Assembly: GCA_903903635.1 (NCBI GenBank)
Contig: CAIUZK010000247.1
Location: 1-53,902, forward strand
Direction: 5' to 3'
DNA: 53,902 nt
Source: an uncultured Bacteroidota bacterium
GTDB lineage: Bacteria > Bacteroidota > Bacteroidia > Chitinophagales > Chitinophagaceae
The translations under genes were made by a program, and so were the position numbers. The notes below the pieces were generated by a model. That model had not been told where the DNA came from, ran no database searches, and was given only the letters and a program-made list of their open reading frames with translations. Positions 1 through 53,902 of the stretch are shown here, piece by piece; within the stretch, counting starts at the first letter, position 1; each line of letters starts with the position of its first letter.

Positions 1-179
1 AAGTACACCATCTTACTCGTTCTATTCCATTTTTATTTCGTTGCAAAAGTCTTTAAATAATTCATTATTCGCAGATTTTACGCCTCATAAAAAAGAAATA
101 TAACTTCGCAATATGGTGGAACTTATTTCGTCAACGTTCCTTAGTGACGATGATTAAATAAAGTACACCATCTTACTCG
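1..179. repeat. 19-bp perfect direct repeat (1-19 and 161-179)
   Basis: The 19-mer aagtacaccatcttactcg occurs at 1-19 and again at 161-179, 160 bp apart. The right copy covers the stop codon and last codons of the acetyltransferase gene that ends at 173. The 141 bp between the copies carry no convincing gene. The copy at position 1 may be the tail of a paralogous or duplicated gene end lying outside the window. It is too long for an ordinary transposition target duplication. Confidence 0.85.
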
Positions 180-616
180 ATCAGTTGTTTTTCCATCAAA
201 TAATGAGGTATGCCTACTTCCACAAATTCATCTCCATATGCAGTATATCCCAGGCTTGTATAAAACCCCATAGCAACCTTTCGGGCATGAAGTATGATTT
301 TATGAATCCCGTTAAGCACACAATATTGTTCGGCAACCTGCACAAGACTACGTCCCGTTCCTTTTCCCTGCCAATCATTGGCAACAGCCATTGCCCTTAG
401 TTGTACTACACCGGTATCATAAGGATGCAATAACAGGCAACCCACTATTCTGTTTCCTGATTCTGCAATGAAAATTTCATCATCATGATCCCTGCTAAGA
501 TCTTCATTTCTTAATGATATACCCAATGGTTTACGCAAAATTTCCTCACGCAGGTCAAGTACCCCGGCGTATTTTGCTGAAGCGGATCGGATATTGGATA
601 TCTTAAGCTGATCCAT
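173..616 (-). CDS. GNAT family N-acetyltransferase
   Basis: A 147-residue single-domain GNAT protein, expected to transfer an acetyl group from acetyl-CoA to an amine; the substrate cannot be read from sequence. The acetyl-CoA loop is visible as VANDWQGKGTGRSL near residues 77-91, followed by the family's typical C-terminal AMGFYTSLGY element (about 115-124). The start ATG gives a complete N-terminal beta strand. The gene follows the vWA gene on the same strand with a 4-bp gap, so the two are probably co-transcribed. Its stop codon lies inside a 19-bp sequence repeated at the left edge of the window. Confidence 0.85.
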   Translation of the reverse strand: MDQLKISNIRSASAKYAGVLDLREEILRKPLGISLRNEDLSRDHDDEIFIAESGNRIVGCLLLHPYDTGVVQLRAMAVANDWQGKGTGRSLVQVAEQYCVLNGIHKIILHARKVAMGFYTSLGYTAYGDEFVEVGIPHYLMEKQLIE

Positions 617-620
617 ACTT

Positions 621-2606
621 TTATTTCAGTATTATTTCGGTTTCCTCATTTGGTTTGATGTGGAACTGGAGTACCTGTTCTGCAGCATAACCTACTGCAG
701 GTCCTTTTTGATAATGTACCTGATATTCACCGGGCTGTATTTGTAAATGCTGACTCTTAGGATCTTTCAGTTCAAGCGTATAAAAACCAAGGTACTTATT
801 GCCATATTGCCTGAACAGGGTTACACTCTTTATTTTTCCATCCCCAGTGAATTTTGCAAAACCCGGTTGCTCTATTGTTATAACTGTCTCACCATCAAAA
901 TCCAGATCTACATTGCGCACATCCTGAGGAAAGGTATTAATTTCAATATGATAATTGCCGGGCTCATACAATATTGCTTCAATACATTTCTGATCCTGCA
1001 CTCTGCCATGCTCCTTGGTACGTTCAGTTACTACAGCCATGAATTCCTTAACAGGCCGCTTGGGGGCATTTTCGTAAGCAAAACTGAGACTGGTACTTTT
1101 TACCGTAACCGTTACCTTGTTGTTCTTATTGGGCAACACCTGTATTCCGGTAAGCAAATAATCCGGTCTTACCGTTAAGGTCAGATCATAAACTCCGGCT
1201 GGAATTCCTGTCTGAGGATCAGGATTGCCAGTTGGATCTACAGTGCGGAAAAACTTTCTTACCGGCTTTTTTGTGGCAGGATCAAGCAGCACAACCTGGG
1301 GGCTGGTGGTATAATATTTACCCTTGCCATTGGTAAAATAAACCGACACCGTAGTTTCTTTGTCATCAGTAGTTTCTACTTTAAATTCATGCTTAGGCGC
1401 TTTCTCAGGCGCCGGTTTATCGGCCACTATCTCCACCTTCACAGGTGGCAATGCCGGTATCGGCCTGATTCTGTAAGTGTGGTCTTCAATTACAAATATT
1501 ACATTAAGACGGTTAGGCCTTGATAACTTTAATTTAGCTATTACATCAGCCTTACGGGGAGCCACAGGTGTGTCAATAATTAATTTCGGAAGCTCAAAAC
1601 CGTTGGTAACCAGGCTTTTTTTACCAGCAACAGGAGTACCTGTTATTATCAATCTGGGTTTTGAAGTGGGTAATGCTGCATATTTCACAACCGTCCGTGG
1701 TACAGGAGTATCAACTACAACCTTTGGCAACTGCATGGATGCCTTTGTTGTTTTTGCGGGTGCAGACAGTATTGTAATGGATTTCATTGACACTACCGAA
1801 AAGGGTAATGATGCAATATTATCAATAACTACTGCCCATTTTTTGGGTTCGTCCGGTTTAATGACAGGTGTATTTACTTTCAGAATACTTGGTGCATTTG
1901 CCGAAATATTCTGCATCTTCTTATATTCTTCTGAATTGATCTTTATTACAGGCCTGAAAGCCTCTACGATTACACTTACAGCCTTGGGTATGTCTTTCTC
2001 CCTGGTAACCTGCAAAAAATCACCCATACAAGCATAGGTGGTTTTCAATGAAGGGTCATTCTCCAGACTAACAATATAAGGCTTGAAGTAAACCTTGTAT
2101 TTCATCAGTTTCTTCATTACATCACAAATATCCCCGCCGCAGCTTTCGCCTCCATCGGTAATCAGAATGATACTGTAGGCATTATGATTCTCATCTACAA
2201 TATCCTTTTCTGCTGCTTCTTTTAATGCAAAACCAATGGGTGTTACACCCAACGGATGGATATCTTCAAGCCTGGCCTGCATTTGTCCCCGGTTGTCCCT
2301 ACTAAATGGCACCTCATTTCTGGTGTCATAACAATCATTTTCAGGTACAGTATGCTGATGACCGAATACGCGCAATGAAAATTCAACCTGCTTATTGACT
2401 GCATAAACACTATCCATCAGTTTGAGAATCAATTCGCGGGCAGCTTTGTACTTCTCTTTGCCACTGGCCCATGGCAAGGTCATACTCGATGATTCATCAA
2501 GCAAAATAAGCACACGCGACTGTATCAAGCCCCCTTCACTTTGGGCCTGAGTACCGTATGCGGCAAAAACACAAAAAATAAAAAGTATAAACCGCCTTAA
2601 TTTCAT
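621..2606 (-). CDS. secreted von Willebrand factor A domain protein
   Basis: Exported 661-residue protein with a signal peptide (MKLRRFILFIFCVFAAYGTQ, then AQ). The vWA domain follows at once (about 30-220), with an intact MIDAS motif D37-E-S39-S-S41, the threonine in GVTPIG and the aspartate in ILITDGGES, so metal-dependent binding is plausible. The middle (about 240-400) is low-complexity, with repeated V/IDTPV and Lys/Pro/Val-rich segments. The C-terminal third looks like beta-sandwich repeats, as in Bacteroidota surface proteins. The ATG at 2606 is preferred over the GTG four codons upstream because it begins the signal peptide. A role in surface binding or substrate sensing is only inferred. 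Confidence 0.8.
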   Translation of the reverse strand: MKLRRFILFIFCVFAAYGTQAQSEGGLIQSRVLILLDESSSMTLPWASGKEKYKAARELILKLMDSVYAVNKQVEFSLRVFGHQHTVPENDCYDTRNEVPFSRDNRGQMQARLEDIHPLGVTPIGFALKEAAEKDIVDENHNAYSIILITDGGESCGGDICDVMKKLMKYKVYFKPYIVSLENDPSLKTTYACMGDFLQVTREKDIPKAVSVIVEAFRPVIKINSEEYKKMQNISANAPSILKVNTPVIKPDEPKKWAVVIDNIASLPFSVVSMKSITILSAPAKTTKASMQLPKVVVDTPVPRTVVKYAALPTSKPRLIITGTPVAGKKSLVTNGFELPKLIIDTPVAPRKADVIAKLKLSRPNRLNVIFVIEDHTYRIRPIPALPPVKVEIVADKPAPEKAPKHEFKVETTDDKETTVSVYFTNGKGKYYTTSPQVVLLDPATKKPVRKFFRTVDPTGNPDPQTGIPAGVYDLTLTVRPDYLLTGIQVLPNKNNKVTVTVKSTSLSFAYENAPKRPVKEFMAVVTERTKEHGRVQDQKCIEAILYEPGNYHIEINTFPQDVRNVDLDFDGETVITIEQPGFAKFTGDGKIKSVTLFRQYGNKYLGFYTLELKDPKSQHLQIQPGEYQVHYQKGPAVGYAAEQVLQFHIKPNEETEIILK

Positions 2607-2852
2607 GTAATACACCAAGGTTACAAACCTACACTAAATGAATGAAATCGAAATCTAAAAAAACAAAAAAAATCTGACAAATAGGTTGTCAATAATTATT
2701 TCGATGCCGGAGATATATCATGAATACTGCCATTAGTGCTTATATTTAGACTAATAGAATGGGACTGCAATAAGCTTTGCCCGGCACATTCAGCTACGTT
2801 TAAATTAGGTTATAAAAGCTAATAGATGGGAGGTGGCGCATTAAGTAAAATA

Positions 2853-4325
2853 CTATTTCTTCACTCCGTTCAACTGGTATGTTACCATATTCCTATCTGT
2901 TTTCAGGCAGATCGCATTGTACGTTTCCTCCAGAAACTTTTTTGAGTCAGGCAAAAAAACAATCAGTTTCCCTTGAGGATTTATATTATTCCTGCTCACA
3001 TAATTAATAGGCCTGTGCTCCAGATTAAACACCAGAAAATACCAAAAAATATCCTGTTGAAACCCATCATCCAGAAAATCACAACCATCAACATTTTTAT
3101 CATGATGCAATACATCTTTTAAAAACAATTGAAAATTGTTGCGGTCTTCTGTTTGGTAAATATCTCCTTTGTCGGCAAGATCATACACAACGATTTCTTT
3201 ATAAGGGAATAAGAAAATCAGGATCAGAAAAACTACAGGAAATATGTTCCGGGTCATTACTTCACTGATAATTTTTATCTTATCCACTATCATGTAAATG
3301 GTATACAAAAACACGCTTACCAGAATTGCCAGAAAAGGATATACCGGAAGTAAATACCAGTATGCTTTTGTTTTTGCACAACTGATTATAACCAGATAAA
3401 TAAGCGCATATAAGCCGGCGAAAACAGTTATCCTCTTTAAATTACCAAGCTTACTGTATATACCGGCAAAAAACCCGGGAATCACTAATAAATACCAATA
3501 CTTTAAATGGTCATTTATCAGCAGATCAATATAAAATAATCCATCACCTCCATGATTTTCAATTACTGTACTATACCTTCCGCCAATTTCATTTTGCCAA
3601 ACCGTTTTTATGTAGCCATGATTATAATGCTCTCTAAGCAGGTAATACCCTGATACCAGTATAATAAAAGAGGCTAATCCGGTATAAAACCGCCTTTCTC
3701 TGATAATACTCCATACCACTTTTTCATAAAACGCATAGGCCACTATTGCCGGAATAAACATTAAGCCCTGAATTCCCTTGGTATATGCAGCCAGAGTAAG
3801 GAAAGCAAATGTCCAGGATAAAAAACCAGGCTTTTTCTCGTAACAGTAAAGAAAGAATGAACCAGCATAGGCCATCATGAAAAAAGTCAGCAATGAATCG
3901 TACTCACCGGTTCTGGTGCCATGTAGTATTACATAACCCTGAGTAGTAACCAAAACAAAAACTGCAATTATTCCCGGTAACGGAAGTTTAAGCTTCCTGG
4001 AAAATAAATAAAATATACATAAACATGTTCCCACAGCAGCAAGCGCTGAAGGCAGACGAATTGCCAGTTCATTGATTCCTACTATTTTAGTGAACAAAAT
4101 CTGTAACCAAACCATCAATAGGGGCTTAGTCATCCACATATCAGGCTGGCCCAGATATTCTGTAATGATCCAATTCTTACTACGTAACATTTCGGCTACG
4201 TGATTGGCCAAACGCGATTCATCCCACAATTGCATCGGAATAGCATCCAGGTTGCAAAAAAACGGGAAAAACGCTACAAGTAAACAGCCTGCATACAGTA
4301 AATAGGTTTTATTCAGCTCTTTCAT
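2853..4325 (-). CDS. ArnT/PMT-like membrane glycosyltransferase
   Basis: A 490-residue polytopic membrane protein of the ArnT/dolichyl-phosphate-mannose mannosyltransferase (GT-C) superfamily. These enzymes move a sugar from a polyprenyl-phosphate donor to lipid A, protein or another acceptor on the periplasmic side. Supporting features are the N-terminal membrane helix, the loop motif WDESRLANHVAEMLRSKNW (about 34-52) carrying the family's acidic residue, the TKPLL segment, and about ten further hydrophobic segments ending near residue 375. A short soluble C-terminal domain follows. The gene is divergent from the photolyase, with 116 bp between them. The acceptor is unknown and no lipid A genes lie nearby. 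Confidence 0.85.
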   Translation of the reverse strand: MKELNKTYLLYAGCLLVAFFPFFCNLDAIPMQLWDESRLANHVAEMLRSKNWIITEYLGQPDMWMTKPLLMVWLQILFTKIVGINELAIRLPSALAAVGTCLCIFYLFSRKLKLPLPGIIAVFVLVTTQGYVILHGTRTGEYDSLLTFFMMAYAGSFFLYCYEKKPGFLSWTFAFLTLAAYTKGIQGLMFIPAIVAYAFYEKVVWSIIRERRFYTGLASFIILVSGYYLLREHYNHGYIKTVWQNEIGGRYSTVIENHGGDGLFYIDLLINDHLKYWYLLVIPGFFAGIYSKLGNLKRITVFAGLYALIYLVIISCAKTKAYWYLLPVYPFLAILVSVFLYTIYMIVDKIKIISEVMTRNIFPVVFLILIFLFPYKEIVVYDLADKGDIYQTEDRNNFQLFLKDVLHHDKNVDGCDFLDDGFQQDIFWYFLVFNLEHRPINYVSRNNINPQGKLIVFLPDSKKFLEETYNAICLKTDRNMVTYQLNGVKK

Positions 4326-4441
4326 AAGTGATCGTTTCTTTGATCCAACATTTTGTTTGATCAGCCTATTTTGACGATGGTGATTTAGTTATAAACCAAA
4401 CCATTATAGAAGTCAACAATTAATTAATTTTAGCAAATATT

Positions 4442-5749
4442 ATGCCAGATTTTATAAATGTTTTTTGGTTTCGTCGCGACCTGCGGCTTGAAGATAATAC
4501 TGGTTTATATCAGGCGCTTCTTTCCGGAATTCCGGTAGTGCCCGTTTTTATTTTCGATACCAATATTCTGGATAGCCTCGAAAACAAAGCCGATAAAAGG
4601 GTACACTTCATCCATAATTGCATCTCCGGCCTGCAGCAGGAACTGCTCAGGTTGGGAAGCCGCCTGCATGTTTTACACTCCACGCCTGTTGAGACATTTA
4701 ATCAACTTACCGGACAATACAAAGTGGCAGCCGTTTATACCAATCACGACTACGAACCTTATGCCACAGCCCGAGATGCATCTGTAAAAGAGTTGCTAGC
4801 ACAAAAAGGGATAGCTCTTCATACTTTCAAAGACCAGGTGATCTTTGAAAAAGATGAAGTGGTAAAAGACAACAAAGAACCCTATACTGTCTACACCCCC
4901 TATAGCCGCAAGTGGAAAGAAAAGCTCAATGAATTTTACCTGAAACCATATCCCGCCAAAAAATATTCTGGCAACTTTTTTCAGCACACCGGCATACCTA
5001 TTCCATCTCTGGCCGATCTTGGATTCACCGGGGCTCTTACTGATGCACCACCAGCCAAACTTGATGAAACCATTGCCCTGCACTACGATAGCACCCGCGA
5101 CTTTCCCGCTTTAAATGGCACATCAAGGCTTGGCGTTCATTTACGGTTTGGCACTATCAGCATAAGGCAGTTGGCTACCAGGGCGTTGCAACTGAATGCT
5201 ACCTTTCTGAATGAACTGATCTGGCGGGAATTTTACCAGATGATCCTATGGCATTTTCCCTATGTGGTAAAGGGGTCGTTCAAAAAAGAATACGATAAAA
5301 TTCAATGGCGCAATAATGAGCAGGAATTCAGCCGATGGTGTGCCGGCCAAACCGGATACCCCATTGTGGATGCAGGCATGCGCCAACTCAACCAGACCGG
5401 ATACATGCACAACCGCGTGCGCATGATCGTGGCCAGTTTTCTCACCAAACACCTGCTTATAGACTGGCGTTGGGGTGAAGCTTACTTTGCCGAAAAATTA
5501 CTTGATTTCGATCTGGCTGCCAATAACGGCGGTTGGCAATGGGCAGCAGGGTGTGGCTGCGATGCGGCGCCCTACTTCCGTATTTTCAACCCCTACCTGC
5601 AAACCCAGAAGTTTGACCCCGACCTGAAGTACATAAGGCATTGGGTACCAGAATATGAACAACTTACTTACCCACAGCCAATAGTTGATCACAGCCTGGC
5701 AAGAGCGCGTTGCCTTAAGGTATATAAATCGGGATTAGAGAAAGGGTGA
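4442..5749 (+). CDS. phrB: deoxyribodipyrimidine photolyase
   Basis: A 435-residue class I photolyase/cryptochrome that would repair UV-induced pyrimidine dimers using blue light. The N-terminal Rossmann antenna domain starts with VFWFRRDLRLEDNTGL. The FAD-binding helical domain carries the family signature LIWREFYQMIL, GYMHNRVRMIVASFLTK, and DFDLAANNGGWQWAAG, then FNPYLQTQKFD. Tryptophans of the electron-transfer chain are present (WRWG, GGWQW). The length is near the usual range for the family, if slightly short. No phage-type or neighbouring repair genes share its strand. A cryptochrome rather than a repair enzyme cannot be fully excluded, but the active-site region is photolyase-like. Confidence 0.93.
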   Translation: MPDFINVFWFRRDLRLEDNTGLYQALLSGIPVVPVFIFDTNILDSLENKADKRVHFIHNCISGLQQELLRLGSRLHVLHSTPVETFNQLTGQYKVAAVYTNHDYEPYATARDASVKELLAQKGIALHTFKDQVIFEKDEVVKDNKEPYTVYTPYSRKWKEKLNEFYLKPYPAKKYSGNFFQHTGIPIPSLADLGFTGALTDAPPAKLDETIALHYDSTRDFPALNGTSRLGVHLRFGTISIRQLATRALQLNATFLNELIWREFYQMILWHFPYVVKGSFKKEYDKIQWRNNEQEFSRWCAGQTGYPIVDAGMRQLNQTGYMHNRVRMIVASFLTKHLLIDWRWGEAYFAEKLLDFDLAANNGGWQWAAGCGCDAAPYFRIFNPYLQTQKFDPDLKYIRHWVPEYEQLTYPQPIVDHSLARARCLKVYKSGLEKG

Positions 5750-5814
5750 GTACCTGATTTATAGAACTAAAAAATATCGCATTAGCACCAATCTGGAATT
5801 GCCCATAAAACGCA

Positions 5815-5964
5815 TTACATAAACAGCGACAATAAAGTTCTTAATAGCCTTGGTTTAGGCTGGGCGGTCTTTCTGGCTGGTTTTCGGGCATTGGCAATGG
5901 CCATAAATGTGAGCAGCAGTTCATGCTTTTGTTCGCGGCGAGTGGTTGTCCATCCTCTTTTCAT
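5815..5964 (-). CDS. small basic protein at the end of the Mu-like cassette
   Basis: A 49-residue Lys/Arg-rich reading frame (MKRGWTTTRREQK at its start). It is last in the minus-strand cassette, 31 bp downstream of the Gam-like gene, and is strongly basic and Pro/Ala-rich at its C-terminus. An ATG 26 codons further upstream would overlap the Gam gene, so the internal ATG at 5964 is preferred. No family is recognised. Its existence as a gene rests on position, strand and composition only. A DNA-binding accessory role would fit the context but is not shown. Confidence 0.4.
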   Translation of the reverse strand: MKRGWTTTRREQKHELLLTFMAIANARKPARKTAQPKPRLLRTLLSLFM

Positions 5965-5995
5965 TTTATGAAGATTTTCAGGTTTAGTAATTTGT

Positions 5996-6508
5996 TTAAG
6001 CTGCCTTCCCGGCCTCCAGGTAAAACAATTCTTCCTGCACAATTTCCACTCCCAATTCTATCAGCGCGGTTGCTACCTGCTCCTTATGCCGGTCGGCCAG
6101 CAAAAGGTCTTTGGCAGGCTCCTCGGTGGTTCGCACATAGGCCGGCAACCTTGACTTCAGCTCCTGCAGCACCGTATTCCAGTTGCTGCCCTTCTGTGTT
6201 TTCAGCCTGGGTGTACCCAACCTGAAACCAGCCACTCCATGCAATGTACCAATACTCCTTCTTTTTACAAAAAGTCTTTCCTTGTTATTTATACAGTAGG
6301 TTTGCACAGTCTCAAATGCCGTTTGCTTGCTTTGCGCCAGGCAGTTCAATTCATCTTCATGGGCGGTAAGCAGTTCGTTTACCTCATTTTCTATACTTCT
6401 GTTGATCTCCCCTTCTCTTTTCTCAGCTTCAGCATATCGCCTTATCGCGGTTTCAAACTGAATGGTGGTCACTTCCCTTGTTGTTTTCTTCAGATTACGT
6501 GTTTTCAT
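5996..6508 (-). CDS. gam: Mu Gam-like host-nuclease inhibitor
   Basis: A 170-residue protein resembling the bacteriophage Mu Gam family, a Ku-like protein that binds double-stranded DNA ends and shields them from exonucleases. The N-terminal half is a long charged helix (about 15-80, AIRRYAEAEKREGEINRSIE), as in Gam. The conserved turn-and-strand segment is GFRLGTPRLK (94-103), followed by W110 and AYVRTTEEPAKDLLL (123-137) and a C-terminal strand. It lies within a minus-strand set with MuB-like and DnaA-domain genes. Family assignment is by pattern, not by search. A working or domesticated role cannot be distinguished. Confidence 0.75.
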   Translation of the reverse strand: MKTRNLKKTTREVTTIQFETAIRRYAEAEKREGEINRSIENEVNELLTAHEDELNCLAQSKQTAFETVQTYCINNKERLFVKRRSIGTLHGVAGFRLGTPRLKTQKGSNWNTVLQELKSRLPAYVRTTEEPAKDLLLADRHKEQVATALIELGVEIVQEELFYLEAGKAA

Positions 6509-6579
6509 TTCTTTACATTTTATCAGGTTTTTAATCAGGGTATATTAATAGACAGCTTAAAATTTAAAAACGTCAATTA

Positions 6580-6897
6580 TCATGCCGCAATACTGCTTAA
6601 TTTTTTCAAAAGACTGTCTACCACCAGAGTTGCATACTTATCCCGGCTGGTATCCAGCATATTCCATAGCTGGTAAAATGCCATTGCTTCAGTGCCAGAC
6701 AGGGTTAAGGTGTACAATTCCTGCTGCCGTTGCAGCATTTCAGGCAGTTTATACCTCAGGTCCGTCAGGTACTCCCTGAGCAGCAACTGGTGCTCATTCA
6801 GGGGTACAAACTCTTCCAGCATTTCTTCACATATTTCCAGCAGCGCCTCTATGCGCTGATTACTGATGCGTAATCTGATACCTCTCTTTCCAGCCAT
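6580..6897 (-). CDS. hypothetical protein of the Mu-like cassette
   Basis: A 105-residue, mostly alpha-helical acidic/leucine-rich protein of unknown function. It starts MAGKRGIRLRISNQRIEALL and has heptad-like leucines in the middle (EMLEEFVPLNEHQLLLREYL). Its first 49 bases overlap the end of the DnaA-domain gene in another frame, and the Gam-like gene follows 71 bp downstream. That indicates tight, phage-style packing. No family was recognised. Confidence 0.6.
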   Translation of the reverse strand: MAGKRGIRLRISNQRIEALLEICEEMLEEFVPLNEHQLLLREYLTDLRYKLPEMLQRQQELYTLTLSGTEAMAFYQLWNMLDTSRDKYATLVVDSLLKKLSSIAA

Positions 6898-7310
6898 AGA
6901 TTTACCGAATTTAAAGCGTTATTGTATTTTGTCATAAACCTTTCGTCGCCTGTATACAACAGGTTATTTGCCCTGGCAATGCCACTTATTACCGAAGAAT
7001 GGTCCTGGCCACCAAACAATGAAGCTATCTGGCTCAAGGTCACGTTCGGAAAATGCATTCTCAGGAACAGCGCCCCTACGAACCTGAGTTCTACTATATT
7101 CCTTAGCCTTGATCTTAGTTTGTAACATCCCGGACTCATCCCGAGCGCTATGGCTATTACATCAAGCATTCGCTTTGGCCTGTTTAATGTGCTTTCGCTG
7201 TTATACAGCAACAGGTTTACCTTCATGCCTGTTTTATCTTTTATCTGTTGTTTTGCCGAGCGGGCTATGTGCCTCGCTGTACTTATTTGTCTGGCAGGTG
7301 CGTAATTCAT
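6849..7310 (-). CDS. stand-alone DnaA domain IV-like DNA-binding protein
   Basis: A 153-residue protein whose residues 72-118 resemble domain IV of the replication initiator DnaA. That domain is the helix-turn-helix that reads DnaA boxes. The signature is VTLSQIASLFGGQDHSSVISG (90-110), against the usual SLPEIGRxFGGRDHTTV. The AAA+ ATPase and N-terminal domains of DnaA are absent and the gene is not a fragment of dnaA: it has its own start, a basic N-terminus (MNYAPARQISTARHIARSAK) and a 35-residue tail. It sits 90 bp after the MuB-like gene and overlaps the next gene by 49 bp. It may target or regulate DNA at DnaA-box-like sites, but that is inference. Confidence 0.75.
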   Translation of the reverse strand: MNYAPARQISTARHIARSAKQQIKDKTGMKVNLLLYNSESTLNRPKRMLDVIAIALGMSPGCYKLRSRLRNIVELRFVGALFLRMHFPNVTLSQIASLFGGQDHSSVISGIARANNLLYTGDERFMTKYNNALNSVNLWLEREVSDYASVISA

Positions 7311-7400
7311 ATGCTTCTCTTTTAGTCATTGATCAATTTTGTTTTCTTTCAGAGCGCCACACTTATTCAGTATGGCACTCTGTATCCTTTTTTATTTTGG

Positions 7401-8252
7401 TTATGCAGCAAGCTTCAGTTGGCTGTTTGCCTGCACCAGGTCCGAAATCTTATGCAGGCTGTTATTGCAGGCATTAGTTATATACCCGACCTGGCATTCT
7501 TCGAAAATGCCGTTGGCATGGCACACCATTTCCACATCTTTCGGACCAAGGCTACTCAGGGTAATGAAGCGTCTGCCTATGCTTTTGAAGATCTCATCAT
7601 ACCCTATTTTCTTCAGCCTCACGCCTTCTATTATGCGCGTTCTCAGTTGATCATTGCCCATAATTACAATACCCGCATTGCCTGTCAGGCTATTGGCCAG
7701 CAATATCAGCAGATGCAGCACCCTGTCTTTCAGTTTATGTGCATCATCAATTATCAGCAATGGTTCTTCCTTATTGCTCATGTGATCTGCAAATTGCTTC
7801 ATTAGTTCAGGCATAGTTCCTGTGGCAGACAATCCGGCAGCGCTCATAATCATGGTCATAAACGATTTGCGGTTATACTGTTCCAGACCCGATACAAAAT
7901 AGGTATCCTCATGCTCACGGGCATACTGACTGGCAGTAAACGTCTTACCCAATCCTGCACCTATCGATATTCCGTAGGTCATGGCGTAATGCTGTGCATC
8001 ACTGAATAGTATGCGGAGCAGTAAATAGCAACTTGTATCCGCAGGTTGCCACTCTCCGCAATAAAAACCAACCTGCCTGGCCATATTGAGCCATAAACGT
8101 TCACTCAGCAATTCCCAGTTGCCGTTTTTTACAAGCGATATGGTTGAAGCGCTTATTCCTTCCAGGCTCTCTGCTGCTTCGGCCTGTGTGGTGTAGTTTC
8201 CTACATACCTTACCATCGCATCTCTTACTTGTTTCTTTTGTTCGTTTGTCAT
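7401..8252 (-). CDS. MuB-like AAA+ ATPase
   Basis: A 283-residue protein of the phage Mu B family, the ATP-dependent DNA-binding protein that picks target DNA and activates the MuA transposase. The N-terminal 60 residues form a predicted helix-turn-helix (EAAESLEGISASTISLVKNG), as in MuB. The AAA+ core has Walker A SIGAGLGKT (96-104), Walker B LLIIDD (165-170) and a sensor segment VIMGND (196-201). It is the first gene of the minus-strand cassette and is divergent from the S24 repressor. In Mu-type phages the transposase gene lies between repressor and B; here that space is only 187 non-coding bases. An AAA+ subunit of another transposon type is an alternative. Confidence 0.8.
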   Translation of the reverse strand: MTNEQKKQVRDAMVRYVGNYTTQAEAAESLEGISASTISLVKNGNWELLSERLWLNMARQVGFYCGEWQPADTSCYLLLRILFSDAQHYAMTYGISIGAGLGKTFTASQYAREHEDTYFVSGLEQYNRKSFMTMIMSAAGLSATGTMPELMKQFADHMSNKEEPLLIIDDAHKLKDRVLHLLILLANSLTGNAGIVIMGNDQLRTRIIEGVRLKKIGYDEIFKSIGRRFITLSSLGPKDVEMVCHANGIFEECQVGYITNACNNSLHKISDLVQANSQLKLAA

Positions 8253-8439
8253 ATATTTTCGTTTTAATGGTTACTGATGCTATAAATTAGTACATCTTTC
8301 CAAATTTTTTAGATTTAATTAGACAATTCAAATTAAAATTATGTAACTTTGCTAGCAACATTGATAATTACAGGACAAAGATAGTCCATTATTTTTGACT
8401 TATCCTAATTTTGTGGAAAACTTTTTTTAAATTTACATT
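8253..8439. promoter_or_regulatory. divergent control region between MuB-like gene and repressor
   Basis: A 187-bp AT-rich intergenic region. A TAATTTTG box at 8406-8413 matches the Bacteroidota -7 consensus TAnnTTTG and sits 26 bp before the repressor ATG. A second match, TAACTTTG, lies at 8344-8351 on the plus strand, and TATCTTTG lies at 8383-8376 on the minus strand. The minus-strand box is inside a small inverted repeat ggac(N7)gtcc (8373-8387), a candidate operator for the repressor. No clear -33 TTG partner was seen for these boxes, so promoter calls are tentative. Confidence 0.45.
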
Positions 8440-9252
8440 ATGTATTTAGGAACTAATCTAAAATTTCTCAGAAAGAGATTGGGCAAAACGCAGGATGCGC
8501 TTAGCTCTGAGGTCAATATTGGGCGTACAACTATCGCCAATTATGAGGCCGGTATCAGCGAACCAAATGTCGAAACATTGATCGCTTTTTCCAAATACTA
8601 TGGCATCTCCCTGGATGATCTCATGTCAAAGAACATGGAGGAAATCTACAAATCGGGCGAAAAAGATGTTATGCTTCGGGCTGCTTTCCCAAACAGGCCA
8701 TATGGTGGATACCACAGTATTCCCCGTATTATTACTGTTGATAACAGCGGAAACGACAATATCATCTATGTTCCGGTAAAAGCCAGGGCAGGCTATTTAT
8801 CTGGTTATGGTGATACCGAATTTATGGAGACACTGCCTACATTCAGATTGCCGGGTTTAAACAATGCTACATACCGCATGTTTGAGGTAGATGGCCCTTC
8901 TATGGCGCCTAATGTTTTGCATGGCGACCGCATCATTGGCGAATGGATTGACTCTCTTGATAAAATTCGCGACAACAGAGTGTATGTTGTGGTGCATAAT
9001 GGTGGCGTTGCCGTAAAGCGTGTTATCAACAGGATGAAAGAGCGTGGTAAACTCTACCTCAAATCCGATACAATAGCCCACCGTCACGAGTTTCCGATAG
9101 TCGAGATTGATCCTGAAGATGTAAACGAAATATGGTACGGACGTATGAAAATAAGCAGCGACTTCAGCGAGCCTGCCGAAGTTTACCACCGTCTGGCCGA
9201 TCTGGAAACAGACCTGATGGAAATAAAATCAATGCTTAAAAAGGAAGAATAA
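8440..9252 (+). CDS. XRE-family, S24 peptidase-type repressor
   Basis: A 270-residue phage-repressor-like protein. Residues 5-62 are a Cro/C1-type helix-turn-helix (LRKRLGKTQDALSSEVNIGRTTIANYEAG). The C-terminal domain is a LexA/CI S24 fold with catalytic Ser154 (DGPSM) and Lys193 (GGVAVKRV) and a candidate Ala117-Gly118 self-cleavage bond (VKARAGYLSG). Such repressors switch off lytic or mobile genes and cleave themselves after DNA damage through RecA. A short coiled coil ends the protein. Its divergent position opposite the MuB-like cassette suggests that cassette is its target. Similar XRE/S24 proteins also occur alone in Bacteroidota chromosomes, so the link is inferred. Confidence 0.85.
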   Translation: MYLGTNLKFLRKRLGKTQDALSSEVNIGRTTIANYEAGISEPNVETLIAFSKYYGISLDDLMSKNMEEIYKSGEKDVMLRAAFPNRPYGGYHSIPRIITVDNSGNDNIIYVPVKARAGYLSGYGDTEFMETLPTFRLPGLNNATYRMFEVDGPSMAPNVLHGDRIIGEWIDSLDKIRDNRVYVVVHNGGVAVKRVINRMKERGKLYLKSDTIAHRHEFPIVEIDPEDVNEIWYGRMKISSDFSEPAEVYHRLADLETDLMEIKSMLKKEE

Positions 9253-9275
9253 ATATTCTGTAAAAGTAAAACTTT

Positions 9276-9311
9276 AAAAGATGCCATCTGTTGTAAGAGA
9301 TGGCATCTTTT
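9276..9311. terminator. bidirectional intrinsic terminator
   Basis: Perfect 14-bp stem: aaaagatgccatct at 9276-9289 pairs with 9298-9311 across an 8-base loop, with A- and T-runs at the outer edges. It serves the convergent repressor (plus) and small acetyltransferase (minus) genes and ends directly at the latter's stop codon. Confidence 0.9.
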
Positions 9312-9596
9312 TTATTTCTTATTCGGGGTATTCAGCAGGTCTTCGTATTCAGGATGCAATTCTAAATATTTACTTACAAACGGACAATAAACGATCATTT
9401 TCAAGCCATGCTTCCTGATATGGTCTAACACACTTTTTACCAGAAGCCCCCCTGTTCCCTTACCTCTTGCAGAAGATGGAACCAAAGTATGCATAAGCAC
9501 TATGCTACCCTTAAGCCAGCGGTATTCCACATAGGCAACCTCATTATCGGGCAAAGCGATTTCAAACCGGAAGTGTTGCTTATTATTGGTCACCAT
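9312..9596 (-). CDS. small YidJ-type GNAT-like acetyltransferase
   Basis: A 94-residue protein of the short GNAT subfamily (Gcn5-related, YidJ-like). It keeps only the acetyl-CoA-binding core: VEYRWLKGSIVLMHTLVPSSARGKGTGGLLV with the R/GxGxG/A loop at about 44-49, then KHGLKMIVYCPFVSKYLELHPEY, the typical C-terminal motif. Members are small stand-alone acetyltransferases of unknown substrate. The upstream gene on the same strand is 120 bp away, so it is probably a single transcription unit. It ends in a terminator shared with the repressor gene. Confidence 0.85.
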   Translation of the reverse strand: MVTNNKQHFRFEIALPDNEVAYVEYRWLKGSIVLMHTLVPSSARGKGTGGLLVKSVLDHIRKHGLKMIVYCPFVSKYLELHPEYEDLLNTPNKK

Positions 9597-9715
9597 CTTA
9601 CATATGGATCAATTTACAGATCCCACTGCAAAAATACGCAGGGCGTATTGAAGGGCCAATAATTTATCTGTTGGCATCTGCCTTTTTAACTGATAATAAT
9701 AAGCCGGGACTGATG

Positions 9716-10999
9716 TTAATTGGCCATATGATTGTGCTGTTTCAGAATTTCCCTTGTATCTTCTCCTTCCACATGCACATGCAATAAGCTACCGAATTTG
9801 CGGCACTCATCCAACCTGCATGAGTTCACCAGCTTACCTTCATGTACACACATATCAGGGCAATCATCACACATATCCACTGTTCCGTCGGGCAACAGAT
9901 CCGGTCCCTGTATCACACCTATTCCTATAGCCTTTACAGGATAAAAGAAGCGTGCAGGATTCGAAAAACAATACTTAAGATATTGGCCGAAAGCCTTCCT
10001 TACCTGCTTATCCAATATACCCATCAGAAAAATTCTCTTACCTATTTTCATCTTCGGATAAACCAGGTATTTTGAATAAAAAATGTGATGCATTACCTGC
10101 GCCCATTCAATTGTTTTCTTACCGTATGAACCAAACACAAATCCCTTGCTGTTGGTGATTACATTTCCTATAAGCCATTTGAATGAGGTATGATCCATAG
10201 TGCCACCCAGGTAAGATGTAGCCTCATAACCGGGGAAGTGCTTTTTCAGAACAGCATATACTTCTTTCGAGGGCACATTAGCAATTTTCATGGTTTCAGC
10301 CGGTATGGAATAACCAAGGGAACTGGCATTTAAAGAAACATTTACACCTTTGTCGTTACAGTACTCCAGCCCTTTCAGATCGGGCAACCCACGGTAAGTG
10401 ATCAATGAAATACCATTGACATATTTTGCATTATCAAGCGCCCATTTTATAAAGTCAGGTATCTCCTGAAGGTTGTTACGGTGAACGGTCATTCCGAAAT
10501 GAGTATAAAATTTGCCTGATGACTTTACCAACTGCGCCATTTTTAGTCTCAGATCATTTAGCTGCGCTTCATTTTCAATCTTCTCTTTCTTAAATTCCGG
10601 CCTTGTCTGGGTACTATCTATATGAAAACTAAGCCCTGTAAGGCCTGCTTTTTCCAGCTCTTTCAGCTTTTCTTCATTCAGCGCAAAGCCATTGGTAAGC
10701 ATCATGCTTTTCATGCCGTTTTCGGTAATAAACCTGATTATTTCATAAATATCAGGATGCAGAACCGGCTCGCCTCCTGCCAGCGATATACCATCACAAT
10801 TGCGCCATTTTTTCAGAAACAGTATTTCCTCTTGTATTTGTTTCAATGGCTTATGACCGTCTCCCATTACCAGCCGGTAACACCCTTCGCAACGTATATT
10901 GCATATATCAGTTACTTCTATCCAGCCTATTGGATTATCATTCATTGACCATGGCAAACGATATAGGTTCTCCTTTTGGAGAATTGCAGTATTTTCCAT
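9716..10999 (-). CDS. radical SAM protein with C-terminal cysteine cluster
   Basis: A 427-residue radical S-adenosylmethionine enzyme. The [4Fe-4S] motif C33-x3-C37-x2-C40 (DICNIRCEGCYR) is intact, followed by the GGEP strand (SLAGGEPVLHPD) and the TNGFALNEEKL element typical of the SPASM/HpnH-like group. The last 60 residues hold five cysteines (377, 380, 384, 394, 399), possibly an auxiliary cluster. A basic hydrophobic segment (about 300-350) may associate with membrane. There is no clue to the substrate from neighbours: a terminator separates it from phoU, and the next gene downstream is a small acetyltransferase. The reaction is unknown. Confidence 0.85.
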   Translation of the reverse strand: MENTAILQKENLYRLPWSMNDNPIGWIEVTDICNIRCEGCYRLVMGDGHKPLKQIQEEILFLKKWRNCDGISLAGGEPVLHPDIYEIIRFITENGMKSMMLTNGFALNEEKLKELEKAGLTGLSFHIDSTQTRPEFKKEKIENEAQLNDLRLKMAQLVKSSGKFYTHFGMTVHRNNLQEIPDFIKWALDNAKYVNGISLITYRGLPDLKGLEYCNDKGVNVSLNASSLGYSIPAETMKIANVPSKEVYAVLKKHFPGYEATSYLGGTMDHTSFKWLIGNVITNSKGFVFGSYGKKTIEWAQVMHHIFYSKYLVYPKMKIGKRIFLMGILDKQVRKAFGQYLKYCFSNPARFFYPVKAIGIGVIQGPDLLPDGTVDMCDDCPDMCVHEGKLVNSCRLDECRKFGSLLHVHVEGEDTREILKQHNHMAN

Positions 11000-11129
11000 A
11001 ATTAATAATCAGTCTGTTGCAGTTTAAGAATAAAAATGAAATAATTATTCAAATAAAACCCTGACTTTGATCATTGCATTTATGCTATTTTTTTATTATG
11101 ATAATTTCAATCTATAAGTTGCAAAAAAA

Positions 11130-11151
11130 ACTCCGGAGAACCGGAGTCTTT
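11130..11151 (-). terminator. intrinsic terminator of the pst-phoU operon
   Basis: On the minus strand, stem actccgg/ccggagt (7 bp, loop agaa in plus-strand sense, 11130-11147) is followed by an eight-T run corresponding to the A-run at 11123-11130. It lies 70 bp downstream of the phoU stop and ahead of the radical SAM gene, so it should end the phosphate operon transcript. Confidence 0.85.
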
Positions 11152-11219
11152 TATAAATACCGGCAAAACACACTCAATGCGCCGGCAATTTATATCCTGA
11201 ATATTCGATTATAGAATTT

Positions 11220-11894
11220 CTAAATTTTTACAGAAGCATCTTCAGTATGTTTCAGCACTTTGGCTTCTACATAAAATATGATCTCCTCAGCAATGTTTTT
11301 TGCCTGGTCGCCCACTCGCTCCAGCTTGCGGATAATGGAGAGTGTATAAAGTGCATCGTTCATAAGTGATATGTCTTCCTTTATGATTTCACTTACCCTG
11401 GCCATTGCGTTACTGTTGATCGTATCCAGCACTTCATCCCTTTTAAAAATACTGCGTGCAAGAATGGTATCATCTTTTTCAAACGAGATCCTGGTGTCTG
11501 CCAGTATTTTTATTGAATCATCAAACATGTGCGCCATCTCCGTTTTGACAAATACTGATTTATCAAAATCCCTGTCTGTTTCAATAATATACTTACAGAT
11601 TCCCTCGGCTATATCGCCTATTCGCTCCAGGTTATTGTTGATCTTCAGCACCGCTAATATAAACCGCAGGTCAACTGCTACCGGACAAAAAAGCGCGAAA
11701 ATATCTTCGCAATCACGATCCAGTTTCAGTTCAAACGCATTTACCCTTTTTTCTTTCAGTACTACTTCTCTGGCCAGATCCCTGTCAAAATTGAACAGGG
11801 CATTTCTGGATTTCTGCAATTGCGATTCTACAAGGTGCCACATACTCACAAGTTCCACCTTTACCGCCTGTATCTCGTTTTCAAACTGTGTCAT
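11220..11894 (-). CDS. phoU: phosphate signalling regulator PhoU
   Basis: A 224-residue PhoU with the two tandem three-helix bundles of the family. Conserved acidic metal-binding helices are visible in both halves: NNNLERIGDIAEGICKYI (about 86-103) and RKLERVGDQAKNIAEEII (about 189-206). PhoU links the Pst transporter to the PhoR kinase and dampens the Pho response when phosphate is plentiful. It is the last gene of the porin-pstSCAB-phoU set, 126 bp after pstB, and a terminator follows. No phoB/phoR pair is in the window. Confidence 0.95.
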   Translation of the reverse strand: MTQFENEIQAVKVELVSMWHLVESQLQKSRNALFNFDRDLAREVVLKEKRVNAFELKLDRDCEDIFALFCPVAVDLRFILAVLKINNNLERIGDIAEGICKYIIETDRDFDKSVFVKTEMAHMFDDSIKILADTRISFEKDDTILARSIFKRDEVLDTINSNAMARVSEIIKEDISLMNDALYTLSIIRKLERVGDQAKNIAEEIIFYVEAKVLKHTEDASVKI

Positions 11895-12020
11895 TGTAGT
11901 ATTGTTTATTTCTTTTTATACAAAATAATTTTTCATTTTCATTTTCAACCATTATTTCCAACAGACTTTTTGGTTTCTCTTAAAAAGTACAGATATACCT
12001 GAAACGATCCACTTAAAAAC

Positions 12021-12779
12021 CTAGCTGAACCTGCCCGTAATATAATTTTGTGTTCTGATATCCGTAGGGTTGGTAAACATCTGCTTGGTTTCATCATACT
12101 CTACCAGTTCTCCCAAATAAAAGAAGGCTGTTTTATCGCTCACGCGGGCTGCCTGCTGCATATTGTGGGTTACTATGATGAGGGTATAGTTTTTCTTCAG
12201 TTCATGAAACAATTCTTCAACTGTTGATGTAGAAATAGGATCAAGTGCAGATGTAGGCTCATCAAATAAAAGCACTTCAGGCTCCATGGCCACAGCACGG
12301 GCTATACATAACCGCTGCTGCTGCCCACCCGAAAGGAATGACCCTTTCTTAGTCAGCGAGTCTTTTACCTCATTCCACAAGGCTACCCTTGATAATGATA
12401 ACTCAACAATTTTATCCTTTTCAGCCTTTGGCAGTTTTATACCATTCAGCTTATAGCCGGCTATTACATTATCATATATACTCAGGTTCGGAAACGGATT
12501 CGGACGCTGAAAAACCATACCTATCTTCAGACGAACAAATATCGGGTGCATTTCCATAACATCCTCGCCATTCAGCAAAATCTTACCCTTGGCAGTAGCG
12601 CCCGGTATAAGCTCATGCATCCTGTTTATTCCCCTCAAAAATGTGGTTTTACCACAACCCGATGGGCCCATAACCGCAACAACACTATTTCTCGGTATCT
12701 CAATGTTTACATTCTTTACAACATGATTATCCCCAAAATAAGCATTATAATCAATCGCTTTTACAATTGTACTTTCCAT
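12021..12779 (-). CDS. pstB: phosphate ABC transporter ATPase PstB
   Basis: A 252-residue ABC ATPase powering phosphate import. Walker A is GPSGCGKTT (38-46), the Q-loop is FQRPNPFP, the signature is LSGGQQQR (149-156) and Walker B is VLLFDEP (169-175), with the H-loop in IIVTHNMQQ. The length is typical of PstB. The start overlaps the end of pstA by 19 bp, which suggests translational coupling. It acts at the cytoplasmic face with PstA and PstC. Confidence 0.97.
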
Positions 12780-13606
12780 TTTCTAGTTATAAACTTCGTA
12801 AATATATTCAATACCAATACAAATATCAGCAGCATGCAAGATGCTCCCCAAGCCAGGTCTTTCCACTCATTATAAGGGCTGGTGGCATAGGTAAAAATGA
12901 CGTGTGGTAAGGTTTCCATTGGTTTGGTAAGATTGGTAGCCATGTAATTGTTGCCAAATGCGGTAAACAGCAATGGAGCTGTTTCACCTGCTATCCTTGC
13001 TACGGACAGCATCACCCCCGAAAGAATCCCGCTAATACCACAAGGTATGATAACCTTGAGTATAACCCTGTGAAAAGGCATGCCCAATGCATAAGCTGCC
13101 TCACGCAGGGTATCTGGTAACATCAGCAAAGTCTCCTCCGTGGAACGGATAATGATAGGCAACATCATCACTGCCAGAGCCGCACTACCTGATAAAGCCG
13201 AGAAACCACCCAGAGGCTTTACCAGCCAGAAATAGGCCACAATACCTATGACAATAGATGGCACTCCCTGCAAAATATCTACACACAGCCGGCTCCAGTA
13301 AGCCAGTTTGCTATTCTTATTTTCACTCAGGTAAATTCCGCATAGTATCCCTACAGGAATAGCGATCACAGAGGCCACTCCAATAACTATCATGCTACCC
13401 ACAAGCGCATTGGCAATACCTCCGCCTATTTCGCCTACCGGCTTGGGAAGATTGGTAAGAAAGTGCCAGTTGATCTTGGTAATACCAGCCTGAATAATAT
13501 AGATAAGAATAAAGATCAATGGAATCACGCAGGCAACGGAAAGGAGTATGGTCAGTACCTGGAAACCCACACTTTTCCCTATCCGGTATTTCACTTGCAC
13601 ACTCAT
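12761..13606 (-). CDS. pstA: phosphate ABC transporter permease PstA
   Basis: A 281-residue inner-membrane permease with six hydrophobic segments. It carries the EAA loop contacting the ATPase ([20 protein letters not shown]) and the family motif [20 protein letters not shown]. Together with PstC it forms the channel for phosphate. It lies 6 bp after pstC and overlaps pstB by 19 bp. Confidence 0.96.
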
Positions 13607-13612
13607 AAAATA

Positions 13613-14602
13613 TTAGTTTGTAAATTTCTTGGTAAGTCTCTTTCCGATCATGTTGATCACAACTGTAACTAAAAACAGCACCAGCCCCAGTTCAATCAGC
13701 GCTGATAAATACACAGGATGGTCTGCTTCGGTAAACTCATTGGCTATAACACTGGCCATTGTATTTCCGGGTGCAAAAATGCTTTTTGGGATAAGGCTTG
13801 TATTTCCTATCACCATGGTCACCGCCATGGTTTCACCCAGCGCCCTGCCCAGTGACAAAAGAACTCCTGCAAATAAACCCGATTTAGTATAAGGTAAAAT
13901 AACACTCCTGATCACTTCCCATCTTGTTGCACCCAATGAATAGGCTGCTTCTTTCAGATTGGCAGGCACCATCTTTATCATAGATTGTCCCAGTGATGCC
14001 GCATAAGGAATGATCATTACCGCCAGAATAAGTGATGAGGTAAATATCCCCAATCCTATCGGCGCCACATTTATTTTCGTTTCAAGGCTCCTTACAATGG
14101 GCACAAGAACCGCCAGACCCCAGAATCCATAAATTACGGATGGTACCGCAGCAATAAGTTCTACAGTGTTCTTCAGCAGGTTGGGCAGCCATCCTTTAGG
14201 ATAATATTCACCGAGGAAAATAGCTACTGCAAACGAAAAAGGAATAGAAATAAATAACGCCAGGAAAGAGGTGAGCAATGTACCCAGCAAAAAAGGATAT
14301 GCTCCGAAGATATCCTGCACAGGGTCCCAGGTCTTGCCCCACAGATAGGCAAGGCCGGTGGTTTTAATAGATAATATGGATTGCAGAACAAGTGTGAGCA
14401 TTATACCCAACACCAGTACAACCATGAGAAGAGCAACGATAACAATTGTTTTTCTGAAAACATTTTCTGCCCGTATCTGGCGATGCGAACGCTTTATTCT
14501 CTTTATACCTTTCACTGCATCCCGTATTTTGGCAGAAGTAATTACCCGTTCCAGAATATTCTCGGAACGGGTAATTAAATTATTATCAATTGAAGTTTCC
14601 AT
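13613..14602 (-). CDS. pstC: phosphate ABC transporter permease PstC
   Basis: A 329-residue permease with an N-terminal cytoplasmic extension of about 45 basic residues before the first membrane helix, as is common in Bacteroidota PstC. The EAA loop reads EAAYSLGATRWEVIRSVILP, and GRALGETMAVTMVIGN is a strongly conserved PstC segment. It lies between pstS (20-bp gap) and pstA (6-bp gap) on the minus strand. Confidence 0.96.
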   Translation of the reverse strand: METSIDNNLITRSENILERVITSAKIRDAVKGIKRIKRSHRQIRAENVFRKTIVIVALLMVVLVLGIMLTLVLQSILSIKTTGLAYLWGKTWDPVQDIFGAYPFLLGTLLTSFLALFISIPFSFAVAIFLGEYYPKGWLPNLLKNTVELIAAVPSVIYGFWGLAVLVPIVRSLETKINVAPIGLGIFTSSLILAVMIIPYAASLGQSMIKMVPANLKEAAYSLGATRWEVIRSVILPYTKSGLFAGVLLSLGRALGETMAVTMVIGNTSLIPKSIFAPGNTMASVIANEFTEADHPVYLSALIELGLVLFLVTVVINMIGKRLTKKFTN

Positions 14603-14622
14603 TTATGGCATTTTGTTGGAGA

Positions 14623-15714
14623 TTACTGCAATATTGGTTTACCATCATAGGTAACCGTTTTCAGTATTGCATCTCCTACACTTACTGCCTTAGCCGAAAG
14701 TGGTGCATAATTAAGCGCTCCGCTATACTGCTGACCATCATGTATCATCCACTGTATCAGTTTCAGCATTTTGGTAGCTTTATCCAGACTACGGTCATTG
14801 TATTTCTGCTCTTTGTAGATCAATACCCATGATAAACCTGATATAGGATAACCATCAGTTGCATCAGTGTTGGTAAGGGATACTTTACCATCAGCAGGAA
14901 TTTCAATATTGGCAGCAGCAGTTACACTTGCAATACTTGGCAGGATGAAATTACCAGCCTTGTTCTGCAATTTGCCATAAGCCATATTATTCTGTGAAGC
15001 AAACGCAAGCTCAACATAACCTATTCCGCCTGGTGTTTGTTTTACACTACCAGCAACACCTTCATTTCCTTTTCCACCAAGACCCACCGGCCAGTTAACT
15101 GCAGAACCTTTACCAACTTTTGATTCCCACTCAGGGCTTACCTTGCTCAGGTAAGTTGTAAAGATATTGGTAGTACCACTGCCATCCGAACGATGCGCCA
15201 CCTGGATATCAGTTGCAGGCAACTTAACACCCTTGTTTACAGCAGCGATCTTAGGATCATTCCATTTCTTGATCTCACCCAAAAATATCCGGGCAACGAT
15301 CTCAGGAGTGAAATTAAGGGTATCCTTAAAATCCGGCAGATTGTAAGTGATAACTACTGCTCCAGACGTAGCTGGGATATGCACAACCGGTGCAGAAAGA
15401 GCAGAGTCCTGCTTACCATTCAATGTTGCATCAGAAGCGCCAAAATCAACTGTTTTGGATGTAAGCTGCTGAATGCCGCCACCAGATCCTATTGACTGAT
15501 AGTTTACCTTCAATCCATTTGCCTTATTATATTCAGCAAACATTTTTGAATACAATGGATAAGGAAAAGTAGCGCCTGCTCCCAGAATGGTGTTTTCTGT
15601 GCTGTCTGATTTTGCTCCTGTTCCTGATCCGCTACCGTTACATCCTGTAAGCATCATGCCACCGGTCACGATGGTTGCCACTACTGCAACTGCTATAATC
15701 TTAATCGATTTCAT
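14623..15714 (-). CDS. pstS: phosphate-binding lipoprotein PstS
   Basis: A 363-residue phosphate-binding protein with a lipoprotein signal (lipobox LTGC, Cys25), so it is lipid-anchored rather than freely periplasmic. Phosphate-contacting segments are GAGATFPYPLYSKMF, SIGSGGGIQQL, VDFGASDATL and HRSDGSGTTNIFT. The gene follows the porin by 28 bp and precedes pstC by 20 bp, all on one strand, so it is within one operon. It delivers phosphate to PstCA. Confidence 0.96.
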   Translation of the reverse strand: MKSIKIIAVAVVATIVTGGMMLTGCNGSGSGTGAKSDSTENTILGAGATFPYPLYSKMFAEYNKANGLKVNYQSIGSGGGIQQLTSKTVDFGASDATLNGKQDSALSAPVVHIPATSGAVVITYNLPDFKDTLNFTPEIVARIFLGEIKKWNDPKIAAVNKGVKLPATDIQVAHRSDGSGTTNIFTTYLSKVSPEWESKVGKGSAVNWPVGLGGKGNEGVAGSVKQTPGGIGYVELAFASQNNMAYGKLQNKAGNFILPSIASVTAAANIEIPADGKVSLTNTDATDGYPISGLSWVLIYKEQKYNDRSLDKATKMLKLIQWMIHDGQQYSGALNYAPLSAKAVSVGDAILKTVTYDGKPILQ

Positions 15715-15742
15715 ATCTTTTTATTTAAAAGTTTAAGGGGTA

Positions 15743-17092
15743 TTATTTACCATATACATAGTAGAAAGTCAAACGGTAAACGGCATCCGTACCTTTAATA
15801 CCGGTTACGTTTGCTTTATCCATGCTTGCATAAGTAGTACCTGCAGAATTTTTACCAGCTACGTCCAATGCACTGTTATAAGTATTCAACCAGATGTTTG
15901 GCATAATGTGCACATTCTTGATCGGAGTATAATCGATACCAAATGTTGTGAACATTTCCTTTGTATTTGGTGCATACTGTGAAGTAGAAGCTGAATAACT
16001 TGCAGTGTTCTTCTCGCTTGCAATGTTGCTCAGGTTACCACTTGGATCATAATTGTCGAAACGTGCGAAGAAGCCCAGTTTCTCAGGAGTAATACGGCCC
16101 TTTGCGAATACAGATACGCCCATTGCACTTGTGGTACGGTAGTAAGTGTTGCCATCCTTTCCGGTTACAACTACATCACCCAGCAATGTGTTCATAAATA
16201 CTTCAGCGCCAACAGTTAATTTACTTGCAGAATAAGCAACAAATAATTTGGTCATGTTACGATCGCTGTATCTTGGACCGTTAAAGCCTTTTACAAAAGT
16301 GCCCCAAGCCAGTTTAGTATAATCCTGATAAAGGTCTACGATGATCTTCTTATTGGCAAATTTAGCCCATACATCACCATAGAAAGATTTGAACATATCA
16401 TTTTCAGGTTTTGTACCCTGGCCGTTGCCAACCATTAAAGCATAACCCATATTGCCCTTAGAATCAAATTTACCCTGTAAAGCAACACCGAAATCGTAAG
16501 ATGTAGTACGGCGAACGTCCGTAATTGTCCTTTCAATTGCACGATATCCCCAAACTTCCTCTGATGCCATACCGCTACCGTTTTTTGCAAAGGTTGGTGT
16601 TGCTGACTGGCCGAATATAAGGTCTGCATTTTTGTAGATGTTTTTCCAGCGAATGTTTGCCAGCTTTACATAGGGTGCAAACTTATTGTTTACCAGTACA
16701 TCACCGTTGTTTCCTAAAGCCAATGTACCTGCTGTTGATCCTGTAGGTGTAGTAGTAGCATTAGCTTTCTGGCCTAATGTTCCTGCAGCCCAATCATCTT
16801 CTGCAGCCAATAAAAACTCTGCTGAAAATTTCGCACTGATGTTATAATCATAACCGAGATAAATACGACGCCACTGAAACAGGTTGCTGTTCAATGGAAT
16901 ATTTGTATACTGGTTTGAACCACCACGGTTTGCTTCGTCGCCGCCACCTTTAAAAGCCAGATCGCCGAAAGCATAGCCCCATAATTTTCCGCTTGGTTTA
17001 AACGTTGAATCTGCAGATTGTGCATTAGCATTTCCTGCTAATGTTAAAAATAATGAGCAATAGATGCTGACTTTAGTAATTGTTTTGTTCAT
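15743..17092 (-). CDS. outer-membrane porin, probably phosphate-uptake (OprO/OprP-like)
   Basis: About 449 residues with a signal peptide (MNKTITKVSIYCSLFLTLAG, then NANAQ). Many alternating amphipathic strands follow, ending in YRLTFYYVYGK, as in outer-membrane barrels. The ATG at 17092 is preferred over one 12 codons upstream because it starts the signal peptide. First position in the pst operon, 28 bp before pstS, and a Pho-box-like array upstream support a role in phosphate passage across the outer membrane, like OprP/OprO of Pseudomonas. Sequence alone would only support a porin-like barrel. Confidence 0.8.
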   Translation of the reverse strand: MNKTITKVSIYCSLFLTLAGNANAQSADSTFKPSGKLWGYAFGDLAFKGGGDEANRGGSNQYTNIPLNSNLFQWRRIYLGYDYNISAKFSAEFLLAAEDDWAAGTLGQKANATTTPTGSTAGTLALGNNGDVLVNNKFAPYVKLANIRWKNIYKNADLIFGQSATPTFAKNGSGMASEEVWGYRAIERTITDVRRTTSYDFGVALQGKFDSKGNMGYALMVGNGQGTKPENDMFKSFYGDVWAKFANKKIIVDLYQDYTKLAWGTFVKGFNGPRYSDRNMTKLFVAYSASKLTVGAEVFMNTLLGDVVVTGKDGNTYYRTTSAMGVSVFAKGRITPEKLGFFARFDNYDPSGNLSNIASEKNTASYSASTSQYAPNTKEMFTTFGIDYTPIKNVHIMPNIWLNTYNSALDVAGKNSAGTTYASMDKANVTGIKGTDAVYRLTFYYVYGK

Positions 17093-17131
17093 TGCGTGTG
17101 TGTTTAAATTTTTGCAAAGGAAACACACACT

Positions 17132-17170
17132 TATTATGCCAATGTTACGCCAATATTAACTTAATGTTAA
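17132..17170 (-). promoter_or_regulatory. Pho-box-like hexamer array upstream of the phosphate operon
   Basis: Read on the minus strand from 17170, the hexamers TTAACA, TTAATA, GTAACA and ATAATA occur with exactly 5 bases between each. That gives an 11-bp period, as in PhoB/PhoP binding sites (Bacillus PhoP sites are TTAACA-like repeats with 5-bp spacers). The array ends 40 bp before the porin ATG. The last hexamer is the weakest match and may instead belong to the promoter. Confidence 0.55.
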
Positions 17171-17332
17171 GTCGCATGCTTTAAAATAACTATCTGATTG
17201 ATTTTCTCTTTTTTCATTTAGTACAGCATAGAATTAGATAACATTGATTGAAATAAATAATGTAATCAGGCAGGATATCAGGGCTACTGTTTTCTTAAAA
17301 CTCCATAACTTCATGGATAATAATAGAAATAA

Positions 17333-20300
17333 ATGGCCACCAGCGAAGATCTTTTCCTTGAACGATATAATAAACTTAACGACCGGCAAAGAGAAGCCGT
17401 AGACCATATTTACGGTCCGGTAATGGTTATTGCAGGTCCCGGTACCGGTAAAACCGAGGTTTTATCCATGCGCATAGCCAACCTTATGCGCAGTGAGGCA
17501 CAGGTTCAGCCACACGAGATACTTTGCCTTACCTATACCGATGAGGCTACCAGCTCCATGCGCCGCCGCCTGGTTCAGATCATTGGCCCTGCGGCACACA
17601 AAGTGAATATCTATACCTTTCATGCCTTCTGTAACAATGTAATCCAGAACAACAGTGAATCTTTCAGCCTGCGTTCCCTGCAGCCCATCACCGACCTGGA
17701 ACGAACCGAAATACTCTACAAACTGCTGGAAGAACTGCCCTCAGGCCACCCATTGCGCAAGCTGAGTGGCAATATCTATTTCGATGCAGGCAAGATCAGC
17801 CGCCTGTTTGATGTTATGAAACGGGAATACCTGACCTCGCAATTTATTTCAGATTCCATAGATGTTTACCTGAAAGAATTGCCCGAAAAAGATGGCTATA
17901 CCTACCAGCGCAATGGCAAAGGATACCAGAAGGGGGACCTGAAACAAAACCTGATCAATGAGGAAACCAGGAAAATGGAATCTACACGTGCCGCCGCATT
18001 GCTTTTCGATAAGTATGAAGCAATGATGAAAGAGGCGGGGCGCTACGACTTCAACGACATGATCATCTGGGTACTTGATGCCTTTAAACAAAACCCTGCC
18101 CTGCTGCAGAATTACCAGGAGCGCTACCAGTTTATCCTGGTCGATGAGTTTCAGGATACCAACGGCTCGCAGAATGAACTAATCAATTACCTCGCTTCCT
18201 ACTGGGACGACCCTAACATTTTTGTGGTGGGCGACGACGACCAGGGGGTTTACGAATTCCAGGGGGCCCGTATCCGGAACATTGTTGACTTCTTCGACCG
18301 GTATAAAGAATCGATCACGATTGTGGTATTGCCGCATAACTACCGGTCGTCGCAGAGCATACTGGATAAGGCTATGGCCTCCATACGCAACAACCAGCAA
18401 CGCCTCATCAACCAGCTTCATGAGTTGCAGCTCGATAAGCAGATCATCGCCTCGGCAGAGAGGTTCAGGGAGGGCAATAACAACATTACGCCTGTAGTAA
18501 AGGTGTACAACAATGTAACCCAGGAAGAGTGCGACATTGTAATGCAGGTGCAGGAACTGCAGCGCACCGGAGTGGCGCTGAACCAGGTAGCTATATTGTA
18601 TGCCCAGCACAAGCAGGCCGATAATATCATGGCTATCATGGAGCGGCAGGGGATTCCATACAATGCCAAGAAACCGGTGAATATTCTTAAAGAACCCCTG
18701 GTGGAGCAGATACTTAATGTGCTGCAATACCTGGAAGATGAAAAGAAAAAATCGTTTGAAGGAGAGGTAGCCCTCTTCGAACTGATGCATGCGCCTTACT
18801 TTGGCATTTCGCCTACCGATATTGCACAGCTTGCCCTTTACCTGCAACATATACGCAAAGAAAAAGGCCCTACCCGCTGGCGCTTAATGCTATGCGATGT
18901 GCTGCTGCTGGAGTCGCTGCAACTAAGATCGGCCAAGGCAATGACCAGGTTGGGACGCTGCCTCGACAATTGGGAACAGCAACAATTATCGCTACCGCTG
19001 CCCCTGCTGCTTGAGAAAATTGTGCACGAAGGAGGCATTGTTGCCCACATGGTGCAAAGCACCGACCATGTCTGGAATATACAGGTTCTTTACACCTTCT
19101 TTGAGTTTGTGAAAGATGCCTATTCACGCAACCCCAAGATAAAGCCGGCCGGGCTGCTGGAGATGGTGAACCGCATGAACGATGAAAACATTTCGTTGCC
19201 GCTGCAGCGCATTATTCAGAATGAGAACGGGGTACATTTTTATACAGCGCATAGCTCCAAGGGCAATGAGTTTGAATATGTGTTTCTGATAGGCTGCACC
19301 AAAAACTTCTGGGAAGATAAAAAGGGAGGCAATAACGAATACCGCCTGCCCGATACCATAACTGCCACAGTAGAAGACGCGCAGAAAACCAATAAAACAG
19401 AGGTAGCCCGCAGGTTGTTTTATGTGGCGCTTACCCGTGCCAAAAAACACCTGCAAATATCATTTGCCAATAACGACAGTGCAGGCAAAAACATTGAAAA
19501 ATCGGTATTTGCAGATGAGATATGCAAACAGGAGGATATGCTGGTGCAAACAGTGCCATCGGCAGAATTGGTGCGCTTTATGGAGCTGGCCATACAGCCT
19601 GTGCCGGAGGTAAGAATTAAGATGGCCAATGCGCAATGGATTGAACGCGAACTGCAGTTGTTTACCTTAAGCACCAGTTCGTTATCCAAATTCCTGCATT
19701 GCCCGCTGGCCTTTTATTACGAGAATATACTGCGGGTTCCTTTCCAGAAAAATGATGCACTGGCATTTGGTAGTGCGGTGCATACCTCGCTGGAGCGCAT
19801 GTTTATAGATATGAAGCAGAATATGGGGGTATTCCCGAACAAAGAACAAGTGTTGAATGTGTTCCGGTCGGCGCTGTTCTCTGAGGCTTCATGCTTTACG
19901 CCAGTGCAGTTTGACCGGCGCATGGAGCAGGGCAATACGCTTCTTTCCGATTATTACGACCATTACATCAACACCTTCCATACCGATGTGGAGATAGAGC
20001 TGAAAGTGCCCCGCTACCTGCTAGATGGCGTGCCTGTAACCGGCAAAATAGATAAGCTGGAAATGAATGGCGATACCTGCAAGGTGATAGACTACAAAAC
20101 CGGCGACCCTGATAAATCGGCTAATGCCAATGTGGCGCCGCCAAATGATAAAGAACCGCTGGGTGGCGACTACTGGCGCCAGATGGTGTTTTACAAACTA
20201 CTGCTGGAAAACCAGGAAGACAAGCCCCGCAAGGTAACCCTGGGTATGTTTGACTACATACAGCCCAACAAAAACGGGGAGTACAAGCAAATTACAGTGC

Positions 20301-20482
20301 CTGTATTTGCCCAGGACGAAGCCATAGTGCGCCAGCAAATGAAGGAGGTGTACAACCGCATCATGAACCACGAATTTGACCGGGGCTGCGGCGATGAAAA
20401 TTGCCACTGGTGCAACTTTGCCAAACGCTATGAATTAATAAGGCCAGCAGCGGGTGAGACTGTGGAGATTGATGATGTGTAG
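17333..20482 (+). CDS. UvrD/AddA-like helicase fused to Fe-S PD-(D/E)XK nuclease
   Basis: A 1049-residue superfamily 1A helicase-nuclease. Helicase motifs are Q-motif LNDRQREAV, Walker A AGPGTGKTE (34-42), II LVDEFQDTN (about 269-277), III VGDDDQGVYEFQGA, IV NYRSSQSI, V TAHSSKGNEFEYVFL and VI RRLFYVALTRAKKHL (about 693-707). The C-terminal domain is a RecB-family nuclease: GKIDKLEMNGDTCKVIDYKTG (about 904-924) holds the catalytic D and DYK. Its cysteines in FLHCPLAFYYE (about 789) and CGDENCHWC (about 1019-1027) could hold a [4Fe-4S] cluster, as in AddB. A role in double-strand break processing or defence is inferred. It is monocistronic. Confidence 0.9.
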   Translation: MATSEDLFLERYNKLNDRQREAVDHIYGPVMVIAGPGTGKTEVLSMRIANLMRSEAQVQPHEILCLTYTDEATSSMRRRLVQIIGPAAHKVNIYTFHAFCNNVIQNNSESFSLRSLQPITDLERTEILYKLLEELPSGHPLRKLSGNIYFDAGKISRLFDVMKREYLTSQFISDSIDVYLKELPEKDGYTYQRNGKGYQKGDLKQNLINEETRKMESTRAAALLFDKYEAMMKEAGRYDFNDMIIWVLDAFKQNPALLQNYQERYQFILVDEFQDTNGSQNELINYLASYWDDPNIFVVGDDDQGVYEFQGARIRNIVDFFDRYKESITIVVLPHNYRSSQSILDKAMASIRNNQQRLINQLHELQLDKQIIASAERFREGNNNITPVVKVYNNVTQEECDIVMQVQELQRTGVALNQVAILYAQHKQADNIMAIMERQGIPYNAKKPVNILKEPLVEQILNVLQYLEDEKKKSFEGEVALFELMHAPYFGISPTDIAQLALYLQHIRKEKGPTRWRLMLCDVLLLESLQLRSAKAMTRLGRCLDNWEQQQLSLPLPLLLEKIVHEGGIVAHMVQSTDHVWNIQVLYTFFEFVKDAYSRNPKIKPAGLLEMVNRMNDENISLPLQRIIQNENGVHFYTAHSSKGNEFEYVFLIGCTKNFWEDKKGGNNEYRLPDTITATVEDAQKTNKTEVARRLFYVALTRAKKHLQISFANNDSAGKNIEKSVFADEICKQEDMLVQTVPSAELVRFMELAIQPVPEVRIKMANAQWIERELQLFTLSTSSLSKFLHCPLAFYYENILRVPFQKNDALAFGSAVHTSLERMFIDMKQNMGVFPNKEQVLNVFRSALFSEASCFTPVQFDRRMEQGNTLLSDYYDHYINTFHTDVEIELKVPRYLLDGVPVTGKIDKLEMNGDTCKVIDYKTGDPDKSANANVAPPNDKEPLGGDYWRQMVFYKLLLENQEDKPRKVTLGMFDYIQPNKNGEYKQITVPVFAQDEAIVRQQMKEVYNRIMNHEFDRGCGDENCHWCNFAKRYELIRPAAGETVEIDDV

Positions 20483-20535
20483 GGGGCTGGTTATTTTATC
20501 CAGTATTGCTTGCGTACTACAGTTCAACTTACAAT

Positions 20536-20612
20536 TTCCGTTTTCTTCCGGCAGCCTTCCGAATGCTTCCGATCACTTCCGCTTTCTTCCGGTTATTTCC
20601 GGTACCGGAAAT
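20536..20612. repeat. helically phased TTCCG array with terminal palindrome
   Basis: TTCCG starts at 20536, 20546, 20557, 20567, 20577, 20587 and 20597, giving spacings of 10, 11, 10, 10, 10 and 10. The intervening bases differ each time, so it is not a simple tandem duplication. The last copy is half of a perfect palindrome atttccggt/accggaaat (20595-20612). The spacing matches one DNA turn and not a codon multiple, so it looks like a protein-binding array. Confidence 0.8.
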
Positions 20613-20786
20613 TATTATTGTTCCTATATTTGCTTTAAGTTATTGTTTTATAGTGTTTTATGATTTTAAAATAGTCCTATTTTTCGATTTTGCCAAAAAA
20701 ATGGCGGTGGGTATTTTCTTACAATAAACACAAGGGATACAAAGGCAACTACAATGGGCGCAAGCTTCCTTATAAGGATGAATTCC

Positions 20787-20880
20787 GGATTTTTGCTGCT
20801 AAAGGTCGGAAGTACGGGTGATCTGGTAAAATTGAGTTTTTATGACAGTGTGTTTTTCGTGCTATGATAGACCGTATGCG
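20787..20880 (-). repeat. inverted copy of serine-recombinase 3' flank
   Basis: These 94 bases align without net gaps to the reverse complement of 34981-35074, the DNA spanning the recombinase stop codon and downstream. Identical blocks include aaattgagttt and ctatgatagaccgtat. A further shared block, taaacacaaggga, lies at 20725-20737 and inverted at 35104-35116. Similarity stops where recombinase coding sequence would begin. Confidence 0.75.
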
Positions 20881-20900
20881 GTCTGTCATAGATTTTTTTT
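20862..20900 (+). terminator. hairpin with T-tract (terminator-like)
   Basis: ctatgatagaccg (20862-20874) pairs with 20879-20891 with one mismatch across the loop tatg, followed by A and eight T. It has the form of an intrinsic terminator on the plus strand but no gene directly precedes it. It may instead be a recombination-site palindrome. Confidence 0.6.
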
Positions 20901-21283
20901 GGGGTCTAATTGATTGGTTATCTGCCGGGTATATGTTATGGATACCTCTTCGTTTTTGTGAGTTGTCAGATTGCGGGTTTTTGTGATGGGTTTTAGGTGA
21001 TATTAAGGCTGTTTATTATGATTTGCATTAACTGCAGCGAGAGTGCAGGCAGAAGATTGGTGTCCATTCTGAATATTTTTTTACATTAGCAACCGATGTC
21101 CAACTTTGGGCTAATACTTCCATATTCCCAATTTATTATGTATGTTTGTAATAGCAGACCGCCCCTAGACTATTTTAGCAATGATTCAATCTGAATAATT
21201 GGATATGGTGTGCTATATGCCCTGGTTTCTAATTGGATTATATTGGTTTAACTCCTGCCAGGCAGGGATCTTTTAGTGAAAAT

Positions 21284-22660
21284 ATGACTGACCGACAAAG
21301 TGTTTTTCTTGCAAAAAGTAAAGTGAAAGCTAATGACCTGGAGCATAAGCGAAAGGTTGCGTTCAATATCCAGAAATATAATGATAGTGTAGTAAAGGGT
21401 AAGCAGCAGTTTGCCAACCTTGACGTTGCCCGCCAAAGGGCAAAGAATGTTAAATGGAAGACCATTGAAAATCTGGATAAATACCTGGAGCAGTTTGAGA
21501 AAAAATTTACGGCTAACGGTGGCAAAGTAATCTGGGCTGAAAATGCCGATGATGCCCTGCATGCCATCTTGCAGATTTGCAGGGAAAAGAATACCACTCA
21601 GGTAGTTAAGGCTAAGTCGATGGTGACTGAAGAAATTCACCTAAATGATTTTCTTTCCCGGAATGGCATTGAATCGGTGGAAACTGATCTTGGAGAATAT
21701 ATTCAGCAACTGGATGGAGAACCGCCCTATCACATAGTAACACCCGCAATGCATAAAAGCAAAGAGGATGTTGCAAAAGTTTTTCATGATAAACTCGGTA
21801 CAGAGCCAAATTTATCTCCTCCTGAAATAACCAAAATTGCCCGGAAAAATCTGAGAGAGAAATACATTACGGCACAGGTAGGAATAACCGGTGGCAACTT
21901 TCTGCTGGCCGATATTGGTGGCGTTTGTGTAACCGAAAATGAAGGTAATGCTCGCCTCTGTACTACTTTCCCTGCAACCCAGATTTCAATTGTGGGAATT
22001 GAGAAATTGCTGCCTTCAGTAAACGATCTTAACCTTTTCTGGCCCTTATTGGCTACGTATGGCACGGGTCAGCAGCTTACTGTTTATAATTCAATATTTA
22101 CTGGTCCCCGGGGTGCATATGAAACAGATGGCCCTGAGGAAATGTATGTGATACTACTGGATAACGGCCGCACCAACCTGCTTATGAAAGAGGTAAGGGA
22201 GAGTATGTACTGTATTCGTTGCGGATCATGTCTCAACGCATGCCCGGTTTACAAGAATATCGGTGGTCATGCCTATGGCGCTACTTACAGCGGACCCATA
22301 GGATCTGTTATTACGCCTCACCTCAGCGGACTCGAAGAATACAAACACCTCAGTTATGCATCCAGCCTCTGCGGCAATTGCACAGAAGTGTGCCCCCTTA
22401 AGATAAACATACATGGCATGCTGCTGGAGAACAGGGCCCTATTTGCTGAAAAGCGTTTGAACAAAAACTCTGAGAATTTTTCCTGGAGTTTATGGCAACG
22501 TGCCATGCTGAGCAGGAAGCTGCTTAATGCGGCGGGTAGTGGTTTAAAGGATAAAGTAGTGAATAAAATTTTTAAAGAAAGCTGGTGCAGAGATCGTGGC
22601 CCTATACATTTTGCTGAAAAATCATTCAATAAGATGTGGAAGGACCGCAAACAAAATTAA
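21284..22660 (+). CDS. lutB: LutB-like iron-sulfur protein (LUD domain)
   Basis: A 458-residue protein of the LutB/YkgF family, part of the LutABC complex that oxidises L-lactate to pyruvate. The LUD domain spans about 55-290. A ferredoxin-like region follows with CIRCGSCLNACPVYK (about 309-323) and CGNCTEVCPLKI (about 362-373), ligands for two [4Fe-4S] clusters. The ATG at 21284 is chosen over a TTG 17 codons upstream. lutA and lutC are not adjacent; the next gene is unrelated (8-bp gap). The partner subunits must lie elsewhere if the complex is functional. Confidence 0.9.
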   Translation: MTDRQSVFLAKSKVKANDLEHKRKVAFNIQKYNDSVVKGKQQFANLDVARQRAKNVKWKTIENLDKYLEQFEKKFTANGGKVIWAENADDALHAILQICREKNTTQVVKAKSMVTEEIHLNDFLSRNGIESVETDLGEYIQQLDGEPPYHIVTPAMHKSKEDVAKVFHDKLGTEPNLSPPEITKIARKNLREKYITAQVGITGGNFLLADIGGVCVTENEGNARLCTTFPATQISIVGIEKLLPSVNDLNLFWPLLATYGTGQQLTVYNSIFTGPRGAYETDGPEEMYVILLDNGRTNLLMKEVRESMYCIRCGSCLNACPVYKNIGGHAYGATYSGPIGSVITPHLSGLEEYKHLSYASSLCGNCTEVCPLKINIHGMLLENRALFAEKRLNKNSENFSWSLWQRAMLSRKLLNAAGSGLKDKVVNKIFKESWCRDRGPIHFAEKSFNKMWKDRKQN

Positions 22661-22667
22661 CTGCATC

Positions 22668-23972
22668 ATGGAGACTATAGTAGTATATGCAACAGCAAAC
22701 AGCAACCGTCTGAAATTCGTTTTGGATTGGCTGCTCAAAGAGCGGTTACATCTTAACTATAGAATCACGCATAAGGAGGATGAAATAGCTGATCTACCCT
22801 ATTCAATAACCTACGGAAAACCAGTTGCCAACAGTATTTCTATTCCGGACATCGGATTGTTATGGAACAAAGGATTTACTAAAATGGATACTCAACCGGG
22901 TAAGTGGAACGACTTACCGGTAATTTTCGCCTACAGTTCTGAAGACTACACACTGCCATTCGATCTTTTTTCAGCTATCTTTTTCATGCTATCCAGGTAT
23001 GAGGAGTATGATCATTATGCACCTGATAAACATGGACGATATCCAGCAAGCTTCAGTATACTCTATAAAAACGGATGGCTGTTGCGGCCTCTGGTGGATG
23101 AGTGGATATGGGCATTCAAACAGGCTTTACATAACGTTCCCGGAGTAAAACAAAAAGATACACATTTCCTGTTTCAGCCTACCTATGATATAGATATGGC
23201 ATACTCCCACCTGCATAAAGGCATAAAACGTATTGTGGGGGCTTATATCAGAGCAATGATGAAAATGGATGTGGGCCAGATCAATGAACGGACACAGGTA
23301 CTTAAGAAAAAACAAAAGGACCCTTACGATTCATTCAGGTGGCTGAGGCAACTGCATAAAGAATATGGTTGCCAGCCCATCTATTTTATTCTGGCTGCTT
23401 TTAAAACCACTGCCTTTGATAAAAATATCCATCCGGAACATCCTGCCATGATCAGGGTGATTAAAAACATTGTAAGGGATGGGGTTATTGGCGTTCATCC
23501 CTCGTATTATTCCAATGAAGGAGATACATTAACCAGAGAGAAGAAAATACTTGAACAGATCTCGGGTAAGGCGGTGACGATATCACGGCAACATTATATC
23601 AGGGTTAAAACGCCCGATACTTACCGCCTGCTTATCAAAAACGGGATTAAGGAAGACTACAGCATGGGCTATGGCGCTTACCTGGGTTTCAGGGCTGCAA
23701 CCGGCAATTCTTTTTTTTGGTATGACCTGCAAAATGAAACTGTAACCAATCTTCGTATTCATCCATTCTGTTTTATGGATTCTACAGCCTTTTATGAAGC
23801 TAAACTGAGTCCGGGAGAGGCCTTTGAAAAACTGGATGCCATGTGCAAAATAGCCAGGAAAACAGGCACTACAATTACTGCCGTATTTCATAATTTCTCA
23901 CTAGGAACAGCTTCAGAGTGGAAAGGCTGGAGAGGCGCTTACGAACATTTTTTGAGCGAATACACCAAATAA
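22668..23972 (+). CDS. polysaccharide deacetylase-like protein
   Basis: A 434-residue protein of the Bacteroidota type that joins an N-terminal alpha/beta domain (about 1-150) to a NodB-like polysaccharide deacetylase domain. Visible metal-site elements are FQPTYDIDMAYSH and GVHPSYYSNEGDTL. No signal peptide is seen, so it probably acts in the cytoplasm. The ATG at 22668 begins 7 bp after the lutB stop, implying an operon. Substrate unknown; a role in modifying a surface-polysaccharide precursor is a guess from family. Confidence 0.75.
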   Translation: METIVVYATANSNRLKFVLDWLLKERLHLNYRITHKEDEIADLPYSITYGKPVANSISIPDIGLLWNKGFTKMDTQPGKWNDLPVIFAYSSEDYTLPFDLFSAIFFMLSRYEEYDHYAPDKHGRYPASFSILYKNGWLLRPLVDEWIWAFKQALHNVPGVKQKDTHFLFQPTYDIDMAYSHLHKGIKRIVGAYIRAMMKMDVGQINERTQVLKKKQKDPYDSFRWLRQLHKEYGCQPIYFILAAFKTTAFDKNIHPEHPAMIRVIKNIVRDGVIGVHPSYYSNEGDTLTREKKILEQISGKAVTISRQHYIRVKTPDTYRLLIKNGIKEDYSMGYGAYLGFRAATGNSFFWYDLQNETVTNLRIHPFCFMDSTAFYEAKLSPGEAFEKLDAMCKIARKTGTTITAVFHNFSLGTASEWKGWRGAYEHFLSEYTK

Positions 23973-24015
23973 TATGCAGGTCAGCTTATCCGCATAAATC
24001 AAAGATAACGGCAGC

Positions 24016-24666
24016 TTACTTTGTTAGTTCCTTATACTCTGAATAACTGATTAATTTGTAATCAGCCGGTATTCTGAAAATAGCATTTTCTACAGGTCCG
24101 GGCTCAACTTTTTCTGCCAGAAATTTCATTGTAAGTCCGGATTCATTTTTATACAAAAATTCAAGCGGCAGAAACAACGCGCCAGGGAAACGATCGAATG
24201 TAATTGTTTGGGCGGGCTTCCATTCTTTAGTATAAGATACGAGGGTAGTTGTACCATCCCGGTATGCTGCATTGCCCATGCTCACTGCAAAACCGGCTAT
24301 TTTTTTATTATCGTTGTATTCATTCTTAATAGTAAACCCCTTGAATCGCACCTGCTCCTTTACCATATCATCCATGCTCAATTCAATAGCATACTTTTTG
24401 TTATTACGGTTCTGAAGGGAGTAGACTTTATTGGTAAGGCAATTGATGATGATAATGGACTCCTGTCCATTAAGTTTCATTTCTTTCTTAATCTGTCCAC
24501 CCTTCACTGTCACTGTAAATGTTCCGGGAGATATTTCGGGATTATCAGGGCCCATCTTAACCTGGTATACAATTACCCCTTCAGTAAATGGTTTCTGCGC
24601 CAGCAAACCGGTAGTAACACAAACAAGTAAAACGAGAATACTAATGGTCCTGGTTATCATATTCAA
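24016..24666 (-). CDS. exported protein of unknown function (DUF4412-like)
   Basis: A 216-residue protein with a signal peptide (MNMITRTISILVLLVCVTTG, then LLAQ). The rest is a predicted beta-rich domain resembling the DUF4412/GLPGLI-type exported proteins of Bacteroidota. An opening strand EGVIVYQVKM is followed by KGGQIKKEMKLNGQESIIIINCLTNKVYSL, the pattern of a secreted lipoprotein-fold sensor or carrier. It is convergent with the deacetylase-like gene (43 bp) and divergent from ctpA (178 bp). Function unknown. Confidence 0.65.
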   Translation of the reverse strand: MNMITRTISILVLLVCVTTGLLAQKPFTEGVIVYQVKMGPDNPEISPGTFTVTVKGGQIKKEMKLNGQESIIIINCLTNKVYSLQNRNNKKYAIELSMDDMVKEQVRFKGFTIKNEYNDNKKIAGFAVSMGNAAYRDGTTTLVSYTKEWKPAQTITFDRFPGALFLPLEFLYKNESGLTMKFLAEKVEPGPVENAIFRIPADYKLISYSEYKELTK

Positions 24667-24844
24667 ACCGTGCTGGTTTTTTGAACGTTAAAAATCACAG
24701 ATAACGCTAACAAGATTTATCAGGATACAAATTACCATATTTATAACAATTCCTGCGTATTTATAGCCAATTTATTATTAAGATGGCTTTCCGAAAGGTT
24801 TTATCTTCGTACATTGCTTTGTTATATAAAACACCCGAAGTGCG

Positions 24845-26530
24845 ATGATTTTTCTGAAAAAAATAAAAAATGTGAAAGGATTCCTGGCTGGAATAGTTGT
24901 GGCCGCAGTGGCATTTTTCTTTATTCATGCAAGGACCAATGACCCTTATTTTGAAATTTCGAAGAACCTTGATATTTATGCCAACCTGTTCCGGGAACTG
25001 AATACCTATTATGTAGATCCTATTGAGCCGGGAAAATTGGTGAAAACCGGGGTAGACGCCATGCTGGAGGACCTCGATCCTTATACCAACTACATTACTG
25101 AATCAGATATTGAGGAGTACGAATTCATGACTACCGGCAAGTATGGCGGTATAGGCGCCAGCATGCGCAAAAAAGGCGATGATATATACATTGGCGATGT
25201 GTATGAGAACAGCCCGGCCCAGAAAGCTGGTTTGCATCCGGGAGACCTGCTGGAGACTATCGATAACCAGCCTATAAAAGGAAAGTCCATTGATGATCTA
25301 AGTTTGTTGCTTAAAGGCTCACCAGGTACCCAGATCAATGTTATGGTAAAAGATGCATTTACCCATACTGAATCTCATAAAATGATAACCCGCGGGGAGA
25401 TTGAAATTTCCAGTGTCCCTTATTACAGCCTGATAGGCGAGCAAAATAACATAGCTTATGTTAGGCTTACCCAGTTTACCCAGGGATGTGCCCGCCAGGT
25501 TAAGGATGCATTCGATAGCCTTCAACGTTTACAGCCAGGCCTTAAGGGTCTTGTGCTTGACCTCAGGAATAATCCCGGCGGACTGCTGGATGAGGCTGTC
25601 GCCATTTGCAACATTTTTGTAGACAAGAACCAGCTTGTGGTGAGTACCAAGGGCAAGGTTCCGGATCTGGATAAGGAATACCGTACACCCGGATTGGTTT
25701 GGAATAAAGATCTGCCACTAACTGTATTGGTCAATCATTCTTCCGCATCCGCATCTGAGATTGTGGCCGGCACTATGCAGGACCTGGACCGTGGCGTGAT
25801 CATAGGCGAACGCTCGTATGGTAAAGGGCTGGTGCAGGTGACAAGGCCTCTTGGTTTTAATGCCCGCCTCAAGCTGACCATTGCCCGTTATTATACTCCC
25901 AGCGGCCGTTGTATACAGGCTATCGATTATGCCCATCGCAACCCTGATGGCAGCGTGGGTAATATGCCCGACTCGCTGAAAAAATCGTATAAGACCAAGC
26001 TGGGCCGCACAGTGCGCAGCGGAGGCGGTGTAGAACCTGATGTGCATATTAAGGACGACGCCATGAGCACTATTGCTGTTACGCTCTACACCAAGAACTA
26101 CCTCTTTGATTATGCTACCGAATATGCCAGCAAACATACCTCAATACCTGTGGCCAGTAAGTTCTCGCTGACAGATGATGAATTTAACCAGTTTGCAAAA
26201 TGGCTGGAGAACAAAGACTACTCCTACAAAACTGAAACTGAAGAAGCTCTCGACTCGCTTAAGCGCATGGCTATAAGAGAGAAGTATTACGATGATGCCA
26301 AAGATCAGTTTGAATCGCTGAAGAACAAGCTATCGCACGATAAAAAGCAGGACCTGCTGAAACATAAAGAACAAGTTAAGCACATGCTTGAAAATGAGAT
26401 TGCTTCCCGTTATTATTATGTACGTGGCCGTTTAGCGCAAGGCCTGCAGTATGATAAGGAGCTGGATAAAGCATTGGCCCTGATTACCCATCCTTCGGAC
26501 TACCAGACGTTGTTAAAGCCGGGCAGGTAA
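24845..26530 (+). CDS. ctpA: carboxy-terminal processing protease (S41)
   Basis: A 561-residue periplasmic serine protease with an uncleaved N-terminal membrane anchor (KGFLAGIVVAAVAFFFI). The PDZ domain spans about 90-175 (GIGASMRKKGD, NSPAQKAGLHPGDLLETIDN). The S41 core has the catalytic serine in NHSSASASE (about 297-305) and the lysine in SYGKGLVQ (about 325-332). The C-terminal extension (about 430-561) is helical and typical of Bacteroidota members. It trims C-termini of exported proteins. A TATCTTCG box at 24802-24809 is a possible promoter element. It ends at a strong bidirectional terminator. Confidence 0.93.
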   Translation: MIFLKKIKNVKGFLAGIVVAAVAFFFIHARTNDPYFEISKNLDIYANLFRELNTYYVDPIEPGKLVKTGVDAMLEDLDPYTNYITESDIEEYEFMTTGKYGGIGASMRKKGDDIYIGDVYENSPAQKAGLHPGDLLETIDNQPIKGKSIDDLSLLLKGSPGTQINVMVKDAFTHTESHKMITRGEIEISSVPYYSLIGEQNNIAYVRLTQFTQGCARQVKDAFDSLQRLQPGLKGLVLDLRNNPGGLLDEAVAICNIFVDKNQLVVSTKGKVPDLDKEYRTPGLVWNKDLPLTVLVNHSSASASEIVAGTMQDLDRGVIIGERSYGKGLVQVTRPLGFNARLKLTIARYYTPSGRCIQAIDYAHRNPDGSVGNMPDSLKKSYKTKLGRTVRSGGGVEPDVHIKDDAMSTIAVTLYTKNYLFDYATEYASKHTSIPVASKFSLTDDEFNQFAKWLENKDYSYKTETEEALDSLKRMAIREKYYDDAKDQFESLKNKLSHDKKQDLLKHKEQVKHMLENEIASRYYYVRGRLAQGLQYDKELDKALALITHPSDYQTLLKPGR

Positions 26531-26553
26531 GCTATATTTATTTTAGAATTTTG

Positions 26554-26597
26554 AAAAGGAAGGTGCTTCAATTTAGTTATTGAAGCACCTTCCTTTT
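26554..26597. terminator. bidirectional intrinsic terminator
   Basis: A perfect 18-bp stem (26554-26571 with 26580-26597) and an 8-base loop, with A-run left and T-run right. It lies between the convergent ctpA and TonB-dependent receptor genes. Confidence 0.93.
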
Positions 26598-26621
26598 TTA
26601 ATTAACTTACATGTATCCTTT

Positions 26622-28838
26622 TTAATAGTGGAAACGGATAGCTCCGAAAATATTTCTACCAGGAGCATTGATACCACTTGCAAAAGTGCGATATTGAGTA
26701 TCCATAATATTATCGATTCCGGCTTGCAGTGTAATCAGTTTATGCACTTTATATGACAAATGCAGGTTGGCTGTAAACCACGCTGGCATTCCATCCTTGG
26801 TCGCATACTGTTCATTATCCTCACCATTCAAATAATAGTTCTTAAGCTCTTTTGCACTGTTATAATCAACAAAGAAATTGCCATCCCATTTATCTTTATG
26901 ATATGACAACATTAATTTGACCATTACAGGTGGAATATGATCCAGAGGATATGCGGTGCTGTCAGTTTTTATGCGTCCATAAGTATAATTCAAGCCAAAT
27001 GTCAATAGAAAATTTTTGCTTAACTGTGATCTTACGCTAGTGGAAAAACCATAGATATATGCCTGCTCCTTATTCTGATTTGCTAATACCATACTCATAG
27101 AACCATCGTACATAATGGAATCTGCGCCATTGTATTTAAACCTGTCAGTAACTATTGCATCCATGAACATGGTATAATAAACATTTGCCTCCCAGATTGT
27201 TTTGTTACTGAAAAGCTTAGCCATTCCAAATTCCGTGTTGACTGTTTTCTCAGGCTTGAGGTCTTTGTTTGGCACGATGAGTGCGCCTGGAGCTGACTCA
27301 AATACCTTACTAAGGTCATCAACTGTAGGCGCTCTAAAGCCGGTTGATACCATGAGCGACAATTTAAGTTTATCATTTGGCGTATGGATTACACCTATAC
27401 TTCCCGAATAAACAGGATTACTCTGGTCGGCTTTGTTGTATGGCAGGTGAAAAAATGAAGTGTCGACAAAGGTTGAATGCAGCGAAATAAAGCCAAACCT
27501 TAAACCATCGGTTAGTGTAAATTTGTCGTTGATCTTCATGGTGTGCGATCCGTAAATGGCGACATTGGAAAGGGTGTTATCTCCATCAGGGTATCTTGTA
27601 TCAAGTGATACAGAAGTACCTGTGGTGATATTGTCCTGGTTGGCTGTTGACTTAAGCGAATTGTATTGTCCATCAACTCCGAACCTGAAATTATGTTGCC
27701 TGACAACTCTTTGCAAATCAAGATTGAAACCCATAACATTTACATTTTCTATGCGGTGGTTTAGTTTGCTTGATCCGAAATTCCTGTTGTGTCGGCTTTC
27801 TTCAATTCCCTGGTAGTTGATGCCGGCATGTATGCCACTGAAAAACTTTGCAGTATCTGTAATATTCAGGTCATAAGCAGCCATTAGCCTGGTTTGAGGA
27901 CCGTAGTACCATTCAGCAGATTTAAGTACTGTACCTGAAGGATCAGTTAACCTGTCGTACCTGGGAACATCAGAAGAATTTGAGAACTGGAAGTTGACCC
28001 CATGTGTAATATGGTCGTTCTGCTTAAATGCAAACTTTTGCATGATGTCGTACTGCGAATAAGCGGTTTGAATCTGCTCATATTTGTTGTCGTTTTTTAC
28101 CAATGAGTCAATGCCATTTATTCTTTTCACATAAAAAGGCCTGACTCCGTATGCAGTATCATATAGCGGATTTTGTGATGCACCACCTTTCAGATCTCCG
28201 AATGAAGAATAGGTAACGGATGTAAGTGAGGCCAGTTTCTTTCCTCCAAGATTGATATCTGCATGCCCGGTAAGTTCATTGTTTACACTGCCAAACCTGG
28301 TAAAAGCATTTACTTTCGTCAATAACTTACCATCTGTCGAAAATACAGGCTTCCTGGTATACATATGAATAACACCACCAAGGGCGTCGCTGCCATAAAT
28401 AGTGGATGAAGGTCCATATAGAATCTCCATTCTGTCGAAAATAGCATTGTCAGTTGTAATACTGTTCTGAAGATGACCAGCACGGTAAATGATATTATTC
28501 ATTTTCACACCATCAATGACCAATTGGATGCGACTTGCTTCAAAACCCCGGATAACCGGACTGCCGCCGCCTAACTGGCTTTTCTGTACGAAAATACTGC
28601 CTGTACTGGCCAGCAGATCAGCAGTGGTTTGTGCCTGTGCTTTCTCTATATCATTCTTATCCAGCACCAAAACCTGTTGTGCTACTGTTTTTTTTGTTTC
28701 TGTGATTTTATTGGCTGAAATAACTGATTCCTCCAATGTTATTTTAGTTTGTGTGCTGTCTGGATTTGTGCTTTGTGCAAAAAGTGTTTCTGACTGCATC
28801 AGTCCGACTGCGGCCAGTATATAGTAATGTAGTTTCAT
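26622..28838 (-). CDS. TonB-dependent outer-membrane receptor
   Basis: A 738-residue receptor of the FepA/HmuR/BtuB type, with no carboxypeptidase-like N-terminal extension. It has a signal peptide (MKLHYYILAAVGLMQSETLF, then AQ). The plug domain (about 35-165) carries TVAQQVLVLDKNDIEKAQAQ, then GSPVIRGFEASRIQLVIDGVK and GSDALGGVIHMYTRK. The 22-strand barrel ends in a terminal aromatic residue (IRFHY). The substrate is not evident: iron chelate, heme or a cofactor are all possible. The preceding unknown gene is 78 bp upstream, so shared transcription is possible. No riboswitch is visible. Confidence 0.92.
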   Translation of the reverse strand: MKLHYYILAAVGLMQSETLFAQSTNPDSTQTKITLEESVISANKITETKKTVAQQVLVLDKNDIEKAQAQTTADLLASTGSIFVQKSQLGGGSPVIRGFEASRIQLVIDGVKMNNIIYRAGHLQNSITTDNAIFDRMEILYGPSSTIYGSDALGGVIHMYTRKPVFSTDGKLLTKVNAFTRFGSVNNELTGHADINLGGKKLASLTSVTYSSFGDLKGGASQNPLYDTAYGVRPFYVKRINGIDSLVKNDNKYEQIQTAYSQYDIMQKFAFKQNDHITHGVNFQFSNSSDVPRYDRLTDPSGTVLKSAEWYYGPQTRLMAAYDLNITDTAKFFSGIHAGINYQGIEESRHNRNFGSSKLNHRIENVNVMGFNLDLQRVVRQHNFRFGVDGQYNSLKSTANQDNITTGTSVSLDTRYPDGDNTLSNVAIYGSHTMKINDKFTLTDGLRFGFISLHSTFVDTSFFHLPYNKADQSNPVYSGSIGVIHTPNDKLKLSLMVSTGFRAPTVDDLSKVFESAPGALIVPNKDLKPEKTVNTEFGMAKLFSNKTIWEANVYYTMFMDAIVTDRFKYNGADSIMYDGSMSMVLANQNKEQAYIYGFSTSVRSQLSKNFLLTFGLNYTYGRIKTDSTAYPLDHIPPVMVKLMLSYHKDKWDGNFFVDYNSAKELKNYYLNGEDNEQYATKDGMPAWFTANLHLSYKVHKLITLQAGIDNIMDTQYRTFASGINAPGRNIFGAIRFHY

Positions 28839-28916
28839 TTTCTGAAGAAATATAAATTAAGTAATAGGCATGCCCTTTACCAGGTTGCCTTTTGTAATTA
28901 GTCAAAATTTGTTTGT

Positions 28917-29408
28917 TTATATTACTTCAGGTGGAGGCACATATTTTTCGGGGGTTCTGGAAACTCCAGATTCGTGGTAGCAATTGTATTCATTATCAGC
29001 ATCTCCAGAAAAGCAATGCCATGTTGGAATAGATGGAACGATGTAGAAGAGGCCAAGGAATTCGATTAATTTCCCGTTTACATCTTTACTTTTACTATCT
29101 TCATTTTTACTTACTGTTTCTGAGATATCATCAATAATATTCTCCTCGCCTGTATCATTGATCACCTCCAATTCAACTTTATCCTTTACAATTTTCAAAT
29201 CTTTTATATCATATAGTTTTCCATGCAGGCTGATCTCATGCTGATTGATGGTGGCACTCTGATAATCAACGAATGAAAGCGATAGTTTTGTTGTTAATGA
29301 ATTGGGGTTATGAACAACCTTTAGCATGTGCTGCTTCATAAGATACTGCTGTGCCTGGTAATAAAATAATAGTCCACCGGATTGAAGGAGTATTAACATG
29401 ACCAGCAA
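28917..29408 (-). CDS. membrane-anchored hypothetical protein
   Basis: A 163-residue protein with an N-terminal hydrophobic segment (MLVMLILLQSGGLLFYYQAQ) and a soluble acidic remainder. Lys/Asp/Glu-rich low complexity lies near 85-110, and two Cys-containing motifs (WHCFSGD, YNCYHES) stand near the end. In-frame codons upstream of the ATG extend the basic-hydrophobic N-terminus, so a TTG at 29417 or an unconventional start may be used. It lies just upstream of the TonB-dependent receptor on the same strand and may be its partner. No family recognised. Confidence 0.6.
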   Translation of the reverse strand: MLVMLILLQSGGLLFYYQAQQYLMKQHMLKVVHNPNSLTTKLSLSFVDYQSATINQHEISLHGKLYDIKDLKIVKDKVELEVINDTGEENIIDDISETVSKNEDSKSKDVNGKLIEFLGLFYIVPSIPTWHCFSGDADNEYNCYHESGVSRTPEKYVPPPEVI

Positions 29409-29499
29409 TATATATGTTGCTTTCTTCAGAATTTTGTTTGTATAAAGTGGTGCAAAATTAACAATTTTTATTTCAGTAAAAAGGTAATAATCAATAAAG

Positions 29500-30063
29500 T
29501 CAGGTAATATCAGCCCAGTTTTTGAGTAGTTGCAATCCGTGTTCTGTGCCTATTGATTCGGGATGGAACTGTACGCCGGTGCAGGGATACTCTTTATGTG
29601 CCAGCGCCATGATGGCGCCATCGGTGGTATGGGCTGTGGCTATAAGACCTGTTCCTTCGAAACCGGTGACGGAAAGTGAGTGGTAGCGCATAACAGTATA
29701 AGGCGATGGAATACCTTTAAACAATTCATGGTTATTATGAGTGATGGCGCTGGTTTTGCCGTGCATGGGGTATGGCGCATGAATAAGCTTTGCTCCAAAA
29801 AACATTCCCAGCGCCTGATGACCAAGACATACTCCAAGGATAGGCGTATGCCTGTGGAAATGCTCTATCACCTGCATTGTGATGCCTGCCTGCATGGGTG
29901 TTTCGGGGCCGGGTGAGATGATGATGCGGGAGGGGTTGAGGGCTATTAAGTGCTCCAGGGTGATCTCATCGTTGCGGTATACCTTGCAGTCGTTGCCTGT
30001 TTGCAGCAGGTAATGAAGCAATATGTAGGTGAAGGAATCATAGTTATCAATGAGTACCCACAT
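29500..30063 (-). CDS. pabA: glutamine amidotransferase PabA/TrpG
   Basis: A 187-residue class I glutamine amidotransferase, the component II of aminodeoxychorismate or anthranilate synthase, which supplies ammonia for folate or tryptophan synthesis. Catalytic triad: Cys79 in ILGVCLGHQALG, and His167 and Glu169 in QFHPES. The oxyanion strand PGPETP lies at 51-56. No trp genes are nearby, and the gene overlaps cvpA by 17 bp, so a folate role (PabA) is favoured. A dual role is possible. Confidence 0.9.
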   Translation of the reverse strand: MWVLIDNYDSFTYILLHYLLQTGNDCKVYRNDEITLEHLIALNPSRIIISPGPETPMQAGITMQVIEHFHRHTPILGVCLGHQALGMFFGAKLIHAPYPMHGKTSAITHNNHELFKGIPSPYTVMRYHSLSVTGFEGTGLIATAHTTDGAIMALAHKEYPCTGVQFHPESIGTEHGLQLLKNWADIT

Positions 30064-30601
30064 GTTCCGGTATTTTCTGGTTTACGGTATCGAAGAAATG
30101 CTCCAGGTTGCTGAAGGTGTCTTTGGCAAATGGCAGCATCTTGCCTGCCTGCTCAAAAAACCATGGGGCAATGCGCGACAATGATGAAAATGTTTTGGAA
30201 GCCGCTATTGTTTCGGGAGCGATAATATGCATATGGCTGCCAATCCATAACAGGGAGCTCCAGAACACCGCGCCCAGAAAGGCATAAAGCAGGCCGCCCA
30301 ATATTTTATTGACTATGCCCAGCATCATTCCTTCAACGGCTTTTTCTATCAGTTTGGCGATGAGGCGAACCACAAGTACCACGACTATAAACAACAGAAT
30401 GTAACTGAGTATCTGCACCCAGCCTGTTGATACATAGCCCTTCTCCAGCATCCAGGCTGCCAGGGTATGAGATAGCTTAAGCGCACAAAGGATACCCAGC
30501 AAAATGGCCAATACTGAAAAGGCAGCAAGTATGATACCCTTTATGTATCCCCTGATAAAAAAGAGGAGGATGAGTATAATGCCAATGACGTCGAGTATCA
30601 T
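30047..30601 (-). CDS. cvpA: CvpA family membrane protein
   Basis: A 184-residue inner-membrane protein of the CvpA (colicin V production) family. Four hydrophobic segments fit the family: IIGIILILLFFIRGYIKGII, ILAILLGILCAL, ILSYILLFIVVVLVVRLI and LGGLLYAFLGAVFWSSLL. A soluble C-terminal tail follows. The family motif R-G-Y/x-x-G in the first loop is present. It overlaps pabA by 17 bp and follows yqeY after 110 bp that contain a strong hairpin. Confidence 0.85.
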   Translation of the reverse strand: MILDVIGIILILLFFIRGYIKGIILAAFSVLAILLGILCALKLSHTLAAWMLEKGYVSTGWVQILSYILLFIVVVLVVRLIAKLIEKAVEGMMLGIVNKILGGLLYAFLGAVFWSSLLWIGSHMHIIAPETIAASKTFSSLSRIAPWFFEQAGKMLPFAKDTFSNLEHFFDTVNQKIPEHVGTH

Positions 30602-30657
30602 GATGTGCTATAAATGGAAGGTGAAAAACAGATGCGGATTCTTTCAGGATATAGATT

Positions 30658-30688
30658 ATGCTGAGCCGCACAAGGTGCAGCTCAGCAT
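30658..30688. other. strong hairpin between yqeY and cvpA
   Basis: atgctgagc (30658-30666) pairs with gctcagcat (30680-30688), and gcac (30668-30671) with gtgc (30675-30678), leaving one mismatch and a 3-base loop. There is no T-run on the minus strand, so it could be a processing or stability element rather than a terminator. Confidence 0.7.
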
Positions 30689-30711
30689 TGTATTCTACTC
30701 TGAATCAGTAA

Positions 30712-31164
30712 TTACTGAGCCAGTAATTGTTTTACCATATCCGATATTGCCTTTCCATCTATTTTGCCGGCAAGCTTCTTGCTGGCTACACCCATAACTT
30801 TGCCCATGTCGGCAGGCGATTTGGCGCCCACCTGATCGATGATGGCTTTTACCTCGGTGCGCAGTTCATCGGGAGACATCTGCTTAGGGAGAAATCTTTC
30901 GATTATAGCCAGTTCTTCTCTTTCTTTTACGGCGAGGTCTTCCCTGTTTTGCTTCTCAAATATTTCGAGGGAGTCGCGGCGTTGCTTGGCCAGTTTCTGG
31001 AGCATTTTTATTTCGGTAGCTTCGCTGATTGCACCGTTTGCGCCTTCGGAAGTTTTCTCAATGATAATCGCGGCCTTTATAGCGCGGAGTGAACGCAGGG
31101 CGGCTTCATCTTTTGCACGCATTGCATTCTTGAGTTCGTCCATTACTTTTTCTTCGAGAGTCAT
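30712..31164 (-). CDS. yqeY: YqeY/GatB-like protein
   Basis: A 150-residue protein of the YqeY family. It resembles the C-terminal helical domain of the GatB amidotransferase subunit and is proposed to act on tRNA-related substrates. Family elements: MRAKDEAALRSLRAIKAAI, then KQRRDSLEIFEKQNREDL, and the GatB-type end DMGKVMGVASKKLAGKIDGK. The length is normal. It lies between gldC and cvpA on the minus strand. Confidence 0.92.
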   Translation of the reverse strand: MTLEEKVMDELKNAMRAKDEAALRSLRAIKAAIIIEKTSEGANGAISEATEIKMLQKLAKQRRDSLEIFEKQNREDLAVKEREELAIIERFLPKQMSPDELRTEVKAIIDQVGAKSPADMGKVMGVASKKLAGKIDGKAISDMVKQLLAQ

Positions 31165-31267
31165 GTTATTTCAGTTTTACTGTTTTATTAATCACCCCAA
31201 AGGTATCGGGGCATACTAATATGGTTGGTATCGGGCAGTTAACAAAGCAAAATGTTGTGAACCTGAA

Positions 31268-31609
31268 TTATTTGCCTGCCTGCTCCATTCCCGCCGATGC
31301 CTTTTTGAGGAATGTTTTGGCAAACTCCTTGATCTCGGCGGCCAATTCCTGGTTGTTGGTAGCCCTGAGGTAGGTGTCAGACATGCCAAAGAATGTCTGG
31401 TAGAAAAAGTCGTTCATCTCGTCTACCATCATTTTATTGGTCCACAGGTCGATGCGGAGGGCTTCTTTCGCTTCTCCGTTCCACAAGCCGAGTAGAAATG
31501 CTTTTGCGTTTTGCCAGTCTCTTACACCGCCATCGGGAGCAATCCATTGTATGTTTTCCGGCATTCTGTCTTCTGCCAGTTCTATCTGAATATTGATCTG
31601 TGATTTCAT
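31268..31609 (-). CDS. gldC: gliding motility protein GldC
   Basis: A 113-residue GldC-like protein, found across Bacteroidota and linked to gliding motility. Matches to the family pattern: VELAEDRMPENIQWIAPDGG-like opening, then EALRIDLWTNKMMVDEMNDF and MSDTYLRATNNQELAAEI. The ATG at 31609 (MKSQINIQIELAED) is chosen because upstream in-frame sequence runs through a tandem repeat and has no protein-like character. Other gld genes are not nearby, which is usual for gldC. Confidence 0.88.
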   Translation of the reverse strand: MKSQINIQIELAEDRMPENIQWIAPDGGVRDWQNAKAFLLGLWNGEAKEALRIDLWTNKMMVDEMNDFFYQTFFGMSDTYLRATNNQELAAEIKEFAKTFLKKASAGMEQAGK

Positions 31610-31672
31610 TAGTAAAATATTTTTCGAGTAGGAAAGTTCAAAAATACGGTTAATTGGGTAAAAGTGGTGGTT

Positions 31673-31729
31673 GAGGTAATGTGGGAGTAATGCGGTAATG
31701 TGGGGGTAATGCGGTAATGTGGGGTACAT
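31673..31729. repeat. 3 x 19-bp tandem repeat upstream of gldC
   Basis: Units at 31673-31691, 31692-31710 and 31711-31729. The consensus is gcggtaatgtgggggtaat, with differences only at unit edges. It lies 64-120 bp upstream of the gldC start, so it may sit in its promoter region, where slippage could alter expression. Confidence 0.9.
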
Positions 31730-31817
31730 TGCTGAAATTTTGGTACATGAGTTTTGTGTAATCCTAAATTGGTATTCATAATAGATAAAATAGTTCTGAA
31801 TATTTATAGAATTGCAC

Positions 31818-31850
31818 ACTGCGCAAGAAATATTTTGTTGCGCAGATTTT
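31818..31850 (+). terminator. terminator-like hairpin at the left side of the IS1595-type element
   Basis: ctgcgcaa (31818-31825) pairs perfectly with ttgcgcag (31837-31844) across 11 bases, followed by atttttatt on the plus strand. It lies between gldC and the transposase gene. It could protect either from read-through, or be an element end; no matching copy was found on the other side. Confidence 0.5.
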
Positions 31851-31887
31851 TATTGATAATCAGGCGATTAGGTCCGAAAAATCGGAA

Positions 31888-32916
31888 CTATAAATTAATT
31901 GGTTGCAATAGCTTGTATATAAGTTCATGGAACATTCCTTCATTATCTTTTCGGTTGTTGTACTTGTACACAAATTCAGCCACATAGTTAGGTAACATTC
32001 TAGGGCTTACGCTATGATATTGCCCCATAATTCCACGTTCTATAATTGCCCAAAAAGATTCTATTGTATTACTGTTTACTCCTTTGTAACTGTATAGCTG
32101 GTTATGGTCAATTTTCAGATGTTCAATTATTTTTTTCATGGAATTATAGCCAGCGTAATTATCAGTAATCAATACACTTTCATCTTCAGCCACGTACTTT
32201 TTAACCATATCCTTTAAGTTGGTATAGGTTAGATTTTCCATAACTGTGGCAATTACATTTCCATTTCTTTGAACAATACCCACAACTGGGATTCTACCTG
32301 CCCCCCTTGCGCCTCTTTGATTCTTGGCATCTATATTGGCTCTGTTGTGTCCCATCGGGGAGAAATCCCAACCTGCATTTTCCAAATATTCTATTTGGTC
32401 ATCTAATTCTTTGCGTGTTTTTCCTTTGGCAGCGGCTATCCTTACATTGGGGTTTTCACTATCAAATGTTATATGTGGGGTGTTCATTTTTCTAGGTTTT
32501 CCGCCTATAAAAACTTCATCCATTTCTACAATTCCCGAAAGTTCATCAATATTCTTATTTTCTTCCATCATTACAGCCCTCAACTTATGATATAGCCTAA
32601 AGGCGGTGGGATAGCTTACAGATATATTCCTTTGCAGTTGTAATGCGCTCATTCCTTTTTTTGCATCCGTAATTACAGAAATTGCGTAAAACCACGTCTT
32701 TAAAGGGATTCGGGTATTATGTAGATGGGTATTTACAGTTACAGCAGTACCTTTTTTGCAATCCTTGCACCTGTGCCGAAAGTCAGAATTTCTTTTAGAA
32801 AGAGTTTTTGAGCCACAATAAGCACACTTTGGTTTATTACCAAATCTTACCCTTTCTGCATGTTCTATACAGTCTATCTCATTTGGGAATTTCTCGGAAA
32901 TTTCTATTAGGTTCAT
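31888..32916 (-). mobile_element. IS1595-family (ISXO2-like) transposase
   Basis: A 342-residue transposase. The N-terminal zinc ribbon is CAYCGSKTLSKRN, then CKDC (about 32-59). The ISXO2-like DDE/N domain has GIVEMDEVFIGGKPRK (first Asp, about 132-147), LITDNYAGY (second Asp) and NTIESFWAIIERGIMGQYH (Glu). The length and motifs are intact, so it may be active. Terminal inverted repeats and a target duplication could not be identified by eye. A membrane passenger gene lies 2 bp upstream on the same strand. The region is AT-rich relative to neighbours. Confidence 0.9.
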
Positions 32917-32918
32917 TA

Positions 32919-33343
32919 TTATTTTATTTCATCTATGAAAGAATCTATTTTATTTTGTATTTCAGGTTTTAGTTTTTCATGATTCCATTCATTGTGCATT
33001 TTGACATTAAGATTGTTTATAAATCTGTCAGCATCAAAAATCACCCCCTCTCCAATTACATTAGTTGCCCCCCTTATTTTTGCCACGTTTAATAGTGATG
33101 AAATTGAGCCCTTGAGTAATTTTATTTCATCTTTTTGTTGCCTAACTATTTTTAAGTGATATATAAATAAATAAGCGACAATTGGATAAATGCATACTGA
33201 CATTAAATAATGAATGAATATACTAATAGTGTGCATGTCGATAGTTTTAAATGTAAATCGTTGGAAGAAATTAAGTGTACCATCAATATTGGCAATAAAT
33301 CCAAGAGGTAAAAATACCAATTTTTCTTAAAAGTTTGTTTCAT
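32919..33343 (-). pseudogene. frameshifted membrane passenger gene of the IS1595-type element
   Basis: An open frame from about 33320 encodes a membrane protein (hydrophobic SIFIHYLMSVCIYPIVAYLF, then a charged helix and soluble end) but has only a TTG start. A perfect-looking ATG at 33343 starts MKQTFKKNWYF in another frame. Adding one base in the five-A run at 33310-33314 would join them into MKQTFKKNWYFLPLGFIAN. So either a one-base frameshift or a sequencing error in a homopolymer is likely. It ends 2 bp before the transposase ATG. Function unknown. Confidence 0.6.
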
Positions 33344-33388
33344 AATTTAATAATTTAGTTAGCTATAAAATTATATAACTTAACTATA

Positions 33389-34308
33389 TTATCTAATTAT
33401 TTTATAATTCAGATTAATCTTAACCGAATCTTTACCTCGGCCACCTTCTTTAAACATGTTCTTCATATCCTCAGGCGAAATTCCAACACCGGTATCAGTA
33501 ACAGAAAATAGGTTTTTAGAACCATTCTGCTCCAGCCTAATTGTTACCTTTCCCTCAAGGGTGTATTTGATTGCGTTATCAACCAAATTCCGGACCACCT
33601 CAGTCAACCAAAATGCATCACCATACACCAGATATGATCCATATGAAATATTGGTCTCCAAACTAAGATGCTTGGCCTCTGCCGCCGCCTTCTTTTCATC
33701 AGATATTTTCATAACAATAGCCTTGAGGTCAACGGTCTTCATATCAAACTTAATAGTCCCTTTAGCAAGGTTGGCAGCATTGAGTACCAGGTCAATAGTT
33801 TGTACACCCTCAATATCAGATTCCAGTCCTTGCTGAGCAATCTTTTTGAGTTCCGGAGTAAGTTCACCAAACGTTCCATCAGCCATTTCAGAAAACACTG
33901 CTTTAGATCGTGTAAGCACTCCTTTTATCTTATGCGTAATCAAATGGGTAAGGCTTTCACGCTGCCGCAGTGATGCCTCAAGTTCAGTCGTAAGCTGTTC
34001 CAAATGTTCACGTTGCTGTATTTCTCGTTTTACACTTTTTATGAGCACCGCACCAAGAATGAGCACGAATATGAGGGTGAATATTATTACGTAGTGGACA
34101 GAGGTAATATTCTGTAAGAACTCAACGGAAAGTACCATGAAGCCCAGGGCAAATACCAGTACCTGAGCGGCGATAAGCTTTACATTGAATGTTTTAAACT
34201 GAACAATAAGGTATGATAGAAAGCCGACAAAGATCGGCATACCGATAAGGCCAAACTGGACTATGGTCCAATTAAGAACAAGAAACCTGGCCCAAGACCT
34301 AAGCATCT
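33389..34308 (-). pseudogene. sensor histidine kinase fragment, truncated at both ends
   Basis: Native sequence starts near RSWARFLVLNW and includes four membrane segments, a dimerisation/phosphoacceptor helix with His in LTHLITHKIKGVLTRSK, the N box VRNLVDNAIKYT and the G1 box VTDTGVGIS. After GGRGKDSVKIN, where such kinases continue with the ATP-lid G2 box, the frame ends in unrelated residues. The ATP-binding domain is therefore incomplete and the protein cannot be a working kinase. The upstream end merges into DNA antisense to the recombinase fragment. The membrane-segment style resembles 7TM kinases common in candidate-phyla (Patescibacteria) genomes; this is an impression only. Confidence 0.8.
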
Positions 34309-34999
34309 CCTTGCCGGGTATGTTATTTGTGCAGACTGTAATAAAAAAATGTATGTCTTTCATGCTGGAAAACAGCCAACCTACCGGTGTGCAAATTGTA
34401 ACAACAGAATCGTTACAGCAGATATTGAGGAAATATATCATGATCAACTGAAAACATTCTTGCTTTCCGGAGTTACAATTTCAGAATATCTCGAAAAACT
34501 TGATGTGCAATTGCAGGAAAAAGAAACTCTGCTTTCAACAATTTTCAAAGAACGCGATTCACTTTTAAAGAAAATCGACATTTTCAATGATATGAGAATA
34601 AACAATGAACTGACAAAGGAATTGTTCCAAGAGAAACATAAACCTTTGGAAGTTCGGTTAATGTAGTTGAATAACCAATTACCTGAACTTCAGGCAGAAA
34701 TTGACTTTCTAAAAATCCAGTATCGTTCAAGTGATGTTGTCTTAAGTGATGCCAATGATTTGTATGCACATTGGGGCACACTGGATTTTGAAGCCAAGAG
34801 AACAATAGTAGAAACAATAAAAGACAAGATCTCTGTAGGGAAAGAAGATATCCATATTAAGCTATCCTACATTCCATCTAAGCATACAAATGCAAATACA
34901 CGCGGCGCTGACGCGCCGCTACAAAACGAACAAAAGCCCCAATCTGTATCTAATAAAAACCAAGTAAAAAGGCAAAGTAACGTATACGGTCTATCATAG
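34290..34999 (+). pseudogene. serine recombinase C-terminal fragment with in-frame amber stop
   Basis: In one continuous frame, PKHLLAGYVICADCNKKMY and RCANCNNRIV form the recombinase zinc ribbon (two CxxC pairs). A coiled coil follows (LQEKETLLSTIFKERD) and then the conserved LDFEAKRTIVETIKDKISVGKEDI end. The catalytic N-terminal resolvase domain and its serine are missing. A TAG at 34664-34666 breaks the coiled coil (RLM, stop, LNNQLPEL) without a frame change. The fragment is thus dead twice over. Its natural stop codon lies within a ctatcatag motif repeated nearby. It is Bacteroidota-type in sequence. Confidence 0.85.
34902..34919. repeat. GC-rich REP-like hairpin inside recombinase tail
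   Basis: gcggcgc (34902-34908), loop tgac, gcgccgc (34913-34919): a perfect 7-bp GC stem in an AT-rich gene. It encodes part of the TRGADAPLQ stretch, which looks inserted relative to related recombinases. Confidence 0.7.
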
Positions 35000-35116
35000 A
35001 TCAAAAACAGTACTATCATAGAAACTCAATTTCACCAATCCATATTCTCATACTTATTTTAGCCGCAAAAAACCCTTAACCCATCTAAGTGAATTCCCTT
35101 GATTCCCTTGTGTTTA
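34981..35116 (+). repeat. recombinase 3' flank matching the inverted copy at 20.7-20.9 kb
   Basis: 34981-35074 is the partner of 20787-20880 in opposite orientation, and 35104-35116 the partner of 20725-20737. ctatcatag occurs twice in direct orientation at 34991-34999 and 35013-35021, the first containing the recombinase stop codon. This could be an attachment or resolution site remnant. Confidence 0.75.
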
Positions 35117-35486
35117 CCTTAGTGTCTCTTGTGGTAAAATTTAACCCTGGCACAATCTTATAGAGGCATTCATTATGCGTTCACCCAAGCAGAAATTGTC
35201 TGGTTTTTGAACCCGGGTTTATACAATTCTTTGAAAAACAATACCACTTTCTGAACAGTCAGGAAAACAAAAAACCTGATTTTTAATGCTCAATTTATGA
35301 TTTCACATCACCAAATCCATATTATGCCTGCCCGTCGGCAATTAAGTCCAAAATCAATTACTCACATGCTGCCGGCCTGTATCTGCAATATTATAGCCAC
35401 TATATTCCGATATTTTTATGCATTTACTTTCTTTCAAGCAAAATTTTACTTAGATTTGAAACTAATTTCTAAAAATTGCTACTCGT
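35000..35486. other. 487-bp gene-free region downstream of the recombinase fragment
   Basis: No convincing gene. It contains the recombinase-flank repeat (to 35116), a 10-bp palindrome aacccgggtt near 35209, and the palindrome tgcc-cgtc-ggca (35329-35340), a near match to one in the rplM leader. The remainder is AT-rich and probably includes the promoter of the following barrel gene. Confidence 0.7.
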
Positions 35487-36209
35487 ATGAAGGCATTTTT
35501 AATCACCGCGGCCACTTTTCTGGTCATGGCGGGTGGTGTGTTTGCACAGAATCTACCTCCCGATTATAGTTGGGAAGTAGGCCTCAATGCCGGGTCCAGC
35601 GGTTTTACCAGGCCACTAGGTCCTGCTACCAATTACCAGGGCACAAGAACCAATACAGTTCCCGATTATTCTTTCAGGTTCAACTATTATTTCAATCCGC
35701 ATTGGATGATCAATCTTGATTTAGGCTGCCGCAGATGGGAAAGCTATGGTACCTGGAATCTGAATGATCAGTATGGTCTTCAACTGAAACCAAGAGAGAT
35801 AACATTCCTTATTGCCGATCGCGCTATAAATGAGTCTGTAGGTATTAATTTCGTTCTTCCTTTATACACACGGTACAACACCTATAACAAAGCAAACATC
35901 AACTTTGGGGCACAGGTAGGTATGATGACAACAGTTAATGATGGTTCATTGCACTACAGCAAGTATAAATCATTACCCGATTCTACCTACACTTATATGT
36001 CTAAGTACGATTACGGTTTTGGTATGGGCTATACATATGGTATACAGGTTGGCTTTACCTACTACATTGTTCCAAGGCTTGGTGTCAATCTGGATCTGGC
36101 TATGCGTTTCGCATCAGTCCGCACCAACGATGAACACTATGGTTCCGAAAACAATCACTTTTACCTCCTGTACTTCCCCGAAACACTCGGTATCAGGTGG
36201 CGTTTTTAG
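35487..36209 (+). CDS. outer-membrane beta-barrel protein, unknown function
   Basis: A 240-residue exported protein with a signal peptide (MKAFLITAATFLVMAGGVFA, then Q). It has repeated amphipathic beta strands rich in Tyr/Trp/Gly (for example YSFRFNYYFNPHWMINLDLG and YGIQVGFTYYIVPRLGVNLDLAMRF), and ends in RWRF with terminal Phe, the outer-membrane barrel signature. About eight strands are likely. The ATG at 35487 begins the signal peptide; a longer frame upstream has no protein character. It stands alone on its strand. Confidence 0.75.
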   Translation: MKAFLITAATFLVMAGGVFAQNLPPDYSWEVGLNAGSSGFTRPLGPATNYQGTRTNTVPDYSFRFNYYFNPHWMINLDLGCRRWESYGTWNLNDQYGLQLKPREITFLIADRAINESVGINFVLPLYTRYNTYNKANINFGAQVGMMTTVNDGSLHYSKYKSLPDSTYTYMSKYDYGFGMGYTYGIQVGFTYYIVPRLGVNLDLAMRFASVRTNDEHYGSENNHFYLLYFPETLGIRWRF

Positions 36210-36442
36210 TTCGGTTTTCCGGTAGCATTATTCATTCCTGATTTCAATCCTGCACTGTATATTCAGTGACTGGTATTTCATTACCATTCCTTGCAATCAT
36301 GTTGGTTCTGGTCTCATCATTTCTTCTGAGATGTTTGGCCATTCCTGGCAACATCGGACATTACTATACCCGCCCCCGAATCTCTTCGTTCCCTGAAGTG
36401 ATTGCTGTTATCCGAGAGATTTTTCAACCGGATTAGCGCACC

Positions 36443-36474
36443 ACAAAAAAAAGCACAGGAAAAACCCGTGCTTT
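36443..36474 (-). terminator. intrinsic terminator
   Basis: On the minus strand, aaagcac plus two further G-C pairs closes over a short T-rich loop against gtgcttt (36474-36450), followed by a run of eight T (the A-run at 36445-36452). It lies 25 bp downstream of the stop of the 240-residue barrel gene. Confidence 0.8.
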
Positions 36475-36498
36475 CATTTATAAATTTATCGGTTACAA

Positions 36499-37221
36499 TT
36501 ATAGTCCGGTCAGGCAAATCCCGATTGATATAGGTGTTATCGGCGGACCTGCATTATCCTTAAATACATTGGTAAGATTGTAGGAACCAAACAAAGAAAA
36601 ATTGCCCCATCCTACTCTTCCGGTTGCTGCAAAATTCCATGCCGACATATATCTTTTGGTATCCACCTTATCCTTAACATTTGTTCCGTTTACTGAAGTA
36701 AGACCCTTTGTATGAGCGCCAAGCAATGTTCCTATCTGCAAACCCACAGCCGCTTTAAAGCCCTTATTTCTGTTGATGACATTGCTGTAATAACGTAATT
36801 CAAATGGAGCGGTCAGGTAAGTAGTAGCAAATTTGTACCTTTTGTATTTTTCACCAAAAGCAGTATCCGGTAAAAATTTCACCTGGGTGCCGCCCGTATC
36901 CTTCAGCGACAAAACCTGCTGATTCAGGTATACAATTGAAGAGCTGATTCCCAATCCTGTTGCAAAACTCAGCTTGGTTTTCTTTATCGGAAAATCGTAG
37001 CACAAATAAGCATTGAATGCCCAGCCAAAAGGTTTGGTATTTACAGAATCCGGCTTTTTATACCAATTGTTATAGGCAAACTGCAGCATTACAAAATCCC
37101 TGGAAGGCTTGATAATAGGAGGTGGGGTGACATCCTCGCTGTTTTTGCCATTATTATCCTGGGCAAGTAAAATGGAGGATGGTATTAGTAAAAGTGCCGT
37201 TAAGGCATGAAATATCCGCAT
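36499..37221 (-). CDS. PorT-like outer-membrane beta-barrel protein
   Basis: A 240-residue exported protein with a signal peptide (MRIFHALTALLLIPSSILLA, then Q) and a Pro-rich linker (VTPPPIIKPSR). A predicted eight-strand barrel follows (FVMLQFAYNNW, FNAYLCYDFPIKKTKLSFATGLGIS, YLTAPFELRYYS, FKAAVGLQIGTLLG), similar to the outer-membrane protein beta-barrel families of Bacteroidota. Function unknown. It has its own terminator downstream and a 141-bp gap to the lipoprotein gene, so it is probably transcribed separately. Confidence 0.75.
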   Translation of the reverse strand: MRIFHALTALLLIPSSILLAQDNNGKNSEDVTPPPIIKPSRDFVMLQFAYNNWYKKPDSVNTKPFGWAFNAYLCYDFPIKKTKLSFATGLGISSSIVYLNQQVLSLKDTGGTQVKFLPDTAFGEKYKRYKFATTYLTAPFELRYYSNVINRNKGFKAAVGLQIGTLLGAHTKGLTSVNGTNVKDKVDTKRYMSAWNFAATGRVGWGNFSLFGSYNLTNVFKDNAGPPITPISIGICLTGL

Positions 37222-37362
37222 AAATAGAAATTACTGCGCAAATATAATGGCTGCGCAATGGATAATTTGTTAAAAAAAGTATTAAGACCGGATTTTTACC
37301 TTAATCCTCTGAATATCACAAACAGGATGGGCAAACAAGACTCAATTTTTTAGTCAAATCAA

Positions 37363-37980
37363 TTATCTTGAAAAAATCAATGCACTACCTGTTGAAGAAG
37401 TATAGCTCATTGTTGAAACACCCGGAAGTGCAACATACGTTAAAGTGGCTGTGGTACCTTTATTGAATAGTATATTGGTATTGCTGGTAACTACAAAATA
37501 ATCACTCACCTGAAGAGATGGGGCAAGGAAAATGTTTACACCATCTACATTGTTTGAAGAGTAAAAACCATTGGCCAGTTTGGTTACTATTGTAGCTGTA
37601 GAATCATTTCCAGCTGCCTGTATCCATTTACCAGACAGATCCATTGTGCTGGCTACAGATGTAACAGCAACATAATAACTGGCATAAGTGGTAAAGCCAT
37701 AAGTGTTGGATGCATATATTGTAGCTTTGTAGATACCAGGAACAAAAGTATTTACATTACTGTCAATAGTAACGATCTTACAAGACTGCTTATAAAAAGT
37801 ATCATATGCAGTAGCCAGAACAGTTGGTCTCACACCTCCAACATTGATACTATAGTATTTCGAAGTAAAGGTAATCTTGGGGAATGAAGCAGTTACAACA
37901 GTAGAAGGGTTATTTTCCACTTTTTTACAAGCAGAAATTACAAGTAACGACAAAATTGAAAGCAAAAATATTCTTTTCAT
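37363..37980 (-). CDS. Ig-like surface lipoprotein of the SusCD locus
   Basis: A 205-residue lipoprotein (lipobox ISAC, Cys18, followed by KK). The first half fits an Ig-like DUF5011-type domain (TIDSNVNTFVPGIYKATIYA, then SNTYGFTTYASYYVAVT). The second half is a Ser/Thr-rich beta domain (SGKWIQAAGNDSTATIV). It follows susD by 21 bp on the same strand, so it probably forms part of the uptake complex, as SusE/F-like surface lipoproteins do. The ligand is unknown. Confidence 0.75.
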   Translation of the reverse strand: MKRIFLLSILSLLVISACKKVENNPSTVVTASFPKITFTSKYYSINVGGVRPTVLATAYDTFYKQSCKIVTIDSNVNTFVPGIYKATIYASNTYGFTTYASYYVAVTSVASTMDLSGKWIQAAGNDSTATIVTKLANGFYSSNNVDGVNIFLAPSLQVSDYFVVTSNTNILFNKGTTATLTYVALPGVSTMSYTSSTGSALIFSR

Positions 37981-38001
37981 TTTAATGTTTTTATTAGTTA
38001 A

Positions 38002-39510
38002 TTAAAGCAAATCCCACCAAACTTTTGAAGTCAATGGAGCCAAACCCGGATACGATGAGTTGGTGGTACTTTCAGATGTCGGGTATAAAAAACGTTTAGG
38101 GAAACTGTTTCCGATAATACTTGACTTAGAGTAAATAAGAAAATCAGGATAGCCTGTTCTGCGACACTCACTCCACGATTCAAAACCCTGGTTACCACAC
38201 ATTGCAAACCATTTTTGTGTACCAATAAACCTAAGCTTTTGAATTAAAGTACCAGTGGAAGGATAAGTTGTCCAGTAACCTCCACCTGTCAGATAAGTTG
38301 AAAGTAATGTTGAAGTTGGTGTACCAGTTGCGGTTGTCAACTGAGTGCTATAGTAATTGAAGTTAGCAGTAATAGCCTTGTAGAATAATGATGAATCCAT
38401 ACCTGGATTAGCATAGCCTCTGGCTGAAGCCTCTGCCTGCAAAAACAGGCTTTCATAGCTGGTCATCAGGTTTACCGGAGCTTTGGTAGAACCTCCTGCC
38501 TGTGCATCTCCTGCCACGTAGGTACTAGGAATTGAGTACGTGCCGTATGGCGGTGTAGCCTGATAATTACCCTGTGTTATACCAACAAAAGTACTAGTGG
38601 CTGATGCCATTTCATAAAACACATTCAACCTGGGGTCATTATTACTGTTCATACTGTCTATACAGGTTTTGCTGCCTATCAGGTTCTGAACTGAACCAAG
38701 ACCTACTTCATCAGCATACAAAGGATTCTTATTGGCTGAGTTGTAACCATAACCTATAAATGCATCATCGCCAGCATCAATAAAAGCAGGGCTCGTGGCA
38801 TAAAGGGCTGCAATACCGGCCTGAGCCGCTGCAGGGTTAACTTTACTCATACGCAAATAAACCTTTAGCTTCAGCGTATTCGAGAATTTCTTCCATTGAT
38901 TCATAACGCCACCATAGATCAGGTCATCCGAGCCTGGTGTCACCGGATCAGTAGCGCTCAACAATTTGTTGGCAGAATCTATATAAGCCAGAATACCATT
39001 ATAAACAACTAACTGGCTGTCGTACTTCGGATTTACAATATTACCATCTGAATACTGCGCCTTCAGTGCCTTCTTGAAAGGAACATCACCCCACGCATCG
39101 GTTATTACCTGGAAGGTATAAGCCTGCATCAATAAAGCAATTGCCATGTATTGTTTGCTTTTCTGCGAGTCGGCTAATTTATATAATTGGTAAAAGTTCT
39201 CTTCTGCAGTATACAAATTAGTCCATGAAGTCGAAAATTGGTCCTGGCCTGGTGCATATTGATCCAGAAAGTGAAACTGGCTGGCGCCTGGATTTTGTGT
39301 CCAGTACTGAGCCCAGAAAGACCCATATACCTGCATCTCAACACCCACAGCGGTTCCTACATATAATTGAGCAGCAGGTAAAAGAGTCTTAAGTGTAGCA
39401 GATTGAGCGACGTTTGGATTCGTATTTACATCAAGAAACTTCTGACATGAAGTCATGGTCAATGTTGACAATGCTAATAATACGATACCGGTCTTTATAT
39501 TTTTCTTCAT
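38002..39510 (-). CDS. SusD/RagB-like nutrient-binding lipoprotein
   Basis: A 502-residue outer-membrane lipoprotein (lipobox MTSC, Cys22) of the SusD-like_2 type. Family marks are FLDVNTNPNVAQ near the N-terminus, LLPAAQLYVGTAV, and AYTFQVITDAWGDVPFKKAL. The tetratricopeptide-like helices typical of SusD follow. Together with the SusC channel it captures nutrients at the surface. It lies 20 bp after susC and 21 bp before the lipoprotein. The absence of adjacent hydrolases leaves the substrate open. Confidence 0.93.
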   Translation of the reverse strand: MKKNIKTGIVLLALSTLTMTSCQKFLDVNTNPNVAQSATLKTLLPAAQLYVGTAVGVEMQVYGSFWAQYWTQNPGASQFHFLDQYAPGQDQFSTSWTNLYTAEENFYQLYKLADSQKSKQYMAIALLMQAYTFQVITDAWGDVPFKKALKAQYSDGNIVNPKYDSQLVVYNGILAYIDSANKLLSATDPVTPGSDDLIYGGVMNQWKKFSNTLKLKVYLRMSKVNPAAAQAGIAALYATSPAFIDAGDDAFIGYGYNSANKNPLYADEVGLGSVQNLIGSKTCIDSMNSNNDPRLNVFYEMASATSTFVGITQGNYQATPPYGTYSIPSTYVAGDAQAGGSTKAPVNLMTSYESLFLQAEASARGYANPGMDSSLFYKAITANFNYYSTQLTTATGTPTSTLLSTYLTGGGYWTTYPSTGTLIQKLRFIGTQKWFAMCGNQGFESWSECRRTGYPDFLIYSKSSIIGNSFPKRFLYPTSESTTNSSYPGLAPLTSKVWWDLL

Positions 39511-39530
39511 AAAATTATATTATAATAAAA

Positions 39531-42500
39531 TTAGAACGTCACTTTTAAGAATGCACCATAATTCCTCAGTGATGGTCTTGCACTAAAGTTAAATCCTTGT
39601 CCGTTTCCAGATGCTCCCATTGATTGTTGTTCTGGATCATCATATTTGTTACTCTCTGCTGTCCACAACAACAGATTATTGCCATAAATACCAGCTTCAA
39701 GAGATCCAAACAGTGAGTTCTTATAATACTTCTGAGGTATTTTGTAGCTAAGCGCCATTTCCTGTAGCCTGATATAACTTGCATTTACCAGCATTTGCGC
39801 AGGCAATACACCCTGACCAGCTTCGGTTACCCAATAGTTGTAAGGCAGGAATTTTGTTGTGTTCGGCAAATAGTTATTAGTATTACCCACCTGATAAACC
39901 GAATTAGCCCATACATAAGGATTACGGTTGTTGGTAGTTGTTTCCTGAGCGCTACCCACAAAATCCATCAAAGATTTATTCTGGCTATAGAACTGGCCGC
40001 CTTGTTTAGTTGTGAACAACAAATGCAGTTTGATTCCTTTATAGCTTAGATCAGTACCCCATGAAGCCTGGAATTTAGGCAGATAAGATCCTTTTAATAC
40101 AGGCTTGCTGGTTGGTACAGGCATTCCGGTAGTTGCATCAACTACAGCATGTCCGTTCCAATACTGAATATCTGCAGCATAAAAAGAACCATAAGGATGC
40201 CCTGTTGCAGCAACAATTGACATTCCGGAGAAACCACCTAATGTAATTTGAGATACATTACCGGTAAGGCTTTCAACATTATTTACATTATGCGTGTAGG
40301 TTCCGAAAAGATCCCACTTCAATCCCCACTTGGTTGATATTGGCGTTCCTCTAATGCTCAATTCCTCACCCTTGTTGCTGATGTCGCCAACATTAATATA
40401 GTTTGAAGTAAAACCAGATGATGGCGGCAGTGGTACCGCAGTAATCAGGTTATGTGTGAGGTCGCTGTAATAAGTAAACGATAAAGTCAAACGGTCTTTA
40501 AGAAATGAAAGGTCGAAACCTGTTTCAAATTCGCGTGTCAACTCTGGCTTTAAAGCATTAAAACCGAATGAATGTTCGATCTGGTATGCTGGTATCGCAT
40601 TGAAAGGAGTAACAATTGATCCGAATCCACTCTGAATTGGAGCCTGAACATATCCTGCGCTATTATTGGCATATGGAATTGCGTCGTTACTTACGCCTGC
40701 AGTTCCCATTCTGAATTTACCATAGTTAAGCACCTTATCTTTAAAGTTGCCTTTCAACCTTTCAGTAAATATCCATGCAGCATTTACACCAGGGTAAAAA
40801 TAAGAATTATGACCTGGCTGTAATGTTGATGACCATTCGTTCCTGGCAGTCAGCTCTAAATAAACTTCTCTCTGGTAATTAAACTTTATGTCTGCATATG
40901 TAGCATAAGTCCTGTGGTCATTTACCGGATTTGTTACAGAAACCGGACCTTGGTTATTTGAGAAATTATAAAAAGATGGCAACACCAAGCCATTGGTCTT
41001 AGGATCAATTGTACCAGTCAGATATTCATTATGAATCATGGTAAGGTTCTCACCAATGGTTGCATTCATACCGAAATTCTGGCTCAGGGCATGTATATAG
41101 GTTCCTACAAGGTCATTATAGAATCTCAGACCAGTGTAATCAGATTGAGAATAGCCTCCTGAATTAATGTACCCATATGATGGATAAAAAGTAGTCTGAT
41201 CGGCAGATTGTACATTTATCTGTGGTGTCTTGTAATAAGATCTGTCGTCGGTTACATCCAATCCTACACGGTTGTACACATTGAAGTCACCTTTTTTATA
41301 ACCAATATTTAAATTACCAATAACCCTGTCTGTCTTATTGCGGTTATCGTAATATGCTGCTGCCCAATATGGATTAGGACTGAATGAGCCAAAATAACCA
41401 TATCTGCGAATCGATGCACTGTCCACATAATCCATTGAATTAAAATGACTATTCAGGTTTTTCAACTGGCTTATCGGAATATCTGTTGGAATCTGCAACA
41501 GCGATTGCATAACACCACCGGAAGACTGTCCTGAATTTTCAACTCTTGAATAAGAATTGATGTAATTAACATTGAACGAAGAATAGAAATTATTACTTAG
41601 CTGTGTAGTACCATTAAAACGAACACTGTACTTGTTATAAAAAGTATTGGGAATTACACCACTGCTGTTTAATGTAGTAATAGAAAGGTAATAAGTGCTG
41701 GCCTCTGTACCACCAGACAAAGAAACAAAATTATTAATGTCCTTGCCATGGTTAAAAAACTGGTTCATTGAATTAGGCTGATCTGAGTATGGTTTAACCT
41801 GCTGCTTACCATTTATTATCTGACCCCATGGCCTAACCACATTATCAAAAGGCAATCCCCAGCTAAAATTATCCGGGCGGTCGTCAACTACACCTGCATT
41901 TATTGCACCCTGACCATATTGTGTCTGCAATGAAGGCAGTTTAAGCACATCAGACATAGTGTAGCTTGCCTTGTAGGTAACATCCATTTTTGTTTTCTTG
42001 TCAGTAGAACTATGCCTTCCGGATTTTGTAGTAATCATCACAGCGCCATTTGTACCGGATGCGCCATACAATGCTGATGCTGCAGGACCTTGAAGAACAG
42101 TAATAGATTCGATTTCATCCGGATCAATATCATTGGCGCTGTTACCGAAATCCACCTGAGCCAAACCTGAATTATCTGAAGTACGGTCGTAGTTATTAGT
42201 AATAACACCATCTACAATTATAAGCGCATTGTTATCTTTCAATATCGATTTTTCACCTCTTAATATCACACGTGTTGAGCCACCAGGACCGCCGGTTGTG
42301 CTTGTAATATTGGCGCCCGCAACTTTTCCTGCAAGGTCAGATAAAGCACTGGTATTGTTACCTGCTGTAAGTTCTTCATTATCCAATGTAGTAGCATTAT
42401 AGCCAATCTCCCTCTTTTCCCTTTTCATGGCCAATGCGGTAACAACAGTACCTTCCAGCTCTTTTGATTTTGGCTGTAAGCGAACACTTATTGTTTGCTC

Positions 42501-42770
42501 AGTTTCCCTTACCTCAATGGTCTGGTAGCCAACAGCCTGTATAACGAATGTATTGCTGCCATCCGGAACATCAAGCATGAAATCACCATTCATGTCGGAA
42601 ATAGTTCCGGTGTGCGTTCCCTTCAATGTAATACCTGCTCCGGGATAGCCCTGGCCCTTTTCATCTTTTATCTTTCCGGTTACTGTGTGCGTGTTTTGGG
42701 CAATGGCATGTATTCCTGCAGAGAGTAGTAATACAAGAAGTAAACAAAGTCTTTTCATATTGTTGTTCAT
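39531..42770 (-). CDS. SusC/RagA-like TonB-linked outer-membrane channel
   Basis: A 1079-residue SusC-type receptor: signal peptide (MKRLCLLLVLLLSAGIHAIA, then Q), a carboxypeptidase-regulatory-like domain (about 25-105, TVTGKIKDEKGQGYPGAGIT), a plug (about 110-250, SDLAGKVAGANITSTTGGPG and the signature GPAASALYGASGTNGAVMIT), then a large barrel ending in LKVTF. The start may be at 42770 or four codons inside at 42758. First gene of the susC-susD-lipoprotein operon. No anti-sigma/sigma pair is adjacent. Confidence 0.94.
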   Translation of the reverse strand: MNNNMKRLCLLLVLLLSAGIHAIAQNTHTVTGKIKDEKGQGYPGAGITLKGTHTGTISDMNGDFMLDVPDGSNTFVIQAVGYQTIEVRETEQTISVRLQPKSKELEGTVVTALAMKREKREIGYNATTLDNEELTAGNNTSALSDLAGKVAGANITSTTGGPGGSTRVILRGEKSILKDNNALIIVDGVITNNYDRTSDNSGLAQVDFGNSANDIDPDEIESITVLQGPAASALYGASGTNGAVMITTKSGRHSSTDKKTKMDVTYKASYTMSDVLKLPSLQTQYGQGAINAGVVDDRPDNFSWGLPFDNVVRPWGQIINGKQQVKPYSDQPNSMNQFFNHGKDINNFVSLSGGTEASTYYLSITTLNSSGVIPNTFYNKYSVRFNGTTQLSNNFYSSFNVNYINSYSRVENSGQSSGGVMQSLLQIPTDIPISQLKNLNSHFNSMDYVDSASIRRYGYFGSFSPNPYWAAAYYDNRNKTDRVIGNLNIGYKKGDFNVYNRVGLDVTDDRSYYKTPQINVQSADQTTFYPSYGYINSGGYSQSDYTGLRFYNDLVGTYIHALSQNFGMNATIGENLTMIHNEYLTGTIDPKTNGLVLPSFYNFSNNQGPVSVTNPVNDHRTYATYADIKFNYQREVYLELTARNEWSSTLQPGHNSYFYPGVNAAWIFTERLKGNFKDKVLNYGKFRMGTAGVSNDAIPYANNSAGYVQAPIQSGFGSIVTPFNAIPAYQIEHSFGFNALKPELTREFETGFDLSFLKDRLTLSFTYYSDLTHNLITAVPLPPSSGFTSNYINVGDISNKGEELSIRGTPISTKWGLKWDLFGTYTHNVNNVESLTGNVSQITLGGFSGMSIVAATGHPYGSFYAADIQYWNGHAVVDATTGMPVPTSKPVLKGSYLPKFQASWGTDLSYKGIKLHLLFTTKQGGQFYSQNKSLMDFVGSAQETTTNNRNPYVWANSVYQVGNTNNYLPNTTKFLPYNYWVTEAGQGVLPAQMLVNASYIRLQEMALSYKIPQKYYKNSLFGSLEAGIYGNNLLLWTAESNKYDDPEQQSMGASGNGQGFNFSARPSLRNYGAFLKVTF

Positions 42771-43165
42771 TTAAAAACTGCGTGTGATGATCACAAAACA
42801 TTCGACACCCCTATCAGGCCTTAAAAGGCATGTTAGTGGTAATTTGGGGTGAATTTATTACAACATTGTGAATAAACAAAGTTTTGAGCTGATTATTCTT
42901 AACAGTTCCTTATTTAACCTGCTATATTCAGTCATCAAAAACACAAAGTTCTCCACCTGTGTGCATAATTATTTGCGGCCAAAAGTGGCAGTTTCATTAT
43001 TCATTAATTGTGCTGCAGTTTCAAAAACAGGTTGTTTTCGCCGGTAAATGAATGCCGGAAGGTGAAATAATTAATGTCGGAATACTTTTTTTAAAAATAA
43101 TTTTACCTTATTTTTATTGATAATCAATAAGTTGCAATCTGTCCTTAAAAAAACTTAATAAATTA

Positions 43166-43197
43166 TTTGGAGCTATTGTTATCACTTTATACCTTCG
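43166..43197 (+). promoter_or_regulatory. promoter of rplM operon
   Basis: TTTG at 43166-43169 and TACCTTCG at 43190-43197, separated by 20 bp, match the Bacteroidota housekeeping promoter (-33 TTTG, -7 TAnnTTTG) with one mismatch. Transcription would begin near 43204, giving a leader of about 70 bases. Confidence 0.65.
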
Positions 43198-43200
43198 CAC

Positions 43201-43260
43201 TCCCAAAATTTTTACTTTGGGAATTTACCCTGCCTGTCGGCAGAAGTTTTAATTTTTTTG
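43201..43260 (+). promoter_or_regulatory. structured leader/attenuator of rplM-rpsI
   Basis: Hairpin 1 is tcccaaa (43201-43207) with tttggga (43216-43222). Hairpin 2 is ctgcc (43230-43234) with ggcag (43239-43243), followed by a T-rich tract ending in seven T (43247-43259), which has the layout of an attenuator. Ribosomal-protein leaders before L13 genes are known in several bacterial groups, so autoregulation by L13 is plausible but inferred. Confidence 0.55.
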
Positions 43261-43276
43261 ACTATTTAAATTAATT

Positions 43277-43717
43277 ATGAGACACTTAAGTTTTAAAACA
43301 CAATCAGCCAACGAAAAGATCGTTAACCGTGATTGGCATGTTGTAGATGCAACTAACCAGACACTAGGCCGTATGAGTTCGAGAATCGCAAGCATACTGC
43401 GTGGCAAGAACAAGGTATATTTTACCCCTCACTTCGATTGCGGAGATTACGTAATTGTTGTTAATGCAGGTAAAGTTGTCCTTACCGGCAACAAACTGGA
43501 AGATAAAGAATATCAGACTTATTCCATGTATCCAGGTGGCCAGAAAATAGAAATGGCTAAAGAAATGATCAACCGTAAGCCGGCTCTTATGATTGAGCGC
43601 GCTGTAAAAGGTATGCTTCCTAAAAACCGCCTTGGTCGTGCAATGTTCAAAAAGCTATTCGTATACGAAGGCGCTGAACATCCGCATAAGTCTCAGAATC
43701 CAAAAGAATTGAAATAG
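43277..43717 (+). CDS. rplM: ribosomal protein L13
   Basis: A 146-residue uL13 of normal length, with [19 protein letters not shown], the [18 protein letters not shown] strand and [20 protein letters not shown] near the C-terminus. First gene of the conserved rplM-rpsI pair, followed here by rpsB and tsf. It starts after a structured leader. Confidence 0.98.
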
Positions 43718-43798
43718 TCTTCTTCTGTTCTCCAAACAGGGGAAAAGGGGTAGCATAAATAAAACAAATTTTTTAAATAAAAACCATTAATATATAAA

Positions 43799-44188
43799 AT
43801 GGAAAAACAGAAAAACGCAGTTGGCCGCCGGAAGGAAGCAGTAGCAAGGGTTTACCTGAGCAAGGGCACCGGTAATATTACGGTCAATGACAGGGAATAT
43901 AAAGCATATTTTCCCATCATGTACCTGCAAAATCAGGTTGAGCTTCCTTTGAAGACTATAGATGTTAAAGATTCATTTGACATTGTTATAAATGTACAGG
44001 GGGGTGGCCCGAAGGGTCAGGCTGAAGCAATTAAAATGGGTATTGCCCGCGTATTATGCGAAGTAAACCCGGAATACAGGCCCGCTTTGAAAAAAGAAGG
44101 TTTGATGACCCGTGACAGCCGTTCTGTTGAACGTAAGAAATTTGGTAAACGTAAAGCACGTCGTAGCTTCCAGTTCTCTAAACGTTAA
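43799..44188 (+). CDS. rpsI: ribosomal protein S9
   Basis: A 129-residue uS9 with GRRKEAVARVYL at the N-terminus, VQGGGPKGQAEAIKMGIARVL, and the tRNA-contacting basic tail ending in SKR. It lies 81 bp after rplM in the same operon. Confidence 0.98.
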   Translation: MEKQKNAVGRRKEAVARVYLSKGTGNITVNDREYKAYFPIMYLQNQVELPLKTIDVKDSFDIVINVQGGGPKGQAEAIKMGIARVLCEVNPEYRPALKKEGLMTRDSRSVERKKFGKRKARRSFQFSKR

Positions 44189-44263
44189 ACGAATGAGGGT
44201 AGAGACTCATTTTATTGTTTCTCTGCAGAAAAATATTTTTATAACAATCAAGAAATTATTCAA

Positions 44264-45307
44264 ATGGAAGATACAAAAACATTGCACCAGCAGCTCCTTG
44301 AGGCTGGCGTACACTTCGGCCACCTGAAGAAAAAATGGAATCCAAAGATGTTGCCTTACATCTTCGCAGAAAAAAACGGCATTCATATCATTGACCTCAA
44401 TAAAACCATTGAAGGTCTTGATGAAGCGGCTGCAGCATTGAAATCTATTGCCAAAAGCGGTAAGAAGATCATGTTCGTAGCTACTAAAAAACAAGCTAAA
44501 GAAATAGTTGCTGAAGCAGCTACAAGAGCCAACATGCCTTTCGTTACTGAACGTTGGTTGGGTGGTATGCTTACCAATTTCAGCACCATTCGCAAGAGTG
44601 TAAAGAAAATGTTGAGTATTGAAAAAATGCTCCAGGACGGAACAATGGACAGCGTTACTAAAAAAGAACGCCTGACTTTGACCCGCAGCAAAGAAAAAAT
44701 GGAAAAAGTATTGGGTGGTATTTCCCAGATGGGCCGTACTCCTGCAGCTCTTTTCATGGTTGATATTCATCATGAGCATATTGCACTTGCCGAAGCAAAA
44801 CGCCTTGGCATCGCAACTTTTGCTATGGTTGATACCAACAGCGATCCTACTAAAGTAGATTTCGCAATACCTGCAAACGATGACGCTACAAAATCAATCG
44901 CTATCATTGTAACTTATCTTACTGCTGCTATCCTCGAAGGTTTACAGGAGCGCGCTCAGGTAAAAGAAAATGACGATGATAACGTTAATGAAGATAATAC
45001 AGATAACAGAGGCCGTGGTTTAGAGATCACAGAAGAAGATGGTGAAGGTGGTCGTCGCGGCGGTCGCGGACGTGGCAGAGGTGCTGCGGCTGGTGCCGGT
45101 GCTCCGGGTCGTGGACCAGGTGGTGGCACAGGCCGTCCAGGCGCTGGCGCTGGTGGACGTACAGGCGGTGGCCCCGGTGGTGGCAATCGTGGTGGTGCAG
45201 GCGGAAGCCGTCCGGGTGGTCCGGGTGGCGCTGGAAGCCGTCCAGGTGGTGGTGCAGGAAGTCGTCCGGGTGGCGGCGGAAGCAGACCAAGCCCTGCAAA
45301 ACACTAA
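44264..45307 (+). CDS. rpsB: ribosomal protein S2 with long Gly/Arg/Pro-rich tail
   Basis: A 347-residue uS2. Residues 1-230 are a normal S2 core ([54 protein letters not shown]). An acidic linker (about 235-261) leads to an 86-residue tail (262-347) built almost only of Gly, Arg, Pro and Ala, with GGRGRGRG and four SRPGG-like units, resembling eukaryotic RGG boxes. E. coli S2 is 241 residues, so this is about 100 residues longer. The tail is in frame, ends cleanly at a stop, and is followed by a hairpin, so it is not an assembly artefact by appearance. Its RNA-binding role is inferred. Confidence 0.95.
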
Positions 45308-45359
45308 TTGCATCAATATTATGGGAGTTAGATAATAACTTAACCTTTAGCAATAATAC

Positions 45360-45393
45360 ATTATTAAAGCCCCATATTTGGGGCTTTAATAAT
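45360..45393 (+). terminator. hairpin between rpsB and tsf
   Basis: attattaaagcccc (45360-45373) pairs perfectly with 45380-45393 over a 6-base loop. It has no T-run beyond the stem, so it may be a partial terminator setting the rpsB:tsf ratio or an mRNA processing structure. Confidence 0.7.
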
Positions 45394-45469
45394 AAAGCAC
45401 GAATTTTGCGTTCCTTTCGATAGACAGGCACTCTTATTTAACACTAATAAAAGAATAAAAAATAATACA

Positions 45470-46312
45470 ATGAGCACAGTAACTATAACAGCAGCCGACG
45501 TAAACAAGCTGCGCCAGCAAACAGGAGCAGGCATGATGGATTGCCGTAAAGCCCTTACAGAAAGCAACGGAGATTTTGAAAGCGCTATTGATTATCTGCG
45601 CAAAAAAGGCCAGAAAGTGGCTGCAAACCGTAGCGACCGCGACGCTAAAGAAGGCGTTGTAATTGCAAAAGCTAACGCTGATAACACTTATGGAATCGTT
45701 GTTAGCCTGAGCTCTGAAACTGACTTCGTTGCTAAAAACGAAGAATTCATTGCATTTGCCCAGAACCTTGCAGATATTGCACTCGGAACTAAGGTAACTA
45801 CCATCGACGAACTGAAGGCATCGGCTATGGGCACTGCAACAGTTGGCGAAAAACTGATGGAAATGGTGGCTAAAATCGGTGAGAAGATCGATATCAGCCG
45901 TCTTGAGAATATTTCGGCTCCAGCAGTTGTACCTTATATCCACCAAGGATACCGTATCGGTGTATTGGTTGGTATGAATCAGGCTGCCAGCGAAGCTGTT
46001 ATCACAGCAGGACGTGACGTAGCTATGCAAATCGCAGCTATGAAACCATTGGCTGTTGATGCAGAAAGTGTTTCTGAAGACCTGATTGCCCGCGAAAAGG
46101 CGATTGCAGTTGAGCAGATCATGGCTGAAGGTAAGCCAGCAGATATGGCTGAAAAAATTGCCGCTGGTAAACTGAACAAGTTCTTTAAAGAAAATACACT
46201 GTTGCCTCAGGCTTTCGTAAAAGACAATGGCAAGACTGTAGCTGAATATTTAACTTCTGTATCAAAGGGTTTGACTGTTACCTCATTCAAACGTTTGGCT
46301 GTAGGAGCTTAA
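45470..46312 (+). CDS. tsf: elongation factor Ts
   Basis: A 280-residue EF-Ts, the nucleotide exchange factor of EF-Tu. It has the N-terminal UBA-like domain with TGAGMMDCRKAL and AIDYLRKKG, the core SSETDFVAKNEEF that contacts EF-Tu, and the subdomain HQGYRIGVLVGMN. The rpsB-tsf order is standard. A terminator follows 20 bp after the stop. Confidence 0.97.
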   Translation: MSTVTITAADVNKLRQQTGAGMMDCRKALTESNGDFESAIDYLRKKGQKVAANRSDRDAKEGVVIAKANADNTYGIVVSLSSETDFVAKNEEFIAFAQNLADIALGTKVTTIDELKASAMGTATVGEKLMEMVAKIGEKIDISRLENISAPAVVPYIHQGYRIGVLVGMNQAASEAVITAGRDVAMQIAAMKPLAVDAESVSEDLIAREKAIAVEQIMAEGKPADMAEKIAAGKLNKFFKENTLLPQAFVKDNGKTVAEYLTSVSKGLTVTSFKRLAVGA

Positions 46313-46332
46313 TATAATTTTGAATTGACTGG

Positions 46333-46360
46333 AAAAAGGGTGGCGTTTGCTACCCTTTTT
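46333..46360. terminator. bidirectional intrinsic terminator
   Basis: aaaaagggtggc (46333-46344) pairs with gctacccttttt (46349-46360) with one G-T pair and a 4-base loop. It lies between convergent tsf and the following minus-strand gene. Confidence 0.88.
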
Positions 46361-46953
46361 TATTTGGAATCGGGGAGTGCAAAATAATCAGGGCTTAATA
46401 GTTTTATTGAATCTCTGGACACCAAAGCCGGGTATACTTTTTCTAAGGAGGCCTTTAATTGAGAAAAGTTATGAAAATCACAACCTTCAGTGCAAAATCT
46501 TTTCACAGTATTAATTCCGTTGTTCCAAACTACCAGCTTTTCATATCCTGAGCAATGCAGAATATACCTACCGTCATGAGCCAATTTATTATTAATCGTC
46601 ACCTGACTAATTGAATCAACAATTTCAATTTGCTTATTTACCAGCCAATTATTGGCGTATTTTCCCGGATTAACAAGGATCACATCATTATCGATTCTGA
46701 ACTGATAGATTTGCTTAAAGTTATAATCGAGACTATTGATCAGGTAGGAAACCTCAAAGCAGAATGAGGCGGTATCAGGATCTGAATTGTAAACAAAAAC
46801 CGTATAGACATTATACTTCCCAGTTTCAATAGAATTGGGTTTTACACTATCGATAAATGACCTAACTCCATTTTGCAAAAGGGCAAAATTTTTATCCTGA
46901 GCAGATGCCGTAAAACTAATGAGCAGAGACAGGATTAAAAGCGCTTTTTTCAT
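46360..46953 (-). CDS. exported hypothetical protein
   Basis: A 197-residue protein with a signal peptide (MKKALLILSLLISFTASA, then Q). The mature part is predicted mixed alpha/beta without recognised motif; it has several Cys (FCFEVSYL, HCSGYEKL, CTEGCDFHNF). It follows the protease-like gene by 12 bp on the same strand, so it is probably co-transcribed. Function unknown. Confidence 0.65.
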   Translation of the reverse strand: MKKALLILSLLISFTASAQDKNFALLQNGVRSFIDSVKPNSIETGKYNVYTVFVYNSDPDTASFCFEVSYLINSLDYNFKQIYQFRIDNDVILVNPGKYANNWLVNKQIEIVDSISQVTINNKLAHDGRYILHCSGYEKLVVWNNGINTVKRFCTEGCDFHNFSQLKASLEKVYPALVSRDSIKLLSPDYFALPDSK

Positions 46954-46965
46954 TTGGGGAATCGA

Positions 46966-47346
46966 CTATTTCACTATTGCCCCCGGAATATTCGGGTTTT
47001 CGGGATTGGGTATTAACAGCAATTTTGCGGGATGAATGATGAGATCCATGTCCTCAATGGGTATTGCCCCAAGCAGCACTTCTTCACCAATGACCATAGC
47101 GCCGGTAAGACATTGGCGATTGGCGTATTTAAGATGAACCGGACCAACATAACTGCATAATTTCCTTGAACCATCTGCGATGGTCACTTCGCGCTGTTCA
47201 AATTCTTTAAGTTTTAACTGGGTTGCAATGTGGGCGGGAATACAGAGAAATAAAGCCCCTGTATCTACAAGCGCCCTGGCATTTATCGGCCCCAGATCAT
47301 CCTTTGCAGGATTTGCCAGTATCAAATCGGCATATATCAGTCCCAT
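46966..47346 (-). CDS. retropepsin-like aspartic protease (clan AA)
   Basis: A 126-residue single-domain aspartyl protease-like protein. The catalytic motif ALVDTGALFLCIP (about 25-37) matches the D-T/S-G of clan AA, with the flap strand following and the second hydrophobic-G motif GAMVIGEEVLLGAIPIEDMDLII near 82-104. Such proteins act as homodimers. No signal peptide, so cytoplasmic. The start is 12 bp upstream of nothing conserved; the ATG gives a plausible N-terminus. The target is unknown. Confidence 0.8.
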   Translation of the reverse strand: MGLIYADLILANPAKDDLGPINARALVDTGALFLCIPAHIATQLKLKEFEQREVTIADGSRKLCSYVGPVHLKYANRQCLTGAMVIGEEVLLGAIPIEDMDLIIHPAKLLLIPNPENPNIPGAIVK

Positions 47347-47413
47347 ATTGTAAAGATAAACAATTTAACGCTCTTATAAAGTTAAATGGATATCTTAGCT
47401 ATATAATCTATAC

Positions 47414-49486
47414 ATGAAGCGCTGGCCTCTCCATAAAGCTTATTTCTGGGAAACGGCTCCTTTCTTCCGTTTACTCCTGCCCTTCGCAGCCGGAATATTC
47501 TGGTATGACCGGATATGGGCCAACCCTATAATGGCAGGTAATGCCTGGTTTACAGCCTTAATAGCTCTGCTACTCTATATCATCATCAACTACCTCAAAA
47601 GATCAAATATCTTCCTTAATGTCTCCATGTTTTTTCTGTGGCATATTGCTTTGTTCTTCGGTGGTTATGGAATGGCGATAATAAACGATATAAGGAGCGA
47701 CCACAATTGGCATGGTAGGCAGCCCTTGCATCATAGATTTTGCCAGGTTGTAATAACCGATGATCCTGCAGAGAAGGAGCATACTTGGAAAATTCCCGTA
47801 TCAGTATTAAAACAAATTGATTCGGCGAAAGTTGTAACCACCTCCGGTAAAGCACTGCTCTATATTTATAAGGACAGCGTAAAGCTTACCTGGCATAAGG
47901 GCGATACAATACTGGTGCCGGGAGACTGGACAACTATCAAAAGTGCAGGCAATCCATATGAGTTTGATTATGCAGCTTATTGCAGGAGGAACAATATTTA
48001 TTATCAGCAATTTTGTTCGCTGAACGATACGCGGCTTTATGCAGCTCACAACCCACAAAGCACACCCCTCATTGAAAAGATACACCAATGGTGCATGCTC
48101 CAACTTGATCGCTATCTGCCCGACCGGAAAACAAAGGGTTTGGTTCAGGCTATGTTATTGGGTGATGAGGTAAATCTGGATGAAGGTTTGCTGCACTCCT
48201 ATTCCGAAACCGGCATAGTGCACATTATAGCCATATCAGGGGGTAATGTGGTCATCTTTTTTTCTCTTATCTCTTTTCTTCTGGGATGGTTAAAACATAA
48301 AAGACACCTTTGGATGAAATATGTTATTGCTTTACCTCTTGTGTGGTTTTACGTGCTAATAGCAGGAGCGCCTCCTTCGGCCATTCGTGCTGCAGTAATG
48401 TTCTCTCTCCTGGCCGGCGGCATCATGTTTCAGAAAGGCAGCAATAGCCTGAATCATCTATTTGCAACAGCCTTCCTGCTGCTTGCTGCACAGCCCATGT
48501 GGCTTTTTTCAGCTGGCTTTCAGTTGTCATTTATTGCAGTTCTTTCATTGATCATCTTTTATTCACCCATTTATAAATGGCTTTCACCATCAGGCAAAAT
48601 AGCAAAAGGAATCTGGAGTACCATTGTAGCAAGTCTTTCTGCCGAGATTTTGGTTGCTCCCCTGGTCGTATACTATTTTCATATTTTCCCCCTTCTTTTC
48701 TTATTTGCTAATGTTGTGGCCTATATATTTATGGGCGTTGTACTCAACCTGAGTATGGCCATCATTTGCCTCAGCTTTGTGCCAGTATTGGCAAAGTTTA
48801 CGGGTGTCATTACTGTTTGGCTTGTTACCTGGTTCGATAAAATTGTAGAATTCCTCCAAAACTGCAATCCGGTTTCTTTCAGATTCCTGGCACTGACTGG
48901 TTTAGAGCTAACAATCATATATGTATTAATAGCAGCATTGGCAGTTTTCTTTATGAAAAAACAAAAATACGGTCTGTATACCTCCTTAATCTCCGGTGTA
49001 TTATTGCTGCTTTTGCTATGCTCCGATCAATGGACCGCCAGTCATCAGCACAAACTGGTTGTCTTCAACACAGGCAAATCCAATCATATTGAATTGATAG
49101 AGGGCAAGAAGTTTACCATATTGTATCAGGATACCGGCTCACAGAAAAAAATCGATTATGCTGTGAAACCCGCTCACATTATGTGGCATGCCTGGCAACA
49201 AGATAGTGCGACAGGAAAAAGAGAGATTATAACAATCAATGGTAAGCGGATCCTTATTTTAAACCAGGCAATTGATACCAGTGTTCACTTTCATGCAGAT
49301 TACCTTATCATCAATTATACAGGCAATCTGGATGCCGCAGCCCTGAAAAGTACGTTTTCACCTTTGTGCCTGGTAATAGGCAATAACTACACAAGACGGC
49401 AACAGGATAGATTGAAACAAAAGTTTTCTAGTGCCAATATACCCGTTCATTTCATTGGATCAGACGGGGCATTTATTGTAGAGTAA
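47414..49486 (+). CDS. comEC: ComEC/Rec2-type DNA uptake channel
   Basis: A 690-residue polytopic protein. The N-terminal DUF4131-like region carries two hydrophobic segments and an OB-like soluble domain (about 100-220). The Competence domain follows, with the signature SETGIVHIIAISGGNVVIF and APPSAIRAAVMFSLL. The C-terminal about 150 residues replace the usual metallo-beta-lactamase domain with a short, metal-motif-free segment, as in many Bacteroidota ComEC proteins. It imports single-stranded DNA across the inner membrane. It is divergent from the protease-like gene (67 bp). Other com genes are not in the window. Confidence 0.9.
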   Translation: MKRWPLHKAYFWETAPFFRLLLPFAAGIFWYDRIWANPIMAGNAWFTALIALLLYIIINYLKRSNIFLNVSMFFLWHIALFFGGYGMAIINDIRSDHNWHGRQPLHHRFCQVVITDDPAEKEHTWKIPVSVLKQIDSAKVVTTSGKALLYIYKDSVKLTWHKGDTILVPGDWTTIKSAGNPYEFDYAAYCRRNNIYYQQFCSLNDTRLYAAHNPQSTPLIEKIHQWCMLQLDRYLPDRKTKGLVQAMLLGDEVNLDEGLLHSYSETGIVHIIAISGGNVVIFFSLISFLLGWLKHKRHLWMKYVIALPLVWFYVLIAGAPPSAIRAAVMFSLLAGGIMFQKGSNSLNHLFATAFLLLAAQPMWLFSAGFQLSFIAVLSLIIFYSPIYKWLSPSGKIAKGIWSTIVASLSAEILVAPLVVYYFHIFPLLFLFANVVAYIFMGVVLNLSMAIICLSFVPVLAKFTGVITVWLVTWFDKIVEFLQNCNPVSFRFLALTGLELTIIYVLIAALAVFFMKKQKYGLYTSLISGVLLLLLLCSDQWTASHQHKLVVFNTGKSNHIELIEGKKFTILYQDTGSQKKIDYAVKPAHIMWHAWQQDSATGKREIITINGKRILILNQAIDTSVHFHADYLIINYTGNLDAAALKSTFSPLCLVIGNNYTRRQQDRLKQKFSSANIPVHFIGSDGAFIVE

Positions 49487-49622
49487 GGGCATGTAAGAAA
49501 ATAAAGGTTACTTTTTATTACCTGATCATTGCATGCTTCTATCCTAAATAATTCCCAAAAACATACCGCTTAAAGAATTGATGCTGATTATTTTCTATTT
49601 TCACATAATATATTAATCTGGT

Positions 49623-50333
49623 TTGAGGCAAGTATTATTCATTGGTAGTTTACTTTTCATTTGCAGTTCCTTAAAGGGCCAAACCCAAAAAGGCGTTGTA
49701 ACCGATGGTGAAACTTTTCTGCCTATGCCCAGAGTCGAAGTTCGCGATCTATCTTCCGGCCAGTCTGCTGTCACCAATTTATCCGGCTTTTTCATTCTGC
49801 CCGTAAAACCAGGCGATAAACTATCTTTCTCTTACAGCGGATACCATATGGTAGAACGAATACCTGCTGTATCAGATACCCTCCATGTAGAATTACAACC
49901 CCTTACCGTGCGGCTGCCCGAGTATACAATTCGCCAGATGACACAATTTCAAAAAGACTCAACAGAAATGGCTGAGCGGTACAAAACAGAAATAGACAAG
50001 AGACCCACAAAACCAAAAGTGTACTTCGGTACCGGCGTAGGAGTGGATGGACTGATAAGTGCAATGGCTGAAAAATTCAACAAAAAATACAAGGATAATA
50101 AAAAGTTCAGGGCTGCATATATAAATGATGTAGAGCAGAAATTCATAGACACCCGTTACAGGCCCGAATTGGTGAGTTCGTTAACCGGACTTAAGGGTGA
50201 TTCGCTCATTATGTTCATTAATTATCATCCCATGGACTACTCTTTTGCACGTGTAGCAACTGAATTGGAAATAAAAGCGTGGATACGCGAGACGTATAAA
50301 GTATACATTAAAAATAAAAAAGTTGAGTATTAA
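49623..50333 (+). CDS. exported CarboxypepD_reg-like domain protein
   Basis: A 236-residue protein that starts with TTG; no in-frame ATG precedes the signal peptide (RQVLFIGSLLFICSSLKG, then Q), so TTG is favoured. The first domain (about 20-105) is the CarboxypepD_reg-like beta-sandwich (QKGVVTDGETFLPMPRVEV, NLSGFFILPVKPGDKLSFSY). A charged helical tail follows (KFNKKYKDNKKFRA). These proteins occur throughout Bacteroidota, often near exporters. It precedes the RND gene by 102 bp. Role unknown. Confidence 0.78.
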   Translation: MRQVLFIGSLLFICSSLKGQTQKGVVTDGETFLPMPRVEVRDLSSGQSAVTNLSGFFILPVKPGDKLSFSYSGYHMVERIPAVSDTLHVELQPLTVRLPEYTIRQMTQFQKDSTEMAERYKTEIDKRPTKPKVYFGTGVGVDGLISAMAEKFNKKYKDNKKFRAAYINDVEQKFIDTRYRPELVSSLTGLKGDSLIMFINYHPMDYSFARVATELEIKAWIRETYKVYIKNKKVEY

Positions 50334-50435
50334 GTGCTGCCAGAAAAGATTATCGTGATATTCTTGTGTTTAAAAGTATCTAAAACCCTCGTATTTTAGT
50401 ATTTTTGCCGTCTTTTCATTTTAAACTAAATCCTC

Positions 50436-52817
50436 ATGTGGCATAATATAGCCGCGTTTATTATTAAGTTCAGAATAGCGCTACTCATTTCTTTATTATT
50501 GAGTACCGGCTTTATGGGCTACTATGCCGCACAGGTTAAGATAAGCTATGAGTTTACCAGCGCCGTACCTACTGATAATGCGAAGTATATAGAATACCAG
50601 AACTTCAGAAAGCAATTTGGTGAAGATGGAAATCTTATGGTTATTGGCATACAAACCAAAGATTTTTTTAACCCCTCCTTTTTTAATGATTATGCCCTGC
50701 TGGCCAAAAACGTAGCCAAAGTAGATTCGGTTGATAATGTGATCAGCATACCTGGCGCCATCACACTTATTAAAGACACAGTTACCCAAAAACTTAAAGT
50801 ATCTCCTATAGCCGGCGATCCTCCCTTTGCCAATGTTGACAGCATAAAACAGACATTTCTCAACCTGCCTTTTTATCGCGATTTTATTTACAATACCCGC
50901 GATACACCATCCTATATCATGGCTGTGCGCATCAGCAAAACAGTACTCAATTCCAAAAACAGGTCGGCGGTTATTAATAGTATTTTAGCGCTCAGTGATG
51001 AATTCGGCAAGACGCACCATATCGAAATGCATTATTCTGGCCTGCCGCTCATACGCACGGCCATGGCCACTAAAGTACAGTCAGAAATGAGGCTGTTTCT
51101 TATACTGTCATTTGTGCTCACTGCGGTTATTCTTATACTCTTTTTCAGGTCCTTTACAGCAGTACTTGCTTCCATGCTTGTAGTGGCTATTGGTGTGGTA
51201 TGGTCTATGGGCACCATAGAATTGCTTGGTTATAAAATCACTTTGCTCACTGCCCTTATCCCGCCTTTGGTTGTGGTAATTGGTATCCCCAATTGTGTTT
51301 ACTTCCTCAACCGATATCATTTTGAATATGCCAGGAATCCCAATAAAATGAAATCCCTGCTACGCATGGTAGACAGAATGGGCATTGTTACCTTTTTTAC
51401 CAATCTCACTGCGGCTATTGGTTTTGGTGTGTTTTTCTTTACCAAGAGTACCCTGCTCAAAGAATTTGGCCTGGTAGCCGGTATCAATATCCTGGGATTG
51501 TTTATTATTTCACTGGTATTTATACCTGCTTTCCTCAGCTTTCTGCCTCCACCTAAAGTAAAGCATACAAAATACCTGGAAAGCAGTTGGATCAATAAAT
51601 TGCTGACCCGCGTTGCCGACTGGGTGTTCGACCACCGCATGTGGATATATCTCTTTACAACTATTGTTTGCGTGTTCTCGGTAATAGGCCTTACCCGACT
51701 GAAAAATGATGCCCACATTGTAGACGACCTTCCCAACAATGATAAAGTTTACCTTGATCTCAAATTTTTCGAAAATAACTTCCGGGGTGTGATGCCGCTG
51801 CAGATTGTGATTGACACCAGGAAGAAAAACGGTGTTTTATCGCTCGATGTGCTGGGTAAGATAGACAAGCTCACCAAATATGTACAGCAGTATTCCGAAA
51901 TCGGCCATCCTGTTGCTATTACTGATGGAATAAAATTTGCCAACCAGGCCTATTTCGGTGGTGATACAGCTAATTATGAAGTGCCCGGCGATATGATACA
52001 GGCTGCCTTTATTATGCCCTACCTGCGCATGGGCAAAAATGGCGATAACGGCAATAAATTCAATCAGCTACTGCTGTCTTATATTGATAGTACCAAACAA
52101 AAAGCGCGTATCAGTATTGCAATGGCCGATATTGGTTCACGCCGCCTGCCGGGTTTGCTTGATTCTATCCGTCCGGAAGTGAATCGTATTTTCGATAGTT
52201 CCAAATTCAATGTTACCTATACCGGTACCATGATCACTTTCCTGGAGGGTAGTAAATTCATAGTAAACAGTCTCAGAGATAGTCTCATCCTGGCATTCCT
52301 CATCATATTTGGTTGCATGATTGCCCTGTTCCGTTCATGGCGTATACTACTTATTTCTATCGTGGTAAATATTGTACCATTGCTAATTACTGCCGGACTA
52401 ATGGGTTGGGTCGGTATCCGTATCAAGCCCAGCACAGTGCTTGTATTCAGCGTGGCTCTGGGTATCACTATCGATGTAACGATACGATTCCTGGTCAACT
52501 TCAAGCAGGAGCTGGCCCGTCATGACGATAGCATTTCAGATACTGTTCACCGCACCATTCATGATACGGGATTAAGTATTATTTATACCTCACTGATACT
52601 GATAGCCGGATTCAGTGTATTTATCATGTCGCAGTTCGATGGCACAAAATCATTAGGATACCTTACTTCTATTACTTTGCTGCTGGCCATGGTAACCAAT
52701 CTCACGCTTTTACCTTCCTTATTGCTGTGGATGGATAAGGTAATTGAGAAGAAAAATAATGCCGCAGACTTCCTGATGGGTGAAGATGATAATGATGTGA
52801 TAAAAATTGCCGATTAG
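50436..52817 (+). CDS. RND/MMPL family exporter
   Basis: A 793-residue transporter with 12 predicted membrane segments in two halves. Each half has a large extracytoplasmic loop after its first helix (about 35-210 and 425-620), as in RND/MMPL proteins. Signature residues lie in the central bundle (LLGYKITLLTALIPPLVVVIG and RIKPSTVLVFSVALGITIDV). Substrates of such single-gene, MFP-less members are often lipids or hydrophobic molecules. No periplasmic adaptor is adjacent. The fatty-acid-hydroxylase-type gene follows 112 bp downstream, which hints at lipid export but does not prove it. Confidence 0.88.
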   Translation: MWHNIAAFIIKFRIALLISLLLSTGFMGYYAAQVKISYEFTSAVPTDNAKYIEYQNFRKQFGEDGNLMVIGIQTKDFFNPSFFNDYALLAKNVAKVDSVDNVISIPGAITLIKDTVTQKLKVSPIAGDPPFANVDSIKQTFLNLPFYRDFIYNTRDTPSYIMAVRISKTVLNSKNRSAVINSILALSDEFGKTHHIEMHYSGLPLIRTAMATKVQSEMRLFLILSFVLTAVILILFFRSFTAVLASMLVVAIGVVWSMGTIELLGYKITLLTALIPPLVVVIGIPNCVYFLNRYHFEYARNPNKMKSLLRMVDRMGIVTFFTNLTAAIGFGVFFFTKSTLLKEFGLVAGINILGLFIISLVFIPAFLSFLPPPKVKHTKYLESSWINKLLTRVADWVFDHRMWIYLFTTIVCVFSVIGLTRLKNDAHIVDDLPNNDKVYLDLKFFENNFRGVMPLQIVIDTRKKNGVLSLDVLGKIDKLTKYVQQYSEIGHPVAITDGIKFANQAYFGGDTANYEVPGDMIQAAFIMPYLRMGKNGDNGNKFNQLLLSYIDSTKQKARISIAMADIGSRRLPGLLDSIRPEVNRIFDSSKFNVTYTGTMITFLEGSKFIVNSLRDSLILAFLIIFGCMIALFRSWRILLISIVVNIVPLLITAGLMGWVGIRIKPSTVLVFSVALGITIDVTIRFLVNFKQELARHDDSISDTVHRTIHDTGLSIIYTSLILIAGFSVFIMSQFDGTKSLGYLTSITLLLAMVTNLTLLPSLLLWMDKVIEKKNNAADFLMGEDDNDVIKIAD

Positions 52818-52929
52818 TGCTTTTATGCAGGGAATTAACTCCCATGCAGGTTTATAAATTTTCTTTATCAACGAATTGAAATTTATGTTTGTTTTTTGGG
52901 TTCCGGCTCTGGAAATTTGATTATCAAGT

Positions 52930-53547
52930 ATGGAATTCGACAAAATAAAAAATAAAGGACAGGCCCGGTTATTCAGAAATGATGTTTTGGAAAGTATGAC
53001 GAAAACACACCCCATCGTTATCTATTCCATGTACTTCCCGGTTATTATTTTCATGCTTTATTATGGTGTATCCTATAAGGGACTCACACCCGGTTATGAG
53101 TTCCTCCTGTTTCTTGCAGGAGCACTGCTCTGGAGCATCTTTGAATATGTGATGCACCGTTACCTTTTTCATATGATTGCAGAAAGTAAGCGGGCCAGAA
53201 AATTTGTTTATACCCTGCATGGCGTTCACCATGAATACCCCCGCGATAAAGAACGGCTGTTTATGCCGCCTGTACCCAGCCTCATAGTTGCCTGCATCCT
53301 GTTCAGCATAATGTATTTTATTATGGGGAGTACCACATTATGTTTCTTTCCCGGTTTTCTTTTTGGCTACATCATGTATGGCTCCATGCACTTTGCCATA
53401 CACGCATTTGCCCCACCCAGGTTCCTTAAAGCCCTCTGGCGCAACCATCACCTGCACCACTACAAAGCTCCTGATAAAGGTTATGGCGTAAGTTCTGTTA
53501 TGTGGGATGTAGTTTTTAAAACCGTGCCCAGGCGGGAGGAAGAATAA
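52930..53547 (+). CDS. fatty acid hydroxylase / sterol desaturase superfamily protein
   Basis: A 205-residue membrane di-iron enzyme of the FA2H/Scs7-like type, which adds a hydroxyl group to fatty acyl chains, for example of sphingolipids or ceramides known in Bacteroidota. Histidine motifs are HRYLFH (76-81), HGVHH (97-101), HFAIH (154-158) and NHHLHHY (172-178). About four hydrophobic segments surround them. The cytochrome b5 domain of eukaryotic FA2H is absent. It follows the RND gene on the same strand. Confidence 0.88.
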   Translation: MEFDKIKNKGQARLFRNDVLESMTKTHPIVIYSMYFPVIIFMLYYGVSYKGLTPGYEFLLFLAGALLWSIFEYVMHRYLFHMIAESKRARKFVYTLHGVHHEYPRDKERLFMPPVPSLIVACILFSIMYFIMGSTTLCFFPGFLFGYIMYGSMHFAIHAFAPPRFLKALWRNHHLHHYKAPDKGYGVSSVMWDVVFKTVPRREEE

Positions 53548-53792
53548 AATAACCGTATCCCTGTTCTGGCACAATTTTCAGGATAGCGAGTTTCTATTGA
53601 GTTTGCCTATATTTTTTCCCGGGATTCTGATTTGTATGAAAAACAGAAAAGATGCGAATCAATTTCCTCTGTTTATAAATGCGGTAAACAATAACAAATG
53701 GAAATGTTGAAATACCAACTTCTCTATAGTATTTCAGCATTAATAATTATTCAAAGCAATTTAAGTAAGACTTTCAAAATAATTCCTACAAA
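53548..53792. other. 245-bp gene-free stretch
   Basis: Between the hydroxylase-type gene and the partial transposase-like tail I see no gene, hairpin with T-run or strong promoter. The sequence is AT-rich and probably holds the end of one transcript and the edge of a mobile element. Confidence 0.5.
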
Positions 53793-53902
53793 TTAAGGAT
53801 AAATTCTGTAGTTGAGTTCTGGGATGTTGGTATGGTAGCGAATTCGTTTTTTGTCCAATTGGTTTTTGTCTACTTTGATTCCGGTTTGATATTCATTCAG
53901 GT
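53793..53902 (-). CDS. C-terminal end of a probable transposase (partial)
   Basis: The minus strand is open from the window edge to a TAA at 53795-53793. It gives 35 residues with LNEYQTGIKVDKNQLDKKRI near the start and ending LNYRIYP. The pattern Y-x-T-G-I-K-V followed by a hydrophilic helix and a WNY/LNY-x-I-x-P end is the style of ISAzo13-like transposases. Only the tail is visible, so the family is uncertain, and the gene continues outside the window. Confidence 0.45.
   Translation of the reverse strand, partial: LNEYQTGIKVDKNQLDKKRIRYHTNIPELNYRIYP

Follow-up and report, generated by a model that had tools for sequence, protein, structure and literature searches.

What is an array of seven TTCCG motifs, set one helical turn apart and running into a perfect palindrome, doing between two genes of the same orientation? 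This is the question raised by the locus described here, which lies within a stretch of 53,902 nucleotides that was analysed as a whole (the window). The motifs begin at positions 20536, 20546, 20557, 20567, 20577, 20587 and 20597, giving steps of 10, 11, 10, 10, 10 and 10 bp. All seven units share the five bases, while the spacers vary (in order TTTTC, GCAGCC, AATGC, ATCAC, CTTTC and GTTAT), and the palindrome contains the seventh TTCCG together with CGGAA, its inverted copy. Coordinates of this and related features are collected in Table 1.

Table 1. Features of the window and of two full copies of the element in other genomes (positions of the full copies are those of their own loci)
Feature	Position	Strand	Basis or detail
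UvrD-type helicase/PD-(D/E)XK nuclease gene	17333-20482		neighbour of the array
TTCCG array, n=7	20536..20601	+	sequence reading, shuffles, whole-genome pattern scan
Perfect 18-bp palindrome ATTTCCGGTACCGGAAAT	20595..20612	no strand	identical to its own reverse complement
Dispersed repeat (module)	20791..21005	+	similarity matches in own genome
Module core	20841..20900	+	TATGACAG, CTATGATAG, CTGTCATAG, then T run
LUD-domain/4Fe-4S protein gene	ORF 21233-22660		neighbour of the array
Partial second module copy	34981..35037	-	E 1.3e-8, 84% identity
Full copy, G020 (L470)	array from 1341, gene 2220-1501, module to 2457		
Full copy, G027 (L471)	array from 341, gene 1197-517, module 1251-1436		

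The phase of the array is not reproduced by chance. When the whole window was dinucleotide-shuffled 200 times, the longest chain of TTCCG at 10 or 11 bp was two (182 shuffles reached one and 18 reached two), and two was again the maximum across 2000 shuffles of 20483-21284, attained by 10 of them. When the window's genome (5,267,266 bases in 275 contigs) was scanned for at least three exact TTCCG at 10-11 bp, the array was the sole place found, with five overlapping matches; the same whole-genome scan gave no match on the opposite strand and none for a reversed control pattern. The original prediction, which had described seven phased TTCCG ending in an 18-bp palindrome, is therefore upheld, positions included. 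TTGATTATCAA may resemble an IHF site, and the tails of arrays may resemble promoters. Elsewhere in the window, tandem repeats of 19 and 24 bp are present at 31675-31726 and 45134-45283.

One explanation is that a host regulator, or a nucleoid protein, uses the array as an operator or upstream activating site for the helicase or LUD gene, with no relation to mobile elements. Its place between two co-oriented genes and its phase, which exceeds that of shuffled sequence, are in keeping with such a role. Against it, the stretch that follows the helicase gene was read in 29 further genus genomes and no array was seen there (25 inspected over 900 bp and 4 over 89-617 bp, with the helicase genes of 4 further genomes left out), and similar arrays occur at many further places, where they tend to accompany a repeat module. 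We consider a host operator unlikely. As the regions downstream of the helicase in 29 relatives are without an array, the window copy appears to be lineage-specific rather than a conserved operator of its neighbours. Comparison with sister strains gave a mixed result at this locus. The suggestion that the array is a cooperative binding site or the end of a mobile element stands in part, for the step remains constant while spacers, and even the motif, change.

The search for three phased TTCCG covered 149 genomes (the window's own, 34 more of the genus, and 114 others of its family and order) and was positive in 18, comprising 12 of the 35 genus genomes (G000, G002, G008, G011, G013, G016, G017, G018, G023, G025, G031 and G032) and 6 of the 114 others; the reversed control pattern matched 7 of the 149. 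Match counts were highest in G002 (52, many from one tandem array), G031 (24) and G008 (14). Spacers tend to be common among copies within one genome and to differ between genomes, and many arrays in relatives, like that of the window, are followed by inverted copies. When steps of 6-20 bp were permitted in eight genomes picked for carrying arrays, 160 of 228 steps in 114 partly overlapping matches were 10 or 11 bp, and both steps were 10-11 bp in 69 of the 114; the reversed control gave 42 matches in these eight genomes, their spacing not being shown. The genomes surveyed are mostly drafts, in which contigs often end at these repeats.

Phased TTCCG is not confined to the genus. A draw from the phylum contained matches in 55 of 395 genomes, and a broader collection of genome contigs contained at least 119 stretches with four-copy arrays in scattered taxa. 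As the matches in the phylum draw are mostly single or tandem, the dispersed form is attributed to this genus, although G067, of the same family and with three matches, may share it. Flavipsychrobacter stenotrophus has two arrays with a different spacer and no module by the motif test described below. Seventeen stretches from the broader scan were inspected, some of which have varied spacers while others are simple tandem repeats. Those with varied spacers include L313, L286 and L280 (Bacteroidetes, Verrucomicrobia and Prevotellaceae records), which may be independent instances of a similar site.

Downstream of the array, the window contains a dispersed repeat, here called the module, parts of which match at least 30 other places in the genome (40 of the 53 candidates were scored; E-values up to 0.004, identities of 72-86%). 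Its core has three near-palindromic nine-mers (in the window at 20841-20848, 20862-20870 and 20883-20891), which are spaced by about 21 bp and have a run of T's after them. By a motif test (TATGAYAG or CTRTCATA at 25-475 bp from the array), the module lies downstream of 25 of 77 arrays in relatives and upstream of 2, against a background of 7 of 142 distant stretches (Fisher 8e-7 and 9e-8 for the downstream enrichment); the test detected no module at 52 of the 77. Because the module follows arrays in relatives and seldom precedes them, the order seen in the window is the order of the family. Of 25 module copies in the window's own genome, several of which end at contig breaks, 7 have a gene for a helix-turn-helix (HTH) protein, or its remnant, starting beside the module on the opposite strand, and 7 have an array some 230-430 bp away, one of these having both; this count missed the diverged array of the full copy L150, which was seen by alignment and by eye. 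Pairwise matches between modules or elements stop at differing places, and there are several kinds of right flank.

At 17 places the same genome also carries an inverted repeat like CGGAAGTTTCCGGAAATCGGAAG. CTTC motifs, many in the form CTTC[TC]GG, stand before every one of these copies. Since the copies were located by the inverted repeat, the spacing of CTTC was not built into the search. Of 106 steps, 26 are 10 bp, 26 are 11 bp, 29 are 12 bp, 18 are 21 bp and 7 are other values, so that 99 of 106 are 10, 11, 12 or 21 bp; these steps are not independent, as the 17 copies derive from one another. The module was seen downstream of 5 copies in the stretch read, and pieces of the HTH gene in 3, several copies ending at contig breaks. 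The window array differs from this main family of its own genome in having a TTCCG-only motif and no AT-rich tail, so that what assigns it to the family is its phase, its inverted end, the module and the order of the parts.

An old minisatellite, that is, a tandem 10-mer whose spacers have decayed, would also give motifs at a constant step, and true tandem versions do occur (G002 C7 from 52104 on; G234; G232). The window units, however, share their five bases in seven of seven cases despite differing spacers, and most of the 17 CTTC copies keep an irregular layout (for example 11,10,12,10,12,21,11). Slippage is on these grounds a very improbable source of the array.

Arrays of other motifs were also encountered. 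In 400 kb of G002 and 386 kb of the window's genome, neither chosen for arrays, a search for any motif in five or more copies found none at steps of 10-12 bp. The same search in fetched, element-rich loci gave 23 arrays at steps of 10-12 bp, with 16 to 22 for steps from 6 up to 10 bp and 2 to 9 for 13-19 bp; because other steps also give arrays, this count is not evidence by itself. In individual cases (L463, L126/L471, L117 and L039), inspection by eye was followed by a count of the steps. L117 has GGGGCA at 10,11,11,11 bp from 1895, and L039, from another genus genome as is L117, has TTGCTA at 10,21,21 bp from 2392. L463 has, from 1190, ten TGCAAAA at 10-11 bp followed by an inverted copy and a ATTGATTCATTATCAG tail; this run lies about 180 bp past a CTTC array, alike in layout and different in motif.

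Another possibility is that the functional form is a structured RNA, whether as a nested hairpin or as a short transcript that stops at the module, with the phase of the motifs incidental. The fold of positions 20530-20620 is somewhat more stable than that of shuffled sequence (z -1.87, matched by 12 of 200). For the module core the fold is strong (z -5.32, matched by 0 of 200 shuffles), and with its T run and the stem at 20862-20891 the core is terminator-like. Folding of the longer stretch 20483-20720, however, does not exceed that of shuffles (z 0.69), and RNAalifold on 18 G031 copies gave a covariation term of 0.21, with two-sided changes in 2 of 13 pairs. Furthermore, the window contains no Rfam match, and the step stays where the motifs differ. 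With neither covariation support nor an Rfam match, the array as an RNA structure was rejected, and we regard this explanation as very unlikely.

Arrays and modules are joined by a gene in the complete form of the element. Three full elements, in three species, have the order array, HTH gene, module: one in the window's own genome on contig C15 (L150, also L469), with a 244-aa HTH protein, and those of G020 and G027 (Table 1). Their arrays differ in motif. L469 has CTTC at steps of 11,10,12,23,21,11; L471 of G027 has CTTC, mostly CTTCAA, at 11,10,10,11,11,10; and L470 of G020 has TTGCGT at 21,22,32,20. A drift of the motif across full copies while the helical step stays is what would be expected of a binding array. 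The original prediction had remarked that no matching protein gene adjoins the array, which is true of the window copy but not of the family, as the full copies carry a gene for a DNA-binding protein.

Several copies lack parts of the gene. L192 and L189 align with L150 on both sides and are missing the interior of the gene; L190, which likewise keeps both sides, retains the gene start. Six solo arrays from G008 (L084, L087), G023 (L015, L096) and G025 (L093, L094) match the 3' end of the G025 HTH gene (L477) across its stop codon and into coding sequence, with E-values of 9e-13 to 2e-7 that apply to the small set of 27 loci compared. An HTH gene was within the fetched stretch at 4 of 69 array loci from relatives. 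Past the window palindrome, no convincing HTH remnant was found with six references (3 of 300 shuffles were equal for one, and 62 to 236 for the rest). As the fuller copies of the family have the gene, the window copy probably had one formerly and lost it. Exact outer ends and target duplications were not found in the copies compared.

The HTH family is multi-copy and was found in 34 of 35 genus genomes and in none of 54 others. Using tblastn, the first 149 aa of one member matched 36 phage records (best E-value 6e-11, 95% of the query), and the subfamily-A protein (defined below) of L469 matched 39 (best E-value 4e-10, about 60% of the query). The annotated phage proteins among the matches displayed are described as DNA binding protein or terminase small subunit, and in the one record opened the related gene adjoins that of the large subunit. 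It is the first half of the HTH family member that is related to the phage protein. PHROG 4151 was matched at 3e-14 by one member and at 2.6e-21 by L469, and Pfam Terminase_5 exceeded its cut-off in all four proteins scanned, one at 1.3e-7 (31.8 bits); for L469 the score was 21.0 bits against a cut-off of 20.3, ranking under HTH_23 and sigma region 4. By sequence, the HTH protein of the element is a relative of phage small terminases.

The HTH alone also resembles DeoR (PDB 7bhy, 3e-5; best terminase-like chain 0.017), as well as sigma region 4 and the transposases of IS630 and IS3. An AlphaFold monomer model was of middling confidence (mean pLDDT 69), with a tail that, in this low-confidence prediction, looks as if disordered. 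The model gave no match to a solved structure at E 0.001, and the one viral structure match below E 0.001 was to an annotated DDE transposase family protein (E-value 6e-5). When the fetched loci were compared with a large terminase query, only L196 and L108 matched, both of which had been fetched for the module and not for an HTH gene. In L108, a relative of the phage terminase large subunit is encoded at 2133-2624, about 0.6 kb from a module fragment.

The motif and the protein subfamily appear to be paired. Genes with at least 300 readable bases were assigned to subfamily A if they scored over 90 to the L150 protein, and motifs were counted on either strand within the 600 bp following the gene or the final 300 nt of long frames (L178, L175 and L487 were dropped for short flank). 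Of the 21 subfamily-A genes, 12 had three or more TTCYGG, as did 1 of the 40 others (Fisher 2e-6), whereas three or more TTGCRCA were present at 1 of 21 and 14 of 40, respectively (Fisher 0.011). Without L090 and L092, which entered via array-chosen loci only, the TTCYGG counts were 10 of 19 and 1 of 40 (1e-5). By genome, subfamily A (E-value 1e-30 or better) was found in 11 of the 12 array carriers (all but G023) and 4 of the 23 others (3e-5). The cut-offs (score 90, E-value 1e-30 and three motifs) were chosen after the data had been seen, and the tests ignore descent; the genes and genomes are not independent, some genes being close paralogues, and the co-occurrence may reflect common descent rather than binding.

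The motifs can lie within the gene itself. TTCCGG occurs inside the reading frame in G007 (L482), G014 (L481) and G031 (L474), and the arrays of L088, L090 and L092 (G008) sit within the open frames of their own HTH genes. Four genomes have subfamily A but no phased TTCCG array: in G007 and G014 the in-gene TTCCGG sites show at most two in phase where read, while in G027 and G020 different motifs stand directly after the gene and are followed by a similar tail (CAACTTATTTATTTTCAG and CAACTCATTCATTTTCAG). Repeated sites near or in a small terminase gene, an arrangement like that of pac and cosB, are thus found at 12 of the 21 subfamily-A genes. In the 3' flanks of the HTH genes of L153, L154, L160, L161 and L151, a palindrome resembling TTGATAATCAAT is bordered on either side by TTGCRCA-like motifs, a layout reminiscent of repeat-bend-repeat packaging sites.

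Dispersed palindromic repeats can also be REP/BIME elements moved by a RAYT (Y1 transposase). Genes for Y1_Tnp are present in 33 of 35 genus genomes, and the arrays often finish in inverted copies capable of forming a hairpin. Twenty-one Y1_Tnp loci (L428-L447 and L184) were inspected by eye: most of the genes are flanked by other inverted repeats, which vary between genomes, and three phased TTCCG were found at none of the 21 (350 bp per side, with little flank for L435 and L447). The repeat near Y1_Tnp in L433 has two TTCCG 9 bp apart, and on contig C141 of G011 a TTCCG array lies about 0.4 kb upstream of a Y1_Tnp gene. As the flanks of Y1_Tnp mostly hold different repeats, a RAYT/REP origin was rejected, and it is the least probable of the explanations considered here.

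The REP/RAYT, RNA-structure and slippage readings each fit worse than a gene-less copy of an element. Based on these results, we conclude that the window array is probably the cis-acting part of an internally deleted copy of a dispersed element that has lost its gene, and that the array is a putative site contacted by the HTH protein once per turn. The element would belong to the window's genus and perhaps also to its nearest neighbours. In full, it would consist of a phased array with inverted copies near its end, an HTH gene of small-terminase type on the opposite strand, and the module at the 5' side of that gene. Several HTH protomers would sit side by side on a single face of the DNA, one motif per helical turn, the DNA would be wrapped or bent round the HTH oligomer, and the inverted copies would close the complex. 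That subfamily A binds the array is inferred from their co-occurrence, and the protein may be oligomeric with DNA wrapped round it. Against this reading, the HTH also resembles those of DeoR and transposases, the AlphaFold model is middling, and wrapping by small terminases is disputed in a review (PMC9611059). Also weighing against it are the many arrays with no module by the motif test or no HTH gene in the fetched stretch, the lack of a convincing HTH remnant and of the AT-rich tail in the window copy, and the two stretches not chosen for arrays, which held none. More tentatively, and with considerable doubt, the HTH proteins might form an orphan set of small-terminase-like proteins, chromosomal and multi-copy, with motifs private to each subfamily placed once per turn on dispersed arrays that resemble packaging sites, and with protein and motif diversifying together; such arrays may mark chromosomal DNA for packaging by phages or particles, or compete with phage packaging.

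Were this so, natural arrays with one motif per turn, and with motif changes that track protein subfamilies, would suit tests of wrapping combined with specificity, and the family would be a type of dispersed element with a packaging-type protein as its basis. No earlier description of it was found in the literature searched, a search that most subscription papers fall outside. In small terminase rings of the SF6/SPP1 type, adjacent HTHs are separated by roughly one turn of DNA, and a model with wrapped DNA has been proposed; pac contains AT runs interrupted by GC pairs, and SPP1 pac extends into the gene (PMC4737164). How small terminases select their DNA is unsettled: in the review PMC9611059, nucleosome-like wrapping by them is doubted, and sequence specificity is said to be explained by neither wrapping nor threading.

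The elements of this genus resemble several known systems without coinciding with any of them. Like MITE-type deleted derivatives, gene-less copies retain both sides with the gene partly or wholly gone; unlike MITEs, a transposase, exact ends and target duplications were not found in the genus copies. As with REP/BIME and RAYT, they are dispersed, palindromic and mosaic, but they have phased direct-repeat arrays, and the Y1_Tnp genes carry other repeats. There is a likeness to SPP1/SF6 pac and lambda cosB, where repeated sites lie near an HTH small terminase gene, and motifs of the genus can similarly sit inside the gene. In contrast to phage packaging sites, the arrays of the genus are chromosomal, occur in many copies and repeat one motif turn after turn, and the large terminase query matched only 2 fetched loci. 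The SF6 small terminase was found to bind DNA mostly without sequence preference (PMC4737164), whereas the genus arrays repeat one motif. Finally, the pseudo-pac sites of P22 are chromosomal sequences recognised by the small terminase (PMC11226127); the genus sites are likewise chromosomal, but whereas pseudo-pac sites are host sequences that resemble the phage site, those of the genus form families of repeats.
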